Shown here: positions 1 through 35,235 of the stretch, piece by piece
How positions within the stretch are numbered: the first letter of the stretch is position 1
How the letters are laid out: every line of letters starts with the position of its first letter
Origin: a virus
Direction: 5' to 3' (one strand)
IMG/VR virus record: IMGVR_UViG_3300032238_000350
Coordinates: 1 to 35,235 of that record
DNA length: 35,235 nucleotides
Program-made: the position numbers and the translations under genes
The notes under the pieces: model-generated
Database searches by the model: none
Told to the model about the DNA's origin: nothing
What the model saw: only the letters and a program-made list of their open reading frames with translations

Positions 1-887
1 AAGCTTCTAACCTTGAGAAGGGTGCTAAGAAGGTTTGGGGTGGTCTTCCTAAGGATGCTCAGGTATTCAACCTTGAAGGTGGCGGTGCTGGTATCCAAGG
101 AGCTCTAACTTATCTAGAGACTCTAAAGCGTTCTATGCACGAACTTATGAACATTCCAGAAAGTGCTTTGGGACAGGCTCAGCCTATTTCTAATACTTCT
201 GGTGTTGCTCTTTCTATTCAGTTCCAGCCTCTAATGAACCGTTGGTCACAGAAATCAACCCAGTACGGCAAGGGTCTTGAAAAGATTAATGAGCTAGTTA
301 TTCTTAACTTAGCGATTAAAGAACCAGAAACAATGGTTTATAATCCTGACGAAGATGGGCCTATTAAACCAGGTCAGCTTCCTCAACTTGACCCAAACGA
401 CCCAATCACGTATAGTAATTATGTACAGTTTGAACCACCTCTACCTCTAGACAAGATTGTTCTTCTTAATGAACTTCAACAGAAGATGTCTATGGGACTT
501 GAGTCTAAGGAAGGCGCTTTGCGTGCCCTTGGCGAAGAGTTCCCTGAAGAGAAGCTTCAAGAAATTCGTACAGAGCTTATGGAAGATGCTAAGTCTGAAG
601 GTGCTCTTAACCTTGTTAAGGCACAGATTACTAAGCAACTTATGGACTTGACTGGCATGATGGTAGGACCTGATGGTACTGCCACTCCTATGGACCCAAT
701 GATGATGGGTGATGGAGACGTCATGGGTGATGGACAACTTGGTCCGCAGGGCTCTGGAATGAACGCTGAAGCTGACCAGGGTGTAGCTCAGATGCAGTTC
801 CAGGCTGAAAATGATATAAGGAATTCTTTGGTAACTGAAGCGTATGGAACACAACTTCCATCTCGTAGACAAGTTGACAAAGATTAA
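1..887 (+). CDS. Portal protein, C-terminal part (5' truncated by window)
   Basis: The frame is open from base 3 with no stop before the first ATG at 135, so the gene begins upstream of the window and 135 is an internal methionine. About 295 residues are visible. The stretch around MNIPESALGQ, followed by GVALSIQFQPL, is typical of portal proteins of large tailed phages, where a conserved helix precedes the long wing and crown helices. The portal is the dodecameric ring at the capsid vertex through which DNA is packaged and to which the neck attaches. The C-terminus is rich in Met, Gly and Asp (around 690-750) and probably disordered. The position just before scaffold and capsid genes supports the call. 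No prohead protease or terminase is visible and these are expected upstream. Confidence 0.8.
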   Translation, partial: ASNLEKGAKKVWGGLPKDAQVFNLEGGGAGIQGALTYLETLKRSMHELMNIPESALGQAQPISNTSGVALSIQFQPLMNRWSQKSTQYGKGLEKINELVILNLAIKEPETMVYNPDEDGPIKPGQLPQLDPNDPITYSNYVQFEPPLPLDKIVLLNELQQKMSMGLESKEGALRALGEEFPEEKLQEIRTELMEDAKSEGALNLVKAQITKQLMDLTGMMVGPDGTATPMDPMMMGDGDVMGDGQLGPQGSGMNAEADQGVAQMQFQAENDIRNSLVTEAYGTQLPSRRQVDKD

Positions 888-911
888 TGTCTTATTTTAA
901 GGCATTATTTA

Positions 912-947
912 ATTAAGTAACAAAATATAATAATTATGTTACTTAAT
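912..947. promoter_or_regulatory. Perfect 11-bp inverted repeat enclosing a TATAAT box
   Basis: ATTAAGTAACA at 912-922 is the exact reverse complement of TGTTACTTAAT at 937-947, with a 14-base AT-rich centre that contains TATAAT at 926-931. It lies in the 128-base gap between the portal and scaffold genes. No run of T follows, so a simple intrinsic terminator is unlikely. A regulated promoter or operator for the scaffold-capsid unit is the favoured reading. No convincing -35 box was seen 17 bases upstream. The symmetry is directly visible; the function is inference. Confidence 0.5.
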
Positions 948-1015
948 AGTAATAACTGACAAGGTCAAGTGGCACTAATACGGAAAACGACCAAGAGAAT
1001 GAAAAGAGATTAATA

Positions 1016-1771
1016 ATGGATGAAAACCTAGAGGTAGTAGAAACTACTGAAGTAAACACTAATGCAGCTTTTGCTGAGGAGGTAGCATTGCAGAACCAGT
1101 TCACAGCTGACGATATTGCGAAGGCACGTGCACAGGAGAAGGCAAAGCTATACCCACAGGTAGAAAAGTTGCAGGAAGAACTCTCGGTCCTTAAAAAGGA
1201 GCGTGAGGAACGTGCAGCACTAGAGGCTGAGCGTACAGCAAAGCGTCAGGCTCGTGAGTCTGAGCGTATGGCTGAACGTAAGAAGCAAGAAGAATCAGAA
1301 CTTGAAGTTCGTGACCTACTTGCTAAAAAAGAGCAAGAATGGGCCTCTAAGCTAGAAGCTGAGCGCCTAGAACGCGAGAAGGCATTTGCCCTTCTAGAGC
1401 GTGAGCGTGAGTTTCAGGAGCTATCGGCATACCGCCAACAGCGTCTTGAATCAGAACGCGACAATATCATTCCAGAACTTATTGACCTGATTTCTGGAAA
1501 TTCCCGCGATGAGATAGAGCAGAGCATCGCAGGTCTTAAAGAACGTTCTGCGAAAATCTTCGAGAATGTTGCGCAAGTTGCACAGCAATCTCGTAAGGAA
1601 ATGGCTGGAACTCGTATTACGAGCCCGGCCTCTGGACCCCTCGACAACGACTCGGACTCACGTACGTACTCCCCTAATGACATTCAAAACATGTCTTTAG
1701 CAGACTATGCGAAGAATCGTTCCAAGCTTCTTGGAAATAGCAATAACCGTGGACAGGGATTGTTCGGGTAA
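1016..1771 (+). CDS. Capsid scaffolding-like coiled-coil protein
   Basis: The 251-residue product has long uninterrupted stretches of Glu, Lys, Arg, Gln and Ala from about residue 30 to 150, with heptad-like spacing that predicts an extended coiled coil. A Ser/Pro/Asp-rich tail follows and the protein ends in GQGLFG. No enzymatic motif was seen. Gene order (portal, this gene, major capsid) is the classic place for the scaffold, which shapes the procapsid and is lost before DNA fills it. The ATG is preceded by a purine-rich stretch (AAAAGAGA) but not by a strong ribosome site. No separate protease gene lies between it and the capsid gene. An alternative is a head decoration or core protein, but the coiled coil favours scaffold. 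Confidence 0.75.
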   Translation: MDENLEVVETTEVNTNAAFAEEVALQNQFTADDIAKARAQEKAKLYPQVEKLQEELSVLKKEREERAALEAERTAKRQARESERMAERKKQEESELEVRDLLAKKEQEWASKLEAERLEREKAFALLEREREFQELSAYRQQRLESERDNIIPELIDLISGNSRDEIEQSIAGLKERSAKIFENVAQVAQQSRKEMAGTRITSPASGPLDNDSDSRTYSPNDIQNMSLADYAKNRSKLLGNSNNRGQGLFG

Positions 1772-1812
1772 TAACAACCTAATCTAACGACCGCTTCTGA
1801 AAGGAGCAAAAA

Positions 1813-2988
1813 ATGGCAGGTTCTGCTGTTACAGGTACTGGTGCCCTAGCTGGTGCACCTACCGCATATTCAGGTTCGAATAGTCAGCTTTCTCAGGCTA
1901 TTCAGACCATCTGGTCGAAGGAAATTCTGTTCCAGGCGATGCCAATTCTTCGCTTTGAGCAGTTTGCAGTTAAGAAGACAGAACTAGGTGTATCACCTGG
2001 TCTGCGTGTTAACTTCCTTCGTTACAAGAACTTCAGCGTGGACCCAACTCCACTAACTGAAGGTGTCCGTATGACAACCAACGCTCTGACCGCAGAGCAG
2101 ATTGCTATCACCGTTGCTGAGCACGGCTATGCAGTTGCAGTTTCAGAACTGCTACTGAACGCTTCGTTCGACGACATCATGGCTTCTGCTTCACGTCTAC
2201 TTGGTCGCCACATGGCACAATACCTCGACGTACAGGCTCGTGACACCCTATCGGCTGCTACTTCAGCAACCTTTGGTTACGACCGTACAAAGAAGTGGGA
2301 TGGTTCCGCTTGGGTTGCAGATACTTCAAACGTATTTGCTAACTACAACGAAGGCCAGGTTGCTACTTCGATTGCTGACCTAGATGGTGGCTTCAAGCTA
2401 ACCACTGGTGCAATCAAGGACTCAGCACTTGTTCTTGCTGGCAAGAACATTCCTCGCATTGGTGAGACATACGTTCAGTTCATTCACCCTAAGCAGTCTC
2501 GTGACCTTCGCTCGAACCCAGAGTTCATCGAAGTAACCAAGTACGCTGCTCCAGGTAACTTCATGCTAGGTGAAATCGGTCGTCTATACGACGTCGTATT
2601 CATCGAGACCACTCAGGTCAAGAAGTTGGCTGCATCACAGGCTGGATACACCACCTCGACTCTGGCTGGCAACCTTGCTGACCAGACCTCGTACACTGGT
2701 GCTAACAAGCCTAAGGTTAACTCTAACCCAGGTTCAGGTGGAAACCCAGCATCAGCTGACTTCACCGCTGAAGCTGGTTACCTAACCGGTGCTACTGGCA
2801 ACGCTGCTGACGTATACGAGTCAATCATGATTGGTGACAACGCATTTGGTCACGCAATCGCCCTTCCAGTTGAGCTACGTGACGGTGGTGTTCTAGACTT
2901 CGGTCGTGAGCACGCACTAGCATGGTACGCCATCTGGGGTCTCGGTATCATTACCGACCAGGCTATCAACAAGGTTTACACCAACTAA
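1813..2988 (+). CDS. Major capsid protein (N4-gp56-like, HK97 fold)
   Basis: The 391-residue product matches the N4-gp56 type of major capsid protein. It has an N-terminal segment reading IQTIWSKEILFQAMPILRFE, then PGLRVNFLRYKN, then a region where residues alternate around TPLTEGV, and a C-terminal GVLDFGREHALAWYAIWGLG segment. This protein forms the icosahedral shell. A good ribosome site, AAAGGAG, lies before the ATG. Codon choice is strongly biased to C-ending codons for Tyr, Asn, Asp and Phe, unlike the AT-rich fibre genes downstream, which fits very high expression. A Ser/Gly/Asn-rich insertion at about residues 280-320 is probably a surface loop. A GC-rich hairpin lies just after the stop. 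Confidence 0.9.
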   Translation: MAGSAVTGTGALAGAPTAYSGSNSQLSQAIQTIWSKEILFQAMPILRFEQFAVKKTELGVSPGLRVNFLRYKNFSVDPTPLTEGVRMTTNALTAEQIAITVAEHGYAVAVSELLLNASFDDIMASASRLLGRHMAQYLDVQARDTLSAATSATFGYDRTKKWDGSAWVADTSNVFANYNEGQVATSIADLDGGFKLTTGAIKDSALVLAGKNIPRIGETYVQFIHPKQSRDLRSNPEFIEVTKYAAPGNFMLGEIGRLYDVVFIETTQVKKLAASQAGYTTSTLAGNLADQTSYTGANKPKVNSNPGSGGNPASADFTAEAGYLTGATGNAADVYESIMIGDNAFGHAIALPVELRDGGVLDFGREHALAWYAIWGLGIITDQAINKVYTN

Positions 2989-3006
2989 TAGCCAAACCTT
3001 CGTCGA

Positions 3007-3032
3007 GGGGGGCGGTCTTAGGACCGCTCCCC
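3007..3032 (+). promoter_or_regulatory. GC-rich hairpin after the capsid gene, without T-tract
   Basis: GGGGGGCGGTC pairs with GACCGCTCCCC through a TTAG loop, giving an 11-bp stem with one G-T wobble. The following bases (CAACACAAAC) contain no T run, so it should not be an efficient intrinsic terminator. It may protect the 3' end of the capsid message or set processing or partial termination, which would help explain high capsid output relative to downstream genes. That role is inference. Confidence 0.6.
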
Positions 3033-3068
3033 AACACAAACAAATAACCCAACAAGGAGAAAAATATC

Positions 3069-3449
3069 GTGGCAAATAAACCAACTAGTCCACAGGACAC
3101 TACAGGTCGCGCAGTTGAAGAAGCTGCAAAGCGTAACGCAGCTGAACTAGCTGCAAGACAAGATGAAATTGCATTATCCCGTCAGGCAGAAGCTATCAGT
3201 CTTGAGAATGACGTTTTTGACCCAAAGAACCCAGACCGGCCAATTCTGATTGATGAGATTGAAGAGGTGGGCGTAACTGTAAACAACAGCAAGGTTGTTA
3301 TCAGGACCATTTCAGATATTGAAGACATGACTTTTGGTGTAATCAATGGAGCCCCACAGAATTACACCTTTAAGGCTGGAGTTAAATACTCAGTACCAGT
3401 AGAAATCGCAGCTCACCTAGAGCGTCTCGGTTATATCTGGAGACAGTAA
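3069..3449 (+). CDS. Small head-associated protein, function unknown
   Basis: The 126-residue product starts at GTG with a good ribosome site (AAGGAG nine bases upstream). The first 50 residues are charged and Ala-rich and probably helical. The second half, from about residue 60, looks like a compact beta domain with VNNSKVVIRTISDIEDMTFG and ends in HLERLGYIWRQ. This C-terminal pattern is familiar from small proteins next to capsid genes in actinobacterial and environmental phages, but I cannot name a function. Its place after the capsid gene and before a strong terminator suggests it belongs to the head operon, possibly as a head completion or decoration protein. Confidence 0.6.
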   Translation: MANKPTSPQDTTGRAVEEAAKRNAAELAARQDEIALSRQAEAISLENDVFDPKNPDRPILIDEIEEVGVTVNNSKVVIRTISDIEDMTFGVINGAPQNYTFKAGVKYSVPVEIAAHLERLGYIWRQ

Positions 3450-3463
3450 CAGCTCCAAACTTT

Positions 3464-3510
3464 GTCCGTCCTGTTGGTCCCGCCCTCCTCACCAGCAGGA
3501 CGGACTTTTT
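3464..3510 (+). terminator. Rho-independent terminator ending the head operon
   Basis: A 15-base arm GTCCGTCCTGTTGGT at 3464-3478 pairs with ACCAGCAGGACGGAC at 3491-3505 with a single U-G wobble and a 12-base loop. TTTTT at 3506-3510 follows immediately. This is the strongest terminator signal seen in the window and separates the head genes from the adaptor and fibre cassette. Confidence 0.9.
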
Positions 3511-3523
3511 ATACTGAATTTTA

Positions 3524-3550
3524 TTGATTTTTAAGAGAACATAATAGTAT
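3524..3550 (+). promoter_or_regulatory. Candidate promoter after the head terminator
   Basis: TTGATT at 3524-3529 is followed after 15 bases by TAGTAT at 3545-3550, with the AT-rich CATAAT at 3540-3545 overlapping. Spacing and boxes are imperfect. It is proposed because a terminator lies just upstream and the next gene starts at 3568, so transcription must be renewed here or read through. Confidence 0.3.
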
Positions 3551-3567
3551 GAGACTTCGGAGGATTG

Positions 3568-4626
3568 ATGGCTACCACTTCTAGCCTTATTGACAGAGTT
3601 CGCCTAGAATTAGGCGACGTAGGAAAATCCTTCGTAACTAAATTTGTTGCGGATGGTACAACCAACCGTTTTAAATTACACTACGCTCCCCTTGATGCTG
3701 AGACTGTAGTTGTATATGCTGGTGATGTCGACATTACTAATAGCAGTTATATTGAAGAATCTACCGGTATTTTAGTTACCGAAGATGTTCTTGAAGATAT
3801 GACTGAAGTAACTGTTAGCGGAAATTACTACCGTTATTTTACTGGGGCAGAACTAACTACAATTATTAATGATGCCATTGCTCAGCATTCAGCTAAGCAC
3901 GTAGACTCATTGGGCCGTAAAATGGACATCTCTACTTTGCCTTTTGTTGAAGAGTATCCTGTAGCTATTTACGCTACAACTATTGCTCTATACACCCTAG
4001 CTACCGATGCATCGTTTGATATTGATATTCAAGCTCCAGATGGCGTAACTATTCCTCGTGCAGAGCGATTCCGTCAGCTTATGGAAATGGTTCAAACTAG
4101 ACAACAGCAATACCGTGAACTCTGTGTTCATCTTGGTGTTGGTATGTACTCTATTGATGTATTTAGCCTTCGTAGAATTTCTAAGGCAACTGGACGTTAT
4201 GTACCTATTTATAAGCCTCAAGAAGTCGATGACCGCTCATACCCACAGCGTGTAGATATGCCTGCTCCTACTTACGGCGATAAGCCTGTTCCTTGGGTTA
4301 CTGAAGCTGGCGAGCTAACTGCTTATCAAGGTACTCCATTTTCTGCTACTTTCACAGAAACTGGTAACTTTACTGGGTACACCTTTGCGTGTCGTTTGCT
4401 AAACCAAAGAGGTAGCGTTTTAGTTGTCCAAAACTTTAACCTAGAAATAACTGGGCCTACAAACAATGTGACTACTATTACAGCCTCTTTGACTGCTGAC
4501 CAAACCCGTAGATTAGCGGAGCGTACATACTGGTCATTAGTAAAAATAAATAATACTACCCAAGAAGTTATTGAAATTGGTGGAGGGAACTTCTTTACAG
4601 CTAGAGCTAGTACGGTGATTATTTAA
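3568..4626 (+). CDS. Head-tail adaptor-like protein with C-terminal fibre-anchor-like domain
   Basis: The ATG at 3568 is preferred over the overlapping TTG at 3565 because GGAGG (3559-3563) lies too close to the TTG. The product is 352 residues. The N-terminal part (SLIDRVRLELGD, then a small beta domain and a helical region ending near residue 200) looks like adaptor proteins that sit under the portal. From about residue 243 the sequence changes to a beta-rich domain containing QGTPFSATF, then ITASLTADQTRRLAERTYWS. That pattern resembles the N-terminal domain of BppU-type baseplate or fibre proteins, known to anchor receptor-binding modules. The apparent fusion, followed directly by fibre genes with a one-base overlap, suggests a structural link between neck and fibres. 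The adaptor role is moderately supported; the anchor role is inference. Confidence 0.5.
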   Translation: MATTSSLIDRVRLELGDVGKSFVTKFVADGTTNRFKLHYAPLDAETVVVYAGDVDITNSSYIEESTGILVTEDVLEDMTEVTVSGNYYRYFTGAELTTIINDAIAQHSAKHVDSLGRKMDISTLPFVEEYPVAIYATTIALYTLATDASFDIDIQAPDGVTIPRAERFRQLMEMVQTRQQQYRELCVHLGVGMYSIDVFSLRRISKATGRYVPIYKPQEVDDRSYPQRVDMPAPTYGDKPVPWVTEAGELTAYQGTPFSATFTETGNFTGYTFACRLLNQRGSVLVVQNFNLEITGPTNNVTTITASLTADQTRRLAERTYWSLVKINNTTQEVIEIGGGNFFTARASTVII

Positions 4627-5048
4627 TGGCTAGGCCACTACCTGAAAAAGATATTGTTTTTCTTCAAAGTACGACTGAAGAAGTAGTACTTCCACCTCCA
4701 GGTTATACAGATTTAGATTTTGGTAATCCTAATGAGGAAGCTAACCAAGTAATTGATATTACTCTTTTGCCTGGAGTTCCTGGGCAACGTGGTCCTACTG
4801 GTCCTGCTGGACCTGCTGGACCTGCTGGAGCAAATGGTCAAAATGGGGTATCTGGAGGATTTTTTAACTATACCCCGTCTGATGCAAGGAATATTTGGAC
4901 CATTACACACAATTTGGGGTACCAACCAAACGTAATGGTAATTGATTCAGTTGGCAATGAATATTTTGGTACAGTAGTTTACACTAATAGTAATAGCCTA
5001 ACTATTACTTTTACCGCTGCGGTTTATGCTACCGCTCACCTATCTTAA
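4626..5048 (+). CDS. Small fibre protein with collagen-like repeat
   Basis: The 140-residue product overlaps the previous stop by one base (TAATG). Residues 1-49 form a likely attachment segment. Nine Gly-X-Y triplets run from G50 to about residue 77, rich in GPA, and predict a collagen-like trimeric stalk. The C-terminal domain (WTITHNLGYQPNVMVIDSVG, then residues to 140) is a small beta domain often found at the tips of phage fibres. It is therefore probably a trimeric fibre or adhesin. The C-terminal domain has a counterpart at the end of the next gene product. Confidence 0.7.
   Translation: MARPLPEKDIVFLQSTTEEVVLPPPGYTDLDFGNPNEEANQVIDITLLPGVPGQRGPTGPAGPAGPAGANGQNGVSGGFFNYTPSDARNIWTITHNLGYQPNVMVIDSVGNEYFGTVVYTNSNSLTITFTAAVYATAHLS
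4773..4856 (+). repeat. Collagen-like Gly-X-Y coding repeat
   Basis: The segment encodes nine consecutive Gly-X-Y triplets, with near-identical GGACCTGCT units visible at DNA level. Such short repeats are known to trimerise phage fibres and to vary in copy number by slippage. Confidence 0.8.
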
Positions 5049-5057
5049 GGATAAACT

Positions 5058-7301
5058 ATGGCAAAATCATTTTTGACGGACCTGAATCTTAATAACAACG
5101 TCCTTCTTAATGCAAAGATTCAAGCATGGGGCTCTGCTCCTACTGGTACTACTAATCCTTCGGGTTCTGGTACTGCTGTTGCTGGACAAATTTCATCCTA
5201 TAATGGCGCTCTTTACATCTTTAACGGAACTGCCTGGACTGCTGTTGGTGGTGGCTCAGTAACTATTGGTTCAACTTCTGTAAACGTCAATGGTTCAGCT
5301 GTAACCACATTTACTGGTCTTTCTTCGGTTACCTCTACTACTTTTGTTGGTGCTCTTACTGGTAACGCATCAACCGCTTCTGCTCTTACTCCTGGAGCCA
5401 ACATCAATGGTGTTGGGTTTACTGGTGCCTCAAACAGTACGGTAAAAGCAAGCACTACTTATACTCTTGGTTTGACTGCCCAGACTAACTCTGGTCTAGC
5501 CTTTTCTTCTGGAACTACTTGGGATGGTGGAACTACTGGTATCACTATTGGTCTTGCTACCACTGGTACTGCTGGTACGTACACCAAGGTAACCACTAAC
5601 GCTTATGGTCAGATTACTTCTGGAACCACACTTTCTTCTTCAGACATCCCTAGCCTTGGAAGCATTACTAACGCAGGTAAAATCGGCTCAACTGGTAGCA
5701 ACATTATTACTACTGGTTCTGACGGTACTCTTACTGCCGCAACTGCTCTTCCAAACGGTATTACCGCAACTACCCAGACATCATCAGATAACAGCACTAA
5801 GGTGGCTACAACTGCTTATGTAGATACTGCTGTTTCTACTTTGGCTTCTGGTGTAAACGCTCACGACGCTGTGAAGTACGCAACTACCGCAAACTTAGGT
5901 ACTGCTGGAAACATCACCTCTGGTGGAACTATTACAGTTACCTATAACAACAACACCACTGGTGTAGGAGCAACTATTACTGTCGCTTCAACAACAAACT
6001 GGACTGTTATTACAATTGACGGTCAGTCCCTAACTGTTGGTGACCGTGTTCTTATCAAGAACCAAGGAGATTCTCCTAGAAGTCAGGCTCTTGAAAACGG
6101 TATTTATACAGTAACTCAAGTTGGAACCACAGGTAACAGCACCTCGTTTATCTTTACTCGTGCTACTGACAACGACTCTGTACCAGAACTTGGTCAAGGT
6201 GATTTGACTTATGTGATTGCTGGTTCTGCTAACGCTGCTAACTCCTACGTTCAGACTGCAGTAGTAACTACCGTAGGTTCATCTTCTATTACTTGGTCAC
6301 AGTTCTCTGGTCCTGGAACATACACTTTCTCAAGCCCTCTAAGTTTGCTTTCAAACACTGTATCTTTGAGTACAGCCTACGGAGATACTCAGAACCCGTA
6401 TGGCTCAAAGACTGCAAATACTTTCTTAGCATCACCTAACGGCTCTGCTGCTGCTCCATCATTCCGTGCTATCGTAGCGGCTGACATCCCTACTCTAAAC
6501 CAGAGCACTACTGGTTCTGCTGCTACTTTGACTACTTCTCGTAGCCTTTGGGGTCAGTCATTCAACGGTTCAGCAGACATCACGGGTAACTTGTCTAGCG
6601 TAGGAACAATAACTGGTACTACTGGAACAACACTCACCATAGCATTGCCTTCAACTACAGGTACTGCTACTGGAGTTATCCTGAGAGGTGGGGCTTCTTC
6701 TAGCACTACATTAGGTATTGGTGGTTCTGTATCTATTGTTGGTGGTGCTGCCACATCAGGAACAAGCACAAACGTTGGTGGAGACGTAACAATTACTGGT
6801 GGTGCGGCTAATACTACCCAGGGTACTGGTGGTAGTGTCACTATCAATGGTGGTGCTGGTGAAGTAGCAGCCTCTGTTGGTGGTCAAGGTGTTGTGTACA
6901 TTGGTACATCAAATACACAGGCAATTACTATTGGTGCGTCTGGTAACAGTCTTAGGCTTCCTGGTGTTGCAACTGCTTCTGATGGTTTTGTAAAAATTGC
7001 TGCAACTACTGGATTGCTGAGTAGAGGTGCAATTCTTTTCAGCGACCTACCTACTTCTTCACTAACTGGTGTAACTACAACTGGTATCGCCCGTAAGACT
7101 ACAGGTGCTGGAACTGGAACTGGAACTAGCATCTCTGTAAACCACGGATACGGTCAATGGGTTCACGCACAGTTGTTTGATTCAAGCGGAAACTTGGTCG
7201 AAGTTGATGTTCAGAACACTGCGACAAGCAACGGTACAACAATCTTTACTTTTGCTTCTTCTCAGACTTTGACAGGTTTCCAGTACGTAATTATTGGCTA
7301 G
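5058..7301 (+). CDS. Long tail-fibre-like protein
   Basis: The 747-residue product is dominated by Thr, Ser, Gly and Ala, typical of beta-structured fibres. The N-terminus (MAKSFLTDLNLNNNVLLNAK) is a common fibre start. Residues 50-265 form a repetitive shaft. Residues 268-418 contain a widespread fibre module recognised by VGDRVLIKNQ, LENGIYTV and FTRATDNDS. Residues 544-616 carry Gly-Gly repeats of GGSVSIVGG type. The last 60 residues (ISVNHGYGQWVHAQLFDSSG) form a small tip domain. It probably binds a host surface polymer or protein. It has no chaperone-like or enzymatic motif. Its position between head and neck genes is unusual for a tail fibre, so attachment to the neck or head is possible. 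Confidence 0.75.
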   Translation: MAKSFLTDLNLNNNVLLNAKIQAWGSAPTGTTNPSGSGTAVAGQISSYNGALYIFNGTAWTAVGGGSVTIGSTSVNVNGSAVTTFTGLSSVTSTTFVGALTGNASTASALTPGANINGVGFTGASNSTVKASTTYTLGLTAQTNSGLAFSSGTTWDGGTTGITIGLATTGTAGTYTKVTTNAYGQITSGTTLSSSDIPSLGSITNAGKIGSTGSNIITTGSDGTLTAATALPNGITATTQTSSDNSTKVATTAYVDTAVSTLASGVNAHDAVKYATTANLGTAGNITSGGTITVTYNNNTTGVGATITVASTTNWTVITIDGQSLTVGDRVLIKNQGDSPRSQALENGIYTVTQVGTTGNSTSFIFTRATDNDSVPELGQGDLTYVIAGSANAANSYVQTAVVTTVGSSSITWSQFSGPGTYTFSSPLSLLSNTVSLSTAYGDTQNPYGSKTANTFLASPNGSAAAPSFRAIVAADIPTLNQSTTGSAATLTTSRSLWGQSFNGSADITGNLSSVGTITGTTGTTLTIALPSTTGTATGVILRGGASSSTTLGIGGSVSIVGGAATSGTSTNVGGDVTITGGAANTTQGTGGSVTINGGAGEVAASVGGQGVVYIGTSNTQAITIGASGNSLRLPGVATASDGFVKIAATTGLLSRGAILFSDLPTSSLTGVTTTGIARKTTGAGTGTGTSISVNHGYGQWVHAQLFDSSGNLVEVDVQNTATSNGTTIFTFASSQTLTGFQYVIIG
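6687..6906 (+). repeat. Gly-Gly beta-repeat region in the long fibre
   Basis: Successive units end in GGSVSIVGG, GGDVTITGG and GGSVTINGG, separated by Thr/Ser-rich turns, each about 22-24 residues. The regular pattern suggests a trimeric beta-helix or triple beta-spiral segment of the fibre. Confidence 0.6.
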
Positions 7302-7310
7302 GATTGATTT

Positions 7311-8066
7311 ATGGCTAGATTATTCAAGACTGCTGTAACTTCTGAAGGCACAATTACTGGAGACAAGATTGCTGCAAGCAATAATGGCAACGGTCAAAAC
7401 TTTCAAGTTGGAGATGACGTTTGGATTGGTGACATCAACGTTGCCAATACAATGTCTGTAAAAGGTGTGCAATCTGCTACCTCTGGATATATTCGTTTTG
7501 GTGGAGACACTAACTCTCTTGGATACGACGGTACCAAGTTCTCTTATGCTGGAAACTTGGTTCAAGCACCTGCTTGGGTATTCTCTAATGCTAACGCTAC
7601 TTCAGCAACTACAAATACTTCGCAGTCTATTTTTCAAGCAGGTGCTAGGTCTTTTAGCCTAGATGCTGGAAGTACTTACTATTTCCGTTTGAACTTAGGT
7701 GTAAACTTTACTTATTCTGCTGTGCCAGCAGCAATTCAGTTAGTACCTACATTTAGCCAAGTACCTGTAGCAATAAACTACAGTGCGTCTTTTATTTCAG
7801 GTACTTCTGGTGGTGTTCAGTCATTTAGGACTACCTCAACATCGGCTGTAAGCGTTAGCCCTACTTTGTCTGCTACTACAACTGGTTCAACAATACTTAT
7901 TGAAGGATTCTTACAATCAAACGCCACTACTGGTGGAACTGTTGAATTCAAATACCAAATCTCTTCTGGTGGAGGTTCTTCTGCCACCGCTACTACAGGG
8001 TCACTATTACAAATCCAAAAGATAGGCACAGGTGCCCCTGGCATTGTCTCTGGTACTTGGGCTTAA
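7311..8066 (+). CDS. Fibre-like protein with C-terminal jelly-roll-like domain
   Basis: The 251-residue product begins MARLFKTAVTSEGTITGDKI, a start type shared with phage fibre proteins. Residues 1-80 form a short shaft with VGDDVWIGDINVA. From about residue 95 a beta-rich domain appears, containing STYYFRLNLGVNF and IEGFLQSNATTGGTVEFKYQ, and ends with LLQIQKIG. This layout is typical of C1q/TNF-like jelly-roll tips in phage virion proteins. It is most likely a trimeric receptor-binding tip or adhesin in the same assembly as its neighbours. The start follows the previous stop by nine bases and has only a weak ribosome site. Confidence 0.6.
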   Translation: MARLFKTAVTSEGTITGDKIAASNNGNGQNFQVGDDVWIGDINVANTMSVKGVQSATSGYIRFGGDTNSLGYDGTKFSYAGNLVQAPAWVFSNANATSATTNTSQSIFQAGARSFSLDAGSTYYFRLNLGVNFTYSAVPAAIQLVPTFSQVPVAINYSASFISGTSGGVQSFRTTSTSAVSVSPTLSATTTGSTILIEGFLQSNATTGGTVEFKYQISSGGGSSATATTGSLLQIQKIGTGAPGIVSGTWA

Positions 8067-8084
8067 TTTATAACCATTTAGCCT

Positions 8085-8090
8085 TACAAT
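8085..8090 (+). promoter_or_regulatory. Candidate -10 box (TACAAT)
   Basis: TACAAT lies in the 53-base gap before the gene at 8120. No -35 box is obvious. It is listed because similar hexamers occur in the other short gaps of the structural region. Confidence 0.2.
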
Positions 8091-8119
8091 AAAAGAGAAG
8101 ACTTTAGGAGATATTGAGG

Positions 8120-8515
8120 ATGCTCAAAGAAACAAAAATTCAATTACGTAGAGATACTGCTACAAACTGGGCTAACGCACAGACTGCTGCCGGTACTACC
8201 CCGGTACTTTCTGCTGGTGAAATTGGCTATATAACCTCTGGTACAGGGGCAGGTAATTTTAAAATTGGTGATGGAACAACATTGTGGGGCTCACTTCCTT
8301 ACGCTCCATCAGGAGCTGCCAGTACAGCAGTTACTGCTGAAACTGCAGGTAAGTTAACCAGTCCTGTTGCTATTAATGGTACAAACTTTGATGGCTCTTC
8401 AGCAATTGAAGTTAAAGGCGCTATTTACGGTTCTGGTTACACTAAGATTACTGTTAAGGCTGGAAGCACTGGCCCAACTAGTCCAGCTGCAGGGGATGTT
8501 TGGATTAGCTTCTAA
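8120..8515 (+). CDS. Small fibre or adhesin protein
   Basis: ATG at 8120 is chosen over TTG at 8114 because TTTAGGAG ends at 8110, nine bases before the ATG. The product is 132 residues. The N-terminus (KIQLRRDTATNWANA, then LSAGEIGYIT and FKIGDGTTLW) is a very common module at the start of phage fibres and receptor-binding proteins. The C-terminus (SPAAGDVWISF) is also fibre-like. It overlaps the next gene by one base. It probably forms a trimeric fibre part with the 447-residue neighbour. Confidence 0.7.
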   Translation: MLKETKIQLRRDTATNWANAQTAAGTTPVLSAGEIGYITSGTGAGNFKIGDGTTLWGSLPYAPSGAASTAVTAETAGKLTSPVAINGTNFDGSSAIEVKGAIYGSGYTKITVKAGSTGPTSPAAGDVWISF

Positions 8516-9858
8516 TGGCTATTGACCTTTCTCGTTGGACTAAATCATTTGCTATAAGTAGCGGCACAGGCTCTACTAATTTTTTAGACCATATATACTC
8601 TGCTACTAACCCCACTAAAGCTGTAGGGCAACTTTACCCTGTACTAAATATTCCTGGAGAACATTACGGTAATGTTGGTGCTCCAAGAATGGTGATAGTT
8701 GCAATGGGGTTAGATGTAGGTGGGTATAATACTACAGGCGCTTCAACTGCAGGTGATTTTAGATTTAGAATTTGGGATAATTCGGGTACTAATCTTTATA
8801 CTAGTGGTCGACTGAGAACACCTAATAATACTGGCACACTAGTAAATCTTCCTAGATTTAGTTTAGATATAACAAGTGGTGAAAGCAATGATGCTCTTGG
8901 TAATACAGACAGTTCTTTACCTCCTGTTTTAGAGACCGGGTCTTATATTGGGGGAACTACTTCTTTTAGATTTGGCGTGTATTCAACTGCCGGATATGAT
9001 GTTAGTTACCAGCTTCAAGCAAATACTAGTTATAACGTAGACCAAGATACATCAATGACTACTACAGGAGACTTTACTGCAAATGCAACTGCTGCAGGTA
9101 AAAGTCTAATTGGAAGAATATACTACATTTTAATTCCCACAACTCCTGGAAAACCTGTTGAAAATACCTCTGTGCCTAAAGTTAGGCAAATAGGAATTAC
9201 ATGGCCTGCTTCTAACGACGGTGGAGACCCTAATGGTTTTTATTACCGAGTACAATGGCAAAAATTAGGCGCAAACTCTTGGAATGACGAGCTTGGAGAT
9301 GCTTCAAATAGTTTCATTTTAACTGGGTTACAAGATGGTGAAAACTACTACTTTAGAGTCAGAGCAGAAAATGACACTAGAGTATGGATGGACTCTCCTG
9401 ATGGCCAAGATACCGCTGCTAGTGGTTGGGCTTATTCAGACCTTATAAGTACCGCTTCACTTCCAAATTGGGGTGACTACACTATTGCTTCTTCAGCAGA
9501 AGTGTATAAACCATATTCTGATGGTGTATTTGCGTATGATGCAACATCCTACGCTATAACCTCAGGTTCTTTACCTCCAGGCCTTAGTTTAAATACAGCT
9601 ACAGGAGCTATTACTGGAAGCCCAATATCAATGGGGACTTACAGTTTTACTGTTTCTGCTTCCTCAATTGCAGGCTCTATTTCACAAGCCCTTTCTTTAA
9701 CAGTAACTGGGTCTATAAATGTTTTAGATGCATCTGGGAACACTACATCGGCAGCAGTTAAAGTTTATAATGGTTCGGCATGGGTGCCTGGAACTGTTTA
9801 TGTATGGGACCTTACCTATACAGGTACTGGTGGAACCCACTGGCGTCAAATTAAGTAA
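8515..9858 (+). CDS. Virion adhesin with FN3 and putative Ig domains
   Basis: The 447-residue product has an N-terminal beta-rich region (1-205) of unknown fold. A fibronectin type III domain follows at about 208-312, shown by IGITWPASNDGG, FYYRVQWQK and LQDGENYYFRVRAEN. A He_PIG-type putative Ig domain lies at about 320-398, with GSLPPGLSLNTATGAITGSP. A short C-terminal segment (KVYNGSAWVPG) recurs in phage fibres. FN3 and Ig-like domains are common on phage surfaces and often bind cell-wall sugars weakly. The start overlaps the upstream stop. Extra-cellular display on the virion is likely; enzymatic activity is not suggested. Confidence 0.75.
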   Translation: MAIDLSRWTKSFAISSGTGSTNFLDHIYSATNPTKAVGQLYPVLNIPGEHYGNVGAPRMVIVAMGLDVGGYNTTGASTAGDFRFRIWDNSGTNLYTSGRLRTPNNTGTLVNLPRFSLDITSGESNDALGNTDSSLPPVLETGSYIGGTTSFRFGVYSTAGYDVSYQLQANTSYNVDQDTSMTTTGDFTANATAAGKSLIGRIYYILIPTTPGKPVENTSVPKVRQIGITWPASNDGGDPNGFYYRVQWQKLGANSWNDELGDASNSFILTGLQDGENYYFRVRAENDTRVWMDSPDGQDTAASGWAYSDLISTASLPNWGDYTIASSAEVYKPYSDGVFAYDATSYAITSGSLPPGLSLNTATGAITGSPISMGTYSFTVSASSIAGSISQALSLTVTGSINVLDASGNTTSAAVKVYNGSAWVPGTVYVWDLTYTGTGGTHWRQIK

Positions 9859-9884
9859 GACTTTAGGCGTATTATAGGGCAAAA

Positions 9885-9890
9885 TATAAT
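9885..9890 (+). promoter_or_regulatory. Candidate -10 box (TATAAT)
   Basis: A perfect TATAAT lies 21 bases before the ATG at 9912, in a 53-base gap. The 11-mer CAAAATATAAT (9880-9890) is identical to that at 921-931 upstream of the scaffold gene. No -35 box is clear; TTTAGG is at the right distance. The shared 11-mer suggests a common late promoter type. Confidence 0.4.
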
Positions 9891-9911
9891 TGTACTATTT
9901 GAAAGGTATTT

Positions 9912-10478
9912 ATGCGTGGAGCAAAACTGCAAGGCAGGTTCAACTTAGATTACGAAAGTAAGTCTATGTATGAAGGTATTGCCGAGGACCTTGGTGGTAC
10001 AGTTGGTGTTGAAGTTGACTGGTTTCGTTGGCAGGATTACTACCTAGAAGAAAATTACGCTGATATTGTAGACCCTATTTATGACGTGTCTTCTTCAGAG
10101 CCTAATAAGGGTAGAAGATGGATGCTTCCATTTAAGATGCCTGTAGTTATGGCACAGTTTGTTCGTGGTACTAATATCATGAACCAACGTGGTTTCTATG
10201 TTACAGATACTCTTAGACTTGTCATTAATATTGGTGATGCTCAGCGTCTTTTACCGTCTTTGATTACAGACTCAAACAACCATATTAAAGATAGAATTAT
10301 ATTTAGAGGCGAAGTATTTGTTCCTACTCGTGTTTTGCCTCGTGGTTCATTTGGTTACAACTATGCAGTTCTTACAATTGACTGCAACCAGCTAAACCCA
10401 GATGAGCTTGTTAATGACCCACAGTTCCAGACATACGCTTCAAAGTCTGTACCTAACCCAAGGATTACTAATGGCTAA
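9912..10478 (+). CDS. Head-tail connector-like structural protein
   Basis: The 188-residue product has no recognisable catalytic motif. It contains DWFRWQDYYLEENYADIVDP, then a beta-rich stretch with RWMLPFKMPVVMAQFVRG and DTLRLVINIGDAQR, and ends PNPRITNG. The mix of short strands and its position between fibre genes and neck genes fit a connector or head closure protein. Similar proteins of unknown role are found in the neck region of large actinobacterial phages, but I recognise no exact family. A GAAAGG ribosome site lies before the ATG. The stop overlaps the next small gene by eight bases. Confidence 0.45.
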   Translation: MRGAKLQGRFNLDYESKSMYEGIAEDLGGTVGVEVDWFRWQDYYLEENYADIVDPIYDVSSSEPNKGRRWMLPFKMPVVMAQFVRGTNIMNQRGFYVTDTLRLVINIGDAQRLLPSLITDSNNHIKDRIIFRGEVFVPTRVLPRGSFGYNYAVLTIDCNQLNPDELVNDPQFQTYASKSVPNPRITNG

Positions 10479-10623
10479 CCCAAGAATGAAAAGAATAAAA
10501 ACAAACGAAACCAATACTAGAGATAATATTGGACGTGGCGGAAAAGTTGTACTAGACCGTCACAAAGGCAATGTTCCTAAAAAGCCTTTGAAAATGAAAA
10601 ACCTACAAAAGAAGGGCAGCTAA
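10471..10623 (+). CDS. Small basic protein, 50 aa
   Basis: ATG at 10471 overlaps the end of the upstream gene by eight bases. A longer reading from 10402 would lie inside the upstream gene, so it is not favoured. The product is Lys- and Arg-rich (MANPRMKRIKTNETN, then NIGRGGKVVLDRHKGN) and ends KNLQKKGS. It is the first of ten tightly coupled tiny genes. No function is recognised. Charge and context suggest nucleic-acid or capsid contact, but this is inference. Confidence 0.7.
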   Translation: MANPRMKRIKTNETNTRDNIGRGGKVVLDRHKGNVPKKPLKMKNLQKKGS

Positions 10624-10931
10624 TGGCTGAAAAGAAAAAGACTCATGCAAAAGGGAAAGACCCTCGTCTAGTACGAGCTGGAGTATCTGGCTATAACAAG
10701 CCTAAAGCTACTCCTAATGACCCTAGACATTCACACGTAGTTGTTGCCAAAGAAGGCGACCAGATTAAGACTATCCACTTTGGTCAGCACGGAGTTAAGG
10801 GCTCACCAAAAAAGGAAGGCGAATCTGAAGCTTACCGCAAACGTCGTGAATCATTCAAGGCTCGTCACGCTAAGAACATTGCTAAAGGCAAAATGTCTGC
10901 AGCATATTGGGCTAATAAGGTTAAATGGTAA
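10623..10931 (+). CDS. Small basic phage protein ending in an AYWANKVKW motif
   Basis: The 102-residue product starts on the last base of the upstream stop. It has a Lys-rich N-terminus, a central beta segment (DQIKTIHFGQHGVKG) and a conserved-looking C-terminus with SFKARHAKNIAKGKMSAAYW. The C-terminal pattern of a basic (R/K)ARH helix followed by an aromatic-Trp end recurs in small proteins of many environmental phages, some fused to prohead proteases. The function is unknown. The protein is probably virion-associated or DNA-contacting. Confidence 0.75.
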   Translation: MAEKKKTHAKGKDPRLVRAGVSGYNKPKATPNDPRHSHVVVAKEGDQIKTIHFGQHGVKGSPKKEGESEAYRKRRESFKARHAKNIAKGKMSAAYWANKVKW

Positions 10932-11059
10932 TGCCATTTAAATCTCAAGCACAACGAAAGTGGATGTATGCCAATGACCCATCTATGGCAAAAAAATGGG
11001 AAAAGCATACTCCTGAAGGAAAAAAACTTCCTAAAAAGGTGAAGAAGAAAAAGAAATGA
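10931..11059 (+). CDS. Tiny basic protein of the MPFKSxAQRxWMYAN family, 42 aa
   Basis: The reading frame runs from ATG at 10931 (one-base overlap with the upstream stop) to TGA at 11057-11059 and overlaps the next ATG as ATGA. The product starts MPFKSQAQRKWMYANDPSMA and ends in a Lys-rich tail after KHTPEGKKLPKK. This motif is one I recognise from many phage genomes, where it is a small stand-alone protein of unknown role. Family similarity makes it a real gene despite its length. It is too short for ordinary gene cutoffs and easily missed. Confidence 0.85.
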   Translation: MPFKSQAQRKWMYANDPSMAKKWEKHTPEGKKLPKKVKKKKK

Positions 11060-11301
11060 CTAAAGTAACTGCAGGTGGATTAAAGCACAAGGTCACTAAG
11101 AAAAAAGAAGACCGTGGTGCTGGAGATAAGGGCGACATTATTGTTGAGCAGACTAGCAAGTCTGGCAAGAAAGAACGCATGAATCTTACTAAGCTTGCTG
11201 GTTCTAAAACAGTAAAACAAGGCGTAAAAGCTACTAAGGAATACCACAAGAAGCATCCAGAAATTGGTAAGGGAAGACGAAATGGCAGCAAAAAAAAGTA
11301 A
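11056..11301 (+). CDS. Small Lys-rich protein, 81 aa
   Basis: The start overlaps the previous stop in an ATGA junction, and the end overlaps the next gene by twenty bases. The product begins MTKVTAGGLKHKVTKKKEDR and ends RRNGSKKK, with about one third basic residues. A middle segment (KGDIIVEQTSKSGKKERMNL) may form a short hairpin. No family is recognised. It belongs to the small basic gene run and is probably co-translated with its neighbours. Confidence 0.7.
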   Translation: MTKVTAGGLKHKVTKKKEDRGAGDKGDIIVEQTSKSGKKERMNLTKLAGSKTVKQGVKATKEYHKKHPEIGKGRRNGSKKK

Positions 11302-11470
11302 GTCTAAAGTCAACGAGGCTGGCAACTATACTAAGCCTGAGCTTCGTGCAAGACTTTTTAAAAAGATTAAAGCCGGAACTAAGGGTGGAGACCCAGGTGA
11401 ATGGTCAGCTAGAAAAGCTCAATTATTAGCAGCTGAATATAAGAAGGCTGGCGGAGGCTACAAGAACTAA
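11282..11470 (+). CDS. Small basic protein with GNYTKP and WSARKAQ motifs, 62 aa
   Basis: ATG at 11282 (MAAKKSKSK) is preferred to TTG at 11264, because MA starts are the rule in this run and the TTG has no ribosome site. The product contains NEAGNYTKPELRARLFKKIK, then GTKGGDPGEWSARKAQLLA and ends YKKAGGGYKN. This arrangement is a recurring conserved phage family of unknown function that I have seen in many environmental phages. A compact helical fold is likely. The start overlaps the upstream gene, and the stop overlaps the next start by one base. Confidence 0.85.
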   Translation: MAAKKSKSKVNEAGNYTKPELRARLFKKIKAGTKGGDPGEWSARKAQLLAAEYKKAGGGYKN

Positions 11471-11712
11471 TGGCTAAAGCAAAGTCCCAGCGTTCACTAG
11501 ATAAGTGGACTAAGGAAGAGTGGACAACCTCAGATGGTAAGCCGTCTAAGGGTAAAAAGCGCTACCTTCCTAAAAAGGCTTGGGAAGACCTTACTCCAGC
11601 AGAAAAAGCAGCCACTAATCGCGCAAAGAAAAAGGGTGATGGCGGTAAAAAGGGCAAGCAGTTTGTTCCACAACCTAAGAAAATTGCTAAGAAGACAGCG
11701 AGACACAGATAA
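11470..11712 (+). CDS. Small basic protein with SLDKWTKEEW and KKIAKKTA motifs, 80 aa
   Basis: The product starts MAKAKSQRSLDKWTKEEW, continues with TSDGKPSKGKKRYLPKKAW and ends PKKIAKKTARHR. This order (SL-x-x-WT, GKPS, RYLP, A-rich helix, KQFV-PQPKKIA) matches a small conserved phage family of unknown function that I associate with a DUF (possibly DUF5872, not verified). Members are often near structural genes. It overlaps both neighbours by one base. The start is unambiguous. Confidence 0.85.
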   Translation: MAKAKSQRSLDKWTKEEWTTSDGKPSKGKKRYLPKKAWEDLTPAEKAATNRAKKKGDGGKKGKQFVPQPKKIAKKTARHR

Positions 11713-11993
11713 TGGCAGAAACTAAAAGATTTGGCCCATACAAGGGCTCTAAGGCCAATGGAGGCCGTCCAATCTATGTTTACAAGACTAAAGGCAAAGA
11801 CGGTAAATGGCACACTACAAGCAAGAATAAGGCTCGTGCGGAGTATGAGGAGAAAAATGGCAAATTACCCCGTAATGTTGATGTAGACCACAAAAATAAT
11901 AAACATGCTGATGACCGTAAGTCTAACTTACAGCCTATGAAGCATGGGAAAAATACTGCTAAAGAAAACAAGCGGAGAGCGGGAAAGAAATAA
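11712..11993 (+). CDS. Small HNH endonuclease-like protein
   Basis: The 93-residue product has the HNH core at residues 56-86: VDVDHKNNKHADDRKSNLQP with His60, Asn72, then His78 and Asn81. HNH enzymes are metal-dependent nucleases with a beta-beta-alpha-metal fold. The N-terminal part (FGPYKGSKANGGRPIYVYK) is a short beta segment seen in phage homing or packaging-associated HNH proteins. Because it sits inside a row of small genes and is joined to both by one-base overlaps, it looks like a resident rather than a recent free-standing homing insertion. A role in packaging or genome processing is possible but not shown. Confidence 0.75.
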   Translation: MAETKRFGPYKGSKANGGRPIYVYKTKGKDGKWHTTSKNKARAEYEEKNGKLPRNVDVDHKNNKHADDRKSNLQPMKHGKNTAKENKRRAGKK

Positions 11994-12142
11994 TGGCTAA
12001 CGAAATTAAACCTAAAAAAGTTAAAAATACTAAACCTAAGGTTAAAGGTAGTCCAGTTACTAAGCCACACAATGCTGGCAAGGTAAGAACCAAAAAAGCA
12101 GCTAAACCGGGCAATATGCCTTCAAATTATGGAGTTAATTAA
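11993..12142 (+). CDS. Tiny Lys/Pro-rich protein, 49 aa
   Basis: The frame runs from ATG at 11993 (one-base overlap with the upstream stop) to TAA at 12140-12142, two bases before the next ATG. The product begins MANEIKPKKVKNTKPKVKGS and ends NMPSNYGVN, with many Lys and Pro residues. No family is recognised. Support comes from coupling, MA start and uniform composition with neighbours. It is too short for usual cutoffs. Confidence 0.65.
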   Translation: MANEIKPKKVKNTKPKVKGSPVTKPHNAGKVRTKKAAKPGNMPSNYGVN

Positions 12143-12144
12143 TT

Positions 12145-12273
12145 ATGGCTAAATCATGTAGTTGTGGCGTCTGTCCAGGTTGTAAGGCCTCTAAGAACCC
12201 AAATATGAAGCGTAAGCAAACACTTGCTGTTCGCAATAAGCACACTAAAACTAAAGCAAAAGGCGGAAAATAA
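12145..12273 (+). CDS. Tiny cysteine-rich basic protein, 42 aa
   Basis: The frame runs from ATG at 12145 to TAA at 12271-12273 and overlaps the next ATG by one base. It starts MAKSCSCGVCPGCKASKNPN, giving a Cys-x-Cys-Gly-x-Cys-x-x-Cys-Lys cluster that could bind zinc, followed by a Lys/Arg-rich tail. The same cluster reappears at the start of the product of 12448-12714. The function is unknown. Confidence 0.7.
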   Translation: MAKSCSCGVCPGCKASKNPNMKRKQTLAVRNKHTKTKAKGGK

Positions 12274-12455
12274 TGGCTACATGTGAAGTTTGTGCTACTG
12301 AAGAAAACATCGTACACTCAGGTGTAGACGCTCTACTTCTTGGCATTGAAGGTGCTGAGACAGGTAAAATTTGCTACGATTGTGCAAATAAAAGAATCCC
12401 TACAAACTGTGGTTGCGGTAATTGCGACTGCAAGAAAGAAGAAAATAATGGCTGA
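12273..12455 (+). CDS. Small zinc-ribbon-like protein, 60 aa
   Basis: The product has Cys-x-x-Cys near the N-terminus (MATCEVCATEENIVHSG), a second Cys-x-x-Cys (ICYDCANKRIP) and a C-terminal CGCGNCDCKKEENNG. The two Cys pairs fit a small zinc ribbon, and the extra C-terminal cysteines may bind another metal. Unlike its neighbours it is acidic to neutral in the middle. The role is unknown. The end overlaps the next gene by eight bases. Confidence 0.7.
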   Translation: MATCEVCATEENIVHSGVDALLLGIEGAETGKICYDCANKRIPTNCGCGNCDCKKEENNG

Positions 12456-12714
12456 ATGTAAGTGTGGTAAGTGTGCCGCTTGTAAGAAGCGTATGGCTGA
12501 TAAGAAAAAGGGCGGTAAGAAGATGCCTCCTTGGATTGGTTCAAAGGCTGACGAAAAGCAGGATAAGAAGCTTGAAAAGGGCATGACTCCAGCTCAGAAG
12601 AAGAAGTTTGAGGCTGAGGACAAGAAGCATGACAAGAAGAAGGGCATGTCTAAGAAAGAAGACATGAAGGGCGACAAGAAGATTGCTGACAAAATTAAGT
12701 CAAAAAAGAAGTAG
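12448..12714 (+). CDS. Lys-rich protein with N-terminal Cys cluster, 88 aa
   Basis: ATG at 12448 is chosen because the product then begins MAECKCGKCAACKKRMADKK, parallel to the 42-residue protein upstream. A reading from 12340 would overlap the upstream gene heavily. The Cys-x-Cys-Gly-x-Cys-x-x-Cys-Lys cluster may bind zinc. After PPWIGSKADEKQ the protein is almost entirely Lys, Asp, Glu, Met and Gly, probably helical or disordered. It is the last gene before a terminator. The function is unknown. Confidence 0.75.
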   Translation: MAECKCGKCAACKKRMADKKKGGKKMPPWIGSKADEKQDKKLEKGMTPAQKKKFEAEDKKHDKKKGMSKKEDMKGDKKIADKIKSKKK

Positions 12715-12735
12715 TTCCAACACAAACAAAGTTTA

Positions 12736-12761
12736 CCCTGCCAAAAGCAGGGTTTTCTTTT
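12736..12761 (+). terminator. Rho-independent terminator after the small-gene run
   Basis: CCCTGC (12736-12741) and GCAGGG (12747-12752) form a 6-bp GC-rich stem with loop CAAAA, followed by TTTTCTTTT. It closes the small basic gene cluster. Confidence 0.85.
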
Positions 12762-12765
12762 ATCC

Positions 12766-12797
12766 TTGAAGTATAGGAACCGTGCGGAACCTATCTA
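12766..12797 (+). promoter_or_regulatory. Weak candidate promoter upstream of the neck genes
   Basis: TTGAAG (12766-12771) and TATCTA (12792-12797) are 20 bases apart, which is longer than ideal. Between them is a direct repeat of GGAACC (12777-12782 and 12786-12791). A new promoter is expected here because a terminator lies just upstream and a gene starts at 12831. Confidence 0.25.
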
Positions 12798-12830
12798 CGT
12801 ATGTAGCTTGCACCTGTAAAGGATTTTGCG

Positions 12831-13028
12831 ATGTCTTCTCCAGAATTTAAGCCCTGGTGGACGAAGGTAAACGAATATTTAGCATTCCAAGAGAAACAAC
12901 AGTTTACTCAAGGAGCTAATGGTTTGAACCCTAACCTTCGCCACGATGTATTGATGGGTATGCTTAGCTCAGGCTACATAAACGATAAATTTGAGAGACC
13001 GCAATCCCATACAGGTAAAAAGAGCTAA
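12831..13028 (+). CDS. Small protein of unknown function, 65 aa
   Basis: ATG at 12831 follows AAAGGA at good spacing. The product begins MSSPEFKPWWTKVNEYLAFQ and is mildly basic and helical, ending SHTGKKS. No family is recognised. It opens the neck and tail operon and is coupled to the next gene by a TAATG overlap, so a small neck or assembly factor is plausible. Confidence 0.6.
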   Translation: MSSPEFKPWWTKVNEYLAFQEKQQFTQGANGLNPNLRHDVLMGMLSSGYINDKFERPQSHTGKKS

Positions 13029-13339
13029 TGGACATACTTACTAAAGCACTTAAAGATGCAGTTCATAGACTGGCACGTTCAGCTACCCTTGAACTGCGTA
13101 ATCAGGCTATGAGGGATGGCTGGGATTTTCAGGTTGCTAATTCACTGACTGTGGATACTAAAGGTGGAAACGCCACCGTTACTGTTGACGATAAATTTGC
13201 CGCACAAGCCTTTGACCATGAGTTTGGTACTCAAAACCACCAACCTAAAGCAACTGTTAGAAAAGCTGATAACAATAGAGTCTACCAAGACCAACTTGCT
13301 ATTCTTTTCGATGACTACTTAGGAAAGGCGATGAAATGA
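13028..13339 (+). CDS. Tail completion or neck protein (HK97 gp10-like)
   Basis: The 103-residue product has an N-terminal helix (ALKDAVHRLARSATLELRNQ), a beta region with ATVTVDDKFAAQAFDHEFGT, and then QPKATVRKA. The order of helix, beta hairpin and E-F/Y-G-T followed by a P-x-x-x-R patch is characteristic of HK97 gp10-type tail completion proteins. These proteins act where neck and tail join. The gene is placed between unknown 65 aa and 226 aa proteins, just before the sheath, with one-base and four-base overlaps. The HK97 gp10-like call is by pattern only. Confidence 0.6.
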   Translation: MDILTKALKDAVHRLARSATLELRNQAMRDGWDFQVANSLTVDTKGGNATVTVDDKFAAQAFDHEFGTQNHQPKATVRKADNNRVYQDQLAILFDDYLGKAMK

Positions 13340-14016
13340 CCTTTCTATTAAGTGAAGATGATGCTATGAGAAAGCGTCTTCAAGGCATGACTGTTCAAGA
13401 CCAAAAGTCAGATGGTGACGATGTTGAGCGTCAAGTACGCGCATACTTTGGGCAACCAGACCAAGAAATCACTCCACAGCTCTATCCTTATATTACTATT
13501 GACTTATTAGAGGTTCAAAGAGATAATATGCGAGAAATGCGCGGAACAGTATCTCCAAGCTATTTAAGCAAAGATGACTTTGACCCTGAAACCGAAGGCT
13601 TTGAAATGGAAATGCCTATTCCGGTTTATTTAACATATCAAATTACAACCTATTCTCGTCATCCTCGTCATGACCGTGCTGTTCTATCTCAGTTAATGAC
13701 TGACAGACTACCAAGATTTGGCTATCTAGAAGTTGTAGAGAAGAGTGCAACTGTTGGTGATACCACCACAGTTACCTCTACTTTCCGACGTATGGATGTC
13801 ATAAACGTTACAAAGCGTGACGTAACCGAACAGGCAAAGCGTCTGTTTGTTAACTCAATAACCGTGCGTGTCTCATCCGAGATTGCGCAAGGACTATACC
13901 GAAATGTCCACAAAGCACTAGAAGTACAAATTGATAACCCAACTGAAGAACGGGCTGGTGGAACTACATCTGACCCGTACTTTATTGGAATCAATGAAGG
14001 TGTTACTCTTATATAA
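13336..14016 (+). CDS. Tail terminator-like protein
   Basis: The 226-residue product begins MTFLLSEDDAMRKRLQGM and has a central beta region (PIPVYLTYQITTYSRHPRHD) and then MTDRLPRFGYLEV. This layout resembles tail terminator or completion proteins, which cap the tail tube and sheath in contractile phages. It starts with an ATGA overlap and sits directly before the sheath gene, the usual location. Related phage proteins of this length are usually annotated only as structural. No enzymatic motif is seen. Confidence 0.55.
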   Translation: MTFLLSEDDAMRKRLQGMTVQDQKSDGDDVERQVRAYFGQPDQEITPQLYPYITIDLLEVQRDNMREMRGTVSPSYLSKDDFDPETEGFEMEMPIPVYLTYQITTYSRHPRHDRAVLSQLMTDRLPRFGYLEVVEKSATVGDTTTVTSTFRRMDVINVTKRDVTEQAKRLFVNSITVRVSSEIAQGLYRNVHKALEVQIDNPTEERAGGTTSDPYFIGINEGVTLI

Positions 14017-14057
14017 AACGGAACCCCCAGAATAAACCCCCTAGTTAGGAGAAACAA

Positions 14058-16484
14058 ATGACGACATATAATCGTCCTGGAGTTTATATCAATGAACTCC
14101 TATCGTCAAGTGCACCAGTTACTGGTGTGGCTAGCGCAACCTCAGCTGGTGCAGTAATTGCTGCATTTGCTCAGGGACCTGACACCGTAACCCGCGTTAC
14201 TTCGTGGTATGACTTCGTAAAGAAGTTCGGTGGCTATAACAAAGCATATCCAGCATCATTCTCAGTTGGCTCATTCTTTAAGAATGGTGGAACCGAGCTT
14301 TACGTAAAGCGTGTTCTTCCGTCCATTGCTAAGAAGGTTGCTAAGGTGAATCTTCCTTTTACAAGTTCTGTAGTAGGAAACACCTCTGGTACTCTTTGCA
14401 CAATTGCTGCAAAGCACCGCGGTATTGATGGAAACAACATTCGTGTAAAGGTTACTTCATCAAAATCTATTCGTGAAGATGGCTACTTTGACATCAGCGT
14501 ATACTATGAAGCTGGTAGAGCAGACACTTTCACTGGTGACGTAGTTTCTGCAAACGGTGGAGATGACATTCTTGTAGAGCAGTTTAATGGTGTACTATTC
14601 CATGACCCTCTATCAGGTGACTACGCTCCTGCTGTTCTTGAGTTTGGCTCAAACTACATCAAGATTCTTGAAGGCGCTGTAACTGAGTACAACTTAAACG
14701 GTAACGTAATTGACCCAGTAGTAAATTACTCAGTTGCAAAGAATGCACTTTACATTCCAAGCTCTGATTTACTTGGCCTATCTGGTGCTCCAGACCCAGA
14801 AGTTGCTCTGACCTATTCAGACTACACTGGTGATGTTGTATTTGACCCAACCGTAGTTGACTCTGTTACTACTGCAACTATTTCTGGCGTATACGGAAAT
14901 GGAACAAAGGTAACTTATGTTGCTAATAGCTCATTCAGCATTGGTTCATTGGTTACTATTTCTGGACTAGCTCCTGCAGGGTATCTTGCATCTCCTGCAG
15001 TTCCAGTTACAGATGTTGTTACATCTATTAGTGCTGCAATTAAGGCTGCTAAGGGTGATGGAACTTACATCACTTACCAGGGTGGACCTGCACTATCTGT
15101 TGATGACCTAGTAACAACTACCGGTTCATCAGTTACCGCTTATAACGTAACTAATAAACCTGTTGTTAGCGTTACTGCTGCTGTTGTAGACCGTGCGTTT
15201 ACTGCAGTAACTGGAGACGGAAGCAAGTACACATACACCACCGCATCTGGACACAACATTGCTGTAGGAGATTTGGTTACTATTACTGGAGCTTCTGTAA
15301 GTGCTTACAACGTAACAGATGCAGTTGTAACTGATACTGCAAGCACTACATTTAAAGTTGCCGGAAGTACTTCAACTGCTGCTACTGTTACAAATGGTAA
15401 GATTAACCGTCCTGCTAAGTTCACAGTTGCTGGTACTTCAAGCGACAGCGGAACAGTTACTAGCGGTACTGCAACTCGTCCTACTGGATTTAAGGTTGCT
15501 AATACTACTACTGCAACTGTTGAAGATGCTTCAGGTGTTGCTACTCGTACAGTTAACGTTGCGGACACATACGTTATTGATGACCTTGAACTATTCAAGG
15601 AATTTGAAAACATTGACCGTCCACTAGTGTTCTTCCTTCCAGACGTAACCAACAAACTTGGTTCATGGGATGCATCGCACTGGGTATACAACGCGCTTAT
15701 TGACTGGGCAGATAGCACAAACTCTGGTCTAAAGCACTTTGTAGTAGTTGAAACTGCTCCAGACGTTAGTTCAGTTAACCTAGCTCTTCAGGCTTCTGGT
15801 GACCTTTCTAAGTCAAGTCGTGCAGCTGTTTACTACCCTCACGTGTACATCACTGACCCAGTAGGCCGTTCAGGAGCTTCTGTTCGTAAGATTGGCCCTT
15901 CAGGTGCAGTTGTAGGACAGTACTTGTCTACCGACAACCTAGTTGGTCCATTCAAGTCTCCTGCAGGTATCCAGAACAAGATTGTAGATGCAATTGCTCT
16001 TGAGAAAGCATTCAGCCCAGCTGAACTTGACGCTCTTAACAGCGGTGTTGCTACTGACGGAACTAAGGACAACAGAAACGTTGTAAACGCTATCCGTAAC
16101 CTTCCAGGTGCAGGTATCGTAATCATGGGTGCTCGTACTCTTCTTCAGGATGGAACTGCTAACCGCTACATCAGTATGCGTCGTAGTTTGACCTATATTG
16201 AGAAGCGCCTAAATGACCTAGCACAATTTGCTGTATTTGAAAACAATACAGAAATTTTGTGGTCTCGTCTAAGAACTGTTCTAAGTGCATTCCTAAATGA
16301 CTACCGTAACCAGGGTGGTCTTCGTGGTGCAACTATCGAGCAGTCATTCTACGTTAAAGTTGACGAAGAAAACAACCAGGCATCAGATATTGCTGACGGA
16401 GTAGTTCACATTGAAATTGGTGTGGCTCTTGAATACCCAGCAGAGTTTGTTGTCATCAACCTCAGTCAAAAGACTGCAGAATAA
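14058..16484 (+). CDS. Tail sheath protein with beta-repeat insertion
   Basis: The 808-residue product has sheath hallmarks. The N-terminus reads TYNRPGVYINELL, a phage sheath signature. Residues 27-95 include AVIAAFAQGPDTVTRV and NGGTELYVKRV. The C-terminal domain (about 505-808) contains PGAGIVIMGARTLLQDG, YISMRRSLTYIEKRL and ALEYPAEFVVINLS. The sheath contracts around the tube to drive injection. It is longer than the common 450-680 residues because of a Thr/Val/Gly-rich insertion at about residues 271-500. AGGAG lies before the ATG. Codon bias to C-ending forms fits high expression. Confidence 0.92.
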   Translation: MTTYNRPGVYINELLSSSAPVTGVASATSAGAVIAAFAQGPDTVTRVTSWYDFVKKFGGYNKAYPASFSVGSFFKNGGTELYVKRVLPSIAKKVAKVNLPFTSSVVGNTSGTLCTIAAKHRGIDGNNIRVKVTSSKSIREDGYFDISVYYEAGRADTFTGDVVSANGGDDILVEQFNGVLFHDPLSGDYAPAVLEFGSNYIKILEGAVTEYNLNGNVIDPVVNYSVAKNALYIPSSDLLGLSGAPDPEVALTYSDYTGDVVFDPTVVDSVTTATISGVYGNGTKVTYVANSSFSIGSLVTISGLAPAGYLASPAVPVTDVVTSISAAIKAAKGDGTYITYQGGPALSVDDLVTTTGSSVTAYNVTNKPVVSVTAAVVDRAFTAVTGDGSKYTYTTASGHNIAVGDLVTITGASVSAYNVTDAVVTDTASTTFKVAGSTSTAATVTNGKINRPAKFTVAGTSSDSGTVTSGTATRPTGFKVANTTTATVEDASGVATRTVNVADTYVIDDLELFKEFENIDRPLVFFLPDVTNKLGSWDASHWVYNALIDWADSTNSGLKHFVVVETAPDVSSVNLALQASGDLSKSSRAAVYYPHVYITDPVGRSGASVRKIGPSGAVVGQYLSTDNLVGPFKSPAGIQNKIVDAIALEKAFSPAELDALNSGVATDGTKDNRNVVNAIRNLPGAGIVIMGARTLLQDGTANRYISMRRSLTYIEKRLNDLAQFAVFENNTEILWSRLRTVLSAFLNDYRNQGGLRGATIEQSFYVKVDEENNQASDIADGVVHIEIGVALEYPAEFVVINLSQKTAE
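14868..15557 (+). repeat. Beta-repeat insertion in the tail sheath (residues about 271-500)
   Basis: Three degenerate copies of about 50-60 residues share G-x-G-x-x-x-x-Y followed by a G-x-L-V-T-x-x-G segment and Y-N-V: NGTKVTYVANSSFSIGSLVT, GDGTYITYQGGPALSVDDLV and GDGSKYTYTTASGHNIAVGD. After these come three shorter units of about 23 residues beginning TFKVAGS, KFTVAGT and GFKVANT. Such repeats usually form surface beta domains and would decorate the outside of the sheath. Confidence 0.65.
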
Positions 16485-16502
16485 CCAAAGGAGAAATAAT
16501 AA

Positions 16503-17141
16503 ATGGCTGGACCAACTATTATCAACAACCGTTCAACCCTTGAAACTGACCCGATAAGAAATTTCCGCTTCTTGGTTACTTTCAAGCCTCTACCTGGAAC
16601 TGGCAACAGCTCTTCATGGTTGAAAACCGCACCAAAGGTAACTGTAGGATTCACCTCGGTATCAGGTTTGGCAGTTAACACTGACTCAATTCCTTACCGT
16701 GAAGGTGGGTACAACACTACCGTTCACCAGATTCCTGGTCAGACAACCTTCTCACCTATCACTCTTCAGCGTGGTGTAGTACTTGGTACTTCACAGCACT
16801 GGGATTGGATGCGTAAGTTGTTTGCAACAGTTCAGAATGGAACCACATCTCGCCAGGGCGAGAACTTCCGTGCTGACCTAGAAATTGCGGTGCTAACCCA
16901 CCCAATCGCTGGTTCAGGCGGAAATAATGAAGAACTGACTCTTGGTGGCGCAACTGCTTACAAGGACCACGTTTCTGCTCGTTTCCAGGTGTACAACTGC
17001 TGGCCTACCAGCGTTGCATACTCTGACCTAAACGCAGGTGACAACGCTCTATTCGTAGAACAGCTAACACTAGTTCACGAAGGCTTTGACATGAGCTGGG
17101 GTCAGGACCTAACACAGGCTGGCTCAGCAAAAGCCTTCTAA
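16503..17141 (+). CDS. Tail tube protein
   Basis: The 212-residue product has the T4 gp19-like tube pattern: NFRFLVTFKP near residue 20, GFTSVSGLAVNTDSIPYREG near 50, then TTFSPITLQRGVVLG near 80, and a C-terminal VYNCWPTSVAYSDLNAGDN and LTLVHEGFDM. The protein stacks as hexamer rings to form the inner tube beneath the sheath. It follows the sheath directly with a short gap and AAAGGAG, the canonical order. Length fits the family. Codon bias is strong. Confidence 0.92.
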   Translation: MAGPTIINNRSTLETDPIRNFRFLVTFKPLPGTGNSSSWLKTAPKVTVGFTSVSGLAVNTDSIPYREGGYNTTVHQIPGQTTFSPITLQRGVVLGTSQHWDWMRKLFATVQNGTTSRQGENFRADLEIAVLTHPIAGSGGNNEELTLGGATAYKDHVSARFQVYNCWPTSVAYSDLNAGDNALFVEQLTLVHEGFDMSWGQDLTQAGSAKAF

Positions 17142-17162
17142 TTAATAAATAAGGAAAAATAA

Positions 17163-17975
17163 ATGGATAACAATATTAAAACAGCAAGCGGTGCCGCACT
17201 TAGTAATGACCTTATTGAGCAGGTGCTGTCTTCATCGGAACCTAAGACCGACCTTGTTACAGTAACTTATCCTTCAAATGTTTTGGTGAATCTCCCTGGT
17301 GGGTATTTAACTCCCACTGGGGAGGTCATCAAGACCGCTGAAGTTCGTGAACTAACAGGTAAAGATGAGGAGTTTATCAGCAAAGCTGGTACGCTAGGCA
17401 AGGCATTCTCTACTATTCTTACTAGAGCAACTGTAAAGGTTGGAGAACAGAAAGTAGATGAAGTTATTTTTGATAACCTTCTAGCGGGTGACCGTGATGC
17501 GTTGATGCTTGGAATCTTTAAAGCTACTTTTGGAGTAGAAGCTGAACTGCCTGGATATTGCAGTGAATGCGAAGAGATTAAAACTGCAGCAGTGAATGTT
17601 GATAGAGACGTTCCTGTAAAAGTTTTAATTGACCCTGTTCAAGATAGGCGCTTTACTGTTCAAGGTAAATCAAGCGAGTATTTAGTTGCACTACCTACTG
17701 GTGCAGCACAGCGTGAGTTAATCTCTAATGCTGATAAAACAGGCCCAGAGTTAACTACTATCCTTTTGGGAAACACCGTTATGGAGATTGATGGAAGACC
17801 AGTAATCTCTAAGATGCAAGCCCAAAACCTTCCACTTCTAGACCGTCGTAAAATTTCTGAAGAACTGGACAAGCGTAGTCCTGGTCCACGTTTTGAAGAT
17901 TTAGTTCTTGATTGTCCTGACTGTGAGGGAAAGGTTGTGGTTCCTTTCAATCTAGGAGCTTTGTTTCGAGTCTAA
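17163..17975 (+). CDS. Tail assembly chaperone-like protein (gp26-like, zinc-binding)
   Basis: The 270-residue product lies between the tube and tape measure genes, the standard place for tail assembly chaperones. The middle contains REL(T)GKDEE followed by a helical ILTRATVKVG. Two Cys-x-x-Cys pairs, Cys133-Cys136 (YCSEC) and Cys251-Cys254 (CPDC), could form a zinc site. This layout resembles T4 gp26-type baseplate/chaperone families in large phages. A weak AAGGAAAA ribosome site precedes the ATG. The 3' end carries a possible +1 slip site (TTT CGA, 17964-17969), which would append a 54-residue extension to give about 322 aa. Confidence 0.75.
   Translation: MDNNIKTASGAALSNDLIEQVLSSSEPKTDLVTVTYPSNVLVNLPGGYLTPTGEVIKTAEVRELTGKDEEFISKAGTLGKAFSTILTRATVKVGEQKVDEVIFDNLLAGDRDALMLGIFKATFGVEAELPGYCSECEEIKTAAVNVDRDVPVKVLIDPVQDRRFTVQGKSSEYLVALPTGAAQRELISNADKTGPELTTILLGNTVMEIDGRPVISKMQAQNLPLLDRRKISEELDKRSPGPRFEDLVLDCPDCEGKVVVPFNLGALFRV
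17964..17975 (+). other. Candidate +1 ribosomal frameshift site in the chaperone gene
   Basis: Near the end of the chaperone gene the codons are TTT CGA GTC TAA. If tRNA-Phe moves one base from TTT to TTC, it pairs perfectly with the new codon. The waiting CGA is a rare, slowly decoded arginine codon in many bacteria. The +1 frame is open from 17956 and leads into the small 44-codon frame ending at 18132. Tail chaperones of long-tailed phages are known to use programmed frameshifts, mostly -1 but sometimes +1. The slip site is proposed from sequence only. Confidence 0.4.
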
Positions 17976-17997
17976 AGTCTCGAGCTATGGTTCTTTG

Positions 17998-18132
17998 ATG
18001 TTTGACTGGGCATCACTAGCAACAAGTTTCTCTGGGTGGTCTTTGACAGAAATCAAAGACCTCTCACCGAGAGAAAGAAAGAATTGGCTTTCAGTAGCCA
18101 CAGGTTTAGGAAGAATAGCGAGTAAAGGTTAA
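17998..18132 (+). CDS. Second tail chaperone segment (frameshift extension or separate 44 aa gene)
   Basis: The frame from ATG at 17998 encodes MFDWASLATSFSGWSLTEIK followed by DLSPRERKNWLS and ends at TAA 18130-18132, overlapping the tape measure start by one base. The W-S-L-T-E-I-x-x-L-S-x-R-E pattern is what one expects of the downstream part of a tail assembly chaperone. No good ribosome site precedes the ATG, which favours expression by +1 frameshift from the upstream gene. The frame is open from 17956. Independent initiation by coupling remains possible. Confidence 0.65.
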   Translation: MFDWASLATSFSGWSLTEIKDLSPRERKNWLSVATGLGRIASKG

Positions 18133-20702
18133 TGGCTGAATTAGGTAATATATCCTCACTTGTCACGTCTGTTCGTGAGCTGTCTAAACTTGTAGACAAG
18201 ATGTCTAAAGACTGGAAGAGCATTGAAAAAAGCTCTGGAGCAGTCTCTAAAGCTTCAGGTGGAATGACCAAGAATGGTCAAAAGAACAATGGTGTTGGCG
18301 GTTCAAGCCTTATTCACGGTTCATTAGCCGACTTTAGTTTTCAACCAGGTGATACTCCAACAAAGCCTCAGTTCATTAAGAAACGTGGTGGAGTTAGAGA
18401 CCCAGGTTACTCTTATGACCAACAGGGAAATGCTATTGGGCCATCAAGTCCTGATGAGTATGTAAGACAGTTCAACACAAACTCTAGGATAGTAAACCGT
18501 AGACGTTCTATTGCCCAGGGTATTACTACTTTTAGTAGTTTTAACAGATTTAATAACATGTCTCCTGCAGCTCAGGATATTACTCAAGCGGGTCTTTATG
18601 GTCCAGCTGATAGCATAAGACTATTTACAGGCCTTTCTAATTCTATGGCGTCATTCCTTCCTGGAATTGAAAACACCATGAATAGGTCTACAGGGTACTA
18701 CAATGCAGGGGTGTATAACACTACTGGTAGAAAGTCTGTAGAAGATGCTACCTTTGGTACTTTAAGTAAACTAAGTGGATTAACTTCTTCTGGTTCAGAT
18801 GCTAGAGTTGCCCAGTACCTAACTAGTCGAGGCATGACTGCTAGCGGAACAAAAGGAAGCACTTATCAGCAAACGTTAACTGCTGTTGCTAATGCCGGCC
18901 GTTATATGAACATTTCAAATGAAGAAGCTGCTGCGTCTATTGAAGGCATGACTTCAGCTAGAGGTGCAGCTGAAACTCTTCGTAATTTTGGTATTTATAC
19001 TGCTGATTTAAATACTGGTAAAGAAAAAACACAGGGGCAAATTTTTGAGGAACTTGCACAGCGATTAACTGCTGGACGAGGAAAAGCTACTGTTGAGCAA
19101 ACCCAGGCGTCTATTCGTAGAGGCTCACTTGGTGTAACCATTGATTCATTCTTTAAGGGTGATGAGCAGGGTGCTCAAATGTTTAAGCAGTATATGCTGG
19201 ACCGAGCAAATGGTAAAGCCACAGACCTATCATCTGGTGCTCCAACTATGGCCAAAGAAAATCCTTTGGCTGCTCAAATGGCCATGAACACCTCTGATAC
19301 GGCCCAGATGTCTAAAGCCCAAGAGAATTATATAGTAGGTGTACAAAAGGCTACACAGGCCTTACAAGCCCTAAATAACGTATCTGGTGCTTTGGCTCAA
19401 AGCTTTGCTGGTATCCCTAATGCAGTTACTCAAAGTCTTTATGGACACAACACTGTTCAAGGAATGATTAATGGTGTTAGCACAGTTGTAGACTTTGGAA
19501 GCAAGGCCGCTTCTTCTATTGCAACTGCAGCACTTAGCCCTAACATATTTACTGCAGGAGCAATTGCATCGACTATCGGTATTAGTGCTGGTGCTTCTCT
19601 ATTAGGAGCTGCTGCCCTTTATGCAGGTACTGGACTTATTGGTGGAACTGGTGGAACAACTACTAAAAATGGTGGGTTTAGTGGAACTGGAACTGGTGGA
19701 ACAACTATTGGCGGGGGATTTAGTGGGACCGGTACTGGTGGAACATTTTTTGATTACTCAGAACTTAATAAACATTCAGTTAATGAAGGATATGGTTCAC
19801 CACGTGGTACCGGTAGCCATGGCGGTATTGATTACAACTATGGTTATGGAGACGAAGTAAAAGCTATTGCTGATGGTACAGTTTCTGAAAAACCAATAAG
19901 AGATGCAAAAAGAACAACAGGTAACGGCTCTTTAGGAAACCAAGTTGTCATTTTGCATGAGATGCCAAATGGGGATAAATATACATCTATTTATGGGCAT
20001 TTATCTAGAGTGGCCTCTGGAATAGATAAAGGTGTGGCTGTTAAAAAGGGAAAAGTTATTGGTTACGCAGGTAATACTGGAGATACTAGAGGAACCGAAG
20101 GTGCTCATCCAGGAACGCACCTACACTTTGAGCTTAGGAAAGGAAAACAAAAGACAGGTGGATTAGGTGCGTGGGTATCCCAAACTACTGCTGATAAAAT
20201 TCTTACTAGCGGCTCTATTAATGACGTAGACATGGGCAATGGTACAAAGTTTACACCAATTGATGAAGTTAAACCTACCCCAGTTGACCCATCTAGAACT
20301 GTACCAATAGCACCAAAAGCTAAGCCAGATTCTGAAGTATGGGCAGGCGTATTAAACACTCAAAAACCTGATGTAAGTAAACAAGTCTCTTTGTTAAAAG
20401 GCTTATACTCAGGAGATACTACCAGTATTTTAAACTCAGTTAAACAAATGGGAATTAATATGGGTATGACTGCTGGTCAATTTGAGGGGTATATGAACAA
20501 CCCATTAGCAGGAACTAACTATATTAATGGTAATGGAGGAGCCAATGGTATTGGTAATAATTCAGGAGCAACAACTAATAATAACGTAAGTATTGTTGTA
20601 CAAGTTCCAGATGTTACTAGTGCTGATGCTGTAAAATTTGCTCAGCTAGTTAAACAATATCTAGATGACAACTCTTTGATGTCTAACACAGGAAGTATTT
20701 AA
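18132..20702 (+). CDS. Tape measure protein with M23 peptidase domain
   Basis: The 856-residue product begins with a coiled-coil-like helix (SVRELSKLVDKMSKDWKSIE), has long helical and hydrophobic middle parts including a probable membrane segment at about 468-503, then a Gly/Thr linker at about 501-537. An M23 metallopeptidase domain follows at about 545-680: His563 and Asp567 (HGGID), His623 (YGHLS), His663 and His665 (THLHFEL). These match the zinc ligands and catalytic histidine of lysostaphin-type enzymes that cut peptidoglycan cross-links. The tape measure sets tail length and enters the cell envelope during infection, where the peptidase would open the wall. The gene starts one base into the upstream stop. 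Confidence 0.92.
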   Translation: MAELGNISSLVTSVRELSKLVDKMSKDWKSIEKSSGAVSKASGGMTKNGQKNNGVGGSSLIHGSLADFSFQPGDTPTKPQFIKKRGGVRDPGYSYDQQGNAIGPSSPDEYVRQFNTNSRIVNRRRSIAQGITTFSSFNRFNNMSPAAQDITQAGLYGPADSIRLFTGLSNSMASFLPGIENTMNRSTGYYNAGVYNTTGRKSVEDATFGTLSKLSGLTSSGSDARVAQYLTSRGMTASGTKGSTYQQTLTAVANAGRYMNISNEEAAASIEGMTSARGAAETLRNFGIYTADLNTGKEKTQGQIFEELAQRLTAGRGKATVEQTQASIRRGSLGVTIDSFFKGDEQGAQMFKQYMLDRANGKATDLSSGAPTMAKENPLAAQMAMNTSDTAQMSKAQENYIVGVQKATQALQALNNVSGALAQSFAGIPNAVTQSLYGHNTVQGMINGVSTVVDFGSKAASSIATAALSPNIFTAGAIASTIGISAGASLLGAAALYAGTGLIGGTGGTTTKNGGFSGTGTGGTTIGGGFSGTGTGGTFFDYSELNKHSVNEGYGSPRGTGSHGGIDYNYGYGDEVKAIADGTVSEKPIRDAKRTTGNGSLGNQVVILHEMPNGDKYTSIYGHLSRVASGIDKGVAVKKGKVIGYAGNTGDTRGTEGAHPGTHLHFELRKGKQKTGGLGAWVSQTTADKILTSGSINDVDMGNGTKFTPIDEVKPTPVDPSRTVPIAPKAKPDSEVWAGVLNTQKPDVSKQVSLLKGLYSGDTTSILNSVKQMGINMGMTAGQFEGYMNNPLAGTNYINGNGGANGIGNNSGATTNNNVSIVVQVPDVTSADAVKFAQLVKQYLDDNSLMSNTGSI

Positions 20703-20704
20703 TT

Positions 20705-21964
20705 ATGGCTAAAGATTGGAAAACAGTTTACAATACCGCTAGAACCAAGCGTATTGCTGCATTCAAAACACGCACCGAGACTCTTCAAAATCTTTATAAT
20801 AATGCGGCTGTTGGACAAGAAAAAGAAACAATACTTGAAAAACAAATTGTAAGCTTAGATGAAGAATTAAGCTTAGCTGAGGCTGAACTTGTTGCATTAA
20901 AAGAGGGTCTTGCTGAGTTAATAGCAAATACCGCAGGTGTCGAAAAAACATTAAATGATGCTGCCATACAGTTCCAAAAAAATACAATTAAAACTAAAGA
21001 AGCTGAACTAGATAGCCAAAAAAATGCTAGAAATGTTCAAATGCAAAAGTACAATGCATTACGTCTTCAAAATTCAGCAGCTATGGCCGACTTAGATAAC
21101 CAGGCTTCACTTAAAGCAGCAGCTGCTGCTGCAAACGTTGTTAATACTCCCGTTGGAAATAGTGCAGGAAGTGCTGGAGGAAACTCTTCTCTTAAATATA
21201 ATGCTAGCTCAGTTAAAGAAGCCTACTTTAGTAATAAAACCTCTTTCTCTTCTAGAGTTATGAAATCAGTTAACTCTCCTACCACAGTAACTCGTGCAAG
21301 CGAGCTTTGGACAACCTCATTAGGTAGTAAGGGTATGATTATTACTTCAGAACAAGTTCTTAAAGCTTGGCAATCTGGACCTAATAATAAAAACAGTTAT
21401 TATGACCAAAACAACTGGGGATTCCAGTTCCAATATAACCCTGGAACTGTTGACATGACCTACTATACTTCTCCTAACGTTGATGTGACTATGATTACTT
21501 CTGGTACTGAGATGTTTAATTTGGCCGGTGTGTCTGGTTCCCAAGGAAGCATTAACTTCCAAATAATTATTAACCGTATTTTTGATATGCAGTACTACAC
21601 CAAAGATGGGCTATTATCAGACCAAGCAAAAACTAATTACTCTCGTCCGCCTCAAGGTGCTGATGACCAAAAGATGCTCTACAATAAAGGAACAATGTAT
21701 GACATTGAATACTTATTGCGTACTCTTATGGGAACAACTATGAGTAGTTACCTTCGTGGAGAAAATACTGCTGATATGGGTTGGTTACCTGCAATTCCGG
21801 TTGAGCTTCATCTTGGTAAGTCTCTACGTTATTTAGGTACAATAAATAATATTAACCTTAACCACATTATTTTTGATGAGAGAATGGTTCCTTTGTTTAC
21901 TACCGTTGACATTGGATTTGCTCGTCTGCCTGATTACCCAGCTACTAATCAAGGAGTAAACTAA
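20705..21964 (+). CDS. Baseplate protein with N-terminal coiled coil
   Basis: The 419-residue product starts with about 135 residues of charged helix (ILEKQIVSLDEELSLAEAEL and similar), then an Ala/Asn-rich linker. The C-terminal domain contains WGFQFQYNPGTVDMTYYTSP, LAGVSGSQGSINFQIIINRI and LGKSLRYLGTINNINLNHII. The F-x-F-x-Y-N-P pattern followed by a beta domain resembles LysM-associated baseplate proteins in contractile injection systems. It precedes a small LysM/gp53-like gene directly. I read it as a hub or tape-measure-attachment protein of the baseplate. No enzyme motif is seen. Confidence 0.6.
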   Translation: MAKDWKTVYNTARTKRIAAFKTRTETLQNLYNNAAVGQEKETILEKQIVSLDEELSLAEAELVALKEGLAELIANTAGVEKTLNDAAIQFQKNTIKTKEAELDSQKNARNVQMQKYNALRLQNSAAMADLDNQASLKAAAAAANVVNTPVGNSAGSAGGNSSLKYNASSVKEAYFSNKTSFSSRVMKSVNSPTTVTRASELWTTSLGSKGMIITSEQVLKAWQSGPNNKNSYYDQNNWGFQFQYNPGTVDMTYYTSPNVDVTMITSGTEMFNLAGVSGSQGSINFQIIINRIFDMQYYTKDGLLSDQAKTNYSRPPQGADDQKMLYNKGTMYDIEYLLRTLMGTTMSSYLRGENTADMGWLPAIPVELHLGKSLRYLGTINNINLNHIIFDERMVPLFTTVDIGFARLPDYPATNQGVN

Positions 21965-22240
21965 ATGATTTATACAGATAGCAGATATGCGACTGGAAAA
22001 GTTATTAAAGTTCAGGATGCAAGAAATGGCATTTATAGGTTAGCAGTATATAGGACATTCCCTACATCTCGTGCAAAATTTTACACATACACTTGGGTAG
22101 ATGGAGACCGAATTGACCAAGTTGCTTTTAACCTTTTAGGTAGTTCTGCTTTTTGGTGGAAAATTATGGATTTTAATCCTGAAATTATTGACCCATTTAG
22201 TATTCCAGCTGGAACTATTTTGAGGATTCCAAGTGTCTAA
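21965..22240 (+). CDS. Small baseplate protein, gp53- or LysM-like
   Basis: The 91-residue product contains VDGDRIDQVAFNLLGSSAFW followed by WKIMDFNPEIIDPFSIPAGT and ends LRIPSV. The D-x-I-D-x-x-A, W-x-I-x-x-x-N-P-x-x-x-x-P and G-T-x-L-R-I-P pattern is shared with T4 gp53-like wedge proteins and phage LysM-type X proteins. These stabilise the hub and wedge interface. The ATG follows the upstream stop with no gap. It overlaps the next gene by eight bases. Confidence 0.75.
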   Translation: MIYTDSRYATGKVIKVQDARNGIYRLAVYRTFPTSRAKFYTYTWVDGDRIDQVAFNLLGSSAFWWKIMDFNPEIIDPFSIPAGTILRIPSV

Positions 22241-23504
22241 TCTTGAAGCAACTAAGTATAGAAGAGGTACAGGTACAAATGTATCTTTTCCAACTTTACC
22301 GTCTTTGACTACTCAGCCAAGACGTATTGACCTATACCAAAAACAGTATACTCATGATTTGTTAGTTTTAGAATTTCCTACAGACAGTACTTTGTGGTTT
22401 GAGTCTATTCAGACTGGTGTTCCAATTACATTTACTTGGAAACAAGATACTTTAGAAAAAAACTTTATTGGGTATGTCTCGTCTATTACAAAGACGCATT
22501 CTCCACAAAGAATGAACTCAATGACGGTTTTGTGTGTAGGAAGTTCTTTTACTTTAAAAGAAAGAGCAACAAGAGTATTTATTAAAACCTCAGTTCCAAC
22601 TGCTGTAAAAACTATAGTAGAGGAAAACGGGTTTAATTTTATTGGAGAAAATCACTCTCAAATATTTAACCAACTAACAATTACTGGTATTTCTTATTGG
22701 GAATGGATTCAAGAACAAGCAAAACGTATTGGTTATGGAATAATCGTTGATGGAATGAACTTTTTCTTTAGGCCTATTGATAAGTTAATTGACATGGGCT
22801 TTAGCAGTGCCGCTATTTTGAGTATGGGGAATACAACCGCACCATTTAACACCCAGTACTTAGACCGAACTCTTGATGTATTTAAAGTTACAAATGGAAG
22901 TAACATTGAAGACTCAGTTAATTATAGAACTATTAAAAATGTAGGTGGTGTTGACCCTTTAACGGGTAAAATTGTTCTTTCTTCAGCTAATCCAGGGGAT
23001 GTTGGTACCGGAATTCGCAATGAGGTAAATGACGTTCTTTTTTCAGAGTACAGAACTGACAGAGTTATTACGGACCGTAAGTCTGCTGACTTGGTTGCAG
23101 AAGGTGCTGCTCAGATGGCAAGATTTAACCTTCCAGCTACGGTAAAATGTCAGGGAGACCCTAGAATTAGGCCATTTGGAACAGTATTTATTGCTGGAAC
23201 TGGTAATTTAACTGATGGTTTTTGGATTGTTCGTGAAGCACACCATATGTTCCATAAAATTGGGGACTATCAGCTTGAATTAAAGGTTGCTACTGATGGT
23301 GTTGGAGATACAGCTACAACCCCGTTTAGAAGCAGAACTGATATAAACGTTGGCACTATTGACATTGGTGAAACCCTTAAAACTAATGGTATTCCGGCAT
23401 TATTTTTTGGTCTAGATTCAGTAGAATTGATAACGGAAGAAAATATTATTAAAGAAAGTAACCAGGGTTTTAAAAGAACCCCAAATAAGTGGAGGAGAGT
23501 ATAA
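22233..23504 (+). CDS. Baseplate hub protein, gpD or gp27-like
   Basis: The product is 423 residues with a GTG start after a weak AGGA site. It has an N-terminal beta domain (RIDLYQKQYTHDLLVLEF, TGVPITFTWKQ, FIGYVSSITKTHS) followed by SYWEWIQEQAKRIGYGIIVD and GMNFFFRP. A later R-x-x-F-G-T-V-x-I-x-G segment (RPFGTVFIAGTGN) and FWIVREAHHMF are typical of phage late control D and gp27-like hub proteins. Trimers of this family bridge tube and spike. Its placement before gp25- and J-like genes fits a hub role. Confidence 0.8.
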   Translation: MSNLEATKYRRGTGTNVSFPTLPSLTTQPRRIDLYQKQYTHDLLVLEFPTDSTLWFESIQTGVPITFTWKQDTLEKNFIGYVSSITKTHSPQRMNSMTVLCVGSSFTLKERATRVFIKTSVPTAVKTIVEENGFNFIGENHSQIFNQLTITGISYWEWIQEQAKRIGYGIIVDGMNFFFRPIDKLIDMGFSSAAILSMGNTTAPFNTQYLDRTLDVFKVTNGSNIEDSVNYRTIKNVGGVDPLTGKIVLSSANPGDVGTGIRNEVNDVLFSEYRTDRVITDRKSADLVAEGAAQMARFNLPATVKCQGDPRIRPFGTVFIAGTGNLTDGFWIVREAHHMFHKIGDYQLELKVATDGVGDTATTPFRSRTDINVGTIDIGETLKTNGIPALFFGLDSVELITEENIIKESNQGFKRTPNKWRRV

Positions 23505-23506
23505 CT

Positions 23507-23914
23507 ATGGCTAACCCAGAAGTATCACTTAGACTTCCAATGAGTATTGACTCTAGTGGAAGCTTACTAGTCACCACTGATGAAAGCATAATGTGGGCAG
23601 ATAGAATTAAAATTGCTATAGGTACCAGAATTAGCGAACGAGTTATGCGTCCTGGTTACGGTACACGTATTGGAGAATCTGTTTTTAATACAGTCAGTTC
23701 TCTTGAAGATGTTGTTAGACGTGATGTTTTTAAACTATTTAGTGAATATTTCCCGCTTCTTACTTTGAGCGATATTAAAACTAATTTTGTAGAAACCACA
23801 GGCCAAGTATTTATTGAAGTGTTATACCAGCTACCAAATAAAAAAGAATCAACCACTACGGTTGGAGTAATGGTAGTTTCAAGTACAAATCCCCCTTATG
23901 AGGAGTTAGCATGA
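23507..23914 (+). CDS. Baseplate wedge protein, gp25/gpW-like
   Basis: ATG at 23507 is chosen because GGAGGAGAG (23491-23499) lies seven bases before it. The GTG at 23489 overlaps the upstream gene further. The 135-residue product has IKIAIGTRISERVMRPGYGT, the gp25-like signature with R-V-M-R-P-x-Y-G, and a central LEDVVRRDVFKLF. Family members form the wedge core that surrounds the hub. It overlaps the next gene in an ATGA junction. Confidence 0.92.
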   Translation: MANPEVSLRLPMSIDSSGSLLVTTDESIMWADRIKIAIGTRISERVMRPGYGTRIGESVFNTVSSLEDVVRRDVFKLFSEYFPLLTLSDIKTNFVETTGQVFIEVLYQLPNKKESTTTVGVMVVSSTNPPYEELA

Positions 23915-26900
23915 CCGCAGATGTAACAAAAACCCCATTTTCAGTAGATTATACTGGACGTGATTATTATGCTATTAGAGAACAGCTAATAGCCAGAGTT
24001 AAAGACCGTGTTCCTGACTGGACTGGTAATAACTCTTCAGACTTTGGTTTGGCTCTTGTTGAGTCCTTTGCATACATGGGTGACCTACTTAACTACTATA
24101 TTGACCGAGTAGCAAATGAGTCATACATTCTAACTGCAACTCAACGAGACACTTTGTTGAATTTATCTAAAATGTATGGTTATTCTCCAGCTAACTACAC
24201 TAGTGCTGTAGTGGATATTGATTTTACAAATAACAATGGCTATAAAAAGCACACTGGTGCAGAAATTATTGAAGATGGAATAATTACAGGGAGCACTGTA
24301 GTGCACAGCATTGCCAAGGTGATTGTTCCTAATGACCACCCGTTTACCGTTGATGGCGAATACAGTACCGTTATTGTTGAAGGACTAAGCACAAAAGTAA
24401 CTGGAACTGTTGGCGGAGTTGAAATTGACTACGCTGCTAGCGTTTATAACGGTACTTTTAAGGTAATTAAAACTGGTTATGAAAACATTGGTTTAAACGT
24501 TATTTGGTATAGACCGGCTGCAACTATTAGCAATATAACCGTGTCTGGTACAGAAGCAACTGTATCCTATGCTGGTTCATTAGTTGCTGAAGTAGGTCAA
24601 AAAATCCGCATTAGTGGTGTTACTGTTCCTAGCGGAAATAACTTTAATGGTGTTTGGTACGTTAAGGGTGTTACTCTTCCGGTTGATACAACTCCTGGTT
24701 CGTTTGTATTTGATTCTGCAGCTAATCCTGCACAGATTACTAAAGTAACAAGTAATGGAACCACAATTACGTACTCTACTTTTGGCTCAACACCGATTGA
24801 ACTTTACGGTTATACAACACCAACTTGGCACAACTTTATTGCGGGACAAAACGTAAGTATAACGGGAGTAATAAGCTCTAGTAATACAGGTGGAACCGCT
24901 AATACCGGGTATAACTTTACCACTGCAACTGTAGCAGCTGCTACTGACATTGTTGCTGGAGTAACAAACGTTTTGGTAGCTGGAACCGATGTAACATTTA
25001 CTACTAGCAAGCAGTTTACTACAGGGCAGATAGTTTCTTTGAGAAACATAAAGAGTCTTCCTGATAACCCAGAAGGTACTGCAGGTTCGCACTATAACGT
25101 AAGTAATGCTGTTATTACTGGCACATCTACTTCTACTGCAACTATTACAAATGTAGTTGGAAGTACCGGAGGTAATGGAGTAGTCACTTTTACAACTAGT
25201 AGTAACCACGGGTTCTTAAAAGACCAATTTGTTACTATAACTAATGTTGTTTCTACAAGTCCTGATGATGGAACAGACACTGACGTATACAACATTTCAT
25301 CGGCTCAAATTAAGAGCGTTCCAACTTCAACCTCATTTACAATACAGGCCTATTGGACTGACACCTTTAAGACCGGTGGAACCGCTACGCTATATAAATT
25401 TACAATAAGTCAATCTGGACTTACTGGAGAGTCCGTTACCAGTACAGGAATTATTGGTGGAGCATTTTGTAAGCAGTTTACAGTTACTAGCAACAGAGCT
25501 GGTGGAACTTGGACTTCTGGAGGAAGTGCAGTCGCTCTTATTGGTGGAACCCCTACTCTTACTAATGCAGAAGTAACTTATGCAGAACTACCTGCAATTG
25601 TTGATACTGGAGGATTTGTTAAGAATGTGGGTACAACTACGGTTCCTGCTGGTTCTCAAATTACAACCCAAGTAAGTTCGGCTGAAGGTGTTCAAAATAT
25701 TGTTTTCTCTACATTAAATGACGTTACAGTTCCATTTGGTGGAGTATCAGTTGCAATGGTCAAAGAAGGAGAGCAGGTCTCTACTAGGTCTGAGAATGCA
25801 GCAAATACAACTGTTCTTGGGTATGACATTGCTGGTGAAGTATTAGGTTTTGCTAGTTCTAATAGTGATGCCAATCAATCTTTCTTACTAAAAGAAAACA
25901 TAGTTGATAGTAGTTCTATTAGAGTGTTTGTTGACCGTGGAACTGCATTTGAAGAGTGGACTAGAGTCCCTCATATTATGGACTATGGACCTAGTGACAC
26001 TGTTTTTGAGGTCAGTTTTTCTGAGACCAATAAACCAAGTATTGTATTTGGTGATGGAATCTCTGGTGAAATTCCTCCTCCTGAGGCAACAATTAAAGCC
26101 CAGTATATTGCTGGTGGTGGCTTAATAGGAAACGTTGAAGCTGAGACACTGACAACTTGGGGAAAGATTGTTAACTCTGATGATGAAGACGCTGTACGTA
26201 ACATCTCTGTAATTAATAACTTAGCTGCTACTGGTGGTGGAGACCCAGAGTCTAATGACAGTATTAGATACAACGCTCCTCGTGCTTTAAGGGCATTGAA
26301 CAGAGCCGTTACTTTGCAAGATTTTGAAGACCTTAGCCTTTCGGTTGAGCGTGTTGCAAAAGCTAAAGCTGTAGCAGTTAATCGTGGTTCTGTAACAGTT
26401 TATATTGCACCTTATGATGATGGAACAAGCGAACGACCAGGTTACTATGGAACTGAGTTAAACACTACTTGGGACTATATTAAGTCTGGTGTTGAAGACC
26501 AACTATCAGATAAGCTACAAATTGGAACAAGTGTAACGGTATCCCCACCTGTGTACACTTATGTACATGCTGATATTGCCTTTACTCCTCTTCCTCAGTA
26601 TTCTGCTGCTGTAGTAAAAACTAATATTAAGAAAATGATGGTAACCGAGTTTGGTTATGAAAACATGCAGTTTAATGATGTTATTACTCCTGAAGAAGTG
26701 GAGTTTAGTCTTCGCCAAGTTGAGGGTGTACAAAATGCAAAAGTAATTTCTCTTTATAGGCTTGAAGGAGAAGGTAGAAACACTCTTATTGGTGAAGTTA
26801 ATGAGTTGTTTATATTCTCAGAAGGTGAGCTTGGTCTTATCCCTGCAAGCACAGACGCTACTTTAGCCGCATTTACTATTAATCCAAGTTCTGGTTCATC

Positions 26901-27189
26901 AACATGGACTCCTGTATTTAAGTCTAATTTGTTAAGCTATAGAGTGACTATTCCAGCTGCAGCAACAAGCATTAACGTGGGTACACAAGCTAATGACACT
27001 AATGATACTGATAGTAGTGGTGTAGCTAGCGTTACGGTTAATGGTAAGTCTGTAGGAGCTGCATCTCACACATCTACAATAGCAACTTCTGATACAACTG
27101 TAGGTGCTCGTACTGAACTAGTTATTACTGTTACTGCTGCAGATGGCTTTACTGTAAACACATACAAAGCAACTGTTGTAAAGGTCTAG
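23911..27189 (+). CDS. Baseplate J-like (gp6-like) protein with beta-repeat insertion
   Basis: The 1092-residue product has an N-terminal segment (FSVDYTGRDYYAIREQLIAR, DFGLALVESFAYMGDLLNYY) and a C-terminal J core (about 570-980) containing VFGDGISGEIP, NAPRALRALNRAVTLQDFED and VYTYVHADIAFTPLPQ. This is the P2 gpJ / T4 gp6 wedge family, whose dimers join the wedge and transmit the sheath signal. Residues about 203-496 are an inserted beta-repeat region. Residues about 981-1092 form a cadherin-like beta-sandwich (TLAAFTINPSSGSSTWTPVF). Both additions make it longer than typical J proteins and probably exposed on the baseplate. Confidence 0.85.
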   Translation: MTADVTKTPFSVDYTGRDYYAIREQLIARVKDRVPDWTGNNSSDFGLALVESFAYMGDLLNYYIDRVANESYILTATQRDTLLNLSKMYGYSPANYTSAVVDIDFTNNNGYKKHTGAEIIEDGIITGSTVVHSIAKVIVPNDHPFTVDGEYSTVIVEGLSTKVTGTVGGVEIDYAASVYNGTFKVIKTGYENIGLNVIWYRPAATISNITVSGTEATVSYAGSLVAEVGQKIRISGVTVPSGNNFNGVWYVKGVTLPVDTTPGSFVFDSAANPAQITKVTSNGTTITYSTFGSTPIELYGYTTPTWHNFIAGQNVSITGVISSSNTGGTANTGYNFTTATVAAATDIVAGVTNVLVAGTDVTFTTSKQFTTGQIVSLRNIKSLPDNPEGTAGSHYNVSNAVITGTSTSTATITNVVGSTGGNGVVTFTTSSNHGFLKDQFVTITNVVSTSPDDGTDTDVYNISSAQIKSVPTSTSFTIQAYWTDTFKTGGTATLYKFTISQSGLTGESVTSTGIIGGAFCKQFTVTSNRAGGTWTSGGSAVALIGGTPTLTNAEVTYAELPAIVDTGGFVKNVGTTTVPAGSQITTQVSSAEGVQNIVFSTLNDVTVPFGGVSVAMVKEGEQVSTRSENAANTTVLGYDIAGEVLGFASSNSDANQSFLLKENIVDSSSIRVFVDRGTAFEEWTRVPHIMDYGPSDTVFEVSFSETNKPSIVFGDGISGEIPPPEATIKAQYIAGGGLIGNVEAETLTTWGKIVNSDDEDAVRNISVINNLAATGGGDPESNDSIRYNAPRALRALNRAVTLQDFEDLSLSVERVAKAKAVAVNRGSVTVYIAPYDDGTSERPGYYGTELNTTWDYIKSGVEDQLSDKLQIGTSVTVSPPVYTYVHADIAFTPLPQYSAAVVKTNIKKMMVTEFGYENMQFNDVITPEEVEFSLRQVEGVQNAKVISLYRLEGEGRNTLIGEVNELFIFSEGELGLIPASTDATLAAFTINPSSGSSTWTPVFKSNLLSYRVTIPAAATSINVGTQANDTNDTDSSGVASVTVNGKSVGAASHTSTIATSDTTVGARTELVITVTAADGFTVNTYKATVVKV
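24517..25398 (+). repeat. Beta-repeat insertion in the J-like protein (residues about 203-496)
   Basis: Four degenerate units share a T-x-x-x-Y/F entry, an H-x-F or Q-F, a G-Q/D-x-V-x-I/L-x-x-V/I segment and a Y-N turn: for example HNFIAGQNVSITGVI, KQFTTGQIVSLRNI and NHGFLKDQFVTITNVV, each followed after 10-20 residues by YN or an equivalent. The same kind of unit is seen in the tail sheath. They are likely small beta domains on the baseplate exterior. Confidence 0.6.
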
Positions 27190-27191
27190 TA

Positions 27192-27965
27192 ATGATAAAA
27201 GATGCTTATGGTAATACGCGTTTTTTTGGTACTTATAGAGGAGTGGTAGTAGATACTGCTGACCCTTTAAATAAGAATCGAGTAAAACTGCGTATTCCAC
27301 AAGTATTAGCTAATGAGGTTACAGATTGGGCCTGGTTTGTTAACACCCCTGGAACCAACTCTGTTCTTCCTAAAACTGGGGATGGTGTTTGGGTTCAGTT
27401 TGAAGGTGGAGACCCATCATACCCAATTTGGATTGGAACCTTTGACCCAATAGCGTCTACCTTAACTGCTGGCACTACTGGAGCTACTGGTTCTACAGGA
27501 AAAACAGGTGCTAGTGGATATTACGGAGGTTGGTATGATATTCAAACTCAAACAATAACTACACCTTCTGTTGGTCAACCTGTATTAATTAGAAAAATAG
27601 ATATAGAAAATGGATTTTTTGTTACTGATAACAGTAAAATCACTGCATCAAATACTGGTATTTATAATCTAGCTTTTTCTTTTCAACTTCACAATACTGG
27701 TGGTGGTGGTTCGGGAAGCACTGTAGAAATTTGGCTTGTAAAAAATGGGGTAGCAGTTCCAGATAGCAATACAAGGGTAGCTGTACCTACTAATAACCCT
27801 TATACTGTTGCTGCTTGGAACTTCTTTAAAGATATGAGTGCCGGAGACAACATCCAGGTTTATTGGGCTACAGATAACGTACATATTGTTTTGCAGTATA
27901 ATACCGGGTCTATGGGTGGCCCGGTTATCCCCTCATCAATTATCACTGTTAACCAGATAGGATAA
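27192..27965 (+). CDS. Tail spike/gpV-like OB protein with C1q-like tip
   Basis: The 257-residue product begins with an OB-fold domain of phage baseplate assembly protein V and T4 gp5 type at about residues 8-90: YRGVVVDTADPLNKNRVKLR, then DGVWVQFEGGDPSYPIWIGT. A short Gly-X-Y-like stretch (about 94-109, TTGATGSTGKTGASG) follows. The C-terminal 145 residues form a beta jelly roll similar to C1q/TNF domains, with GIYNLAFSFQLHNTGG and VEIWLVKNGVAVPDS. In the usual spike, a needle-like beta-helix or PAAR tip follows the OB domain; here a C1q-like head takes that place. It may be a receptor-binding spike tip. Confidence 0.75.
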   Translation: MIKDAYGNTRFFGTYRGVVVDTADPLNKNRVKLRIPQVLANEVTDWAWFVNTPGTNSVLPKTGDGVWVQFEGGDPSYPIWIGTFDPIASTLTAGTTGATGSTGKTGASGYYGGWYDIQTQTITTPSVGQPVLIRKIDIENGFFVTDNSKITASNTGIYNLAFSFQLHNTGGGGSGSTVEIWLVKNGVAVPDSNTRVAVPTNNPYTVAAWNFFKDMSAGDNIQVYWATDNVHIVLQYNTGSMGGPVIPSSIITVNQIG

Positions 27966-27994
27966 CAGACAGTTAATATGAATTTAAGTTAAAA

Positions 27995-28000
27995 TAGAAT
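27995..28000 (+). promoter_or_regulatory. Candidate -10 box (TAGAAT)
   Basis: TAGAAT lies 17 bases before the ATG at 28018, within TTAAAATAGAAT, close in form to the AAAATATAAT stretches at 922-931 and 9881-9890. A 52-base gap separates the spike gene from the next one. No convincing -35 box. Confidence 0.3.
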
Positions 28001-28017
28001 AGAAATTAGGAGATATC

Positions 28018-28464
28018 ATGGTTTATCCAATAGATACAGATTCACTCAATGCTCGTTTTAGAACCGACAATAAAGACAAAGTCGTGGCTAATGACGTAAA
28101 CGTCCTCTATACCGAGGTTACAACAATAGAAGGCCAGCTAGGTGCTGGTGGAGTTATAATCAGTGAATGGAGTGAAACAGGCTCTGCCTACACTACTTCA
28201 ACCTCTATGTGGCCGTCTTTAAAAGACAGACTAAAGAATATTGAAGACGGACTAGTTAAAGGCTCTGTTACTAGTGTTAAGAATGTTGGTGGCTCAATAA
28301 TTACATCATCAACATCAACGACTGTTGGGCTTACAATTAAGTCAGCCGTATCAAATAGCGTAGATGTGTTTAAAGTTGTTAACTCTGATAACAATGTACT
28401 GGCTAATGTTAATAAAGATGGTAAATTTACTGCTGTTTTGATTGATGGTGGCGGCGCTGAATAA
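28018..28464 (+). CDS. Small tail fibre or attachment protein
   Basis: The 148-residue product begins MVYPIDTDSLNARFRTDNKD and ends VFKVVNSDNNVLANVNKDGK, a pattern typical of small fibre shafts in phage tails. AGGAG precedes the ATG. A one-base overlap joins it to the 712-residue gene. It is probably an adaptor or partner of that large protein. Confidence 0.6.
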   Translation: MVYPIDTDSLNARFRTDNKDKVVANDVNVLYTEVTTIEGQLGAGGVIISEWSETGSAYTTSTSMWPSLKDRLKNIEDGLVKGSVTSVKNVGGSIITSSTSTTVGLTIKSAVSNSVDVFKVVNSDNNVLANVNKDGKFTAVLIDGGGAE

Positions 28465-30602
28465 TGGCTAGATTTGGTGAGTTTAGATATTTAAAGGATG
28501 GCGTTCTTTATGGAGAACGAAGTAAGCTTGCCCTATCCGCAGAACCACTAGTTGCTACTGCATTACGATATAACAAAGTAAGCGTTTCATTTGCTACCCC
28601 TACTGGAGATTACATTGCTTTTAGAATTGTTCGTAATCAGGACTCTTACCCAGAAACTGAGCAGGATGGTGCAGTTTTATTTGAGTCAATAACTGGAAGT
28701 GCAGGAATTACTAACACGGTTGTTATTGATAGTGATGCTGTTTCTGGTGCACCACTTATTGAGGGAAGATTTGCTTATTATAAAGCTTGGATTTTAGCTG
28801 CAGATGATGAGTACTGGAGTCCGGCTGGTCAAACGTATGTACTGGTTCCATCAAAGCACAACTTAAAATTAGGTAATGAGGTGTCAACCTCTGGTGAGGC
28901 GGTTGTGGTCAATGGAGTTACCACAATTCAAACTAATGATGTTACTATCTCTACAAATACTGACTTATCTACCACGCATCAACGCTTTATGGATATCATT
29001 CCTAGGGTTCTTACCAGTGCAACAAATGGTTCTGTTGATGAGCTTACTAACCCAGATGTTGATAGTAATGGAGAAAACACTACTATATCAAAATTTTTAT
29101 CAGGGTTTTCATTTACTTTAGATGAGTTTTTAACTTTTTCTAAGCTAGTTCTTCCAGACATTTCAGGTAAATTTACGGCACCAGAAATTATGAGACTTCA
29201 AGCTCATCAGTTTGGTATTACTAATGACAACGAGCTTTTAACTAGAGCGCAAAAAAGACTTATTAGAGAAGCTATTTATATCTACAGCCGTAAAGGTACA
29301 GACAAGGGATTAGACACATTTACTGAGTGTGTTACTGGATTTAATAACACACGAACTTATTCAAAAAATCTATTGTTGTCATATGAAGATAGCACTTTCC
29401 GTTTGCCAAATTGGGAAACTGGTAATGTTGTTGGAAACTGGACTGTAGATTCTAGTGACTCAGTTTCAGTTGAAGCTAGCGTTACCCCTCAAACTGGAAT
29501 AACAAAATCTCTTGATGATAGCTATGTTGCAAAGATAACTACAGCTGCATCAAGTAAGCCTATTTACCTAGGAATTTTAAACCCAATAGTTACAGCAATT
29601 CCTGTTACTGGTGGTGAAAAATACTCTTTATCTTACTATGTTAAAAAAGTTAGCACCACTGCCGGTGTTACTCCTACTATTTTTTGGTATGATTCCAACG
29701 GTAAATGGATTTCCAATTCAGCAGGAACTAGTGGAAACGCAACTTCTACGGAATGGAATAGAAGAAGTCTTGCAAATATTTCTGCACCAGTAACTGCAAA
29801 ATATGCCGTTATTCAACTTGTTTTTGCAACGGCCGGCACATACTACTTGGATATGGTTCAGTTTGAACAATCAGAAACTGTAACTAGTTATGAAGAGCCT
29901 GGTGGAGTAACTATTTTCTTAAATCCTGAAAAGACTAACTATATAAAGAATCCTTCTTTTGAAGATGATACAACTGGTTGGGCTACTACAGGTACAGGGG
30001 TATCTCTTACCAGACAAGATACTACGCTAGTTTTGGCTCCTGCACTATCCTATATGGCGGAATTAACTTGCAGTAGTTCTACCGCAACTACTTTAAAAGT
30101 ATCTACTGACAAAGAACTTACACCAGGAAAACTATACACATTTTCTTTCTATGCAAGAGCTGCTATAGCTACACAAATAACTGTTACGGCTACCCCAAAG
30201 GACGTATCTACTCTTGTAGGGGATGCAATTGTTAAACAAGCTACAATAACTTCTTCTTGGACTAGAATTAGCGTTCCAGTATTTATTGTTCCTCATACTG
30301 GGTTAGTTTCAGTAGACCTTCAACTTGGGTTTGCTTCAGGAAGCCCTGTAATAGAAATTGATGCTGTTCAATTTGAACGTGGTGTTTTATCTGACTATTT
30401 TGATGGTACTAGGTACGACTCTGGAGCAGCTTGGACAGGCGCTATTAATAACTCTACTTCTGTTATTTATCCCGGAATAAAAAATAAAGTGGCCAGGTAC
30501 AGTAATGATATTAGTGAAGTGCTTCCTGCTAATACCCCTTATTACATAGACTTTTATGGAATTTCTAATATAGAGAATGTTGTGTTTTTTGGAATTTCAT
30601 AG
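28464..30602 (+). CDS. Tail protein I-like wedge or fibre base with two carbohydrate-binding-like domains
   Basis: The 712-residue product has an N-terminal beta domain (1-150). Residues about 165-300 contain FLSGFSFTLDEFLTFSKLVL, AQKRLIREAIYIYSRKGTDK and LDTFTECVTG, which resemble the phage tail protein I family that links wedge to fibre. Two beta domains of CBM_4_9-like form follow, at about 305-475 and 490-650. Each has an aromatic and N-P-S-F-E pattern (IKNPSFEDDTTGWAT in the second). The end (YFDGTRYDSGAAWTGA) recurs in phage tail proteins. It probably binds cell-surface sugars. Confidence 0.65.
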   Translation: MARFGEFRYLKDGVLYGERSKLALSAEPLVATALRYNKVSVSFATPTGDYIAFRIVRNQDSYPETEQDGAVLFESITGSAGITNTVVIDSDAVSGAPLIEGRFAYYKAWILAADDEYWSPAGQTYVLVPSKHNLKLGNEVSTSGEAVVVNGVTTIQTNDVTISTNTDLSTTHQRFMDIIPRVLTSATNGSVDELTNPDVDSNGENTTISKFLSGFSFTLDEFLTFSKLVLPDISGKFTAPEIMRLQAHQFGITNDNELLTRAQKRLIREAIYIYSRKGTDKGLDTFTECVTGFNNTRTYSKNLLLSYEDSTFRLPNWETGNVVGNWTVDSSDSVSVEASVTPQTGITKSLDDSYVAKITTAASSKPIYLGILNPIVTAIPVTGGEKYSLSYYVKKVSTTAGVTPTIFWYDSNGKWISNSAGTSGNATSTEWNRRSLANISAPVTAKYAVIQLVFATAGTYYLDMVQFEQSETVTSYEEPGGVTIFLNPEKTNYIKNPSFEDDTTGWATTGTGVSLTRQDTTLVLAPALSYMAELTCSSSTATTLKVSTDKELTPGKLYTFSFYARAAIATQITVTATPKDVSTLVGDAIVKQATITSSWTRISVPVFIVPHTGLVSVDLQLGFASGSPVIEIDAVQFERGVLSDYFDGTRYDSGAAWTGAINNSTSVIYPGIKNKVARYSNDISEVLPANTPYYIDFYGISNIENVVFFGIS

Positions 30603-30614
30603 TAGTATATCTAT

Positions 30615-30869
30615 ATGGACACTTTAATCGTAATAATTATTTCAGGTATGGCTACTGGCTATATTCTTGAATTTATTGGTTCTTTTATGAACTCAGACCG
30701 TTGGCTTAAACGGATTTTCACTCTACCACTATCCTTCACTGCGGCTTGGCTTATGGGGATTACAGGGCTACCACTAGTTGTTGTTGGACTAGCTTCTGCC
30801 TTCTTTTCACTTTCCATTTTGCATTTATTGAATAGGCCTGTTACTATTAACACTATAAACCGTCGTTAA
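30615..30869 (+). CDS. Small membrane protein, possible holin
   Basis: The 84-residue product has one clear membrane helix near the N-terminus (LIVIIISGMATGYILEFIG) and a long hydrophobic stretch at about 34-72 that could make one or two more. The N-terminal part is short and the C-terminus is basic (NRPVTINTINRR). Small size, two to three helices and a position between tail and replication genes fit a holin. The ribosome site is weak. No endolysin gene is visible nearby, so lysis may use a distant gene or the tape measure peptidase. The holin call is inference. Confidence 0.45.
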   Translation: MDTLIVIIISGMATGYILEFIGSFMNSDRWLKRIFTLPLSFTAAWLMGITGLPLVVVGLASAFFSLSILHLLNRPVTINTINRR

Positions 30870-30880
30870 TAGGAGAATAG

Positions 30881-31420
30881 GTGAATAGGTGGAGTGATGA
30901 TGATGATGATTTAGTTGGATTTGGATTACTTGATGGAGATTTAACTTCTGGCCAGAGGAAATCTACTGTAAGTAAAAAAAGTTCCAAGACCCGTCATCAG
31001 AGGGCAAGGGAAGAATGGACTCCTGCAGATGTTGCATCGGAGTTTAGTTGGCGTATCTACGATAAGGTTCGTGGTATTCCAAATATGATAAACACTAAAA
31101 CTCTTACTATCTTACTAGCTAAGAATCGTAAGGAGTTTGGCATAACTGCAACTATGGAACTTGATTTACTTGACAAGTTTATAGGTGATGAAAGAAACTT
31201 AATAGCAGTTAAAAGACAACCAAGTAAAACTATCAATATCTTTTTAGTCTTTATAACTAATAATGTCAATAAGCTAAGTCAAACTAGTGAAGTAGTCATT
31301 AAAGAAGATAATAGTAGTAATAGTAATTTAATAGCTAGTGATGGTAAAGTATTTGACAACACTATCATTGGTAAGGCAGCATTAGAACGTCACGAAGCAA
31401 AATTAGGAGGGCAAAAATGA
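30881..31420 (+). CDS. Unknown protein at start of the replication region
   Basis: The 179-residue product begins at GTG five bases after AGGAG. It starts with NRWSDDDDDLVGFGLLDGDL, a very acidic stretch, then a basic segment (KSSKTRHQRAREEWTPADVA), and a compact region with WRIYDKVRGIPNMINTKTLT and TMELDLLDKFIGDE. The C-terminus is Lys- and Asn-rich. No family is recognised. Because it ends in ATGA overlap with the ATPase gene, it may be a partner in replication, such as a loader or primosome component. Confidence 0.5.
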   Translation: MNRWSDDDDDLVGFGLLDGDLTSGQRKSTVSKKSSKTRHQRAREEWTPADVASEFSWRIYDKVRGIPNMINTKTLTILLAKNRKEFGITATMELDLLDKFIGDERNLIAVKRQPSKTINIFLVFITNNVNKLSQTSEVVIKEDNSSNSNLIASDGKVFDNTIIGKAALERHEAKLGGQK

Positions 31421-32148
31421 CATACGATGTTTCAAAACTAGACCCAATCAAGAGGCATTGGCTTCTTCGTGGGGCTAACATTCCTCGCCGTTTTATCGGC
31501 ATGGAACCAGCTGACATCATTGCAACTACAGGAGAGTTTCCTGAAGAGATTGATGTTTGGCTAGAACAAGTTATTGACAGTAAAGTAATCAAGCAAATCG
31601 GTGGGCTGGGTATGACTGGTGTTGGTTTGTTGTTTGATGGTGGTCCAGGTCTTGGAAAGACAACACATGCTGTTGTAACTCTTATGGAGCTTATTCGTAA
31701 TCTTCCAGATAATGAAGACACTGCCAGGGATATTCTTGCTATGAATCCTGAAACCTTTGGTATGCAGTCTCGCCCTATCTACTACATGACTTTCCCAGAG
31801 TTTCTATCTCGCAAGAAAGCAATCATCGATGCAGAAGGTGAGCTTCGCAAAGAGCTTTATCGTGAAATGGAGGGGTTCCATGGTCGTGCAAAAGAAGACT
31901 GGTTGAATGTTCGTGTCCTTGTTTTAGATGACCTAGGAAAGGAATACGGCTCAACTTATAACGACAGTTCATTTGACGAGATTCTCCGTTCCCGCTATGA
32001 TAAAGCCCTACCAACAATCATCACTACAAACGTTAAGCGTGAAGATTGGACGGCACAGTATGGGGCAGCAATGGGTTCATTTGCTCATGAAGCATTTACT
32101 CGTGTTCGTATTGATGGTCAAGACCTACGTAAAAACAAAGGAAAATAA
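31417..32148 (+). CDS. DnaC/IstB-like AAA+ ATPase (putative helicase loader)
   Basis: The 243-residue product has a Walker A motif at Gly75-Thr82 (GGPGLGKT), a Walker B at about 167-174 (VLVLDDLG), and a sensor-1-like TIITTN at about 200-205. Around residue 185 SFDEILRSRYDKALP is typical of DnaC-type loaders. These proteins load the replicative helicase at a fork or origin. A DnaB-like helicase lies about 700 bases downstream, supporting the role. An IstB-like transposition helper is unlikely because no transposase is near. Confidence 0.85.
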   Translation: MTYDVSKLDPIKRHWLLRGANIPRRFIGMEPADIIATTGEFPEEIDVWLEQVIDSKVIKQIGGLGMTGVGLLFDGGPGLGKTTHAVVTLMELIRNLPDNEDTARDILAMNPETFGMQSRPIYYMTFPEFLSRKKAIIDAEGELRKELYREMEGFHGRAKEDWLNVRVLVLDDLGKEYGSTYNDSSFDEILRSRYDKALPTIITTNVKREDWTAQYGAAMGSFAHEAFTRVRIDGQDLRKNKGK

Positions 32149-32149
32149 A

Positions 32150-32455
32150 ATGAATGAAAAATGGCGTACAGTACAAATCTTTCTAGATTCAAAAGAGTTT
32201 CAAATCTATGAAGTTGAGATTAATCCAGAAGTACAGGGCAGTAAAGGAATCAGGTGTAATTGCAGTATGTTTAAACTAACAAGGGGTTGTAAACATGCAA
32301 CTTTTATTCAAAAATCAATGACTAAGAATAAAGGGCACTATTCAGTACAGGTACCTAATAATGTAGATAATGAAGAAGTTATAAACGCTATGGATAATGC
32401 TAAAGATTTCCGTGATTTTATAATTCGTAATGCAAAAATTGAGGTAATTAAATAA
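32150..32455 (+). CDS. SWIM zinc-finger protein, 101 aa
   Basis: ATG at 32150 gives MNEKWRTVQIFLDSKEFQIY. A reading from 31973 overlaps the ATPase gene and is not favoured. Residues 36-49 contain Cys36-x-Cys38, Cys47-x-His49 (IRCNCSMFKLTRGCKHATFI), matching the SWIM zinc-finger rule C-x-C-x(n)-C-x-H. SWIM domains bind DNA or proteins and occur in recombination and chromatin factors. The small size and place between the loader and helicase suggest a DNA-replication helper. The role is not established. Confidence 0.75.
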   Translation: MNEKWRTVQIFLDSKEFQIYEVEINPEVQGSKGIRCNCSMFKLTRGCKHATFIQKSMTKNKGHYSVQVPNNVDNEEVINAMDNAKDFRDFIIRNAKIEVIK

Positions 32456-32871
32456 TGAGGGGCGGAGATATTTCAAATGAAACTCCGCCACGTATCATCG
32501 TAGTAATCGACGTTGTGGCTGAATCGGAGATTGAAGAAACACGCAAGTTTCTGAAATCTTCGGTTGGTCGCAAAGTCAAGAAATTAAACAACTCTGCTTT
32601 ATCCCATTTATGGATACTAGCTAACAAATACGGCCTTTCAGTAGAGCTGGCTGGATTTGAATCTGATAACTGGACACAAGAGCACCTAGACGCAGTTATG
32701 GATAAACTTGACAGACGGGGAGGAAACCCGTTTAATTATGCTGAGTTATATATCGACATAGATGACTTTATTTCTGAGTTACCTTATCGTGCTAACTTAA
32801 AAGGCGTAATAGATTTACGGAGTCGTGTTGCAAGATACGGTTCATGGGGTATAGAATTAGAAAACTTATAG
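32455..32871 (+). CDS. Unknown protein between SWIM and helicase genes
   Basis: The 138-residue product starts MRGGDISNETPPRIIVVIDV and has conserved-looking acidic patches near the C-terminus (NYAELYIDIDDFISELPYRA) followed by VIDLRSRVARYGSWG. No family is recognised. The V-I-D and Y-I-D-I-D-D elements could form a small metal site, but this is speculation. It overlaps the upstream stop by one base, and its end lies just before the helicase start with AGGAGG. Confidence 0.5.
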   Translation: MRGGDISNETPPRIIVVIDVVAESEIEETRKFLKSSVGRKVKKLNNSALSHLWILANKYGLSVELAGFESDNWTQEHLDAVMDKLDRRGGNPFNYAELYIDIDDFISELPYRANLKGVIDLRSRVARYGSWGIELENL

Positions 32872-32881
32872 GAGGCAAAAA

Positions 32882-34135
32882 TTGGCAGCAGATAATGAAT
32901 ATCGTTTAGTTAGTAAGGTTATTCTGGACCGGAACATTATTCCGGTCCTAGAACGTGGTATCAAAGACGACTGGATTGTAGATGATGACCTACGTCGTGT
33001 ATGGAAGTTTGTTCGTGAACACTACACCAACTATCGTGAGGTTCCAACAGCGGTAGCTGTAAACGACAACTTTCCTAACTTCAAAACTCTAGTTGTAGAG
33101 GACACTCTTGACTACTTGATTGACAAGATGGTTGAGTTCCGTCGTCGTACTCTGACTAGGAATGGTGTTGAAGATGTTGTTCTAGCATTGAACAGCAACG
33201 ACCACGAGAGCGCACTACTTGAAATGTCTCGCGCAATTGCTTTGGTTAATGACCAGGGTGTTATTGGAACTACCCACGTTGACTTGAGCAAGGACCCTGA
33301 CCGTCGTTGGGAAGAGTATGAGAACTTAATGAATGCTAAGATGCTTGGTGTTCCTACAGGTTTTGCAAAGATTGATGAGGCTACTGCTGGTCTGCAGGGC
33401 GGACAGTTGATTACTGTTATTGCTCCACCAAAGACTGGTAAGTCTCAGATTGCTTTACAGATGGCTATCAATGTTCACAATGCTGGACTTGTTCCTATGT
33501 TTCAGTCTTTTGAGATGAGCAACCACGAACAGTCTCAGCGTCACGATGCAATGCGTGCACATATTTCTGCTGGTCGTTTCCGTAGGGGTAAGTTGAACAC
33601 ATCTGAAGAAGACCGTCTAATTAAGTTGTATGACGCTATGAAGACTGAGCATCCGTTCCATCTGGTTGATGCTGTTAACGGTTTGACTGTTGATTCACTT
33701 ATCGCTAAGGCAGAGCAGCTAAAGCCGGACGTACTTTTTGTGGATGGTGTCTATTTGATGATGGACCAAGTGACCGGTGATGCAAACACTCCTCAGGCGT
33801 TGACGAATATTACTCGTGCGTTGAAGCGTGTGGCTCAGAAGTTGAACATTCCGGTTATCATTACAACACAAACATTGTTGTGGAAGATGAAGGGTGGCAA
33901 GGTGTCTGCGGATTCTATTGGTTATTCTTCTTCGTTCTTTCAGGACTCGGATGTTATTCTTGGTCTAGAGCCAGTTGAGGCCGATGATGAGATTCGTATT
34001 CTCAAAGTTGTTCAGGCTCGTAACTGCCCTCCATCTGAGACTTCGATTACTTGGAAGTGGGATACTGGTTGTTTCCACGATGAGTCTGCTGCTGGTTCTT
34101 GCAAATTTTGTACTCCTTGGTCAGGTAGATATTAA
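32882..34135 (+). CDS. DnaB-like replicative helicase (UUG start)
   Basis: The 417-residue product starts at TTG with AGGAGG six bases upstream. The N-terminal part (1-130) is helical as in DnaB. The RecA-like core runs from about 155: Walker A at 181-188 (APPKTGKS, with Ala in place of the first Gly), Glu211 (SFEMSN) as likely catalytic base, Walker B near 284-288 (VLFVDG), and TTQT near 328-331. It unwinds DNA ahead of the phage fork. The C-terminus has Cys397, His399, Cys407 and Cys410, which may bind zinc. A primase gene follows by one-base overlap. Confidence 0.9.
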   Translation: MAADNEYRLVSKVILDRNIIPVLERGIKDDWIVDDDLRRVWKFVREHYTNYREVPTAVAVNDNFPNFKTLVVEDTLDYLIDKMVEFRRRTLTRNGVEDVVLALNSNDHESALLEMSRAIALVNDQGVIGTTHVDLSKDPDRRWEEYENLMNAKMLGVPTGFAKIDEATAGLQGGQLITVIAPPKTGKSQIALQMAINVHNAGLVPMFQSFEMSNHEQSQRHDAMRAHISAGRFRRGKLNTSEEDRLIKLYDAMKTEHPFHLVDAVNGLTVDSLIAKAEQLKPDVLFVDGVYLMMDQVTGDANTPQALTNITRALKRVAQKLNIPVIITTQTLLWKMKGGKVSADSIGYSSSFFQDSDVILGLEPVEADDEIRILKVVQARNCPPSETSITWKWDTGCFHDESAAGSCKFCTPWSGRY

Positions 34136-35130
34136 TGTTTGTTGATGTTCTTTTAGTTCTTGACGCGCTTGGTATTGAGCATGACGAGCGTGGTGTAGAG
34201 TCACATGCGTTGTGTCCTATGCACCACGTTCGCACTGGCCGTGCAGATAACTCTCCATCTTGGTGGATTAACGTTGAGACTGGTATGCACATTTGTTTCT
34301 CTTGTGGTTACAAGGGCAATGTCTTTCAGTTAATTTGTGATGTCAACGAGTTCTACAAAAGTGTTTGGGGTACTGCAACTGAGTACGATTATACTGCTGC
34401 TAGGGTTTGGTTGTCTCAGGTTTCTGAGGTTCCTATTGAGAAGCTTCTGGAGATGGTTCAATCTTTGCCTAATCGTATTGAGGCTATTCCAAAACCTATC
34501 CCGATGTCTGAGTCTCGCCTAGCTGTATTTGTTGCTCCTCCTGCTGAAGAGTTAGCTAAACGTAATATTACTGCTGAGGCTGCTGAACAGTATGGTATTT
34601 TGTGGGATGACAAAAAGTCTAACTGGATTTTGCCTTTGCGTCATGCAGATGATTTGAAGCTTATGGGTTGGCAGGAGAAGGGTACGCTTCATCGTACATT
34701 CTTTAATCGCCCTACAGGATTACAGAAATCTAAAACATTATTTGGAATAGAAAAGCAGGTAGAAGATGTTGTTGTGGTTGTTGAGTCTCCCCTTGATTGT
34801 GCTCGTCTGGCTAGTATTGGAGTTACTGGAGCGGTGGCCATCTGTGGTTCGTCACTTTCAGAAGAGCAAGTAAAGCTTCTTAGGCGTTCAGATAAAATCA
34901 TTGCCGCTTTTGATAATGATGCTGCTGGGTATAAAGCTAATGAAGAGCTGAGGAAAATGGCTCGCAAATACGGTTTAAATCTGTTCTTTTTCAGCTATCC
35001 TAGAAGTGGAGCAAAAGACCCAGGTGAACTATCGGATGAAGAGATTCTTTGGGGATTAGCAGCCGCTAAATCGTCAATACTTGGAGAATCAGCTTATGTT
35101 CAAAGGGACACTAAAACCGTATCAGGTTGA
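34135..35130 (+). CDS. DnaG-type DNA primase
   Basis: The 331-residue product has a zinc-binding CHC2-like domain with Cys27, His30 (CPMHH), Cys54 and Cys57 (CFSC). The Toprim region includes Glu217 (VVESPLD) and Asp260, Asp262 (AFDNDAAG), which coordinate metal. It makes RNA primers for the lagging strand. The middle differs from bacterial primases, as in most phage primases. Glu codon use changes from mostly GAG before about 34690 to mostly GAA after it. It starts with a one-base overlap and overlaps the next gene by 35 bases. Confidence 0.9.
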   Translation: MFVDVLLVLDALGIEHDERGVESHALCPMHHVRTGRADNSPSWWINVETGMHICFSCGYKGNVFQLICDVNEFYKSVWGTATEYDYTAARVWLSQVSEVPIEKLLEMVQSLPNRIEAIPKPIPMSESRLAVFVAPPAEELAKRNITAEAAEQYGILWDDKKSNWILPLRHADDLKLMGWQEKGTLHRTFFNRPTGLQKSKTLFGIEKQVEDVVVVVESPLDCARLASIGVTGAVAICGSSLSEEQVKLLRRSDKIIAAFDNDAAGYKANEELRKMARKYGLNLFFFSYPRSGAKDPGELSDEEILWGLAAAKSSILGESAYVQRDTKTVSG

Positions 35131-35235
35131 GGCCGTTGAAAAGATGGTAAGCTCACAAAAAATACTTGTAGCTTATGAAATGGGTCTTGGTAAGACCCCT
35201 ATGACGATTGCTGCTATTGAAGAGTTCCGAGATAA
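35096..35235 (+). CDS. SNF2-type helicase, N-terminal part (3' truncated by window)
   Basis: ATG at 35096 with GGAGA eight bases upstream lies inside the end of the primase gene. The 46 visible residues contain LKPYQVEAVEKM, then ILVAYEMGLGKT and MTIAAIEE, the Q-motif and Walker A of SNF2/DEAD-like helicases. These proteins move on duplex DNA and are common in phage replication modules. The remainder is outside the window. Confidence 0.8.
   Translation, partial: MFKGTLKPYQVEAVEKMVSSQKILVAYEMGLGKTPMTIAAIEEFRD

Follow-up and report, generated by a model that had tools for sequence, protein, structure and literature searches.

What do eleven very small genes, packed end to end among the structural genes of a phage and coding almost entirely for basic proteins, do for the virus? 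The run occupies positions 10471-12714 of the window (the whole 35,235-nt stretch of viral DNA that was analyzed) and lies, like all features described below, on the plus strand. The ORF list of the window contains eleven ORFs of 42 to 102 codons each in this interval, where a first-pass annotation had counted ten. Its account of small sizes and tight coupling holds: nine of the ten junctions are overlaps (six 1-nt TAATG overlaps and three overlaps of 4, 20 and 8 nt) and the last is a 2-nt gap. Nearly all products were also said to begin with MA, as 9 of the 11 do. The set totals 749 amino acids, of which 23.5% are lysine (4.0% in the large ORFs of the window) and 4.9% arginine, with a net charge of +142. 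Ten products are basic, in line with that annotation, but the character is not uniform as it had stated, since the product of gene 10 is acidic (pI 4.5). Cysteine is confined to genes 9, 10 and 11, with 4, 8 and 4 residues, respectively. The longest chain of coupled ATG ORFs of 40-110 codons was 11 at the locus, whereas 500 dinucleotide-preserving shuffles gave no more than 2 and the reverse strand gave 1; in sampled windows clear of the locus it never exceeded 3.

The eleven genes are real and coupled. They occupy a constant position among the structural genes, with a content that differs from one related phage to the next. All eleven frames have counterparts in other viral contigs, where pN/pS lies well under 1, so that the frame conservation on which the first-pass annotation had made its reading depend is indeed found. 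Purifying selection is seen in every small-gene family, with pN/pS as low as 0.01, and gene 6 retains 98.8% amino acid identity alongside 39% synonymous difference. Searches of other contigs also confirmed that the motifs quoted by the annotation recur across environmental phages. Genes 2, 5 and 6 are the most widespread (113-123 loci, versus 24 for the HNH gene 7), while the families of genes 1, 8, 9 and 10 are confined to few loci. In about 90 related contigs the small genes occupy one slot, with a gene for a 188-aa protein on the left and neck and sheath genes on the right. A comparison of locus order across relatives, suggested earlier as a check, shows that the slot is kept and that its content and gene order differ, even among close relatives. 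Beyond these contigs, genes 2, 5 and 6 recur in very different phages, always amid virion genes: in unrelated phages the neighbors include a major head protein and tail fiber (L031), a terminase (L069) and a virion structural protein (L051), and further relatives adjoin P22-like coat and tail genes or terminase and portal genes. Among isolates, free-standing relatives of gene 2 occur in Roseobacter phage CRP-5, Lentibacter phage ICBM2 and HMO-2011, and those of genes 5 and 6 in Methylophilales phage MEP401 and HMO-2011. Long fusions in L058 (431 aa), L074 and L050 were rejected as stop-to-stop frame artefacts; what is actually encoded there is a fused gene of 129 aa at L058 and otherwise separate genes.

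The flanks bear on whether the run is one bounded expression unit, as had been claimed. The 188-aa gene (9912-10478) lies directly 5' of gene 1, with which it shares 8 nt at its stop; it matches no PHROG or Pfam family, and its relatives in related contigs (34-95% identity by tblastn) always lie upstream of small genes. Downstream, a pattern scan places a terminator-like hairpin with a T-rich tail at 12735-12753, after gene 11 and before the neck-like genes; it is a match to the consensus only, and the scan found 6 such elements in the region versus 3.7 expected by shuffling. Three conserved genes of 65, 103 and 226 aa follow (12831-14016), labeled neck from their position and matching no family, and precede the tail sheath gene (14058-16484, identified by PHROGs). 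The coupling stands, and the hairpin is a candidate downstream boundary. Upstream there is none: given the overlap of gene 1 with the 188-aa gene, the run has the look of the terminal, 3' part of a longer late unit and not of a self-contained one.

Gene 2 (10623-10931; 102 aa, basic; phrog_7595, 3.7e-37) offers the first lead to function. Its profile matches residues 188-261 of ICP1 gp125 (E 5.5e-9), residues 535-604 of the portal of Aphanizomenon phage CL131 (E 1.3e-9) and a DUF5754 protein of phage NCTB (E 1.2e-15), whereas the best shuffled control reached E 0.22. In hhalign, gene 2 scored 96.7% with ICP1 gp125 and 95.6% with the CL131 portal. ICP1 gp125 is a predicted procapsid protease (PMC9040626) of the XkdF type, with an XkdF/Peptidase_S78_2 domain at residues 36-160; gene 2 corresponds only to the C-terminal part (180-261, about the last 80 residues) and carries no protease domain. 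Nor does the window contain a prohead protease gene between its portal-like and capsid genes. In the CL131 portal, ORF012, the gene 2-type domain follows Phage_portal_3 and precedes InPase and Mu_F, and LC-MS/MS of purified virions has identified this protein (PMC6293099). By sequence comparison, gene 2 shares ancestry with a domain that the ICP1 maturation protease and the CL131 portal bear within the procapsid. These fusion partners mark the site of action of the domain in those phages; they do not reveal its binding target or a packaged free form.

The same domain leads to Tlr6F/DUF5754 (PF19058), a family of small proteins from polinton-like viruses, virophages, giant viruses and some phages. 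Gene 2 itself scores 10.6 bits (E 0.61) against a Pfam cut-off of 27.4. The cut-off is passed by two intermediates, L045 (49 bits, 6.4e-13), which sits in the gene 2 alignment, and the phage NCTB protein (43.8 bits, 2.5e-11), which matches the gene 2 profile. We therefore regard gene 2 as a free-standing relative of DUF5754, not as a curated member. An AF2 model of gene 2 (mf4aa48581e85, mean pLDDT 79) resembles a Tunisvirus protein (E 0.026, prob 0.98), consistent with this placement. No solved structure was meaningfully like either of the two models compared, which does not by itself make the folds new.

Genes 5 and 6 give the second lead. Gene 5 (11282-11470; 62 aa, basic; phrog_17747; GNYTKP...WSARKAQ) and gene 6 (11470-11712; 80 aa, basic; phrog_14910; SLDKWT...RYLP) correspond to the N-terminal and C-terminal halves of a DUF5872-like protein (PF19197; giant viruses, bacteria and phages), which in the window is encoded by two coupled genes with the division falling between these halves. 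A bacterial DUF5872-like profile matches gene 5 with E 1e-20 (best of 2,200 shuffles, E 0.016) and gene 6 with E 2e-22. The gene 6 start overlaps the gene 5 stop by 1 nt in 67 of 113 loci and by 4 nt in 17, and the two form a single fusion ORF in 9 loci. Homology is colinear over both halves (alignment A5, profile and the 9 fusions). Fused phage forms span most of the DUF5872 model, three of four with E values of 1.6e-5 to 1.7e-4; at 14.1-25.9 bits none of them reaches the curated 27.5-bit cut-off, and genes 5 and 6 singly give no match. On these alignments, genes 5 and 6 are a split form of a DUF5872-like protein. The bacterial forms are fused and carry Rho_N domains or Lys/Ala/Pro-rich, H1-like tails (L183, L216), which suggests, but does not prove, that the DUF5872 part binds nucleic acid.

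The remaining genes are less informative. Gene 1 (10471-10623; 50 aa, basic) is found at 8 loci including the window. Gene 3 (10931-11059; 42 aa, basic; 50 loci) carries the MPFKSQAQRKWMYANDP motif and has a weak match to phrog_1375 (8e-4); its start was set at 10931 because relatives begin with MPFKS. Gene 4 (11056-11301; 81 aa, basic; 69 loci) matches no library entry at a meaningful E-value, and neither gene 3 nor gene 4 had a tblastn match among isolate phages. Gene 7 (11712-11993; 93 aa, basic; phrog_4578) is a predicted HNH nuclease of the HNH_3 family (PF13392, 26.4 bits, cut-off 24.8), in agreement with an earlier mention of one HNH-like product. It is followed by gene 8 (11993-12142; 49 aa, basic; 8 loci; pN/pS 0.39-0.46) and gene 9 (12145-12273; 42 aa, basic, CSCGVCPGC; 13 loci; pN/pS 0.17-0.42). 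Gene 10 (12273-12455; 60 aa; 23 loci), the acidic member, contains CGCGNCDC among its cysteines. Gene 11 (12448-12714; 88 aa, basic, 36% Lys, CKCGKCAAC; 87 loci) ends the run, and in related contigs it is mostly the final cassette gene ahead of the neck genes. Apart from HNH in gene 7, scans of the single small proteins against Pfam, NCBIfam and PADLOC returned nothing, and PDB sequence searches yielded no credible relative. Matches to Y_Y_Y (gene 7), SF3a60, FANC_SAP and a ribonuclease were below cut-off and discarded. The earlier statement that none of the genes has a known role thus overlooked the ties of gene 2 to Tlr6F/DUF5754 and of genes 5 and 6 to DUF5872, though it stands insofar as both families lack an assigned function.

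Since the gene 2 domain occurs in a head protease and a portal, and genes 5 and 6 are halves of one family, the set probably furnishes the virus head. On balance, we think that the run closes a late (virion) transcription unit at its 3' end and encodes small accessory head proteins, probably nucleic-acid-binding, that are loaded during head assembly. All eleven proteins would be produced jointly at a late stage of infection; the domain of gene 2 would dock to the head or to DNA within it; the basic proteins would bind nucleic acid, genes 5 and 6 as a complex; and loading would occur during head assembly or packaging, possibly followed by delivery with the genome, on the pattern of the T4 internal proteins. 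IPI, IPII and IPIII of T4 are likewise small, basic, late-made and encoded beside head functions (PMC7697877), but they share no sequence relation with the window proteins. Neither a T4-type N-terminal capsid-targeting sequence nor clear protease sites are evident in the eleven proteins, whose N-termini are Lys-rich (MA(K/E)...) and which contain only two [LIV]xE triplets among them. The first-pass idea of packaged DNA- or capsid-binding proteins gains indirect support from the gene 2 domain and from the Rho_N and H1-like tails in kin of genes 5 and 6. Condensation of the whole genome is superfluous for these data, which roles in head assembly or as ejected proteins would fit equally. A single role does not fit all members, given the acidic product of gene 10 and the predicted nuclease from gene 7. 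In the literature on relatives, virion proteomics was found for CL131 only, the cobavirus paper holding none, and nothing on proteomics, expression or binding turned up for the small proteins in their free-standing form.

The proteins might instead help late assembly or packaging from outside the finished virion. Their targets would be the portal, the terminase, concatemeric DNA or the scaffold, and the HNH protein would be a nuclease used in packaging. We judge this rather unlikely, even though the gene neighborhood and the gene 2 domain fusions fit it equally, relatives lie near terminase or portal in MEP401 and L069, and the run includes an HNH gene; HNH proteins of the head region assist packaging in some phages (HK97 gp74). 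The run in the window adjoins neck genes, not terminase, and the CL131 portal with its gene 2 domain ends up in virions, though any portal would. Less likely still is a moron-like island of accessory host-takeover or counter-defense genes for which the late operon happens to be a safe location; the slot would then be a turnover hotspot. Small size, variable content and order in the same slot among close relatives, and the narrow distribution of genes 1, 8, 9 and 10 agree with such an island. It is opposed by the strong constraint, by the recurrence of genes 2, 5 and 6 amid virion genes of very different phages, by the fusion of the gene 2 domain to protease and portal, and by defense-system models, which matched nothing except, weakly, a homing endonuclease in gene 7. 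A selfish cassette spread by the HNH nuclease, with the other genes as passengers, would account for the HNH_3 protein within the run and the gene order shuffled between contigs, but is very improbable, as most loci with genes 2, 5 and 6 have no HNH gene and passengers would not show such low pN/pS.

Conservation of Tlr6F/DUF5754 across virus groups including phages was noted earlier (PMC4642659, PMC12220804), as was the lack of any hint of function in the very different viruses that share it (PMC4642659); a link to phage head protease or portal was not found in the accounts of the family that were consulted. Its domain in a phage head protease and in a virion-detected portal offers a concrete, testable role for an orphan family, and the split DUF5872 pair does likewise for a second. 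Tentatively, and with more doubt than we attach to the role in the head, both may belong to one head-furnishing toolkit of tailed phages, giant viruses and polinton-like viruses, in which a docking domain (on the protease, the portal or free small proteins) would act with a nucleic-acid-binding partner. If true, two orphan families found on both sides of the divide between phages and eukaryotic viruses would have their first functional hypothesis, a part in assembling heads or packaging genomes. DNA-associated virion proteins of PBCV-1 (PMC3281028) were considered as a giant-virus link and rejected; the abundant small basic protein A437L is MC1-like and so has no link to the small genes. At least 600 IMG/VR matches are listed for gene 2, and likewise at least 600 for gene 6, so the free forms are likely abundant in aquatic viruses. 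Free-form relatives of both genes are annotated only as hypothetical proteins.

Between 10471 and 12714, the plus strand carries eleven ATG-initiated ORFs of 42-102 codons each (genes 1-11 in map order), where the first-pass annotation had claimed ten; its observation of a run of coupled small genes is otherwise borne out. Neighbours overlap by 1 nt (TAATG) at six of the ten junctions and by 4, 8 or 20 nt at three; at the remaining one a 2-nt gap separates them. The longest chain of comparable coupled ORFs was 2 in 500 dinucleotide-preserving shuffles, versus 11 at the locus, and 3 in sampled windows away from it. These are real genes: the reading frames recur in relatives, found for all eleven by IMG/VR scans with genes 6, 11, 2 and 10 plus iterated profiles, and median pN/pS per family ranges from 0.13 to 0.45 (one pair only for gene 10, since located in 23 loci). 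The closest gene 6 pair combines a synonymous difference of 39% with 98.8% amino-acid identity. Together the products comprise 749 aa with 23.5% lysine (4.0% in the window's large ORFs) and a net charge of +142; the basic character ascribed to the run holds overall, but not for gene 10, whose product is acidic.

In about 90 contigs with common flanks, the small genes sit between homologues of a 188-aa gene (9912-10478) and homologues of the 65/103/226-aa genes that precede the tail sheath, itself assigned by PHROGs. Gene set and order differ between contigs (3-4-5-6-7-8-9-11; 3-8-1-2-4-5-6-7-11; 5-6-2-7-9; or 3-4-11 only), the last position usually being held by gene 11. The flanks stay constant while membership and order vary, so the position in the late region is fixed but the small genes that occupy it change. 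The run had been described as bounded by neck genes and a terminator; a terminator-like hairpin does lie downstream (12735-12753), but there is no boundary upstream.

Genes 5 and 6 (11282-11470 and 11470-11712) are almost always neighbours, overlapping by 1 nt in 67 of 113 loci and by 4 nt in 17. In nine loci they are fused into a single protein of ~130 aa, and the fused forms match DUF5872 with scores under the Pfam cut-off. The fused form also occurs in 52 bacterial genomes and, in many Alphaproteobacteria and Pseudomonas, runs on into Rho_N domains (by Pfam for a Phaeobacter protein, by eye for the remainder); in two bacterial loci (L183 and L216) H1-like Lys/Ala/Pro tails follow the DUF5872-like part. 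A bacterial-only profile matched gene 6 at 2e-22 and gene 5 at 1e-20, whereas none of 2,200 shuffles did better than 0.016; lysine richness therefore does not explain the match. Bacterial DUF5872-like genes outside prophages (L170-L221) are widespread in Alphaproteobacteria, Pseudomonas, Corallococcus and Hymenobacter, their products often carrying Rho_N or histone-H1-like tails.

Gene 2 (10623-10931) matches phrog_7595 and, more weakly, a 278-position family and part of a minor head family 1338 positions long. Structure comparison with viral models retrieved a Tunisvirus protein, ICP1 ORF125 and XkdF-like proteins; PDB comparison gave no clear counterpart for the gene 2 or fused gene 5+6 models, both moderately confident (mean pLDDT 79 and 80). 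In ICP1 gp125, the predicted procapsid protease (PMC9040626), an XkdF protease domain (36-160) precedes the gene 2 domain (180-261; hhalign 96.7%). A tblastn search with this C-terminal domain also reached the 1393-aa portal of Aphanizomenon phage CL131, in which portal (60-419), gene 2-type (535-604), InPase (631-752) and Mu F-like (991-1103) domains follow one another; this portal, ORF012, is among 23 proteins detected in purified virions by LC-MS/MS (PMC6293099). An HU-family DNA-binding gene (L223:9127-9414) lies directly downstream of it. The gene 2 profile scored 1.2e-15 for NCTB, 4e-10 for Vibrio phage GR11A, 1.3e-9 for CL131 and 5.5e-9 for ICP1 (best shuffle 0.22; 200 shuffles per target). 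NCTB and locus L045, intermediates linking gene 2 to these proteins, exceed the Pfam cut-off for DUF5754, the Tlr6F of polinton-like viruses, earlier known from giant viruses and some phages (PMC4642659, PMC12220804). Haptophyte virus CpV-BQ1 has annotated proteins of both DUF5754 and DUF5872. The GR11A protein (L224:3998-4354), annotated 'Peptidase_S78_2 domain-containing protein', holds the gene 2-type domain only and had no match in a Pfam scan; judging from sequence, the label is probably a misannotation inherited from the fused ICP1-type protease.

Genes 2, 5 and 6 also have relatives in isolate phages of Roseobacter, Pelagibacter, Puniceispirillum, Methylophilales, Synechococcus and Vibrio, likewise among virion genes. 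Their settings include a place between P22-like tail accessory and stabilisation genes and one adjoining terminase and portal; in viral locus L031 they lie 3' of the major head protein and 5' of tail fibres, and in further loci they adjoin terminase or virion structural proteins. Genes 5 and 6 lie within ~4 kb in 27 of 80 loci of the gene 2-seeded set, a count biased by retrieval with these same genes as queries. Upstream of genes 5/6, three loci (L035, L058 and L075) encode very large proteins of 1500-1600 aa that run off the end of the contig, that of L075 matching DarB-like polyvalent proteins; the DarB-like proteins of P1 are internal virion proteins. Elsewhere (L074:2944-3267) a small DUF6321 (KAFCARM-type) protein (1.5e-19) separates a 1003-aa open-ended protein from the gene 5/6 pair. 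DUF6321 is also found within a 345-aa Prochlorococcus phage protein, and may be a further example of a small domain that serves free-standing in some cases and as an appendage in others.

The position of the run, the fusion of the gene 2 domain to two different head proteins, and the Rho_N domains and H1-like tails that accompany the DUF5872 part all point to late-made, head-associated, probably nucleic-acid-binding run products. That the genes are real, coupled, set in a conserved slot and homologous to the families named above is established; beyond this, the proteins would be expressed late, dock, bind nucleic acid and be present in the virion; the free proteins may be packaged, may merely help packaging, or may be injected along with the DNA. 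The same evidence in part backs the earlier suggestion of DNA- or capsid-binding proteins, which it allows to be sharpened. The run is a variant on a kind already known, that of small and basic accessory proteins of the virion or head. A potentially broader point is that DUF5754 and DUF5872, orphan families that giant viruses also have, gain a head-linked hypothesis.

Cysteine occurs among the run products only in genes 9, 10 and 11 (12145-12714), each with a C-x-C-G-x-C-x-x-C-like cluster read directly from the sequence (CSCGVCPGC, CGCGNCDC and CKCGKCAAC, respectively). These similar clusters suggest metal binding. One gene 11 relative (L098) has a second, C-terminal Cys cluster.
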